DNA of 38,056 nucleotides from an uncultured Bacilli bacterium (GTDB taxonomy: Bacteria > Bacillota_I > Bacilli_A > RF39 > UBA660). A model generated the notes under the pieces. That model did no database searches, was not told where the DNA came from, and saw only the letters and a program-made list of their open reading frames with translations. The stretch spans positions 1 through 38,056 of the forward strand of contig CANQPC010000012.1 of assembly GCA_947625625.1 (NCBI GenBank), given 5' to 3'. A program made the position numbers and the translations under genes. Below, piece after piece: positions 1 through 38,056 of this stretch; the first letter of the stretch is position 1; each line of letters begins with the position of its first letter.

Positions 1-65
1 TATAAAAAGAAAAGCCTAATTTCAATAGAAATTAAACTTTTTTTATTTCTTCATCTGTCAAACTC
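1..65 (+). mobile_element. Right end of an IS1634-type insertion sequence (body outside window)
   Basis: Positions 52-65 match the right terminal inverted repeat of the IS relic at 26409-26422 in 12 of 14 bases (CATCTGTCAAACTC against CAACTGACAAACTC). Just inside it, 20-31 forms a 6-bp hairpin (AATTTC/GAAATT) followed by a T7 run, matching the terminator-then-terminal-repeat layout of the relic. The transposase gene itself is not in the window. The orientation matches the other two copies. The element borders the accessory block directly. Confidence 0.5.
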
Positions 66-136
66 GGGTTATAACATACATTATAATAATGTTTTATTTT
101 ATAAATATAGAATAGTAAAAATTTTATTAATTTCAC

Positions 137-308
137 GGATTGCAGCTTATGCCACAATCCCATTTGGGATGAATAACATTGCTATAAAATATATAAAACT
201 AAGAATTTATTGCAGAAAAATAGGGCTCTATCCTAAAATAGACCCCTTACAAAAATGATTTAACATTTTTTCCTTGCATAGATAATATATCACAAAATTA
301 TATCTATG
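137..308 (-). ncRNA. Candidate structured RNA downstream of the HEPN gene
   Basis: No ORF lies here, but three hairpins follow the HEPN gene stop on the same strand: an 8-bp inverted repeat 277-284/301-308, a hairpin 223-245, and a hairpin 137-160. Read as minus-strand RNA, 160-137 forms a continuous 10-bp stem (GGATTGTGGC/GCTGCAATCC, two G-U pairs) closed by an ATAA loop. Read as plus-strand RNA the same positions give C-A mismatches, which favours the minus strand. A competing stem (157-162/165-170) shares one arm. HEPN proteins of the AbiF group have been linked in recent literature to adjacent non-coding RNAs. Whether this is such a partner or only a 3' UTR is inference. Confidence 0.3.
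214..246 (-). terminator. Rho-independent terminator after the HEPN gene
   Basis: On the minus strand a stem GGG..TCTA/TAGA..CCC with one G-G mismatch and an 8-nt loop is followed by TATTTTT. It would end the HEPN gene transcript about 70-100 nt after the stop codon. Confidence 0.5.
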
Positions 309-313
309 TCAAA

Positions 314-1312
314 CTACTCATCCAAAATTTCTTTATAATTTTTTTCAATTATTTTATCAAAATATTGATAAATGGATTTAAGTAGTTCATTATTAGTATA
401 GTATTTTCTATTAAGAATTATTCTTCCATAAAATAATTTGCTAATTTCATGATTAACATTTCTTTTTACTCCATCACTACTTACAATAATATTAAATAAA
501 TATAAAGTATAAGTTATCTGCCTTATTCTTGAATTTTTTAATTTATTATCTCGATTTTCTTTTCCTATGCCACAATCTTTTAGGTAGTTAATAATTAAAA
601 TATCTGGTCTATGGGTATTATCTTTTTTATCAAGGTCGGATAATACACAAGAATTATGAGCTACTGCATTTCTAAGTTTATTTACTTCTCTTAAAATAAA
701 TACATATTTTTTATCTTCTAAATTATAATGAGCAGTAAAAAATTCAAAAAAGTTTATCAATTCTCCAAAAGTTATTATTTCTAAAAACTCCCATATTGGA
801 ATATTTTCAAGTTTTTTATCTTTATCTAAATCATACTTTGAAAATATTTTTTTATAATATTCATTAGATACTTTCTTCATAATACTATCATGCACTCTTT
901 TAGGAAACTGTTCATCATTATAATCTTTATCAAGATATAAATTTACAATATTATATCCGTCTTCTTCATCTATTTCCTCAATACTATTTAATATTCTAAT
1001 CTTTAAATAATGTTCAATATCAATTATCATTTTAAATAGCACAATTCTAGTCCTATAATCTAAAATGGATAAGTCTTTCAAGTAAGCAAAGTCCAAATCG
1101 ATATATTTACCTATTGATTCTCCACACTGATACTTAACAAAATTATTTTTATACGATGTTACATTAAAATAATTATTATTTTCTCTAAGATATTGTTCAG
1201 CATCTTGTTCTTTGCACTCTTCAAATTTAATATTTTTTTGTTTTAAATATGGAACCATTTCAGAAATTTTCATCATAGGTCTTAAAGTATTTGTAGTAAA
1301 ATTTTTAATCAT
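314..1312 (-). CDS. Abi_2 family (AbiD/AbiF-like) HEPN protein
   Basis: A 332-residue protein of the Abi_2 abortive-infection superfamily. Family features visible are the N-terminal block with NYFNVTSYKNNF (residues 47-58), the D99-E100-HYLK stretch, the WEFLEIITFGELINFF segment (174-189) and the HEPN ribonuclease motif R-x4-H as RNAVAH (R214, H219). The ~110 residues after the HEPN core are less typical. Members of this superfamily are phage-defence or toxin-like proteins thought to cleave RNA. No adjacent protein antitoxin is seen. It has its own Shine-Dalgarno (AAGGTGAT, 3 nt before the ATG) and an extended -10 (TGTTATAAT, 1336-1344), so it may be transcribed independently of the OLD-like gene 48 bp upstream. 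CG dinucleotides are scarce compared with core genes, consistent with transfer. Family call is firm; RNase activity is inferred. Confidence 0.8.
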   Translation of the reverse strand: MIKNFTTNTLRPMMKISEMVPYLKQKNIKFEECKEQDAEQYLRENNNYFNVTSYKNNFVKYQCGESIGKYIDLDFAYLKDLSILDYRTRIVLFKMIIDIEHYLKIRILNSIEEIDEEDGYNIVNLYLDKDYNDEQFPKRVHDSIMKKVSNEYYKKIFSKYDLDKDKKLENIPIWEFLEIITFGELINFFEFFTAHYNLEDKKYVFILREVNKLRNAVAHNSCVLSDLDKKDNTHRPDILIINYLKDCGIGKENRDNKLKNSRIRQITYTLYLFNIIVSSDGVKRNVNHEISKLFYGRIILNRKYYTNNELLKSIYQYFDKIIEKNYKEILDE

Positions 1313-1360
1313 GCTATCACCTTCTTATGAGAAATATTATAACATAAATCTAAATACTAT

Positions 1361-2650
1361 TTAATTCTTATTCTCTCTTTCTTTAACATTTATTAAATCT
1401 TTAATTTCATCTATTAATGGATTATCAATAGTAATGTATTTGCTGATATCTTTTGATATTTTTCGTTTTACTAAATCTTGATTTCTTACACCTGGAATCA
1501 TCGTACTTTCAAAAAAATCTTTTTTATTTGATGGCATATTTTTCAAATCTAACTCTAATATTTTATTTACTGCATTCAATGGAGCATATAATTCTATACA
1601 TTCTCTTTTTAAAGATTTTTCTTTTTTTGTATCACCATCTCTAATAATAATACACTTTTTTCCATAACTAACCAATTCATTACTTAAATGTGATATATTA
1701 CTACATCCACCACTCGGAATTATATAATAATCATTTGCTTTTCCTAATAAACTTACTGCCGTTTTAATCCAATTTAAATCATATGGGCCTTCAACTAATA
1801 TATAATCTTTATTATTCGTATCATCTAAACTTTCTAATAATTCAATCAAAGATGTATTATTATTAACAAATAATGGTATGACAGTTGCATTATCACGTGC
1901 ATTTAAAATTTTTTTAGAATGAGTTGTTATTAATGTTTGACCAATTTTCTCATGAATTTTTTTAATAATATTTCTAGAGTTGTTCACTGAAAAAGAATTT
2001 TCAATTTCATCTATACCTAAAATTACATTATTATATTGATTTCCGATTATTAAAGCATAAAGCAAATTTTTTTGATAACCAAGACCTCTTGCTTCTATAG
2101 ATATTCCATCAGTAATAACATCAAATTTTAAACTAGCTTCATATTTAAATTTTTGCTCACCAACAATATTAGCTTCATCATTTGCTAAAACGATTAAATC
2201 ACGATCAATACCATTAATAACTTCATCAATTGAATTTTGTGATTTTTTTCTTAAATTTTCAAGTTCTTCTTCACTAGTATTTTCTAATACTTTAGCAATT
2301 GCTAGTTCCTGTATCATTTGTTTCACATCATATTTTCCTGCTGGAATATAAATATATTTTAATTTATCTAAAGATTCCAAATTTTCTGGGATTTCTGTTA
2401 ATTTATATGAAGTTCCAGAATAGACTTTTTTATAAAAAATATCATTTACTTCTATACCAATTTCTACAGGTTCTTTTATGTTTCTCACAAATATTTTATC
2501 TATTTTTTCTTGATTAAAAAATATATCTAACGCTTGCAAAATGGTAGTCTTTCCAGAATCATTCTCTCCTATAAATAAATTATGATTATCTAATATTATG
2601 GTTTTTCTTTCAAACATCTTAAAATTTTTAATATAAATACTTTGTATCAT
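1361..2650 (-). CDS. Compact OLD-family AAA ATPase with C-terminal TOPRIM domain
   Basis: About 429 residues, counted from the ATG at 2650; an in-frame GTG at 2665 is the alternative start. The N-terminal ABC/AAA-type ATPase carries Walker A GENDSGKTT (28-36), a signature-like ARGLGYQKN (187-195), Walker B VILGIDEIEN (209-218) and an H-loop TTHS (242-245). The C-terminal TOPRIM domain has LVEGPYD with the catalytic Glu at 287 and RDGD with Asp 338/340. This is the OLD/GajA arrangement, seen also split or fused in the PARIS (AriA/AriB) defence system. The ATPase insert is short, so the protein is smaller than typical OLD nucleases (500-600 residues). Probable role is nucleotide-controlled nuclease in phage defence. 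It lies 39 bp after the ParB-like ORF, with an extended -10 in a palindrome (2672-2686) upstream. Domain call is firm; the subfamily is not. Confidence 0.82.
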   Translation of the reverse strand: MIQSIYIKNFKMFERKTIILDNHNLFIGENDSGKTTILQALDIFFNQEKIDKIFVRNIKEPVEIGIEVNDIFYKKVYSGTSYKLTEIPENLESLDKLKYIYIPAGKYDVKQMIQELAIAKVLENTSEEELENLRKKSQNSIDEVINGIDRDLIVLANDEANIVGEQKFKYEASLKFDVITDGISIEARGLGYQKNLLYALIIGNQYNNVILGIDEIENSFSVNNSRNIIKKIHEKIGQTLITTHSKKILNARDNATVIPLFVNNNTSLIELLESLDDTNNKDYILVEGPYDLNWIKTAVSLLGKANDYYIIPSGGCSNISHLSNELVSYGKKCIIIRDGDTKKEKSLKRECIELYAPLNAVNKILELDLKNMPSNKKDFFESTMIPGVRNQDLVKRKISKDISKYITIDNPLIDEIKDLINVKERENKN

Positions 2651-2671
2651 TCTATTACATCTCACTTTTTA

Positions 2672-2686
2672 TGATATATTATATCA
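2672..2686 (-). promoter_or_regulatory. 15-bp palindrome overlapping an extended -10 of the OLD-like gene
   Basis: TGATATA-T-TATATCA is a perfect dyad. On the minus strand it contains TGATATAAT (extended -10; TATAAT at 2678-2683), 28 bp upstream of the ATG at 2650. A dimeric repressor bound here would block transcription; the XRE or ParB-like neighbour is a candidate. The AT-richness makes chance palindromes fairly likely. Confidence 0.4.
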
Positions 2687-2704
2687 AAAAAATAAACATT
2701 TTTA

Positions 2705-3175
2705 TTATTTTTTTTCATAGGTTATAAGTGCCTTAATTATATATTGCTCAATATATCTTTTATCCCTTTTCAATAATTCTTTTGGTAACACCGATTCAAT
2801 TTTTGCTTTATTAAATGAAATTTTGTCATTTTGATTTCCTTTTTTCTCTATCAATATATTTTCTACCATATCAAAAGTTAATTTTTTCTTCTCACTTATT
2901 TTTCTAATTTTTAAGACTTGTGCATAACTTGGTGTAACTTCTTCATAAGTAATTGTAAAATATACTAACTCTTGAGCATCTTTTGCTAGATAAGAGAGTT
3001 CAACAGCGGTAGTTATTCCTAAAGTTAAAATGCTTCTCTTATCATAAATAACCGTATCATCAACAATTTTTAGTAGTTCGGGTATTAAATAAGTCAGTCT
3101 TATATACCTTCGTACTTGTTCTCGTGATTCTCCACTAACTTTAGATATTAATTCAACTGATGTTAACTTCTGCAC
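2705..3175 (-). CDS. ParB-like partition protein, C-terminal part (frameshifted)
   Basis: A 156-codon frame continuing the ParB-like protein encoded just upstream. Its start region holds the ParB helix-turn-helix (ELISKVSGESREQVRRYIRL, about residues 9-28) and the following helices (TYLIPELLKIVDD), then a Lys-rich C-terminal region. It overlaps the upstream frame by 13 bp and has no convincing start signal of its own. It becomes contiguous with the N-terminal half if one base is added in the A8 run at 3192-3199, giving a protein of about 280 residues, the size of mobile-element ParB/RepB/Spo0J proteins. Either a pseudogene, an assembly or sequencing indel, or a product of slippage. Confidence 0.7.
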   Translation of the reverse strand: MQKLTSVELISKVSGESREQVRRYIRLTYLIPELLKIVDDTVIYDKRSILTLGITTAVELSYLAKDAQELVYFTITYEEVTPSYAQVLKIRKISEKKKLTFDMVENILIEKKGNQNDKISFNKAKIESVLPKELLKRDKRYIEQYIIKALITYEKK

Positions 3176-3558
3176 ATCCTGTGTAGAAGTGTTTTTTTTC
3201 CTTGATGTTTTATCGCCTCTAATTTCATTTTATAAGCAAATGCTTTTTCTGATGGTAAAATTTTATTTCTATAAATATTAGAATCAACCATATAAATAGT
3301 AGCTTCATCATCATTTAATTCTTCAACATAACAACTAGCCTCATAAATTCCATTTAATTCTAATGCTAATTTTCTTCTATGACCTGATATCATTTCATAT
3401 CTTCCATTTTCTTTTCTTCTTACTACTAATGGATTTAACAATCCATTCTCCTTAATGCTCATTCTTAATTCGTTTAATGATTCATCGTTTTCTACTCTAA
3501 AAGGATGATTTTTAAATAAATCTATCATTCTTAAATCTATTTTTATTACTTTTTTCAT
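3163..3558 (-). CDS. ParB-like partition protein, N-terminal part (frameshifted)
   Basis: A 131-codon frame with the ParB N-terminal nuclease/CTPase domain: FKNHPFRV (15-22), ENGLLNPLVVRR (37-48), the SGHRR motif (58-62) and the DDEATIYMVDSNIYRN block (83-98). Homology ends at QGKK (119-122); the last nine residues are out-of-frame sequence after an A8 run. The real C-terminal half lies in the next frame (2705-3175). The ATG abuts the stop of the XRE gene, indicating translational coupling. ParB-like proteins of this size on integrative elements usually sit beside an XRE-type gene and act in maintenance or regulation. Origin from a mobile element is likely. Confidence 0.78.
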   Translation of the reverse strand: MKKVIKIDLRMIDLFKNHPFRVENDESLNELRMSIKENGLLNPLVVRRKENGRYEMISGHRRKLALELNGIYEASCYVEELNDDEATIYMVDSNIYRNKILPSEKAFAYKMKLEAIKHQGKKTLLHRMCRS

Positions 3559-4032
3559 CTATTTTCTTTCTTCCAATTCATAATTAAGTTTCCATTCAAG
3601 ATATTTTTCATAAGACAATTCTCTTGTATCTCGAATTTTCCTCATTTTTTCCAATTCTTCCATAAATTTTAAAATCAAATTATCTCTATCATTACGAAAG
3701 TATTCAGAAATTGCAAAATCAATATTCATTTTAGGAAATAACTCTTCTAACCATAATAGGAAATAAATTATATCTTCAGATTTGTCAAAGTTATATTTTC
3801 GAATACAATTAACATTAACATTTAAAATGTTAGCTATTTCTAAAAGTCTATCTTCTTTGGGAACTCTTTCTCCACTTTCATATCTTGCCATTCCTCTTCT
3901 CTTATTTTCCTTTTTCATTCCTAACTCTTCTGCAACCTCTTCTTGTGTTAAACCTCTAAACTGCCTTATAAATGCAATTCTTGCTCCTTGTGTTAAATTA
4001 TCTAATTCATGTCTAAAATATATTCTTCTCAT
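3559..4032 (-). CDS. XRE-family helix-turn-helix regulator
   Basis: A 157-residue protein whose N-terminus holds a Cro/CI-type HTH: ARIAFIRQFRGLTQEEVAEE (17-36), the loop LGMKKENKRRGM and the recognition-helix end ARYESGERVPKEDRLLEIAN (49-68). The C-terminal ~80 residues are helical and unrecognised. The first gene of the accessory block, it is preceded by GAGGAG 10 nt before the ATG and abuts the ParB-like gene. Likely role is autoregulation and control of the downstream ParB/OLD/HEPN genes. The long helical tail may sense a ligand or mediate oligomerisation, but nothing in the sequence identifies it. Confidence 0.85.
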   Translation of the reverse strand: MRRIYFRHELDNLTQGARIAFIRQFRGLTQEEVAEELGMKKENKRRGMARYESGERVPKEDRLLEIANILNVNVNCIRKYNFDKSEDIIYFLLWLEELFPKMNIDFAISEYFRNDRDNLILKFMEELEKMRKIRDTRELSYEKYLEWKLNYELEERK

Positions 4033-4127
4033 TTTTATTAATCTCCTCTCTTTTACATTAAATATTTTTTAAGACAAAAACTAAGACATCATTATCATAA
4101 CTTATTTAGATTGAATTAAAAAATAAT

Positions 4128-4150
4128 TTATCGCATTTTTTCACCTCCTT
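4128..4150 (-). promoter_or_regulatory. Perfect Shine-Dalgarno before a two-codon ORF (Met-Arg-stop)
   Basis: On the minus strand AAGGAGGTGA (4150-4141) is followed 4 nt later by ATG CGA TAA (4136-4128), about 95 nt before the XRE gene start. It is the strongest ribosome site in the accessory block yet initiates only a dipeptide. It may be a regulatory minigene or the cut-off start of a gene lost when the block was inserted. Confidence 0.45.
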
Positions 4151-4181
4151 AAATTTGTCGCAAAAAATACAATTTTTAACA

Positions 4182-4216
4182 AAAAAAAAGACCAAGATTA
4201 TTTAAAATCTCAGTCT
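4182..4216 (-). terminator. Terminator of ppdK
   Basis: On the minus strand AGAC..AGATT / AATCT..GTCT (arms 4208-4216 and 4189-4199, one 2-nt internal loop) is followed by a T9 run. It lies about 120 nt after the ppdK stop and insulates the accessory block. Confidence 0.65.
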
Positions 4217-4335
4217 AAATTGAATTTATATAATTATTTTTTTGAGTCACTTAATTTTAACTCTAATCTCCATAAAATCTTATAACACCATTATTATAAG
4301 TAATTATTTGAATAAATTTAGAACGCCTTTACGGA

Positions 4336-6975
4336 CTATTTGCTTTCCTTTTCTTTTAAAGCAGCTTGTGCCGCAGCAAGTCTAGCAATTGGCACCCTAT
4401 AAGGTGAACATGATACATAGTTTAAACCAATATTGTGACAGAATTCTACTGATGAAGGTTCTCCACCATGTTCTCCGCAAATACCAAGCTTAAGGTCTTT
4501 TCTTGTACTTCTTCCCTTTTCAGCAGCCATCTTAACTAAACTACCTACTCCAACTTGATCGAGTTTAGCAAAAGGATCAATTTCATAAATCTTATTTTGA
4601 TAATAAGCATCTAAGAATTTACCAGCATCATCTCTCGAAAATCCAAAGGTCATCTGCGTCAAATCATTAGTTCCAAATGAGAAGAATTCAGCCTCCTTAG
4701 CAATTTCGTCAGCAGTGAGTGCAGCTCTAGGTATTTCAATCATCGTACCAATATGATATTCCATGTCAGAGTTTTTCTCTTTCTTAACCTTTTCAGCAGT
4801 TTCGACGACAATATCTTTAACAAACTTAAGTTCCTTAACCTCTCCGACAAGTGGTATCATTATCTCAGGAACTATATCGAATCCCTCTTCTTCTTTTACC
4901 TCAATAGCGGCTTCCATAAGTGCTCTTGTCTGCATTCTAGCAATCTCTGGATAAGTGACTGCAAGACGGCAACCACGGTGTCCCATCATTGGATTAAATT
5001 CATGTAACTCGGCACATTTATTCTTAAGATGCTCTACACTTACGCCCATATCTTTAGCTAAGGCTTCAATATCTTCATCTTCAGTAGGTAAAAATTCATG
5101 TAGAGGTGGATCTAAATATCTAACCGTCATAGGAAGACCTTTAAGTTCCTTATACATAGCCTTAAAATCACCCTTTTGAAATGGAATAAGTTCATTCAAA
5201 GCTTTTTCTCTTTCCTCGACTGTTTCCGATAAAATCATCTTTCTAATTTTAGGAATTCTATCTTCCTCAAAGAACATATGCTCCGTACGACAAAGACCAA
5301 TACCTTCGGCTCCAAGTTCGATAGCTTTCTTAGTATCTCTAGGATTATCGGCATTTGTTCTAACTTTTAATTTTCTATATTCATCAGCCCAAGCCATAAT
5401 TCTTCCAAAATCACCACTTACTGTAGCCTCGTTAGTTTTAATATCACCTTTATATATTTTACCAGTATTACCATCTAACGAAATATAATCACCTTCGTGG
5501 AAAGTATATCCACCTAAAGTAAATTCCTTAGCTTCTTCGTTGATAGAAATAGCCCCGCAACCAGCAACACAGCAAGTTCCCATACCACGGGCAACAACTG
5601 CCGCATGCGATGTTCTTCCGCCTCTTACAGTAAGAATACCTTGAGCCGAAGCCATTCCTTCAATATCTTCAGGAGTCGTTTCGAGTCTTACGAGGACAAC
5701 TCTTTCATTTTTTCCACCTTTTCCAAGTTCCTTAGCATCTAAAGCCGTAAATACTACTTTACCTGCAGCGGCCCCTGGTGATGCTGGAAGAGCTTCACCA
5801 ATTACTTCAGCCTCTTTAAGTGATACCGGATCAAACGTTGGATGAAGTAACTGATCCAAACTTTTAGCATCAATTCTCATAACAGCTTCTTCAGGAGTAA
5901 TCATTCCTTCATCGACTAAATCACAAGCAATTTTAATTGCAGCATGAGCCGTTCTCTTACCGTTTCTAGTCTGTAAGAAATATAATTTACCCTCTTGAAT
6001 AGTAAACTCCATATCTTGCATATCACGATAATGATCCTCTAGCTTATTAGCAAGTCTCATAAATTCTTCGTAACATTCAGGTAAATCTTCTTTTAATTTA
6101 GTAATAGGTTCAGGAGTCCTAACACCCGCTACGACATCTTCACCTTGAGCGTTAATTAAATATTCTCCATAAATTCCCTTTTCACCAGTTGCTGGATCTC
6201 TCGTAAAAGCAACACCAGTACCAGAAGTATTTCCCATATTACCAAATACCATCGATTGTACGTTAACAGCGGTCCCCCAATCACCAGGTATATCATTCAT
6301 TCGGCGATATACGATAGCTCTCGGATTATCCCAAGATCTAAATACCGCTTTGACAGCTCCCATAAGTTGTTCTTTAGCATCCTGTGGAAATTCTTCACCA
6401 TTCATATGGTCGCTGTATACTTTTTTAAATCTCTTTACTAACTCTTTTAAATCATCAACTGTAAGTTCAGTATCGTAAGTTACGCCTTTCTCTTCTTTTA
6501 ATTCATCGATAATTTTCTCAAAGAAAGACTTGTTAACTTCCATTACGACATCTGAATACATTTGAATAAATCTTCTATATGAATCATAAGCAAATCGAGG
6601 ATTACCTGTCTTCTTAGCAAAGCCTTCGACTGATACATCATTAAGTCCTAAATTAAGAATCGTATCCATCATTCCTGGCATTGAAGCTCTAGCACCACTT
6701 CTAACTGATACAAGAAGAGGCTCCTCATTATCTCCAAATTTTTTACCCATTACCTTTTCTAATTCTTCTAAAGCTGTAAATATCTGATTTCTAATTTCTT
6801 CAGATATTTCTTTACCATTATCGTAGTAATTAGTACAAGCTTCAGTTGTTACCGTAAATCCTTGAGGTATTGGAAGTCCCAAATTAGTCATTTCTGCCAA
6901 ATTAGCTCCCTTACCACCAAGAAGATTTCGCATATCTTTGTTTCCTTCCTTGAAGGCATATACATATTTTGTCAT
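4336..6975 (-). CDS. ppdK: Pyruvate, phosphate dikinase
   Basis: Converts pyruvate, ATP and phosphate to phosphoenolpyruvate, AMP and pyrophosphate, reversibly; in anaerobes it often runs toward pyruvate in a PPi-linked glycolysis. From the chosen ATG at 6975 the product is 879 residues, the usual family length. Visible are the N-terminal nucleotide-binding domain (GGKGANLAEM near 20-30; SVRSGARASMPGMMDTILNL), the phosphohistidine loop GGRTSHAAVVARGMG, and the C-terminal TIM-barrel with the catalytic Cys in GICGEHGGEP. The frame opens at 7014, but GAGGAG sits 9 nt before the ATG of MTKYVYAF, which also fits the family N-terminus. Monocistronic, ended by the hairpin at 4189-4216. Confidence 0.97.
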   Translation of the reverse strand: MTKYVYAFKEGNKDMRNLLGGKGANLAEMTNLGLPIPQGFTVTTEACTNYYDNGKEISEEIRNQIFTALEELEKVMGKKFGDNEEPLLVSVRSGARASMPGMMDTILNLGLNDVSVEGFAKKTGNPRFAYDSYRRFIQMYSDVVMEVNKSFFEKIIDELKEEKGVTYDTELTVDDLKELVKRFKKVYSDHMNGEEFPQDAKEQLMGAVKAVFRSWDNPRAIVYRRMNDIPGDWGTAVNVQSMVFGNMGNTSGTGVAFTRDPATGEKGIYGEYLINAQGEDVVAGVRTPEPITKLKEDLPECYEEFMRLANKLEDHYRDMQDMEFTIQEGKLYFLQTRNGKRTAHAAIKIACDLVDEGMITPEEAVMRIDAKSLDQLLHPTFDPVSLKEAEVIGEALPASPGAAAGKVVFTALDAKELGKGGKNERVVLVRLETTPEDIEGMASAQGILTVRGGRTSHAAVVARGMGTCCVAGCGAISINEEAKEFTLGGYTFHEGDYISLDGNTGKIYKGDIKTNEATVSGDFGRIMAWADEYRKLKVRTNADNPRDTKKAIELGAEGIGLCRTEHMFFEEDRIPKIRKMILSETVEEREKALNELIPFQKGDFKAMYKELKGLPMTVRYLDPPLHEFLPTEDEDIEALAKDMGVSVEHLKNKCAELHEFNPMMGHRGCRLAVTYPEIARMQTRALMEAAIEVKEEEGFDIVPEIMIPLVGEVKELKFVKDIVVETAEKVKKEKNSDMEYHIGTMIEIPRAALTADEIAKEAEFFSFGTNDLTQMTFGFSRDDAGKFLDAYYQNKIYEIDPFAKLDQVGVGSLVKMAAEKGRSTRKDLKLGICGEHGGEPSSVEFCHNIGLNYVSCSPYRVPIARLAAAQAALKEKESK

Positions 6976-7112
6976 TTTTTTCATCTCCTCACTTTTTAAT
7001 GATAACAAAAACAAAATAAAAAGGCAATCATTTTATTCTTATATTTACACTTTTATTAAAAATGTTTACTCTATATTCTCATTTTATTAAATAAAAAAAG
7101 AGATTTTTAATA

Positions 7113-8012
7113 TTATTTCATCTCTCTAATAGCCATAGTCGCAGCAATACTTCCATCTCCGACAGCGGTCGTAAGTTGCCTTAAAAACTTAACTCTAGCA
7201 TCTCCTGCAACATATATTCCCTCCGTTTTAGTATGAACTCCATCATCTGATTCAATATAACCATTATCATTTATATCGACGACATTAGAAAACATCCCAT
7301 TATTAGGTTCTTGTCCGATAGCAATAAATAAGCCATCGACAACTATCTCTCTACTATTTCCCAAATTATCTAAAACAGTTATACTCTTTAATTTATCATT
7401 ACCATTTAGAGAAGCAACCGTACAGTTTAGAATAAATTCAACATTTTTCTTATTTTTAAGTACAGAGGCATACCTATCTTCTCCTCTAAATTCCTCTCTT
7501 CGATGAATCAGATAAACTTTACTTGCTATATCAGATAAATAAATAGCATCTTCTAGAGCAGTATTTCCACCACCATTTACCGCTACTACCTTACCCTTAT
7601 AAAAATTCCCATCACAAGTAGCACAGTATGATAGCCCTTTACCGACAAATTCATCTTCTCGATCGATATTTAGCTTTCTATTTTTTACTCCCGTCGCTAA
7701 AATTATACTCTTTGCTTTATATTTTTCATTCTTAGTAATTACCGTTTTATCTTCTTCTATTTTAACTACCATTTCAAACTTTATTTCTGCACCTAGCTTC
7801 TTTACCTGATTATACAAATTAGTAGCAAAATCAAATCCCGAAATACTTTCAATACCAGGATAATTTTCTACTTTATTAGCATTTAATATTTGTCCTCCAT
7901 AAGCTTTAGCCTCTAGTATTAAAACCCTTTTATTTGCTCTTAACGCATAAAGAGCACTAGTAAGTCCCGCCGGACCCGCTCCTACGACAATTATATCGTA
8001 CAATATCATCAT
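7113..8012 (-). CDS. trxB: Thioredoxin reductase (NAD(P)H/FAD)
   Basis: About 299 residues. It has the N-terminal FAD Rossmann motif GAGPAGLTSALYA, the redox-active CATC (SYCATCDGNF), a second NAD(P)H Rossmann site NGGGNTALEDAIY and the C-terminal FAD motif GIYVAGDARVKFLRQLTTAVGDG, all in family order. It reduces thioredoxin in the cytosol. No thioredoxin gene is next to it. The start is uncertain: ATG at 8012 or 8009, or TTG at 8003; the last gives YDIIVVGAG directly and the best spacing from GAGAGGG. Confidence 0.95.
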   Translation of the reverse strand: MMILYDIIVVGAGPAGLTSALYALRANKRVLILEAKAYGGQILNANKVENYPGIESISGFDFATNLYNQVKKLGAEIKFEMVVKIEEDKTVITKNEKYKAKSIILATGVKNRKLNIDREDEFVGKGLSYCATCDGNFYKGKVVAVNGGGNTALEDAIYLSDIASKVYLIHRREEFRGEDRYASVLKNKKNVEFILNCTVASLNGNDKLKSITVLDNLGNSREIVVDGLFIAIGQEPNNGMFSNVVDINDNGYIESDDGVHTKTEGIYVAGDARVKFLRQLTTAVGDGSIAATMAIREMK

Positions 8013-8079
8013 CCCTCTCTTATAATATAAACATTCTCTTTTATATCATTAAAATTTTTACTGTTTTTATACCATAATA

Positions 8080-8664
8080 TTAATTATCAAAAACTTCTTT
8101 CATTTCTCTTTCCGCTTTGGAAACAAAAAAATCATCATTTTTTATTGGAATATTATACTTTTTAAATACTTCTTTCATTTCCTCTATATTTTGATATTCC
8201 TTATCAGTATAATTACCTTTTTCCTCTATTTCAATATAAATATGCCTATTATTAACCTGTTGAACCACTAGTTCATCATCACCATTAGAAAATACCGTTA
8301 AATGATCGTAAATTCTAATTATCTCTTTATAATTCAAAGCTTCTAGTAATTGTATTGCCTCTTCGACATGATTTATCGAACAATTTACTTTTCCCTGCTT
8401 TACTATTTCCTTTTTATTATTATATTCTTTATATTTATAAGTAATTTTTTTATGTTCTCCATCTCTATCGATAATATTCCTAATCAAAACACAATTCTTT
8501 AATAAATTTAAGTAGTCATTATCTTTCTTAATACTATTATTTAATAAATAGATATCATTGACATCATAAACTTCCATTATTTTAAAATTATTTTTTTCTA
8601 ATAATTTTTTTAAATTATCAAAATCCATTAAAGCCTCTACCGTCACTTCATTTTCAAATATCAT
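8080..8664 (-). CDS. CYTH domain protein
   Basis: About 194 residues with a CYTH (triphosphate tunnel metalloenzyme) pattern: an N-terminal Glu-rich strand (FENEVTVEA), an RNIIDRDGEHKKITYK-like strand pair, a central helix (INHVEEAIQLLEALNYKEI), an acidic IYIEIEE strand and a helix-rich C-terminus. The usual N-terminal ExExK is degenerate here. The family hydrolyses triphosphates or makes cyclic AMP; the substrate cannot be read from sequence. The start at 8664 is preferred because AAGGAGG lies 7 nt upstream, whereas the ATG at 8670 is too close to it. Stands alone between trxB and rpsI. Confidence 0.6.
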   Translation of the reverse strand: MIFENEVTVEALMDFDNLKKLLEKNNFKIMEVYDVNDIYLLNNSIKKDNDYLNLLKNCVLIRNIIDRDGEHKKITYKYKEYNNKKEIVKQGKVNCSINHVEEAIQLLEALNYKEIIRIYDHLTVFSNGDDELVVQQVNNRHIYIEIEEKGNYTDKEYQNIEEMKEVFKKYNIPIKNDDFFVSKAEREMKEVFDN

Positions 8665-8780
8665 AATCATACCTCCTTATTATTTTCCATATCAAAAAAG
8701 AATCAAACATCTTATATAAAAGATTCTATCATAATTTTTTTTATTTGACTACTAAAATATTTATTTATAAGATTTCAAGT

Positions 8781-8806
8781 AAAAAAAGTCCAACTTTTGG
8801 ACTTTT
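8781..8806 (-). terminator. Terminator of rplM-rpsI
   Basis: AAAAGTCC/GGACTTTT stem with a 7-nt loop, followed on the minus strand by a T7 run, 10 nt after the rpsI stop. Confidence 0.8.
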
Positions 8807-8815
8807 AATAATTAA

Positions 8816-9235
8816 TTAACGTTTACTAAATTGTGGAGCTCTTCTAGCGGCTTTTAATCCATATTTCTTTCTTTCTTTAACCCTAGGATCTCTAGTTACA
8901 AATCCATTAGCTTTAAGAATCTTTCTATATGAATCTTCATTAGCTTCATTACCTGCATCATATTCTAGTAATGCTCTTGTAATACCAAGTCTAATAGCAC
9001 CAGTTTGTCCTGAAAAACCACCACCGCTAACACTTGCATCAACATCAAATGTTGTTTCATTGTTAGTTACTACTAATGGTTGTTTTAAATCCATTACTAA
9101 TACATCATATGGCATATACTCGCGAACATCACGTCCATTTACTGTAATTTTACCAGTACCGGGAGTTAAAGTAACTTTAGCAACAGAACCTTTTCTTCTA
9201 CCAGTTCCATAAAAACTTCTTTTTTCTTTAGCCAT
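8816..9235 (-). CDS. rpsI: Ribosomal protein S9 (uS9)
   Basis: A 139-residue 30S subunit protein. It shows the uS9 N-terminus with [12 protein letters not shown], the [20 protein letters not shown] core and the basic C-terminal tail ending in QFSKR that reaches the P-site tRNA. Its ATG overlaps the rplM stop as TAATG, so the two are translationally coupled. Standard rplM-rpsI order, one transcript from the leader at 9715-9799. Confidence 0.98.
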
Positions 9236-9678
9236 TATTTATTACCTCCTAGTTCTAATTTTTTAGGCTTTTGCGCAGCATGTGGATGTTCTTCACCAGC
9301 ATATACAAATAATTTCTTATACATACTTCTGCCAAGTCTATTATGTGGAAGCATTCCTCTAATAGCTCTTTCAACCATTTCTACTGGATAATTTTCCTTC
9401 ATTTCTCTAGCCGTTCTCTCTCTTAATCCACCGACATATCTTGAGTGATCATAATACATTTTCTTATCTAGCTTATTACCAGTTAAGATTACTTTATCAG
9501 CATTGACGATAATAACATAATCACCACAATCAACATGAGGTGTATAAGTAACTTTATGCTTACCTCTAAGTATAGTAGCGGCTTTACTAGCAACTCTACC
9601 AAGAGGCATATCTTTAGCATCAAGAACGTACCAAGTTCTAGTAACTTTTTCTTTTGACTCCATATAAGTGTCTTTCAT
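9235..9678 (-). CDS. rplM: Ribosomal protein L13 (uL13)
   Basis: About 147 residues of the 50S subunit protein uL13: [17 protein letters not shown], the [16 protein letters not shown] stretch, [16 protein letters not shown] and [20 protein letters not shown]. The frame extends to 9696, but AAGGAGA is spaced 8 nt before the ATG at 9678. First gene of the L13-S9 operon, preceded by an L13-type leader hairpin and a consensus promoter. Confidence 0.97.
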
Positions 9679-9714
9679 TTTTTTATTCTCCTTCATTATT
9701 TATAATTTGTTTTC

Positions 9715-9747
9715 AGCTTCTTAAATGGTCCCAATATCTAAAAAGCC
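9715..9747 (-). promoter_or_regulatory. Ribosomal protein L13 leader hairpin
   Basis: On the minus strand a 12-bp stem (GGCTTTTTAGAT / ATTTAAGAAGCT, including G-U pairs) encloses the 9-nt loop ATTGGGACC, 37 nt upstream of the rplM start and downstream of a consensus promoter. Position and form match L13 leaders of Bacillota, where L13 is thought to repress its own operon. Assignment is from memory of the motif, not a covariance search. Confidence 0.6.
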
Positions 9748-9770
9748 TCCAACGTAATGTACCGATTATG

Positions 9771-9799
9771 ATTTTATTATAAAAATATGTTTTTGTCAA
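9771..9799 (-). promoter_or_regulatory. rplM-rpsI promoter
   Basis: TTGACA (9799-9794), 17-bp spacer, TAAAAT (9776-9771) on the minus strand. Transcription would start shortly before the L13 leader hairpin. Confidence 0.7.
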
Positions 9800-9845
9800 G
9801 AAATAATGATAAATTTCTTTTTAAAACAAGCACTTTATTAAAAAA

Positions 9846-11615
9846 TTATCCCTTTTCATAATTATCTAAAAATTCCTTAAAATTAATAGCAATATCACTA
9901 GGTAATATCTCTTCTAGTTCTTCCAAACTAGCTTCTTTCATCTTTGAAATAGTCTTATATTTTTTAAGAAGTTTCTTCTTTCTTACCTCTCCTATTCCAT
10001 CGATATTATCTAAAATACTAGATAAAGCTCCCTTACTTCTAATATTTTTATGATAACTTATCGTAAAATTATGTACTTCCGTTTGCATCTTAGTCAAAAG
10101 TAAAAATAAATCACTTCTCTTATCGATAGCAATTTCTACTATCGGATCGAAAAACAAAAGCATATTCGTACTATGTTTATCATCCTTTTTAAGCCCCGCT
10201 ACTGGAATATCGAGTCCCAAACTATCGATTACTTCTCTAGCTACATTAATTTGTCCGACACCACCGTCGACAATAATTAGGTTAGGTCTCTCTAAATTAT
10301 CTTTGAGTACTCTAAAATATCTTCGATATATAACCTCTCTCATTGTTCCATAGTCATCATTTACATCACTAGTAATCTTAAATTTTCTATAATCATTCTT
10401 TGAAGGCTTACCCATTATAAAGGCAACCATTCCCGATACATTATAATTACCAAATAAATTAGAATTATCGAATAGCTCAATTCTATCGACACTATCTAAT
10501 TTAAGTTTATCTTTAAGTTCTTCCAAAGCTCCATTTATTTTATCTTCATCTCTCTTGATAAAGGTCATCTGTTCTTCATAATATATTCTTGCATTATCGT
10601 AAGCTAAATCCAATATTCTCTTCTTTTCTCCTTTAATAGGAGTAAAGAAATTACACTTAAATACCTCTGTAAAAGTATCGGTATCAACTATATCAGGTAC
10701 CAATACCTCTTTAGGATTAGATACATTCTTACTATAAAAATCAAGTATATAATTAGATAACTCTTCCTGCACTTCATCGACCATTGGAAAGATATTTCTC
10801 TTTCGATCGAGTAATTTTCCTCCCCTTATAAATAATATCTGAATGCTTATATAATTATCTTTAGTATAATAGCCAAGAACATCAATATTTGTCTTACTAT
10901 CTAAGTCAACTTTCTGTTTTTCAGTCGTAATGTTAATATAATTAAGTAGCTCCTTATATTCCAAAGCTTTTTCATATTCCATATTATTTGAATACATAAT
11001 CATTTTACTCTTTAATCTATCAGTGAGAACTTTCGTATTACCATTTAAAAAAGATACAATTTCATTTCTCATTTCCTTAATTTTATTTTCGTCAACTTCT
11101 CTTACACAATAGCCTAAACATTCGCCAATATGATAATAGAGACATTCTCTCTTTTCATAAGTCTGACATTTTCTTAAAGGATATATTCTATTTAATATTT
11201 CCACTACTTTTTTAGCCGCACCAACATTAGGATAAGGACCGAATAGTTCATTCTTTGTTTTTTTAACATTTATTCTTCGAATAATTCTAAGTCTTGGTAC
11301 CTTTTCATTAGTAATTTCAATATAAGGATATGACTTATCATCACGATACAAAATATTATACTTCGGATTATATTTTTTTATCAAATTTATCTCTAATAAT
11401 AAACTTTCCATTTCCGTATTAGTAACAATATATTCAAAATGATCAATTTCCCTAACTAACATCATTGTCTTACCAGTATGTTCTCTCTGAAAGTAAGAAG
11501 ATAACCTATTTTTCAAATTTTTACTTTTACCAACATAAATAACGACATTATCTTTATTTCTCATCAAATAACAACCCGGTAAATGTGGTACCAATGCAAG
11601 CTCTTCCTTAAACAT
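9846..11615 (-). CDS. uvrC: UvrABC excision nuclease subunit C
   Basis: About 589 residues. It makes the two incisions in nucleotide excision repair with UvrA and UvrB. Domains in order: N-terminal GIY-YIG-type nuclease (PGCYLMRNKDNVVIYVGKSK), a Cys cluster (KCQTYEKRECLYYHIGECLG), the UVR segment that contacts UvrB (MEYEKALEYKELLNYI), the RNase H-like C-terminal nuclease (DRIELFDNSN, IIVDGGVGQ) and terminal helix-hairpin-helix motifs (DNIDGIGEVRKKKLLKKY). The frame begins with a GTG at 11624 inside the AAGGTG Shine-Dalgarno; the ATG at 11615 is the likely start. The tRNA-Ser gene lies just upstream with its own terminator. Confidence 0.97.
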   Translation of the reverse strand: MFKEELALVPHLPGCYLMRNKDNVVIYVGKSKNLKNRLSSYFQREHTGKTMMLVREIDHFEYIVTNTEMESLLLEINLIKKYNPKYNILYRDDKSYPYIEITNEKVPRLRIIRRINVKKTKNELFGPYPNVGAAKKVVEILNRIYPLRKCQTYEKRECLYYHIGECLGYCVREVDENKIKEMRNEIVSFLNGNTKVLTDRLKSKMIMYSNNMEYEKALEYKELLNYINITTEKQKVDLDSKTNIDVLGYYTKDNYISIQILFIRGGKLLDRKRNIFPMVDEVQEELSNYILDFYSKNVSNPKEVLVPDIVDTDTFTEVFKCNFFTPIKGEKKRILDLAYDNARIYYEEQMTFIKRDEDKINGALEELKDKLKLDSVDRIELFDNSNLFGNYNVSGMVAFIMGKPSKNDYRKFKITSDVNDDYGTMREVIYRRYFRVLKDNLERPNLIIVDGGVGQINVAREVIDSLGLDIPVAGLKKDDKHSTNMLLFFDPIVEIAIDKRSDLFLLLTKMQTEVHNFTISYHKNIRSKGALSSILDNIDGIGEVRKKKLLKKYKTISKMKEASLEELEEILPSDIAINFKEFLDNYEKG

Positions 11616-11637
11616 TTTAAACACCTTCTTGTATAAG

Positions 11638-11660
11638 AAAAAACCCTTTATATAGGGTTT
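11638..11660 (-). terminator. Terminator of tRNA-Ser
   Basis: AAACCCT/AGGGTTT hairpin (11641-11647/11654-11660) followed on the minus strand by a T6 run, 10 nt after the tRNA CCA end and before uvrC. Confidence 0.75.
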
Positions 11661-11669
11661 ACTATCTAA

Positions 11670-11760
11670 TGGCGGAGCAGGAGGGATTTGAACCCTCGCA
11701 GCAGTTTCCCACTCTACACCCTTAGCAGGGGCGCCTCTTCAGCCTCTTGAGTACTACTCC
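11670..11760 (-). tRNA. tRNA-Ser (anticodon GCU)
   Basis: A 91-nt tRNA. The acceptor stem GGAGTAG pairs with CTGCTCC (one G-U), followed by a discriminator G and an encoded CCA. The anticodon loop reads CTGCTAA with the anticodon at 11726-11724. A long variable arm, typical of serine tRNAs, precedes the T arm with GGTTCAAATCC. It decodes AGC/AGU codons. Confidence 0.95.
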
Positions 11761-11800
11761 GTGACTACATATACAATTCTATATTAAAATAGCCGAAATG

Positions 11801-12265
11801 TCAACTAATTTTAGCCATTTTTACATCTTCTCGCGATTTATATATATTAATAATTTCTAAAGATAAATCTCTTATTACATCATTATCTTCAGTCTTTTCC
11901 ATCTTTTTATCTAATTCACTTATCTTATCATTAATTTCCTTATTATCTAACAAATATTCTGATACTACAAGTTCTTTATTATACGCTTTTCTTACCTTTT
12001 CAATATTATTCTTATTTTTTGTCATTCCTATAACTGTATTATATTTTCCGTTTTCTTCATAATAAACATAATTACTATTTAATGTACTAGCTTTCATCTC
12101 ATCATAATTATCATAAGAAGAATCTTCAAGTAAATAGACCATACTCGAAGTAAGTATCTTATTTCCCTTATCTTCGTATATTCCAAATACTAACCTTCCA
12201 CAGATAAAACCGCATATTACCGATAAAAAAATTGGTATAAATATTTTCTTTAATTTCTTCTTCAT
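11801..12265 (-). CDS. Single-pass membrane protein, possible SPOR-like extracellular domain
   Basis: About 154 residues, unrecognised family. N-terminal KKKLKK is followed by one membrane segment (IFIPIFLSVICGFICGRLVF, about 7-26), then an outside domain. The stretch YVYYEENGKYNTVIGMTKNK followed by a helix resembles the strand-helix pattern of SPOR peptidoglycan-binding repeats, but similarity is weak. The C-terminal third is charged and helical. The frame opens at 12304; GGTGAT supports the ATG at 12265 or 12268. It follows the pilin-like genes on the same strand and may belong with them. Confidence 0.5.
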   Translation of the reverse strand: MKKKLKKIFIPIFLSVICGFICGRLVFGIYEDKGNKILTSSMVYLLEDSSYDNYDEMKASTLNSNYVYYEENGKYNTVIGMTKNKNNIEKVRKAYNKELVVSEYLLDNKEINDKISELDKKMEKTEDNDVIRDLSLEIINIYKSREDVKMAKIS

Positions 12266-12332
12266 CATATCACCAGAAAATAATATATACCAATATTTAC
12301 TCAAAATTTGTCGAATTATCTATAAATCTTAA

Positions 12333-13121
12333 TTATTGTAAAGAACCACAGCTACATTTATATATACAATTGAGTTCTCCATTAACATTTTCACTATCGA
12401 CAGAAAAAGTATACCTTGCAAAATTAGATGTTATAGTACCAGTAATACTTCCGCAGCTAACTGTAGGTATTCCAGGAAGGCCACGACAACTTGAATTACA
12501 ATTTAAAGCAGTAAAACCGAGAGAAGTACTACAACTATATTTACCATTTACTTCAGTATCTGAAGAGCAAATTAAATTATCATCAGTTTCTTCATTTTTA
12601 TAAAAAGTAACTTTGCGAGTCAAGTTAACATCTTGACAATTATAAGTAATAATATTTAAATCATAATTTTTATCTTCGGCAAAAATATTTTCCCCTTGAA
12701 TTTTAAATATAATATAATCTCTATCTCCATAAGAAGAATTACTAGTTGAAAATTTTAAATTACTAACAAATCTATCATCTATGGTAAAAATTAGTTCATC
12801 ATCATAATAAATTCCCGTATCATCTATTTTTATGTCTTTTCTCGTAGACGTAGCATCAGAAAAAGTAATCGAGCAGTTATTTTCAGTACATGATATTCCT
12901 TTTATGTATCCATATTCTTTTATATCACTTTTAATAGCATTTCTTATTCTACTGACAATTATCGCTTTATCGCTAGTAAATATCGTATCAGCATAAGCAT
13001 CATCTGTATCTCCTACCAATCTGACAGTAATATCGATTAAAAAAATTGCAATAGCGGCCGCTATTACAGAGGCAAGTAATACCTCTACGGTAATGTATCC
13101 TCTTCTATTTAACTTTTTCAT
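12333..13121 (-). CDS. Type IV pilin-like (pseudopilin) protein
   Basis: 262 residues. N-terminus KKLNRRG^YITVEVLLASVI carries a prepilin peptidase site: G before the cut, E at +5, then a hydrophobic helix (about 9-31). The C-terminal half is Cys-rich (about ten Cys between residues 160 and 262), suggesting disulfides outside the cell. Likely a minor pilin of a type IV pilus or competence pseudopilus. It starts 4 bp after the second pilin-like gene, whose AGGTGA at the stop codon serves as its ribosome site. The pilus ATPase gene is divergent at 13790. No prepilin peptidase or PilC homologue is in the window. Confidence 0.7.
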   Translation of the reverse strand: MKKLNRRGYITVEVLLASVIAAAIAIFLIDITVRLVGDTDDAYADTIFTSDKAIIVSRIRNAIKSDIKEYGYIKGISCTENNCSITFSDATSTRKDIKIDDTGIYYDDELIFTIDDRFVSNLKFSTSNSSYGDRDYIIFKIQGENIFAEDKNYDLNIITYNCQDVNLTRKVTFYKNEETDDNLICSSDTEVNGKYSCSTSLGFTALNCNSSCRGLPGIPTVSCGSITGTITSNFARYTFSVDSENVNGELNCIYKCSCGSLQ

Positions 13122-13125
13122 CTCA

Positions 13126-13689
13126 TCACCTAACTTTCAGACAGTAATAACGACAATTATCATAATTATTTCTATCTTGCATTTCTACTATTATCATGTA
13201 AGTATAATCTTCCGTAAAATCTATATTTCCTTGCAAATAGTCAATATAATCTTTAAAAGTGTTCGTCACATAATTTAAACCTCTTAATTTTTCTAAAGTA
13301 TCAGTATCAGATGCAAATAAAGAAAAATAAACTTTAAGATTACAATTATTAGTATCTTTAAATTTTAAAAGTATTGCATCATCAAGATTTTCTTCTTCCT
13401 GTTGTTCTAATAAATCACTACTTCGATCACCGGCAGCACTTATAAGCCCAGAAGAAGCATTTTCAATTAAATTATTAATTATTTTTTTCCTAATAAGATA
13501 ATCGTTAACTTCTCCTGCAAGATAAGCCGCATCTATATCATAATATGTATTTCTCGTTTCGTATGCTGAAGATAATCTATTTATCGCGATAAACATCGTT
13601 ACTAAAACAGCGGCGACGACGGAAGATACAACTACAACTTCTCCTAACATAAAGCCCTTATTACCAATTTTATAGATATTTTTAGACAA
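13126..13689 (-). CDS. Type IV pilin-like (pseudopilin) protein
   Basis: About 187 residues. A short basic leader ending in GNKG^FMLGEVVVVSSVVAAVLV shows the prepilin cleavage motif (G at -1, E at +5) and the hydrophobic assembly helix. The rest is a soluble domain with a Cys pair near the end (NNYDNCRYYCLKVR). The frame begins with GTG at 13698 inside AAAGGTGAT; the TTG at 13689 is well spaced and is the likely start. First gene of the minus-strand pilin pair, divergent from the PilB-like ATPase. Confidence 0.65.
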   Translation of the reverse strand: MSKNIYKIGNKGFMLGEVVVVSSVVAAVLVTMFIAINRLSSAYETRNTYYDIDAAYLAGEVNDYLIRKKIINNLIENASSGLISAAGDRSSDLLEQQEEENLDDAILLKFKDTNNCNLKVYFSLFASDTDTLEKLRGLNYVTNTFKDYIDYLQGNIDFTEDYTYMIIVEMQDRNNYDNCRYYCLKVR

Positions 13690-13708
13690 TTTTATCACCT
13701 TTTTACTA

Positions 13709-13737
13709 TTGCTATTTCTATATTTCTATTATATAAT
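13709..13737 (+). promoter_or_regulatory. Promoter of the PilB/GspE-like gene
   Basis: TTGCTA (13709-13714), 17-bp spacer, TATAAT (13732-13737), about 50 nt before the ATG at 13790, in the gap between divergent pilus genes. Confidence 0.5.
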
Positions 13738-13789
13738 AATTATAGAATAAAATCTAGTCTTTTTAAAAAAGAATGGAAAGAGGGATATT

Positions 13790-15187
13790 ATGCTAAACAA
13801 CACAAATAATACTGTTAATATTAATAATACTAGAAACCCAAATTTTAATAGCGTCCAAAATATTAACATGCAAAATAGCAATATAAATAAAAATAATATT
13901 CCAAATCAAAGCATATTAAATAACAGACAAGTAAATGCAAATAATCCTCAGATGACACCTCCTCCCAGTAATAACGTAAAAAATTTAGATTTTACTAAAA
14001 TACCAATTGTCAATGCTGTCAATGGTATTATCGTAACAGCAGTTCGAAGTGGAGCTAGTGACATCCATTTTGACCCTACCGACAATGGCATTAGAATTAG
14101 ATTTCGTATTGATGGAATTTTAGGTGATTTTGCTAATCTTCCCAATGATATCAAACAAAATATTATAACTCGTATAAAAATAATGGCTGGTATGAATATA
14201 ACCGAAACAAGACTCCCTCAAGATGGTGCTATCAAAGATAAAATAAGCAATTACGACCTCGATCTGAGAGTATCGTCGCTTCCTACTAAACGTGGCGAAA
14301 AAATTGTTATCAGAATTCTTGATTATTCTATGAGTTTAAAAGGAATCGAATATTTATATTTTAGTGAAACAAACTATAACAAAGTATTAAAAATGCTTCA
14401 GGCTCCTAATGGAATCATTCTAGTGACCGGAGCTACAGGTACTGGTAAATCCACTACCCTATACTCATTTCTTCAAAAATTAAATGTCGAAGGTGTAAAT
14501 CTAGTCACCGTTGAAGATCCCGTCGAAATGGATATCGAAGGAATAAATCAAGTTCAAGTAAATAGCGATATCGGTCTCGACTTTGCTACCGTTTTAAGAA
14601 GTATTTTAAGACAGGATCCAAATGTTATAATGATTGGAGAAATAAGAGACTCTGAAACTGCCAAAATAGCCGTTAGAGCATCGATAACCGGACACTTAGT
14701 CCTATCGACAATTCACACCAATAACTCACTAAATACTATTGAAAGACTGCTCGATATGGACGTCGAAAGATATCTTCTTGCTTCAGCTTTAACCGGTATA
14801 GTGTCACAAAAATTAGCGCGAAAATTATGTGATAAATGTAAGAAAAAAAGACCGGTTACTGTCACTGAGAAAAATCTCTTCACATCCGTTCTCGGAATCA
14901 ATGTAGATGAAGTATTTGAACCAAATCCAAGTGGCTGTCCTAATTGTAGCCACGGCTATCGTGGAAGAATAGCTATTCAGGAAGTATTACTTATCAATCA
15001 AGATATCAGAGATGCCATCAGTGCTGGAATAAGAAAAAACGAACTTCGAAAATTAGTCTACAGTAAAGATGTTATAACGATGCTTCAAGATGGTCTCTTT
15101 AAAGTAATTGCCGGTTTCACTACTACTGATGAAATCTTAAAACTAATCGAAGTAGAAGATGAAAACTTAGGATTTAAAAAAGACTAA
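13790..15187 (+). CDS. PilB/GspE-family pilus or competence assembly ATPase
   Basis: 465 residues. The N-terminal ~65 residues are Asn-rich and look disordered, replacing the usual N1 (MshEN) domain. Then come the N2 domain (SGASDIHFDPTDNGIRIRFR), Walker A GATGTGKST (214-222), the Asp box VTVEDPVE (239-246), Walker B VIMIGEIRD (279-287) and the His box (GHLVLSTIHTNNS). Two CxxC pairs (CDKC, CPNC) form the zinc site typical of PilB/GspE/ComGA. It powers assembly of pilin-like subunits, presumably those encoded divergently at 12333-13689. The start has GAGGGATATTATG. It stands alone and is ended by the hairpin at 15186. Confidence 0.92.
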   Translation: MLNNTNNTVNINNTRNPNFNSVQNINMQNSNINKNNIPNQSILNNRQVNANNPQMTPPPSNNVKNLDFTKIPIVNAVNGIIVTAVRSGASDIHFDPTDNGIRIRFRIDGILGDFANLPNDIKQNIITRIKIMAGMNITETRLPQDGAIKDKISNYDLDLRVSSLPTKRGEKIVIRILDYSMSLKGIEYLYFSETNYNKVLKMLQAPNGIILVTGATGTGKSTTLYSFLQKLNVEGVNLVTVEDPVEMDIEGINQVQVNSDIGLDFATVLRSILRQDPNVIMIGEIRDSETAKIAVRASITGHLVLSTIHTNNSLNTIERLLDMDVERYLLASALTGIVSQKLARKLCDKCKKKRPVTVTEKNLFTSVLGINVDEVFEPNPSGCPNCSHGYRGRIAIQEVLLINQDIRDAISAGIRKNELRKLVYSKDVITMLQDGLFKVIAGFTTTDEILKLIEVEDENLGFKKD

Positions 15188-15211
15188 AAACAGACAAATC
15201 TGTCTGTTTTT
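15186..15211. terminator. Bidirectional terminator between pilB-like gene and rnhB
   Basis: A perfect 11-bp stem AAAAACAGACA/TGTCTGTTTTT with a 4-nt loop. T and A runs on both sides allow it to serve both convergent genes. Confidence 0.85.
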
Positions 15212-15216
15212 CTTAT

Positions 15217-15849
15217 TTAATTATCTCTATCGATATCTACTATTTTATCTTTGTACTCAGTAACCGGTCTAAATGTCAACCTATGGTATTTACAAATACC
15301 ATATTTCTTTATCGCTTCCATATGTTTTTTCGTTCCATACCCCTTATTATGTGCCAAATCGTACATTGGGTATATTTTATCTAACTCGTACATCATTTTA
15401 TCTCTTGTTACTTTAGCAATAACTGATGCTGCCGCTATCGAAATTGACTTCGCATCTCCTTTAATAATACTAGTAGAATCTATATCAATATCTAAAGGCA
15501 TAGCATCGATAAGTACGTGGTCTAGTTTAATATTAGTATTTTTAATAGCTTCTTTCATAGCTATCTTTGTTGCTTCATAAATATTTATTTCGTCAATTTT
15601 TTTCTCATCAACTATTCCTATTCCAATAGCAACTGCCTCTCTTTTAATAACTTCATAAAATTCATTTCTCTTCTTTTCCGATAGTTGTTTTGAATCCGTA
15701 AGCCCTTCGAGAACAAAATCTTTTGGTAAAACTACGCAAGAAGCGACGACGCTTCCAATAAGAGGTCCTCTTCCCACTTCATCAACTCCGCCAATTAACT
15801 TTGCCCCTTTACTATAAAGCTCTTTTTCATACTTGTATAAGTCTTCCAT
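15217..15849 (-). CDS. rnhB: Ribonuclease HII
   Basis: About 210 residues. It removes ribonucleotides from DNA and RNA-DNA hybrids. Motifs: GGVDEVGRGPLIGSVV with catalytic Asp-Glu, TDSKQLSEKKR, the DAMPLDID Asp region and ASVIAKVTRDKMM, ending with HRLTFRPV. The frame opens at 15861, but the family N-terminus and the upstream stop codon support the ATG at 15849. It follows a small unknown gene by 2 bp and is likely co-transcribed with rsmE and the two unknown genes. Confidence 0.96.
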   Translation of the reverse strand: MEDLYKYEKELYSKGAKLIGGVDEVGRGPLIGSVVASCVVLPKDFVLEGLTDSKQLSEKKRNEFYEVIKREAVAIGIGIVDEKKIDEINIYEATKIAMKEAIKNTNIKLDHVLIDAMPLDIDIDSTSIIKGDAKSISIAAASVIAKVTRDKMMYELDKIYPMYDLAHNKGYGTKKHMEAIKKYGICKYHRLTFRPVTEYKDKIVDIDRDN

Positions 15850-15851
15850 AA

Positions 15852-16127
15852 TTAATGCCACTTATTCAAAATACTATTAACTTTTGCTTGCTGCTGAAAT
15901 TTACTGGCGCCTTCCATATTTTTTTGAAGATTATTTAATTGTGAAGAAGGTGTAAAGTTATTAGCGGGAGCTCTATTATTACTATTATTATCAGTATTAA
16001 CATTAAACATCCTATTAATAAATTTTCTTTCCTTTTCCAAAGATTCTTTTACTCCATTATTATGATTAGCTTGCCATGTATGGTCAAATACTTTCATCAA
16101 GTCTTCTTGTCTATTATTTATATTCAT
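15852..16127 (-). CDS. Small Asn/Gln-rich hypothetical protein
   Basis: 91 residues, no recognised family. Polar, rich in Asn, Gln and Lys, with no membrane segment or signal peptide. The N-terminal half (QEDLMKVFDHTWQANHNNGV, about 7-26) looks helical; the middle is low-complexity Asn. The TACCTCC complement upstream gives an AGGAGGTA ribosome site before the ATG, supporting a real gene. It sits between a membrane protein gene and rnhB, 2 bp before the latter. Confidence 0.6.
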   Translation of the reverse strand: MNINNRQEDLMKVFDHTWQANHNNGVKESLEKERKFINRMFNVNTDNNSNNRAPANNFTPSSQLNNLQKNMEGASKFQQQAKVNSILNKWH

Positions 16128-16174
16128 AAATACCTCCTTTATATATAAAAAATATTTACAACTAACTGCAAATA

Positions 16175-16912
16175 TTATTTTAAATCCAATCTAAAAGATT
16201 TAAGTTCATCAATAAACTCATCTGTCTCTTCATCTTCTGTTATATTATATATTTTATCTTTTACTTTGAGGAGTTCTTCATAACTTATTATAGCTTCTTC
16301 TTCCTGCTTTTTCTCATATTCGGTAAGTTCAATATTCGAAGGCTTAATTTCTTCTTCCATTCTCTTAACTATATTGCTAGCAAATTCCATCTTCGAATTA
16401 GTCTCAAATTTATCTTCCATCTCTTCGAGAATAGATGAATTATTATCTTTTTCGTAATAAAATTCCTCTGTTTTATCGAAATATTCATCTTCTTCTGCTT
16501 TATCAATATGAATAGGAGAAGTCTGCATTCGAGAGTTCATCTCTCTTAAAATATTCTTCTTATAAGCTTCTTTTTCGTTATCATTAGAAGTATTTTTAAT
16601 TACTATCTTATTGTTATTATCTTCTTCTTTAATCTCATTAACTTCGCTATTAGTTTCAATATTTAAAGATCCATCTTCTACTGGAGTAATATCTTCACTA
16701 GGCTTCTTAGTAATAAGTAACGAATCTTCTTCGTTATTGGCGATATTATTACTAGATTCCTTCAATATTTTTACCAATTTTTTATTTTTCATAACTAATA
16801 TAACTAATAAAAAAATTAAAAAAACTAATAAAAAAATTACAATCCAAAAGAAAAATACTCCATCCGAAGATAAATTATTATAAAAATTACTAAACAAATT
16901 AAGTTCAATCAT
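16175..16912 (-). CDS. Single-pass membrane protein with long acidic cytoplasmic tail
   Basis: About 245 residues, unrecognised. One strongly hydrophobic segment (about 17-41, WIVIFLLVFLIFLLVILVM) is followed by KNKK and a ~200-residue, highly charged, Glu-rich region with predicted helices and little hydrophobic core. The topology suggests a cytoplasmic tail acting as a scaffold or adaptor. The start at 16912 is chosen because GAGGTGA, overlapping the rsmE stop, lies 6 nt upstream. Tight coupling to rsmE is therefore likely. Confidence 0.6.
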   Translation of the reverse strand: MIELNLFSNFYNNLSSDGVFFFWIVIFLLVFLIFLLVILVMKNKKLVKILKESSNNIANNEEDSLLITKKPSEDITPVEDGSLNIETNSEVNEIKEEDNNNKIVIKNTSNDNEKEAYKKNILREMNSRMQTSPIHIDKAEEDEYFDKTEEFYYEKDNNSSILEEMEDKFETNSKMEFASNIVKRMEEEIKPSNIELTEYEKKQEEEAIISYEELLKVKDKIYNITEDEETDEFIDELKSFRLDLK

Positions 16913-16917
16913 AATTG

Positions 16918-17631
16918 TCACCTCATACTACTATAATAATTAAATATTGAAGCTATGTATATAGCGGCCGTCTCAACTCTAAATATCAAATTTCCCAAAG
17001 ATACTGAGGCAAAACCATTATCGATTAAAAATTCTTCTTCTTTTTCGCTAATTCCACCTTCTGGACCTACTACCACTATAATTCTATCACAATCTTTAAC
17101 TTTTTGTAAATAGTAATTTAACATTTTATTTTTTTCTTTTGTCGACAAAACTAGCTTTATTTTTTCCTCTCTTTTTACCAGTTCTTTCAATGTAGTAATA
17201 TCTTCAATTTTAGGAATACAAGTTCTCTTCGCTTGCTCGCTTGCTTCCTTACATATACTCTCCCATCTAACTTTTTTCTTAGCAAATCTTTCCTTGTCTA
17301 TTTTGACGATACTTCTCTCCATTGCCAAAGGAATAATTGTATTAACTCCAAGTTCCGTAAGCTTTTGTAAAATTAAATCCATCTTTTGTTCTTTGACAAG
17401 TCCAATTGCCACTGTTACATCTAATTTTAGTTTACTATCTTCACAAATATTTTCTATAATTCTAATTTGCAAAGGATCCATTTCTTCGATTTCACATAGA
17501 TATAATTTGCCATCTAAAACAACCTCAATTTTATCTTTAATATTCATTCGCATAACTTTTTTAATATGATAAATATCACTATCTAGTAATTTTATTTTTT
17601 CGCTAGTTCCTTTAGCAAAATATCTCTGCAT
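16918..17631 (-). CDS. rsmE: 16S rRNA (uracil1498-N3)-methyltransferase
   Basis: 237 residues, a SPOUT-class methyltransferase that methylates U1498 of 16S rRNA using S-adenosylmethionine. Motifs: N-terminal PUA-like domain (MQRYFAKGTSEKIKL..HIKKVMRM), GLVKEQKMDLILQKLTELGV, the EQAKRTCIPKIE block and the C-terminal knot with VVGPEGGISEKEEEFL and SLGNLIFRVETAAIY. It begins a four-gene run ending in rnhB. In many Bacillota rsmE follows dnaJ-prmA; prmA is absent here and a terminator separates it from dnaJ. Confidence 0.95.
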   Translation of the reverse strand: MQRYFAKGTSEKIKLLDSDIYHIKKVMRMNIKDKIEVVLDGKLYLCEIEEMDPLQIRIIENICEDSKLKLDVTVAIGLVKEQKMDLILQKLTELGVNTIIPLAMERSIVKIDKERFAKKKVRWESICKEASEQAKRTCIPKIEDITTLKELVKREEKIKLVLSTKEKNKMLNYYLQKVKDCDRIIVVVGPEGGISEKEEEFLIDNGFASVSLGNLIFRVETAAIYIASIFNYYSSMR

Positions 17632-17710
17632 ATCAAAGCACCTCGCAAATATTATAACATAATTTTTTTTAAAAAATGTATATTTTCATTTTTTTTATTC
17701 ATAATATTAG

Positions 17711-17743
17711 TGTAGTCAAATATTAATTATTTATTTGACTACA
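17711..17743. repeat. Perfect 10-bp inverted repeat upstream of rsmE
   Basis: TGTAGTCAAA (17711-17720) and TTTGACTACA (17734-17743) with a 13-bp spacer. On the minus strand the arm nearer rsmE supplies TTGACT, a possible -35. It is distinct from the dnaJ terminator that begins 3 bp away. Confidence 0.6.
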
Positions 17744-17745
17744 TT

Positions 17746-17772
17746 AAAAAAAGTCACTTTACGTGGCTTTTT
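17746..17772 (-). terminator. Terminator of the hrcA-dnaJ operon
   Basis: AAAAAGCCAC/GTGACTTTTT stem (one mismatch, 5-nt loop) running into a T7 tract on the minus strand. It overlaps the end of dnaJ. Confidence 0.8.
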
Positions 17773-18886
17773 ACTTTTTTAATATCTTATTATATTTAGT
17801 AAATTCGCTATCTCCATCTAAATCAGTCTCCGATAACTCTCTAAATAGTTCTTTCTGTTTTCTATTTAATTTACTTGGAATAACGACATTTACAATAACA
17901 TACATATCCCCTTTTTTACCATTTATATCGCTGTCGATTCCTTTACCTTTTAATCTTAATTTACTACCATTTTTAGTTCCATCAGGAATCGATAATTCAA
18001 CATTTCCATATACTGTAGGAACCATCTTTTTACATCCTAAAACCGCTTCGGTAATAGTAAGAGGAACTTCAATATATAAATCATTACCATCTCTTTCGTA
18101 AAAATCATCATCTTTGACAGTAAACTCAATATATAAATCTCCAGTATCTCCTCCATTGATGCCGGCTTCTCCTTTACCTGCAAGACGAAGTCTATTACCA
18201 GTATCAACTCCTTTAGGTATCGACACGGTAAGAGTCTTATTCTGTTTTACTTTTCCTCTACCATTACAATTAGTACATATCTTCTCAAAAGAAGTTCCCG
18301 TTCCTCCACAGCGAGGACAAGTAGTTCTCGATAAAAACGACCCAAATAGCGTACTCTGTTGTCTCGTCACTGTCCCTGAACCCTTACATTCAGGACAAGT
18401 ATGACTGTTGAATCCCCCTTTACCGTGGCACTCGTCACATTCATCTTCGCATTCCACTTTAATATCTCTTTTAGCACCATGTACCGCTTCGTCGAAAGAA
18501 ATCGTCATTCTATATAGCAAATCGCTTCCATCTTCGCGTCTACTACCACTTCTCGAAGAAGCCCTACCTCCGCCAAAGCCAAAGTTTCTTAAAATATCTC
18601 CAAAAATATCATCCATGCTGCCAAAATCAAAACCTTCAAAACCAGTAAATCCACCTTGGCTGTTAGTAAAGGCCGAATGTCCAAATTGATCGTACTGACG
18701 TCTCTTATTTTCGTCCGATAAAACAGCATAAGCTTCTTGTACCTCTTTAAACTTTTCAGCGGCATTTTCTTCCTTTGAAACGTCTGGATGATACTTTTTA
18801 GCAAGTTTTCTAAATGCCGATTTTATTTCATCTTGACTAGCTGTTTTCGATACTCCAAGTACTTCATAATAATCTTTTTTATTCAT
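17771..18886 (-). CDS. dnaJ: Chaperone DnaJ
   Basis: About 371 residues, class A J-protein that stimulates DnaK. Order: J domain with HPD (KKYHPDVS), Gly/Phe-rich linker ([13 protein letters not shown]), four zinc motifs [24 protein letters not shown] and CTNCNGRG, then the substrate-binding C-terminal domains. The frame opens at 18904; GGAGGATGTT before [11 protein letters not shown] makes the ATG at 18886 the start. Last gene of the heat-shock operon. Confidence 0.97.
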
Positions 18887-18904
18887 AACATCCTCCAAAC
18901 ACAA

Positions 18905-18939
18905 GTATAAGTTCTAGTTTAAAAGCTAGAACTTCATAC
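18905..18939 (-). promoter_or_regulatory. Hairpin in the dnaK-dnaJ gap
   Basis: GTATAAGTTCTAG and CTAGAACTT-C-ATAC form a 13-bp stem with a single bulge and an 8-nt loop. It fills most of the 55-nt gap and lacks a T run, so it is more likely a processing or stability element, or a partial attenuator, than a full terminator. Confidence 0.6.
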
Positions 18940-18941
18940 TC

Positions 18942-20786
18942 TTATTTCTCTTCAAATTCAGCATCGACAACGCCATCGTCGTCATCTTTTTTCTTATTAT
19001 TTTTACTCTTTGTATCTTCTTTTTCTTCAGAACTATCTGTCGTTTGATTATTTTTAGCAGCTTCTTCGTATACTCTACTTGCTAGCGCATTAGCTTTCTC
19101 GAGAAGCTTATCTTTAGCTTTCGTAATTTCTTCGGCATCTTCTCCCTTTAGAGCTTCATTTACTTTATCTATAAGCTTGTTAGCTTCTTCTTTTTCTTCG
19201 TCAGTAACTTTGTCTCCTAAATCCTTGATAGCCTTTTCCGTCATAAATACAATTTGTTCTGCTTCATTCTTAGCATCGGCAAGTTCTTTCTTCTTAGCAT
19301 CAGCTTCCTTATTCTTTTCAGCTTCCTTCATCATCTTGTCAATTTCTTCATCACTTAATGTGTTACTAGCCGTAATTGTAATCGACTGTTCCTTTTGTGT
19401 TCCCAAATCTTTAGCCTTAACATTTACAATACCATTAGCATCTATATCGAAAGTAACTTCAATTTGTGGAACTCCTCTAGGAGCAGGTGGAATATTTGTA
19501 AGTTGGAAATTACCAAGTGTCTTATTATCTGAAGCCATTGATCTTTCACCTTGTAATACATGTATATCGACAGCAGGTTGATTATCAGCGGCCGTTGAAA
19601 ATACTTGACTCTTACTAGTAGGTATCGTCGTATTTCTAGGAATAAGTACTGTCATAACTCCTCCTAAAGTTTCAATACCGAGTGATAGAGGTGTAACATC
19701 AAGTAGAACAATATCGTTGACATCTCCTGTTAAAACTCCCCCTTGAATAGAAGCTCCCATTGCGACAACTTCATCAGGATTAACTTCTTTAGAAGGTTCC
19801 TTACCAAGTTCTTTTTTAACAAGTTCCTGTACGCAAGGTATTCTCGTTGAACCACCTACTAATAATACCTTATCGATATCTTTACTACTTAGTGAAGCAT
19901 CTTTCAAAGCTTTTCTTACTGGCTCAACAGTAGACTCGACTAAATCACTGATTAAATCTTCAAATTTTGCTCTTGTTAAATTCATATTCAAATGAAGTGG
20001 TCCATCTGCTCCCTGTGATATAAATGGAAGTGAAATTTCTGTCGAAGTCATACCACTTAAATCTTTTTTAGCCTTTTCAGCAGCATCTTTTACTCTCTGC
20101 ATAGCCATTTTATCAGATGATAAATCGACACCTGATTCCTTTTTAAATTCCGAAATCATATAATCCATAACTCTCTCGTCGAAGTCATCTCCACCTAGAT
20201 GATTATTACCGCTAGTAGATTTAACTTCAAATACACCATCACCAAGTTCAAGTATTGAAACGTCGAATGTTCCACCACCTAAGTCATAGACGAGGACAGT
20301 CTGATTTTTATCTTGTTTGTCGAGACCATAAGCTAAAGCAGCCGCTGTTGGTTCATTGATAATTCTTTCAACTTCTAATCCTGCTATCTTACCAGCATTC
20401 TTAGTAGCCTGTCTTTGACTGTCGTTAAAGTATGCAGGAACCGTAATAACTGCTTTGGTAACCGTCTCTCCCAAATAACTCTCCGCTGTTTTCTTTAAAT
20501 CTCCAAGTATCATAGCTGATATTTCTTCTGGTGTATACTTCTTATCGTTAGCACTAACCTTTTCATTAGTACCCATTTTCCTCTTAATGGAAGATATTGT
20601 ATCTTTATTAGTAACCATTTGGTTCTTTGCCTTTTGGCCTACAATTATCTCCCCATTTTTAAATGCTACTACTGATGGAGTCGTTCTCATTCCCTCAGGA
20701 TTAGTAATAACTTTCGCTTCTCCACCTTCGTATATAGCGACACAACTATTAGTTGTACCTAAATCAATTCCTATAATTTTACTCAT
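18942..20786 (-). CDS. dnaK: Chaperone DnaK (Hsp70)
   Basis: 614 residues. N-terminal ATPase domain with [27 protein letters not shown] and [11 protein letters not shown]; the [17 protein letters not shown] linker; the substrate-binding domain ([20 protein letters not shown]); and an acidic helical lid ending in [13 protein letters not shown]. Works with DnaJ and GrpE. It starts 3 bp after a small membrane protein gene that separates it from grpE. Confidence 0.98.
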
Positions 20787-20788
20787 AA

Positions 20789-21031
20789 TTAATCATTTCC
20801 TTTCCTATTATCTATTTCATCATCATGAATAACCTTTATTTTCTTTCCCTTTTTATTATTCATTTCACTATTTTTCTTAAGAGAACTATAAATCAAACAA
20901 GCTATTATTAATATTATAAAAACTGGAAATAACCATATAATAAATCTATATATTAATACGCCCATTATTACCGCTACTATTATATAGAGTATTTCTTTTA
21001 TCGTATCTTTATTCATAACATACCTACTCAT
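20789..21031 (-). CDS. Small membrane protein inserted between grpE and dnaK
   Basis: 80 residues, no recognised family. A short N-terminus, one or two hydrophobic helices (about 13-30 and 33-50; [20 protein letters not shown] and [17 protein letters not shown]), then a basic tail ([16 protein letters not shown]) and acidic end. The reading frame overlaps grpE by 8 bp at the ATG 21031; the ATG at 21016 (after AGTAGG) is an alternative start. The tail is predicted cytoplasmic. It is inside the heat-shock operon and should be co-induced with the chaperones. This position is unusual for Bacillota. Confidence 0.65.
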
Positions 21032-21566
21032 TTACCTTTACCATAGCGGTTCTAAGTACTCTATCTTTATACATATACCCCTTTTGAAGTACCTCGAGAA
21101 CAGTTCCCGAAGGCTTACTATCATCCTTACCAGTAACGACAGCCTGATGAAGAGAAGGATCGAACTCTTTACCTAAACTCTCTATCTCTTTAACTTCAAA
21201 TTTTTCCAGTAATTCTCTTATCTGCTTATACATCAGTTTAAATCCACTTAAGAATTTAGATACTTCGTCTTCTTCATTATCATCATCCATATTAATAGCT
21301 CTCTCAAAATTATCGAGAATTGGTAAAAAACCCTTTAAAATATCTTCTTCAGCATACTTAATTATTCTAGCGGTCTCTTCATCTTTTCTCTTTCGATAAT
21401 TAAATAGTTCAGCTTTACTTCGAAGAGCCTCATCCTCTAGCTCTTTAATTCTTTTCCCCAATAATTCTCTTTCATCTTCAATTGAAGTTTCCACTTCTTT
21501 ATTACTATTTTCTTTTATTTCATCTTTCTTTTCTTCATTATTCTTATGTTTCTTCTTATTCTCCAT
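21024..21566 (-). CDS. grpE: Nucleotide exchange factor GrpE
   Basis: 180 residues. A charged disordered N-terminus, a long coiled coil (about 30-90, including AELFNYRKRKDEETARII) and a C-terminal beta domain with EFDPSLHQAV and VLQKGYMYKDRVLRTAMVKV. It releases ADP from DnaK. The ATG lies inside the hrcA coding end (11-bp overlap) with GGAGG 5 nt upstream, so translation is coupled to hrcA. Confidence 0.97.
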   Translation of the reverse strand: MENKKKHKNNEEKKDEIKENSNKEVETSIEDERELLGKRIKELEDEALRSKAELFNYRKRKDEETARIIKYAEEDILKGFLPILDNFERAINMDDDNEEDEVSKFLSGFKLMYKQIRELLEKFEVKEIESLGKEFDPSLHQAVVTGKDDSKPSGTVLEVLQKGYMYKDRVLRTAMVKVNE

Positions 21567-22560
21567 GACTACCTCCTAAGTTATCTTTAATATAATCAAG
21601 AAGTGCAATTACCCTTCCATATTCCATTCTTTTAGGTCCAATAATTGCTATAGTTCCTTCTTCACCATTGATATTATATTTTGTCTTAATAACCGAAACA
21701 TCATCCATAAGTTCTGTTTCACTGCCGACATATATATTAATACCATTATCTTCTTCTTTCATTTTCGATATAATCTCATTATCTTCAAATTTTGCAAGAA
21801 TTTCTTTTACCTTATCGACATTTGTAAATTCCGGTTGTTTAAGAATATTAGTTCTTCCCCCAAAATAAGCATCGGTTCTTACATTTGTAAACTCTTGAAA
21901 AGCATCATAGAAAGTATTATATAAAATCTCATATTGATTGACATAATCCTTAATAATTGGCTTAACCTCATATTCTAACTTTTCACTGACTTCATTGATT
22001 GGAGTACCGACGACGAGCTTATTTATAAGTTCAACTGTCTTTTTAACCTCTTCATTAGAAATACTTTTAGGTAAATAGAGTACCTTATGTTGAACTACTC
22101 CCTTATCGGTAATAACTATCGACAAAATTTTATTTTCATCGAGAGGTACAACTTCAACTTTTTTAAGTCTATTATCTTTTGAAGAATTGCCGAGTACAAT
22201 TGTCGTATAATTAGTTATTTCACTAACTATCTCAATACTTTTCTTAATAGTCTCATTCAAATCCAAAGAATTATTTCGAAAGATCGTTTGAAGTTTAAGC
22301 ATATCTTCTCCCGTCATTGACTTTGGCTGCATTAAATTTTCAATATAATACCTATAACCATCTTCACTAGGTATTCTTCCCGAAGCAAAATGATTTTTTT
22401 CTAATAAATGAAGTTCTTCTAATCTTGCCATTTCATTTCTAATCGTTGCCGAAGAACATTTAAGTTTTTTACAAATATGATTCGAACTGACCGGTTTAGC
22501 AGTCTTAATATACTCTTCGACAATAACCTTTAGCATTTCTCTTTGTCTATTAGTTATCAT
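21556..22560 (-). CDS. hrcA: Heat-inducible transcription repressor HrcA
   Basis: 334 residues. N-terminal winged-helix DNA-binding domain (TNRQREMLKVIVEEYIKTAKPVSS, CSSATIRNEMARLEELHLLE) followed by the IDD-GAF-type regulatory region and the C-terminal GPKRMEYGRVIALLDYI. It represses class I heat-shock genes by binding CIRCE and needs GroE for folding. Two CIRCE-like sites lie in its own promoter, so it autoregulates the operon. Confidence 0.97.
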   Translation of the reverse strand: MITNRQREMLKVIVEEYIKTAKPVSSNHICKKLKCSSATIRNEMARLEELHLLEKNHFASGRIPSEDGYRYYIENLMQPKSMTGEDMLKLQTIFRNNSLDLNETIKKSIEIVSEITNYTTIVLGNSSKDNRLKKVEVVPLDENKILSIVITDKGVVQHKVLYLPKSISNEEVKKTVELINKLVVGTPINEVSEKLEYEVKPIIKDYVNQYEILYNTFYDAFQEFTNVRTDAYFGGRTNILKQPEFTNVDKVKEILAKFEDNEIISKMKEEDNGINIYVGSETELMDDVSVIKTKYNINGEEGTIAIIGPKRMEYGRVIALLDYIKDNLGGSHGE

Positions 22561-22574
22561 TAATCTTCACTTCC

Positions 22575-22601
22575 TTGGCAATTATCTCTTTCCATTGCTA
22601 A
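22575..22601. promoter_or_regulatory. CIRCE-like operator (downstream copy)
   Basis: TTGGCAATT-N9-CATTGCTAA keeps the 9-9-9 spacing of CIRCE (TTAGCACTC-N9-GAGTGCTAA) and 7 of 9 arm positions pair. It begins 4 bp downstream of the -10, at the transcription start region of hrcA. Confidence 0.65.
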
Positions 22602-22605
22602 TATC

Positions 22606-22634
22606 ATTATATTACTATTATTTAGCAAAGTCAA
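22606..22634 (-). promoter_or_regulatory. hrcA operon promoter
   Basis: TTGACT (22634-22629), 17-bp spacer, TATAAT (22611-22606). This is a near-consensus sigma-A promoter flanked and overlapped by two CIRCE-like elements. Confidence 0.85.
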
Positions 22635-22648
22635 CTAAAAATTGCTAA
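22622..22648. promoter_or_regulatory. CIRCE-like operator (upstream copy)
   Basis: TTAGCAAAG-N9-AATTGCTAA: the outer TTAGCA/TGCTAA of CIRCE are perfect while the inner CTC/GAG is replaced by A/T-rich bases. It covers the -35 of the hrcA promoter. Confidence 0.75.
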
Positions 22649-22730
22649 TTTATTAAAATTCTATATTAATAATAAATTTAATCTTTAAAAAATAATACAC
22701 TTATGATAAAATCATTATAAGGTGATTAAA

Positions 22731-23456
22731 ATGAAATTAAGAAAAGCAATTCTTCTTATTCATGGCTTTGCAGGAGGAAATTACGATTATGGAAATCTTG
22801 CCAACGACCTCGAATTTTTACGTGGCTTTGATGTCTTTACTTTCACTCTCCCCGGCCACAATAAACTAATTATCAAAAATGTAACTAGAGATGATTGGAT
22901 TAACGAAGCCGAAAGACAACTTCAAAAAATAATAAAACATGGCTATAAAAGTATCTATTTAATCGGTCACAGTATGGGAGGAGTAATCGCTTCCTATTTA
23001 GCTTCCAAATATTCCGAAGTCAAAAAGCTCGTTCTCGCTTCTCCTGCTTTCAAATACTTTTCTTTCAAAGATGACAAATTAGATGTTCTCAAAAGCCTAC
23101 AAATTATTCCCAGACTATTTAAAGATTATAGTACCGAAGAAGTCCTATCTCGTATCTTTAAAGTACCAGCCAAAACTATTTTTGAATTTACCAAACTAGT
23201 TGAAGAACATACCGACGATATTACCAAAATAACCATTCCTACCCTGATTATTCACGGTGATAATGATGAGATAGTTCCCGAAGATTCAGTAGAGTACGTC
23301 TACGAAAACATTGCTTCCAAATCTGTAACTTTAGTAACTATTCAAACTTTAACTCATGATTTATTTGTAAATGACCGCTACGAAGAAGTCAAAAAACTAA
23401 TTATCAAATTTTTCAAAAACCATCATCCAAAAATTAAACAAAAAAAGAAAATATAG
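22731..23456 (+). CDS. Alpha/beta hydrolase (carboxylesterase/monoacylglycerol lipase type)
   Basis: 241 residues. The nucleophile elbow GHSMGG places Ser81; the acid is in IIHGDNDEIVP and the catalytic His in TLTHDLF near the end. The oxyanion strand is LLIHGFAGG (8-16). The length and motif order match the small bacterial esterase/monoglyceride lipase group; the substrate is unknown. The frame begins with GTG at 22722 inside AAGGTGATT; the ATG at 22731 is correctly spaced. Divergent from hrcA, ended by a shared terminator. Confidence 0.85.
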   Translation: MKLRKAILLIHGFAGGNYDYGNLANDLEFLRGFDVFTFTLPGHNKLIIKNVTRDDWINEAERQLQKIIKHGYKSIYLIGHSMGGVIASYLASKYSEVKKLVLASPAFKYFSFKDDKLDVLKSLQIIPRLFKDYSTEEVLSRIFKVPAKTIFEFTKLVEEHTDDITKITIPTLIIHGDNDEIVPEDSVEYVYENIASKSVTLVTIQTLTHDLFVNDRYEEVKKLIIKFFKNHHPKIKQKKKI

Positions 23457-23487
23457 GAAAAAACTAAAATTTTCCTATATTTTTTTT
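23452..23487. terminator. Bidirectional terminator (hydrolase / sortase)
   Basis: A 10-bp stem TATAGGAAAA/TTTTCCTATA with an 8-nt loop and a T8 run on the plus strand. The sortase stop codon lies inside it. Confidence 0.8.
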
Positions 23488-24200
23488 AGAGCAATAAGTA
23501 AATACTTATCTTCATAATTACGATAATCCGGATGCTCGCTACACGTCTGTAAAATAACTATCTCATCATCTCTAGAAATCGAAGCATCCGTTTCATACAT
23601 ACTTCTTTCCTTGAGAGTCTGAAGATGCTCCCAATATTCATCATCACTATTATATATAATTCTCATATATGAAAAATCTTGAACTTCGACATATACCGAA
23701 AATATTTCGTATTTTTTCTTAAATAAATCAGTCGTTATTTCTATATACTTATGTTCCCTATAATAATCTTCTTCATAATAATTTTCCAAAATATCAAAAG
23801 GCATCACCACATTAGCGGAATTATGTCCGAATATCAATAACTTCTTATCGAGATTAATATCATTTCGGTAATCCAAAAAGATAGCTCCCATAAAGTTTTC
23901 TTTACCATAAGCATCATGATTCAAATAATAATCATTATCGTCACTTTGCATAATAGGTACAATAAAGTCCGTATTTAGTATTTCAAAAATACCTACGACG
24001 TCATCATTTCCATAATCACTTTTAGCTTTATCGATAATTCCCTTATAATCTTCTGGATTAGTAACATTGTTATTTCTTTCAATATTAACATATAAATAAC
24101 TGTCATCTTGTTTATTTATAATAAAAAAATACGTCAAAATAGATATCAAAATTCCTATACTCAAAATCAAAATAATAATTATTTTTTTTCTACATTTCAT
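23475..24200 (-). CDS. Class B sortase
   Basis: About 241 residues, a membrane-anchored transpeptidase that joins surface proteins to peptidoglycan or pilin. One N-terminal signal anchor (about 7-28), then the sortase barrel with the catalytic His126 (IFGHNS), Cys220 (VILQTCSEH) and Arg227 (HPDYRNYE). The insertion between the His and Cys strands fits class B. The start at 24200 is chosen because AGAGG lies 6 nt upstream; the frame itself opens at 24239 within the preceding gene. No sortase substrate with an NPxTN-like motif was recognised in the window. Confidence 0.88.
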   Translation of the reverse strand: MKCRKKIIIILILSIGILISILTYFFIINKQDDSYLYVNIERNNNVTNPEDYKGIIDKAKSDYGNDDVVGIFEILNTDFIVPIMQSDDNDYYLNHDAYGKENFMGAIFLDYRNDINLDKKLLIFGHNSANVVMPFDILENYYEEDYYREHKYIEITTDLFKKKYEIFSVYVEVQDFSYMRIIYNSDDEYWEHLQTLKERSMYETDASISRDDEIVILQTCSEHPDYRNYEDKYLLIALKKI

Positions 24201-24220
24201 ATTTTCCTCTAAATAAAATC

Positions 24221-24574
24221 TTATTGTTTTGTCATCCAAAGTCCATGTAAATTACAAAAACAGTAAGCCGCTAGTAAATTATCTTCTCTCTTACATTTCA
24301 TAGTGGCCTCTTCTTCTTTATCTAAATATTTAATTACATATCCATCTTCAAATTCCAAAAGAATAAATACAATATGATGTTCTTCGGTCATCGGATGACT
24401 AACCTCTCCTACCTTAACTTCATATTCATTACCATTCTTCATAATTACGGGAAGATGTTTTTCCAAAGAAGCTTCTACAGTATTAGCTTTTATTTCCTCT
24501 AACCCTTCTATATTAATACTATTCTTAAAACTACAAATTACTTTATCATCACTTTTATCATAATAAAATTTCAT
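24221..24574 (-). CDS. Superoxide reductase (desulfoferrodoxin/neelaredoxin family)
   Basis: 117 residues. Reduces superoxide to hydrogen peroxide at a mononuclear iron site, typical of anaerobes. The five ligands are visible: His40 (EKHLPVI), His60 and His66 (SHPMTEEHHI), Cys107 and His110 (CNLHGLW); Glu38-Lys39 next to the first His are conserved active-site residues. The N-terminal desulforedoxin CxxC site of two-iron enzymes is absent (only Cys14 remains), so this is the one-iron type or a degenerate version. It starts 22 bp after the cysteine desulfurase gene and is likely co-transcribed. Confidence 0.88.
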   Translation of the reverse strand: MKFYYDKSDDKVICSFKNSINIEGLEEIKANTVEASLEKHLPVIMKNGNEYEVKVGEVSHPMTEEHHIVFILLEFEDGYVIKYLDKEEEATMKCKREDNLLAAYCFCNLHGLWMTKQ

Positions 24575-24596
24575 CTAAATTACCTCTTTCCTCTAA

Positions 24597-25718
24597 TTAT
24601 TTAAGCATAAGCTTACTATATATTTCTCCAAATACTTCTGTAAATTTTTTTACTTCTTCTAATGTATTTTTATAACATAAACTGATTCTAATACTCGAAG
24701 AAGCTATTTTATCATCACCATATACCGCATATATCGCTTTCGAATAATCACTAGTCGAACAAGCACTTCTCGTCGATATATATATTTCTTTTTCTTCCAT
24801 GGCATGAATAAACGTCTCTGGTTTAATATTTTCAATACTAAAATTTATAATATAAGGAATACTCCTATCGGTACTGTTAATATGTACTTTATCATACTTC
24901 TTAAGACCATCTACTAAAATCTTATTAAGTTCTTCAACATGTCTATAATTATCTTTAATATTAGGTATAATAAGTTCTAATGCTCTCATAAGACTAGTAA
25001 TAAGTGGTAATGGCGGAGTTCCCCCACGATATACACTTGAAGACTTGCCACCATGAATCAAATTATCGATAACAATATTTTTCTTCTTAATCAAAAGTCC
25101 AATTCCCTTCATACCAAAAATTTTATGTCCCGACATACTAAAAAAATCCATATCGTTAAAATCTATCTCTATTTTTCCAATCGCCTGAGTTCCATCGACA
25201 TGTAAATAACATTTAGGGTAATCGTCGACTATCTTTTTAATATCTTTTATCTTCTGCCTAATTCCAAGTTCACTATCTACATACGAAATTGAAACTAATA
25301 TTGTCTTATCATTAATTAACCTTTTCAAATCATCAATATCGATTAATCCATCATCTTTAACTTTAACATAATCGATAATAAAACCTTTTCTTTCTAAATA
25401 ATTACAAGTCTCAATTATTGACGAATGCTCTAAAGGACTGACGATAATATGATTACCTCTCTCTCGATATCTAGAACAGATACCCTTTAAGACAGTATTA
25501 TTAGCTTCTGTCGCTCCCGATGTATAAATAACTTCCTCGGAAGATAAATTAAGTAATTTTTTTATTTTATCTGTCGCATATTTTTCTAATTCTTTAGACT
25601 TTATTCCTAAGCTATGAAGCGAATTGACATTACCCGGATAATTTACACAAGTTTTATTAAAAGTTTCTATTACCCTTTCATCTGGTATCGTCGTAGCACT
25701 ATTATCAAAATATATCAT
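24597..25718 (-). CDS. Cysteine desulfurase (NifS/IscS type)
   Basis: About 373 residues, PLP enzyme that takes sulfur from cysteine for Fe-S clusters or tRNA thiolation. YFDNSATT (3-10), TSGATEANN (66-74), HVDGTQA (173-179), the PLP Lys199 in SGHKIFGMKG and the persulfide Cys320 in STRSACST are seen. The long loop before the Cys (IscS-like) is short here. The start at 25718 is preceded by GGAAGGATAAT. No iscU/sufU partner is adjacent; a downstream superoxide reductase is likely in the same transcript. Confidence 0.92.
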   Translation of the reverse strand: MIYFDNSATTIPDERVIETFNKTCVNYPGNVNSLHSLGIKSKELEKYATDKIKKLLNLSSEEVIYTSGATEANNTVLKGICSRYRERGNHIIVSPLEHSSIIETCNYLERKGFIIDYVKVKDDGLIDIDDLKRLINDKTILVSISYVDSELGIRQKIKDIKKIVDDYPKCYLHVDGTQAIGKIEIDFNDMDFFSMSGHKIFGMKGIGLLIKKKNIVIDNLIHGGKSSSVYRGGTPPLPLITSLMRALELIIPNIKDNYRHVEELNKILVDGLKKYDKVHINSTDRSIPYIINFSIENIKPETFIHAMEEKEIYISTRSACSTSDYSKAIYAVYGDDKIASSSIRISLCYKNTLEEVKKFTEVFGEIYSKLMLK

Positions 25719-25901
25719 ATTATCCTTCCTTATCAATAAATATTTTATCACATATTAAAAAAGAAATAAAGCTAAACTCATCATAGTTCTTTTTTATTAT
25801 CTTCTGTTTTTCTTCATTGACATATTTATAATTTAATGTATTAGCACTAGAGAGTACACTTCTACCCAAGTTTGTCAGTTGCTAAGCAAAAATCACTCAT
25901 A

Positions 25902-25927
25902 AAGTATTATAAATACTTATTTTTTTT
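25902..25927 (+). terminator. Hairpin with T run at the IS left end
   Basis: AAGTATT/AATACTT with a 3-nt loop then a T-rich run. The same hairpin is present in the second IS copy (37877-37893). It likely blocks read-through from flanking genes into the transposase. Confidence 0.6.
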
Positions 25928-26042
25928 GCAAAATATATCTTGCGTCTAATTCGTCTAATGATATAATGGTATTATAGAGGGGGCAAAATATAGCAAGATT
26001 AAGGGGCTACATTAAATAAAAATATTAAATATTATTCAATTA

Positions 26043-26327
26043 TTGAAAACTATTACAAGAATAAAAGCCCATTTTCTAACTTGCTTTATAGCATTATTAA
26101 TATATAGAATATTAGAAAATAAATTAGATTATAAATATACAAATACCCAAATAATAGAAAAGTTAAGAGAAATGACAGTATATGAAGAAAAAGGGAGTGG
26201 ATATTCACCAGCCTATGTAAGAGATGATTTAACTGATTATTTACATGAAATATTTGGTTTTAGAACAGACTATGAAATAAATACCTATGAAAATTTTAAA
26301 AAAATTTTTGACAAGATAAAAAAATAG
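26043..26327 (+). pseudogene. IS1634 transposase, C-terminal remnant
   Basis: 94 codons. From residue 6 (RIKAHFLTCFIALLIYRILE) it matches the C-terminal end of IS1634/IS4-type transposases; the helical region ending EKLREMTVYEEKGSGYSPAY follows. The first residues derive from out-of-frame N-terminal sequence at the deletion junction. The DDE catalytic core is gone, so it cannot be active. Confidence 0.75.
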
Positions 26328-26356
26328 AATTAGACGCAGCATTTTTTTAAGAAAAA

Positions 26357-26398
26357 AACTCTCATTTTTTCCTTTATTTATAAGGAATTATGAGAGTT
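26357..26398 (+). terminator. Hairpin downstream of the transposase remnant
   Basis: AACTCTCAT (26357-26365) pairs with ATGAGAGTT (26390-26398), with an inner TCCTT/AGGA pairing. It is followed by CTTTCTT. Probable transposase terminator inside the IS. Confidence 0.55.
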
Positions 26399-26437
26399 CT
26401 TTCTTCCCACAACTGACAAACTCAAGATTATACTATA

Positions 26438-26479
26438 TTTCCTAGTATTTTCCTAGCATTTTCCTAGTAAATTTCCTAA
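26438..26479. repeat. Phased direct repeats of TTTCCTAG (11-bp period)
   Basis: TTTCCTAG at 26438, 26449 and 26460 and TTTCCTAA at 26472, with periods of 11, 11 and 12 bp, so all lie on about the same face of the helix. It lies just right of the IS relic and downstream of the AlbA_2-like fragment. Possible protein-binding array or replication iteron; function unknown. Confidence 0.7.
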
Positions 26480-26523
26480 TAAAATTTATAATAATTTATA
26501 ATAATATTGCCAAATTAATAGAA

Positions 26524-26757
26524 CTACATTATAATTAATTTATCAAATACAAATGAATTTGTTATAAAAGTGTGCATAACCCTTTTAGTAATCGCTCCAA
26601 AAGATAAAATCGTCGCACTAATAGTGTAGCGTTTATTTTTTATAAGATAGCAACGTGCTGGTACTTTAGTATTCAAAAATGATATGACTTCTTCTTCAAA
26701 TTTATCTGTTAATTTAACTTTAAATTCATTTCTTACGTCTTCAATTACATTTAACAT
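26524..26757 (-). pseudogene. Truncated AlbA_2 (Schlafen-type) domain gene
   Basis: 77 codons. Residues 1-31 match the start of AlbA_2-domain DNA-binding proteins (VRNEFKVKLTDKFEEEVISFLNT), where a GG-IYIGV strand should follow; instead the sequence diverges into an unrecognised stretch. The start has GGAGGCAAAATT and a TATAAT (26788-26793) upstream, so it may still be expressed. Likely a decayed gene of a former mobile element. The C-terminal 45 residues could alternatively be a real but unknown domain. Confidence 0.5.
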
Positions 26758-26794
26758 AATTTTGCCTCCTGATTCTCGTAATCTAATTATACCA

Positions 26795-26818
26795 TGCCGT
26801 AAGAAATGTCGTAAGAAA
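26795..26818. repeat. Tandem 12-bp repeat overlapping the AlbA_2-like promoter
   Basis: TGCCGTAAGAAA followed directly by TGTCGTAAGAAA. It lies immediately upstream of the TATAAT at 26788-26793, where the -35 and spacer should be, as an operator would. Confidence 0.7.
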
Positions 26819-26883
26819 GTTATTAAAATTCCTTATAATTTTCTAATATTTTCTCGGTGAAAATTTTTAGTGATATGATTATT

Positions 26884-26907
26884 TGTCGTAAGAAATGTCG
26901 CAAGAAA
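26884..26907. repeat. Second tandem 12-bp repeat pair
   Basis: TGTCGTAAGAAA followed by TGTCGCAAGAAA, 65 bp from the first pair and directly after the lipoprotein terminator. The same unit in the same orientation suggests a four-site operator. Confidence 0.7.
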
Positions 26908-26913
26908 ATGTTG

Positions 26914-26947
26914 TAAAAAAAGAACTGATTACAAATGTAATTAGCTC
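26914..26947 (-). terminator. Terminator of the lipoprotein gene
   Basis: GAGCTAATTAC/GTAATCAGTTC stem (one mismatch) with a 4-nt loop, followed by T7 on the minus strand, just after the lipoprotein stop. Confidence 0.75.
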
Positions 26948-26955
26948 TCTCTTAT

Positions 26956-28101
26956 TTATTTGCTTACCGGAAGGACTGAAACCGACCTAGCTATCTCTAA
27001 AAGTTCCGATTTTGATAGTTTATCACTTACCACATAATATTCAATATTATCGTCAATCCAATTGACTGAATTATCATTTACAATTGCTACGGTCGAAGCC
27101 ATGAGCTCTAGTTCCCCATAAGTAGGAACAATTAGATGTTCTTTTTCATAAGAAACAGTCTCTTCAATTAGCATGAAAGGATTATCACCATCAAAAGTTA
27201 ATATTAATCTTTCCCCATTTTCTTTACTTACCTTTTCCGTATTTGATAGATATGTATTAGCAGGAAGGTACATTGGATATATGACATCCTCTATTGAACT
27301 AGTCTCTTCCGTCTCTGGCGAAGAAGTATTGTAGTTTCCTCCGCTACTTTCATTACTATTATTACCACTATTACTTTCCGTATTATTACTTTGATTACTA
27401 TTTCCTGTATTATTATTTTGACTATTATTTTCCGTATTATTTTCCGTATTATTCTCCGTATTACTTTCATTTTCTTTAACATCGATAATTTCCTTCAAAT
27501 CAAAGTAATTATCATTAAACTTACTCTTTAAATCAATCTTATCAAAATTCATTGTTATCTGAGGATTATTATCTTTATCTAATACCACAACTTTTTTAAT
27601 ATTAGCATCTTTATCTAATGTTACTTCTTGTTTTACAAGCTTTTGATTATTCGGATAATTAGCTCCGACAACTATTTTGTAGCCATCTTTAGTCTCCTTG
27701 AAAGTTCTATTTTCATCGCCAGTAATATCGCTAAGTAAAGGACCTAGAAGATAAATTTGCGAATTATTATAAGGCCAATCACTCTGAAATTTAAAACTTT
27801 TATTAAGTTTAGGTGTAATAACATATACTCCATCACTATTACGTAAAATTATCTGTTCGTGATTATTGACAGTATTTACTAAATCAACCTTATAGTTATC
27901 TTTTTCCGCATAACTTACATTTACGTCGTAAGTAAATATATCTTCATTATTTACTATCTCTAAAGTACCTTCGACATAGTAAGCATCTGATGAATTAATT
28001 TTATCAGCTAATTTATTTATAACATCTTTTTCTCCCATCTTACCACAACCACTAAAAATAAATAATCCTAAAATAAGCAAAAATAACAACTTCTTTTTCA
28101 T
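26956..28101 (-). CDS. Lipoprotein with LolA/GerS-like domain
   Basis: 381 residues. N-terminal lipoprotein signal (MKKKLLFLLILGLFIFSGC, lipobox FSGC with Cys19). Residues ~25-210 form a beta-rich domain (VEGTLEIVNNEDIFTYDVNVSYAE, YVITPKLNKSFKFQSDW) resembling LolA-type fold proteins such as GerS. Residues ~218-262 are an Asn/Ser-rich linker with repeated NTEN/NNTE units, then a C-terminal domain (~270-381) with LPANTYLSNTEKV and NIEYYVVSDKLSKSELLEIA, similar to DUF4367-type lipoproteins. Outer-surface anchored; the role is unknown. Monocistronic with a terminator. Confidence 0.72.
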   Translation of the reverse strand: MKKKLLFLLILGLFIFSGCGKMGEKDVINKLADKINSSDAYYVEGTLEIVNNEDIFTYDVNVSYAEKDNYKVDLVNTVNNHEQIILRNSDGVYVITPKLNKSFKFQSDWPYNNSQIYLLGPLLSDITGDENRTFKETKDGYKIVVGANYPNNQKLVKQEVTLDKDANIKKVVVLDKDNNPQITMNFDKIDLKSKFNDNYFDLKEIIDVKENESNTENNTENNTENNSQNNNTGNSNQSNNTESNSGNNSNESSGGNYNTSSPETEETSSIEDVIYPMYLPANTYLSNTEKVSKENGERLILTFDGDNPFMLIEETVSYEKEHLIVPTYGELELMASTVAIVNDNSVNWIDDNIEYYVVSDKLSKSELLEIARSVSVLPVSK

Positions 28102-28208
28102 GTTTCACCTCTTCATTCTTTCTGATAAATTATATTAAATAAAATGTTTTAATATGATGAATAATTTATAAAATTTTACACAAAATAAAACTAAAAAGGA
28201 GGAAAATT

Positions 28209-28403
28209 ATGAATACATTATATAAGATAGCCTTAGCTATAAGTATTATTGGCTGTATTAATTGGGGACTTGTTGGAATATTTAATTTCAACTTAGTAGA
28301 ATACCTATTTGGAGATGGATCTATGTTAACTAGAATTGTATACATTTTAGTCCTTATATCAGGTCTTATCGACATTGGTATCTTTACTAAAGATCTCGAC
28401 TAA
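28209..28403 (+). CDS. DUF378 family small membrane protein
   Basis: 64 residues with two membrane helices (about 4-24 and 41-59) and the DUF378 signature IGCINWGLVGIFNFNLVEYLFG. Function of the family is unknown. AAAGGAGG lies 8 nt before the ATG and a hairpin terminator follows. The opposite-strand frame at 28166-28375 is only its shadow. Confidence 0.9.
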   Translation: MNTLYKIALAISIIGCINWGLVGIFNFNLVEYLFGDGSMLTRIVYILVLISGLIDIGIFTKDLD

Positions 28404-28425
28404 ACTACATAATGTAGTTTTTTAT
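28403..28425 (+). terminator. Terminator of the DUF378 gene
   Basis: AACTAC/GTAGTT hairpin (28403-28408/28414-28419) followed by a T run, immediately after the stop codon. Confidence 0.7.
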
Positions 28426-28512
28426 TTTACAGTTTTTCATTTTTTTCACATTTTCTCTTACTTTTATAGAATTTTTTTCTATTTTTTGATATAATTTTAA
28501 TAGGTGATTAGT

Positions 28513-29052
28513 TTGAACTATAAAACAAATTTCAATAGCACATTCGCTAACCGTGGAATGTCTCTTGAAAATGACCTCAACGAAACCAATAGCTATTATC
28601 GAACTTATGATATTGCATTAATTTATAAAAAGCCCACTCCTATTCGAATAGCTAAGACAGACTATAAACACATGAGAATCACCGATGGCTTTTTTGAATC
28701 ACCTTCGACACTCGATTATAACGGTGTCTATAAAGGAAGATACATCGAATTTGATGCCAAAGAAACTAAAAGTAAAACCAGTTTTACGATAAATAACATT
28801 CATAAACATCAAATCGATTATATAAAAAAAGCAATTAAACATGGTGGCATAATTTTTCTTATCGTAAGGTTTTCTACCCTACAGAAAGATTATCTATTAA
28901 AAGGAGACGACTTGCTAAAATTTATTGATGAGAATGAAAGAAAGTCCATTCCCTTGGAATACTTTCAGAGAAATTGTTATGAATTACATATCAAATATTC
29001 TCCTAGACTCGATTATATCAAAGCTGTCGATAAAATAATTATCGAAAAATGA
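28513..29052 (+). CDS. recU: Holliday junction resolvase RecU
   Basis: About 179 residues. Cleaves four-way DNA junctions in recombination and chromosome segregation. Motifs: NRGMSLENDLNETN near the N-terminus, the catalytic DGFFESPSTLDYNGVYKGRYIEFDAKET region with Asp and Glu-x-Lys-like residues, then FTINNIHKHQIDYI. The frame opens with GTG at 28504, which is inside the AGGTGATT ribosome site; the TTG at 28513 is well spaced. An extended -10 (TGATATAAT) ends only ~7 nt before the ribosome site. The stop overlaps the pbp1A ATG, as in the classic recU-ponA operon. Confidence 0.93.
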   Translation: MNYKTNFNSTFANRGMSLENDLNETNSYYRTYDIALIYKKPTPIRIAKTDYKHMRITDGFFESPSTLDYNGVYKGRYIEFDAKETKSKTSFTINNIHKHQIDYIKKAIKHGGIIFLIVRFSTLQKDYLLKGDDLLKFIDENERKSIPLEYFQRNCYELHIKYSPRLDYIKAVDKIIIEK

Positions 29053-32000
29053 ATATCATTATTATAATTATGTTTATCGTCATAACAATTTCGAGTATAG
29101 TTGCATTCCATTTAAAAGCTCTATTAATATTATTATTGACACTGCCACTACTTATTATGTACTTATTCGTAGACAAAATAATTACTAAAGAAAAAAAGAA
29201 TAAAAAGTTCGAAAATGATAAATTCATTTTATCGGAGAGAAAGGAAGTTGAATTTGTGAAAGCTAGAAGCCGAAAAAAAGGCGTAAGTAAAGAAAAAACA
29301 AAAGAAAAACAAAATATTAAAACCAAAAAAGAAAACAAAAAGCAAGAAATTGATGAAGAAATTGACGAAGAAATCAGAGAAGAAATTCAAGATGATGAAG
29401 AAATAACCAAAAAAGAAATTATCGAAGAGAGAAAAAAAGAAAATAAAAAGAAAGTAAAAGCTCGAAATAATAAAGCTAAAGATAAAGAAGCGAGAAATCG
29501 TGATGGCAAGAGAAAAAAAGAAAAGAAAGGCATCGGTAAAAAAATATTAATTGTCTTCTTAAGCTTTGCCCTCTTTTGCATCGTCTTAGCAATGGCCTTT
29601 TTAATATATATTGTCATAAGTACTGGTAGTTTTGACCCTGAAGCATTAAAAAATCAAGATCAAACTCTAATATTGGATAAAGATGGTGAAGTATTCGCTA
29701 CTCTTGGAGCTCAAAAGAGAGAATCTGTAACTTATGATGATTTACCACAAGTTTTAGTAGATGCTATCATAGCTACTGAAGATTCGAGATTCTATCAACA
29801 TAATGGAGTTGACTTAGCAAGATTCTTAAAAGCCTCTGTTCTTCAGTTAATGGGACATACAGATGCTGGTGGAGCTTCTACTCTAACCATGCAAGTTGTC
29901 AAAAATAACCTTACTGACAATAGTCAGAGTATAATTCGTAAATTTAAAGATGTCTATCTATCAGTATTCTTTATGGAAAAGAAATATACTAAAGAAGAAA
30001 TAATCGAATTATATGTCAACGATAGTTGTCTTGGAGGTACCATCTACGGAGTTGAAGAAGCAAGTCAAGGCTATTTTGGTAAAAGTGTTTCTGAATTAAC
30101 ATTACCAGAAGCCGCTTTAATAGCGGGTATGTATCAGGCTCCAAATAGATACAATCCATATAAAGATCCTGAAGCCGCCTATAAAAGAAGGGAAACTGTC
30201 TTATCACTTATGTTAAGACATGGATATATCACTAAAGAAGAAGAAGAAATGGCTAATGCCGTTCCAATCGAAAGTATGCTTGTCGGTACATCCGCTAAAG
30301 AAGATTACTATCAAGGATATCTCGATACAGTTATCGAAGAAGTTGAAAGAGAAACTGGAAATAGTCCCGTTTCCGTATCAATGAAAATATATACTGCCTT
30401 AGATCGTGATATTCAAGAAGGATTAAATAAAGTATTAAACGGCGAAGCCCATACATGGGATGATGATGAAGTTCAAGCCGGTATTGCCGTTACCAATGTC
30501 AATGATGGAACTATCGTGGCTATTGGCGCTGGAAGAAATCGTACAACTGGTGACTTCAATAGAGCAACGCAAGCTGTAAGACAACCCGGAAGTACAGCTA
30601 AACCACTATTCGACTATGGTCCAGGATTTGAATACAGTGACTTTTCTACATATACCCTTTTCAATGATGAACCTTGGGGTTACACTAATGGTCCAAGTAT
30701 CAATAACTGGGATTTCAATTATGAAGGATTGATAACTTTAAGAAGAGCCTTAAGTTATTCTCGTAATATTCCCGCTCTTAAAGCTTTCCAAACTGTCGGA
30801 GGAAAAAAGAGTGCCGAATTTGCTAAAGGTTTAGGACTAGATGTTGCCTATAGTACTAGTGATCCCGATTATAAGACATACGATAATGGCGGTGATAACG
30901 TAATCAATGAAGCGTATGCTATCGGTGGTGTATCTTATGGATTTACTCCTCTCGATATGGCTGAAGCTTATGCATGTTTCGCTAACGGCGGTTATCATAT
31001 CGAAACCCATGCCGTTACTAAAATTGAATATCGTAGTACTGGAGAAGTTGTCGAATTCAATAAAGAAAAAGAAAAAGTTATGTCCGACTCAACTGCTTAT
31101 CTCGTAAACAACGTTCTTCAATATGCCGTTGAAGCAGGCTTTAATGGTGGTGCTAGAGTTTATGGCTCGACAGTAGCGGCTAAAACTGGTACTTCGAACT
31201 TACCTACTGAATACACTCAAAGTCATGGCATTCCAGATGGTGCTGTCAACGATTTATGGACTGTTGCTTATACGCCAGAATATTCAGTAGCATTGTGGTA
31301 TGGTTATGATAAAGCCGATAGTTCCCATTATTTAAGTGGAGCTAGTGCCCCTAAAGATAACCTTATGTCTTCGATAATGCAGTTCATTCCAAAAACTACT
31401 AAAAAATGGGAGATGCCTTCTTCGGTAGTAGCAGTAACTGTCGAAAGAGAAACATGGCCCGCACAGTTACCTAGTCAGTATACACCAGATAACATGAAAA
31501 TTACTGAATACTTTAAAAAAGGAACTCAACCTACAGAAGTATCACAAAGATATGAAAAATTAAATGCCGTATCAAACTTACAAAGCACAAAAACCAATAG
31601 CGGTTATAAAATAACATGGGATTGGAAAGTTCCAAATGTTCTCGATAAAGCATATTTAACCAAATATTTCAGTAATGCTGTCTATGGTAATCAATCGACA
31701 TCTTACTTAAATAATAGACTAAATTATAATGCAAATACTCTTGGTGGCAATGGCTTTAGAATATATGAAAAGAATTCCTTAACTGGCGCTCTAAAAGAAA
31801 TAGCTTACACCGAAGACACCAACTATTTATATAAACCAGATAAAGCTGGCAAATTCGAAATAGTTGTCAAAGCCGAATACAAATCATTTAAAAATAATGC
31901 CAGTGATGAAAAATCAATCACAATTCAAAGCGATAAAAGTTACACCGGTACAACGGAAGATCCAACTAATCCTTCCGAAAACAAAAAATTAGAATTAGCC

Positions 32001-32255
32001 TTAAAAGGCCATAACAATACAAGTTATACCCAAGGAAGTTACAATGACGAAGGTATCACTGTTACCTATAATAGTAAAGATGTAACATCTAAAGCTACTA
32101 TTACTTATAAATTAAATAATAAAGAATATACAACCATTGATGAACTAAATAGTGCTGTAAATGAGCTCGAGCTAGGTGAATACACTATTACCTACTCTGT
32201 AACTTATGAAAAAGAAACCAAGACAATTAAAAGAACCTTTAAAATAATTGAATAA
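29049..32255 (+). CDS. Class A penicillin-binding protein (PBP1A type)
   Basis: 1068 residues, bifunctional cell-wall polymerase. Residues 1-41 have two short hydrophobic stretches, 45-163 are a Lys/Glu-rich cytoplasmic region, 164-190 the membrane anchor. The GT51 glycosyltransferase has ATEDSRFYQHNGVD (Glu244) and GGASTLTMQ. The transpeptidase has the SxxK at Ser515-Thr-Ala-Lys518, SRN (571-573) and KTGTS (712-716). A ~250-residue C-terminal extension, with Fn3/Ig-like beta strands, ends the protein. An in-frame GTG at 29256 with AAAGGAAG 8 nt upstream could start a 999-residue form lacking the extra N-terminal helices. ATGA overlap with recU. Confidence 0.95.
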   Translation: MNIIIIIMFIVITISSIVAFHLKALLILLLTLPLLIMYLFVDKIITKEKKNKKFENDKFILSERKEVEFVKARSRKKGVSKEKTKEKQNIKTKKENKKQEIDEEIDEEIREEIQDDEEITKKEIIEERKKENKKKVKARNNKAKDKEARNRDGKRKKEKKGIGKKILIVFLSFALFCIVLAMAFLIYIVISTGSFDPEALKNQDQTLILDKDGEVFATLGAQKRESVTYDDLPQVLVDAIIATEDSRFYQHNGVDLARFLKASVLQLMGHTDAGGASTLTMQVVKNNLTDNSQSIIRKFKDVYLSVFFMEKKYTKEEIIELYVNDSCLGGTIYGVEEASQGYFGKSVSELTLPEAALIAGMYQAPNRYNPYKDPEAAYKRRETVLSLMLRHGYITKEEEEMANAVPIESMLVGTSAKEDYYQGYLDTVIEEVERETGNSPVSVSMKIYTALDRDIQEGLNKVLNGEAHTWDDDEVQAGIAVTNVNDGTIVAIGAGRNRTTGDFNRATQAVRQPGSTAKPLFDYGPGFEYSDFSTYTLFNDEPWGYTNGPSINNWDFNYEGLITLRRALSYSRNIPALKAFQTVGGKKSAEFAKGLGLDVAYSTSDPDYKTYDNGGDNVINEAYAIGGVSYGFTPLDMAEAYACFANGGYHIETHAVTKIEYRSTGEVVEFNKEKEKVMSDSTAYLVNNVLQYAVEAGFNGGARVYGSTVAAKTGTSNLPTEYTQSHGIPDGAVNDLWTVAYTPEYSVALWYGYDKADSSHYLSGASAPKDNLMSSIMQFIPKTTKKWEMPSSVVAVTVERETWPAQLPSQYTPDNMKITEYFKKGTQPTEVSQRYEKLNAVSNLQSTKTNSGYKITWDWKVPNVLDKAYLTKYFSNAVYGNQSTSYLNNRLNYNANTLGGNGFRIYEKNSLTGALKEIAYTEDTNYLYKPDKAGKFEIVVKAEYKSFKNNASDEKSITIQSDKSYTGTTEDPTNPSENKKLELALKGHNNTSYTQGSYNDEGITVTYNSKDVTSKATITYKLNNKEYTTIDELNSAVNELELGEYTITYSVTYEKETKTIKRTFKIIE

Positions 32256-32283
32256 AAGTGGAACATTTAATTCCACTTTTATT
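32251..32283. terminator. Bidirectional terminator (pbp1A / transferase)
   Basis: A perfect 13-bp stem AATAAAAGTGGAA/TTCCACTTTTATT with a 7-nt loop. It overlaps both gene ends. Confidence 0.85.
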
Positions 32284-33742
32284 TTCTTATATAATTATAA
32301 TAATAATTAGAATTCTTTTTAAGTTCTTGATTAAACTTTTCGATACCAATCTCTTCAGGTATCGTCTTTTTATCTCCAAACAAATTAGTACCTAATCCCA
32401 ATCTATCACCATTAATCGAAACCCCTATAGCGGATAATGTCGTCGGAAACATATCCATAACACTAAATACCCTCTTTTTATTATTTACATTATCAATATC
32501 AACATTAATAAACACATTATATATCGTTCTAACATAATCCTCAGAAATATCATCATAAAAGTCTTCTTGCATTGTCAAATGGTCTCCCGTTATGACAATT
32601 ACCGTATCATCATAAAAATCTTGCTCTTCTACCCACTCTACAAATTCTCCAACCATATTATCAGAACAATAGAAAGAATTAGCATAAGCACTATCAAATA
32701 CTTCATCACATGTCTTATCTAAATAGCCATCAGTAAAATGTGTATCAGCGGTTAATAAAGTCAAATTAAAAGGTTCATCATTCTTAGAAATTTCCATTAG
32801 TTTATCTTTAACAAATGAAAATAACTTACTATCTTCATACCCCCACCATTCATGATAATCAGAAGGAATCATTCCTTCCTTAATGGCCGTATTATAATCA
32901 CTTATAATATAGTTATGGTTTTCAAAATAATCATCTCTTCCCCCAAAACTAGCATCCGACCCCATAAACAAATAGTTCTTATAACCATTTTCGGCAAGAA
33001 TATCTCCTAGAGTCTTAATATTACTAAACTTCGTACTGCCATCACCCAAATCGTTAACTTTAATTTTAAAAGGTATTCCTGATGTCTGCGCTATCATTGA
33101 AGAAGCCGTCCAACCAGTACCATAAACTTCCATAGCTCCACCAAGCTTATCAGTATTTGAAAAATTAATATTATTGTAAGCTAACCTTTCCAAATTAGGT
33201 ATCGTACTAACTTCAAAAGCTCCTCCGTTAGTAATACTCATATTTGATGTCTCCGTCGATTCCAAAAATATATAAATTAAATTCTTCTTCCTATCTGGAA
33301 ACTTTATTTCTGCATCACTAGTCACAACATAATAATCTCTAAATAGTGAAGTATCTCTAAAGAAATTACCTACATAATCAAAAAATCCAGAACCATACCC
33401 CAAATACAATAACGATAAGATAAAAATAATCAGACTATATTTCTTAACATTTTTAATAGGGTATATTTGTACCCTCTTTTTCCTAAATTTAATAGATACC
33501 TTCTTTCCCACATCCATCACTGGAAAGAGAAGCAAAGGAAATAAAAGTAAAATTCCCAAAGTACAGTACAAAATAGTATACGAAAGAAAAGATGAACTAG
33601 TTCCTCTACTTTTAAATAAATTAAAAATATATTGTTCGAAAGTACCATTGTATACTCTATGACTTATATATATCGTAAAAACAATAATTATTGAAGAAAG
33701 CATAATTAATACAACTTTTGACATCTTAATTTTCTTTTTCAT
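32279..33742 (-). CDS. Phosphoglycerol transferase of the LtaS/OpgB (sulfatase-fold) family
   Basis: 487 residues. Three membrane helices (about 10-28, 52-76, 101-119), then an extracellular alkaline-phosphatase-like domain: LIYIFLEST with a metal Glu161, YGTGWTASSMIAQTSGIPF (nucleophile likely Thr212), LTADTHFTDGY and VIVITGDHL metal ligands. The GTGWT block is closer to OpgB/MdoB phosphoglycerol transferases than to canonical LtaS, which also has five helices. It probably moves glycerol-phosphate onto a surface polymer; the acceptor is unknown. Stands alone, convergent to pbp1A. Confidence 0.8.
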   Translation of the reverse strand: MKKKIKMSKVVLIMLSSIIIVFTIYISHRVYNGTFEQYIFNLFKSRGTSSSFLSYTILYCTLGILLLFPLLLFPVMDVGKKVSIKFRKKRVQIYPIKNVKKYSLIIFILSLLYLGYGSGFFDYVGNFFRDTSLFRDYYVVTSDAEIKFPDRKKNLIYIFLESTETSNMSITNGGAFEVSTIPNLERLAYNNINFSNTDKLGGAMEVYGTGWTASSMIAQTSGIPFKIKVNDLGDGSTKFSNIKTLGDILAENGYKNYLFMGSDASFGGRDDYFENHNYIISDYNTAIKEGMIPSDYHEWWGYEDSKLFSFVKDKLMEISKNDEPFNLTLLTADTHFTDGYLDKTCDEVFDSAYANSFYCSDNMVGEFVEWVEEQDFYDDTVIVITGDHLTMQEDFYDDISEDYVRTIYNVFINVDIDNVNNKKRVFSVMDMFPTTLSAIGVSINGDRLGLGTNLFGDKKTIPEEIGIEKFNQELKKNSNYYYNYIRK

Positions 33743-33761
33743 ATAATTAATACCTCACATC

Positions 33762-33794
33762 AAAAACTGTACCACCATAAGTAGTACAGTTTTA
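33762..33794 (-). terminator. Terminator of the parC-murF operon
   Basis: AAAACTGTAC/GTACAGTTTT stem (10 bp, 11-nt loop) followed on the minus strand by a short T run, 18 nt after the murF stop. Confidence 0.65.
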
Positions 33795-33811
33795 ATATAC
33801 AATAGATTTAT

Positions 33812-35185
33812 TTATTTGTCAACATTCCCCTTTTTTTGTACTAAAAACTCGGCAATATTACTAAGTTTCATTCCATGTGAGCCCTTAAATAAAATAGTAT
33901 CTCCCTTTTTTAATAATCCAAGTATCGTATCGTGACTATCTTTTTCATTACTAAAATGATATTTCGTTTCATACCCATTGTTAGTTAAATACTCATCTGT
34001 ATATTTCGTCTCTTCTCCTATCGTCACAATAACATCGAGATTACTATTTAAAAGCACTTTTCCAACTTCTGTATGAATATCTCTACTAAACTCCCCTGTT
34101 TCCAAAATATCGCCAATAACCGCTAGTTTCCTAGTACCTTTTTCCTTCTTAAGTATTTCTAATGAAGCCTCTATAGAATCTAGCGAAGCATTGTAAGAAT
34201 CATCAATAACAGTAATATCATCTTTTAACTTTATATAATTAAGTCTATTTCCAGTAAGCTTAAAATTCATTATTCCCTTCTTAATATCGAGAGATGATAC
34301 TTCACATAATTTTCCCACGACATAAGAAACTAAAGAATTATATATAAAAGCCTTATTTCCGATAGGACAAGTTATATCATCACCATTAATTTTAAAATTA
34401 CTCAAATCATCACTAATATCAGTAGCCATATAATCACTAACATTATCTATTCCCAAAGTAATAACTTCATTATTTTTTCTAATCATATCGATATTATCAT
34501 GTAAAATATCATTATCATAATTTATCACTAGAGGACCAGAAAGACCTTCGGTAATTTCCATTTTAGCGGCCATAATATTCTCTCTCGACCCCAATTTTCC
34601 AATATGTGCCGTTCCAATATTAGTAATAACCGCTATAGTTGGTTTCGCAATTCCCGTAAGAAGTGATATCTCTCCTTTATTATTCATTCCCATTTCAAGG
34701 ACCATTACATCTTCATCTTTAAGTCTAAGTATCGTAAGAGGAAGTCCAATATGATTATTATTATTACCTTCCGTTTTAAGTACCTTATACTTAGTTTCAA
34801 GTACTGATGATACCATCTCTTTAGTTGAAGTCTTACCGACACTACCCGTAATCCCAATAACAGGAATATCATATAAACTTCTCTTATATCTAGCCAAAGT
34901 CTGTAGACATAAAATACTATCTTTAACCTTTACTATCGTACTTTTAAGATACTTAGAAGGTATCAAGTTCTCATCAATATTATCTAAAATACATATCTTA
35001 GCCCCTTTATCGATAGCATCCTTGTAAAACTCATTACCATCAAAATTTTCCCCTTTAATACCTACATAAGTATCTCCTGCACTTATCGTTCTCGTATCTT
35101 TTGAAAAATTTTCCAATACCAAGTTTTCATTACCACATACCAGTACTCCACCACATTTCAAAATAATATCTTTAACGTAAAGCAT
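33812..35185 (-). CDS. murF: UDP-N-acetylmuramoyl-tripeptide--D-alanyl-D-alanine ligase
   Basis: 457 residues. Adds D-Ala-D-Ala to the peptidoglycan precursor in the cytosol. N-terminal Mur substrate domain (FSKDTRTISAGDTYVGIKGENFDGNEF), central ATPase with the P-loop ITGSVGKTSTKE, EMGMNNKGEI, NIGTAHIGKLGSRE and NYDND, and C-terminal domain with IDDSYNASLDS, LAVIGDILETG and FKGSHGMKL. The ATG overlaps the parC stop as TAATG, so expression is coupled to parC. Ends at a terminator. Confidence 0.96.
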   Translation of the reverse strand: MLYVKDIILKCGGVLVCGNENLVLENFSKDTRTISAGDTYVGIKGENFDGNEFYKDAIDKGAKICILDNIDENLIPSKYLKSTIVKVKDSILCLQTLARYKRSLYDIPVIGITGSVGKTSTKEMVSSVLETKYKVLKTEGNNNNHIGLPLTILRLKDEDVMVLEMGMNNKGEISLLTGIAKPTIAVITNIGTAHIGKLGSRENIMAAKMEITEGLSGPLVINYDNDILHDNIDMIRKNNEVITLGIDNVSDYMATDISDDLSNFKINGDDITCPIGNKAFIYNSLVSYVVGKLCEVSSLDIKKGIMNFKLTGNRLNYIKLKDDITVIDDSYNASLDSIEASLEILKKEKGTRKLAVIGDILETGEFSRDIHTEVGKVLLNSNLDVIVTIGEETKYTDEYLTNNGYETKYHFSNEKDSHDTILGLLKKGDTILFKGSHGMKLSNIAEFLVQKKGNVDK

Positions 35186-37695
35186 TATTCATCCCCCTCG
35201 ATTAAAAGCTCAATATCTGCTAATTTATCATCAATTTCCTTTAAAGAAACATCTTGCTTTTTAATATTATTAACCATCTCTACTTTATTATCATCATCTT
35301 TAGTAAAAATATTTTGAACCAAGTAAGAACCAACTATTCTATCTTTAATAATATAAGAACCATTACTCTGTCTATCCATAATAGGTATTTCATTTAATTT
35401 TATTTCCTTTTTATAATCATCAGATATCACACCAATTACATCTTTAGAATTCATTATATAACACTTAATAATTTTACTAGGATTACTCTTAATAACTTTC
35501 ATCAGTAAAATACCCCTCTTAGCTCTCGAAGTCTTCTCAAGCTCTCTCATTCTCGTTCTTTTACCCGTTCCCTTATCAGTAAGTATCGTAATAAATTCTT
35601 CCGTTTCATCAAATAAAATACCACTTACTACCGTATCATCTTTCAAATTAATAGCCTTAACACCAGCGGCCTTAACTCCCACTACTGGAACCTCATCAAT
35701 ATCATACCAAAGACCATAACCATTAGAAGTACCAATAAAGACATTCTTTGAACTACTATCAGTTACATCGATAACCTCATCATTACCTTTCAAATTCATC
35801 ATTTTTATCGGTTTACTATATCTCTGTACTCTAAAATCACCAATTAAAGTTCTCTTTATCATACCATTCTTAGTAAAGCTTGTAATATACTTCTCTTTTT
35901 CAAAGTCATAGACAGGTATCGATGCTACTAACTTTTCCTCTTCACTTAAATTAATAACATTACTAATATGTTTACCCAAGTCCTTCCATTTAGCTTCAGG
36001 TATATCATATACAGGTAAATACAAATAATTACCCAAATTAGTAAATAATAATATTACATCAGTAGTAGATATACTATATAATCCAATCGTAAAGTCTCCA
36101 TCTTTTAGTGTAGTATCTTCCCCATTCGAAGATAGATAACTCCTCAAAGATACCCTCTTAATATAACCATCATTAGAAATAGCCACTACTACATCTTCTT
36201 TAGGAATCATTCTCGTCGTATCAACTTTAACCTCAGGAACTTCATCTTGAATCTCTGTCCTTCTAGGAATAGCATACTCTTTCTTTATCTTTCTAAGGTC
36301 ATCCTTTATAACCGAATTAAGTTTATCAGGATTAGTAAGAATTTCCTCATATAACTTAATCTTTTCTTCCAACTTTTTCATTTCCTCTTCTAAAGCTACT
36401 ACATCCGTATTTGTAAGTCTATATAATTGTAAATTAACTATCGCCTCTGCCTGCTCGTTCGTAAATTCATATTCCTTAACTAAATTAACTATCGCATCAG
36501 CTTTATTTTTAGATTTCCTAATTGTTGCAATAACCTCATCTAATATCGATATTGCTTTTACTAGTCCTTCCATAATATGATAACTACTTTTCGCAGCCTT
36601 TAAATCATATTCCGTCCCTTTATATACAACTTCTTTCTGATGAGCTATATAAGCATCTAATATTCCCAGTATTCCAAGTTGCATAGGTCTCCTATTAACG
36701 ATAGCTATCACATTAAAATTATATGATATCTGCAAATCCGTATTCTTATATAGATAATTTAAAATATTATTAGCATCGACATCTTTCTTTAAATCAATAG
36801 CAATCTGAAGTCCCTCTTTATCTGATTCATCTCTAACTTCTACTATTCCATCTATCTTTTTATCAAGTCTAATTTCATCTATTTTTCTAACTAATAAAGC
36901 CTTATTGACATCAAAAGGTATCTCACTAATAATAATTCTATTCTTTTCTATCTTCGTCTTAGCTCTGATAAATATTTTTCCTCTTCCTGTTTCATAAGCA
37001 CTCTTAAGTCCCGATAGTCCGAGAGCTATACCACCAGTCGGAAAGTCCGGTCCCTTTACATAATTCATTATTGTATCTAATCGGCAATTAGGATTATCAA
37101 TTCTAAATACCGTTGCATCAATTACTTCCCCTAAATTATGTGGTGGTATATTAGTAGCATAACCTGCCGAAATACCAGTTGTACCATTAACTAAAAGATT
37201 AGGAAATCTACTAGGTAGTACAGTAGGTTCGAGTAATCTATCGTCGTAATTCGGAGCCATTGGTACAATACCAGCCTTATCGATATCACGTAGAAGTTCT
37301 CCCGCTATCTTCGACAATCTAGCTTCTGTATAACGAGCAGCAGCGGGACTATCACCATCTATTGAACCATTATTACCTTGCATCTCAATAAGTGGAGCTT
37401 CATTCTTCCAAGGCTGACTCATTCTGACAATAGCCTCATATATACTAGAATCTCCATGAGGATGATAATTACCCATAACCATACCTACAGCATTAGCACT
37501 CTTCTTTGTCGGCTTATCGTAAGTATTATGTTCTTTATACATAGAATATAATATTCTTCTCTGTACTGGCTTTAATCCATCTCTAACATCAGGTATCGCT
37601 CTATCTTGAATAATATATTTAGAATATCTACCAAAGCTATCACCCATTATCTCCTCTAAAGAATAATCATATATCTTTTTTATTACATCTTCCAT
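35185..37695 (-). CDS. parC: DNA topoisomerase IV subunit A
   Basis: 836 residues. Unlinks daughter chromosomes with ParE. N-terminal cleavage domain: PDVRDGLKPVQRRILY, the quinolone region HPHGDSSIYE with Ser83 and Glu87 (wild-type-like residues), active-site Tyr122 in AARYTEARLS; then a coiled coil (~420-465) and C-terminal beta-propeller. A GyrA-box (QRRGGKG-like) is not seen, supporting ParC over GyrA. The usual partner parE is not in the window. First gene of a parC-murF operon. Confidence 0.93.
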   Translation of the reverse strand: MEDVIKKIYDYSLEEIMGDSFGRYSKYIIQDRAIPDVRDGLKPVQRRILYSMYKEHNTYDKPTKKSANAVGMVMGNYHPHGDSSIYEAIVRMSQPWKNEAPLIEMQGNNGSIDGDSPAAARYTEARLSKIAGELLRDIDKAGIVPMAPNYDDRLLEPTVLPSRFPNLLVNGTTGISAGYATNIPPHNLGEVIDATVFRIDNPNCRLDTIMNYVKGPDFPTGGIALGLSGLKSAYETGRGKIFIRAKTKIEKNRIIISEIPFDVNKALLVRKIDEIRLDKKIDGIVEVRDESDKEGLQIAIDLKKDVDANNILNYLYKNTDLQISYNFNVIAIVNRRPMQLGILGILDAYIAHQKEVVYKGTEYDLKAAKSSYHIMEGLVKAISILDEVIATIRKSKNKADAIVNLVKEYEFTNEQAEAIVNLQLYRLTNTDVVALEEEMKKLEEKIKLYEEILTNPDKLNSVIKDDLRKIKKEYAIPRRTEIQDEVPEVKVDTTRMIPKEDVVVAISNDGYIKRVSLRSYLSSNGEDTTLKDGDFTIGLYSISTTDVILLFTNLGNYLYLPVYDIPEAKWKDLGKHISNVINLSEEEKLVASIPVYDFEKEKYITSFTKNGMIKRTLIGDFRVQRYSKPIKMMNLKGNDEVIDVTDSSSKNVFIGTSNGYGLWYDIDEVPVVGVKAAGVKAINLKDDTVVSGILFDETEEFITILTDKGTGKRTRMRELEKTSRAKRGILLMKVIKSNPSKIIKCYIMNSKDVIGVISDDYKKEIKLNEIPIMDRQSNGSYIIKDRIVGSYLVQNIFTKDDDNKVEMVNNIKKQDVSLKEIDDKLADIELLIEGDE

Positions 37696-37769
37696 TATCT
37701 CACCATTATTATTATATAATATTTCCCCTTATTTTTCAACGAATAGACAGTTTTTTTACATCATAAAAA

Positions 37770-37797
37770 TAGATTACTTCAAAAGTAATCTAATTTT
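37770..37797. terminator. Hairpin upstream of parC, near the IS boundary
   Basis: TAGATTACTT/AAGTAATCTA (10 bp, 3-nt loop) with T-rich runs on both strands. It separates parC from the IS at 37843. Confidence 0.7.
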
Positions 37798-37842
37798 TAA
37801 TAATATAACAAGTTTCATCACTAGTTATCCCCTGAATACCCT

Positions 37843-38056
37843 AGTTTGTCACTTGTAAGTTAAAAATATCCCCTGAAGTATTATAAATACTTATTTTTTT
37901 TGCAAAAAATATCTTGCGTCTAATTACGTCTAATGATATAATGGTATTATAGAGGTGACAAAATATGGCAAGATTAAGAGCTACATCAAGCAAAAATATT
38001 AAATATTATTCAATTATTGAAGATTATTATAGAAATGGAAAAAGAACTACCAAGAC
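37843..38056 (+). mobile_element. IS1634-family insertion sequence, left part (cut by window end)
   Basis: Begins with AGTTTGTCACTTG, one base off the relic's terminal repeat (25869-25881), then the same hairpin with T run, the same promoter (TTGCGT, 17-bp spacer, TATAAT at 37937-37942) and transposase start. The relic's promoter has a 16-bp spacer, so this copy looks like the better-preserved one. The rest lies outside the window. Confidence 0.8.
37965..38056 (+). CDS. IS1634 family transposase, N-terminus (partial)
   Basis: First 30 codons, MARLRATSSKNIKYYSIIED then YYRNGKRTTK, as expected for the start of an IS1634/IS4-type transposase. AGAGGTGA lies 7 nt before the ATG. The gene runs off the window end, so integrity cannot be judged. 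Confidence 0.75.
   Translation, partial: MARLRATSSKNIKYYSIIEDYYRNGKRTTK

Follow-up and report, generated by a model that had tools for sequence, protein, structure and literature searches.

The DNA on the 3′ side of abiF in an uncultured Bacilli bacterium carries, on the minus strand at 312–216 of the analysed window (the whole stretch of 38,056 nucleotides), a promoter and a small structured RNA which together probably constitute an RNA antitoxin gene, paired with the gene of an AbiF HEPN RNase toxin located immediately 5′ of it. This assignment is based on the conservation of the block, its promoter, its minus-strand sense, covarying stems, a near-obligate linkage to intact abiF genes and an intact HEPN motif in the AbiF protein. 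The positions of the individual elements are compiled in Table 1.

Table 1. Elements of the abiF–RNA locus in window coordinates.
Feature	Position	Strand	Basis and remarks
abiF / Abi_2 HEPN RNase gene, putative toxin	314..1312	-	332 aa; Pfam Abi_2, PADLOC AbiD, HEPN motif R214-N-A-V-A-H219
Promoter of the RNA	284..312	-	TTGACA, 17-nt spacer, TATATT, extended -10 TGn; 11/12 consensus matches
P0, inverted repeat across the promoter -10	279..306 (306-301 with 284-279)	-	covariation
Structured RNA gene, putative AbiF RNA antitoxin	216..279	-	covariation; model R1 86.8 bits; minus-strand fold z=-3.0
P1, 7-bp A-U-rich hairpin	251..270 (270-264 with 257-251)	-	3 pairs double-changed, 99.3% of cells paired
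Linker GYAW, single-stranded, between P1 and P2	247..250	-	near-invariant unpaired positions
P2, hairpin with 2x2 internal loop, then UAUUUUU; also terminator	216..246 (246-237 with 232-223)	-	covariation
3′ flank containing the 137-160 hairpin	133..215	-	recurs in some relatives; hairpin unconserved

The abiF gene and its genomic setting

The window derives from a 1.16-Mb MAG; among named records, its close relatives are uncultured Bacilli of the gut, including the rabbit-gut ‘Lapin’ MAGs and Candidatus Onthousia. Its AbiF protein matches Pfam PF07751 (Abi_2) with E=2.3e-22 and 80.6 bits (cut-off 25.6) and the PADLOC profile AbiD with E=3.7e-18. The RNxxxH catalytic motif is present as RNAVAH, and its residues R214, N215 and H219 are invariant in 26 homologues. 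When the AbiF profile was searched against PDB sequences, the solved AbiF chain 8VZ6 was not recovered, and the sole match, a ribosomal protein, was spurious.

Directly upstream of abiF, an AAA ATPase of the OLD/GajA/AriA type with a TOPRIM-like end is encoded (1361–2665), possibly a second defence gene of a small island beside abiF. At 2705–3558, a ParB-like protein is apparently split into two overlapping frames, of which 3163–3558 contains the ParB_N domain and 2705–3175 is perhaps the remainder; this seems to reflect a frameshift or an assembly error. On the other side, window 1–313 comprises all DNA left on the contig past the abiF stop codon and is, as the first-pass annotation had recorded, a 313-bp stretch free of open reading frames. 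Near-identical copies of positions 1–77 lie in the same genome on contigs C30, C6 and C7, at their ends or close to them, so that the assembly is broken inside a repeated element; on the minus strand, these bases read as the last part of a gene (...NPSLTDEEIKKV) followed by a terminator.

Promoter, stems and sense of the RNA

The promoter of the RNA begins one nucleotide past the abiF stop codon. The 3′ sides of homologous abiF genes share at this position a conserved block consisting of TTTGACA-N17-TATATT followed by ATGCAAGGAAAAAATGTTAAATCATTTTTGTAAGGGGTCTATTTTAGGATAGAGCCCTATTTTT. The −35 core (TTGAC), the TG of the extended −10 and the TA...T positions (TAnnnT) of the −10 are invariant or nearly so across 47 relatives, which marks the element as a promoter directed away from abiF. 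The transcript is expected to span about 277–216 (~62 nt), with a start deduced from the promoter, seven bases past the −10 element, and an end in the U run at 216. Strong conservation likewise ends at this U run, apart from ~50 further bases of flank common to some members of the close clade. A terminator scan returned 0 sites, probably due to the U tract starting with UA.

RNAalifold, applied to 47 sequences, proposed two hairpins in the RNA (P1 and P2) and an inverted repeat over the promoter (P0). In 40 distinct RNAs, P1 and P2 together show standard pairs in 99.3% of cells, with double changes at 7 pairs (23 cells); P2 alone contributes 4 double-changed pairs, with 99.4% of cells paired and 74 G-U against 1 A-C combination. 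The observed covariation of P1 plus P2 was reached by 0/500 shuffles and scored 0.259 compared to at most 0.108 for slid controls, it being understood that related sequences may exceed shuffles without any structure. Read in the sense of the RNA, both stems contain 75 G-U and 3 A-C combinations. Double changes with almost no broken cells and this 75:3 bias leave, at the level of sequence comparison, little room for doubt that the conserved element is an RNA and that the minus strand of the window encodes it. The variable unpaired parts are limited to short loops and the 2x2 internal loop, the latter differing among clades (GU/AG against CA/AG). P0 also covaries (double changes at 5/6 pairs in 57 cells, a level reached by 0/500 shuffles), with 26 G-U against 5 A-C combinations. 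It may be either a stem solely formed in read-through transcripts or a DNA operator, the distinct mismatch types being too few to tell the two apart.

The first-pass annotation had also postulated a strand-specific structured RNA beside the HEPN gene, but derived the strand from a hairpin at 137–160. In sequence and fold its arms indeed pair continuously over 10 bp, with two G-U pairs, only as minus-strand RNA. Among randomised 313-nt regions, only 1.5% contain, on either strand, a hairpin of 10 or more bp that includes 3 or more G-C pairs. The region 90–313 folds better than its shuffles on both strands with z about −2.8, so that energy alone does not pick the strand. The DNA around the hairpin (about 133–215, 83 bases) is found again past the terminator of the RNA in about a dozen close relatives; however, all 10 pairs are realised in the window only, the other copies forming 0–8 of 10 and all of them lacking the outermost G-C pair. 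We therefore treat the 137–160 hairpin as a local accident rather than as a conserved structure. Consequently, the covarying minus-strand RNA exists, but it is located at 277–216, with 137–213 outside, and its strand specificity becomes visible in the G-U excess of P1 and P2 across relatives, not in the hairpin originally put forward. Conservation and covariation within 100–313, on which the annotation had made its proposal depend, were both found. The terminator it had assigned to 214–246 is a terminator hairpin, but one identical with the 3′ hairpin (P2) of the conserved RNA; as this hairpin forms the 3′ end, a transcript past the terminator is not required.

Association with abiF and solitary copies

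The RNA was detected at 66/66 loci with an AbiF identity of at least 47% and a readable 3′ side, in nearly all of them directly past the stop codon; these loci include redundant MAG copies, and 61 of them provide 50 distinct promoter plus RNA sequences. In one locus (L073) the RNA has been displaced by 1.2 kb from abiF after an insertion. At 30–40% AbiF identity, in Lachnospiraceae and gut phages, the same plan of short hairpin, linker and long terminator hairpin follows the stop codon. Several distant or phage loci are matched by model R1 with E values between 1e-7 and 0.007, in sense orientation and just 3′ of abiF; the scores of these matches come without a covariation test of their own. 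Among the distant and viral loci every R1 match with E<0.01 is found in this position and sense, except for second tandem copies (L095, L187), the displaced copy of L073 and a copy 5′ of a truncated abiF (L108). No such RNA was found at the distant AbiF genes L117, L120, L127, L039 and L040, two of which have little 3′ sequence. Conversely, a search of the wider class with the RNA as sole query revealed a full-length AbiF directly 5′ of a match in another family (G667). Two RNA copies in tandem are present in L095, L101 and L187, with an own promoter-like TTGAC element for each copy in L095 and L101. At another locus (L027, 2419–3014, genome G089) a full OLE RNA (RF01071, 367 bits) lies ~200 bp past the terminator of the AbiF RNA.

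Model R1 identified 42 strong copies (E<1e-8) across 291 genomes from the bacterial family to which the window belongs; 19 of them adjoin an intact or decayed abiF and 23 do not; more than 1.1 kb of upstream sequence is available for 18 of these 23 solitary copies. Three of the 23 (L131, L150, L161) retain the last 26–32 bases of abiF before the promoter, indicating that abiF was lost and the RNA retained. Intact abiF genes of the family sample are accompanied by the RNA in 11/11 cases, and an intact abiF without the RNA was not found in the close clade. This one-way loss pattern is consistent with the prediction for a toxin-antitoxin pair, although it is no proof of addiction because abiF is a roughly ten-times larger mutational target. 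Some solitary copies have no promoter or have lost a pair (L160, L167, L148, L155), and thus not all of them are under selection. As a tentative possibility, to which we attach limited credence, the solitary RNAs with intact promoter and stems might be selected as stand-alone antidotes against the AbiF of phages or other incoming elements and thereby form an anti-toxin or anti-defence RNA family in its own right.

AbiF RNA copies were repeatedly encountered downstream of the pyruvate phosphate dikinase gene (ppdK), namely in L131 (G240:C28), in L179 (G119) and in the window (4336–7014). Two solitary RNA copies, 0.6 kb from each other, follow ppdK in genome G240; in G119, ppdK and abiF are separated by an HNH endonuclease-like gene. 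The region downstream of ppdK may be an integration hot spot. A comparison of the 3′ flank, which includes the 137–160 hairpin, with the 3′ end of ppdK in view of an att-like copy yielded 22 for the window against a random maximum of 37 and was not significant; the one above-random case was G119 (38 against 31), where the likeness is also weak with respect to its own ppdK.

Related systems, alternative readings and mode of action

The closest functional counterpart is RCd22 of C. difficile prophages, which binds AbiFCd, depends on its stems and neutralises the toxin both in cis and in trans (PMC12373285). In both systems a structured RNA neighbours the gene of an Abi_2/AbiF HEPN protein (profile match E=9e-10). 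However, RCd22 is positioned 5′ of abiF, is co-transcribed with it and contains two RF03085 motifs, whereas the window RNA is placed 3′, has its own promoter, consists of a single P1+P2 unit and does not match RF03085. According to papers citing the work of Zilberzwige-Tal et al. 2025, the PbAbiF–AbiFr complex (PDB 8VZ6) is a HEPN dimer with one ncRNA per monomer and an RNxxxH active site (PMC12373285, PMC12737573); on the basis of these citing papers, the active site motif is common to PbAbiF and the window AbiF. The Rfam family RF03085 (abiF RNA) resembles the window element as a small hairpin RNA beside Abi_2 genes, but gave no match at E<=10 in window 1–320 and none in the loci of 16 relatives, while the positive control, C. 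difficile phiC2, was matched with 37.6 bits. Its absence from sets of 11 and 295 genomes is uninformative, as the control genomes there were silent too. Rfam searches at permissive thresholds on the window and its relatives returned no relevant match to an AbiF RNA. The type III toxin-antitoxin systems ToxIN, TenpNI and CptNI likewise include an RNA antitoxin next to an RNase gene and a terminator, and the tandem copies of L095, L101 and L187 recall their arrangement. Their antitoxins, however, are 5′ tandem repeats co-transcribed with a toxin whose fold is unrelated to HEPN, in contrast to the window RNA with its 3′ position, own promoter and single copy; tandem copies are confined to the three loci mentioned. 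The hallmark of AbiF RNA toxin-antitoxin loci, a conserved structured RNA stably adjacent to abiF, is given by the occurrence at 66/66 loci together with the covariation. By analogy, the window locus would work like the RNA antitoxins AbiFr and RCd22, belonging to the AbiF protein family but not to RF03085.

In its simplest interpretation the element would be merely the transcription terminator and 3′ UTR of abiF, devoid of an own function. P2 plus the U run do have the shape of a terminator directly after abiF. We nevertheless consider this quite unlikely, since it leaves unneeded the invariant extended −10 promoter, the covarying P1, the invariant 5′ tail and the linker, and since promoter and RNA are retained in solitary copies that have no abiF. 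There is also little probability that the RNA chiefly controls abiF expression in cis, as an attenuator or via P0, rather than binding the protein: its position 3′ of abiF with an own promoter precludes attenuation from upstream, and the solitary copies favour an action in trans, even though P0 covaries and overlaps the promoter and RCd22 likewise reduces abiF expression in cis (PMC12373285). The annotation's proposal of an antitoxin or a guide-like partner agrees in its first half with other AbiF systems (PMC12373285). A crRNA-like guide steering AbiF to complementary targets might be suspected because AbiF has been proposed as the ancestor of Cas13, but it is highly improbable, as AbiF is described as non-guided in the same work (PMC12737573, PMC12948488), and as the variable spacer beside a constant repeat that characterises CRISPR-Cas13 guides has no equivalent here, the longest variable unpaired runs being loops of 2–7 nt and no segment varying beyond loop length. 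A short leaderless peptide gene starting with the ATG at 279 was rejected as having a negligible chance, because despite an ATG at the inferred 5′ end of 38/40 RNAs (GTG in the other two) the frames range from 10 to 22 codons, the P1 loop of 4, 5 or 6 nt breaks the frame, a Shine-Dalgarno sequence is lacking in 47/47, and substitutions track base pairing.

For the favoured RNA antitoxin, toxicity, direct binding, neutralisation and the phage trigger are carried over from studied AbiF systems, and we propose the following scenario. Transcription of the RNA would start at a strong promoter of its own, and read-through from abiF would probably supply it as well, at the 3′ end of the abiF mRNA. 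By analogy it most likely binds to the AbiF HEPN dimer, blocks the RNase site and keeps AbiF harmless. A drop in its supply, for example by phage shut-off of host transcription or by degradation, might then liberate AbiF, which would cut RNA and stop growth. The contacts between RCd22 and AbiF cannot be transferred to the window RNA because it does not match RF03085.

RNA-controlled toxins are already known; new to the resources searched are the RNA family, its 3′ position and its survival without the toxin, although Zilberzwige-Tal 2025 or Weinberg 2017 may already show a 3′-encoded AbiF RNA. With AbiF as a proposed Cas13 ancestor, the key open step is the transition from an RNA antitoxin to a guide RNA. 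An RNA family absent from Rfam, with another gene order and its own promoter, adds to the AbiF RNAs available for comparison in this respect; its defined stems, which covary, and its variable internal loop lend themselves to tests of specificity. The many toxin-less copies make it testable whether antitoxin RNAs are kept as antidotes after loss of the toxin.
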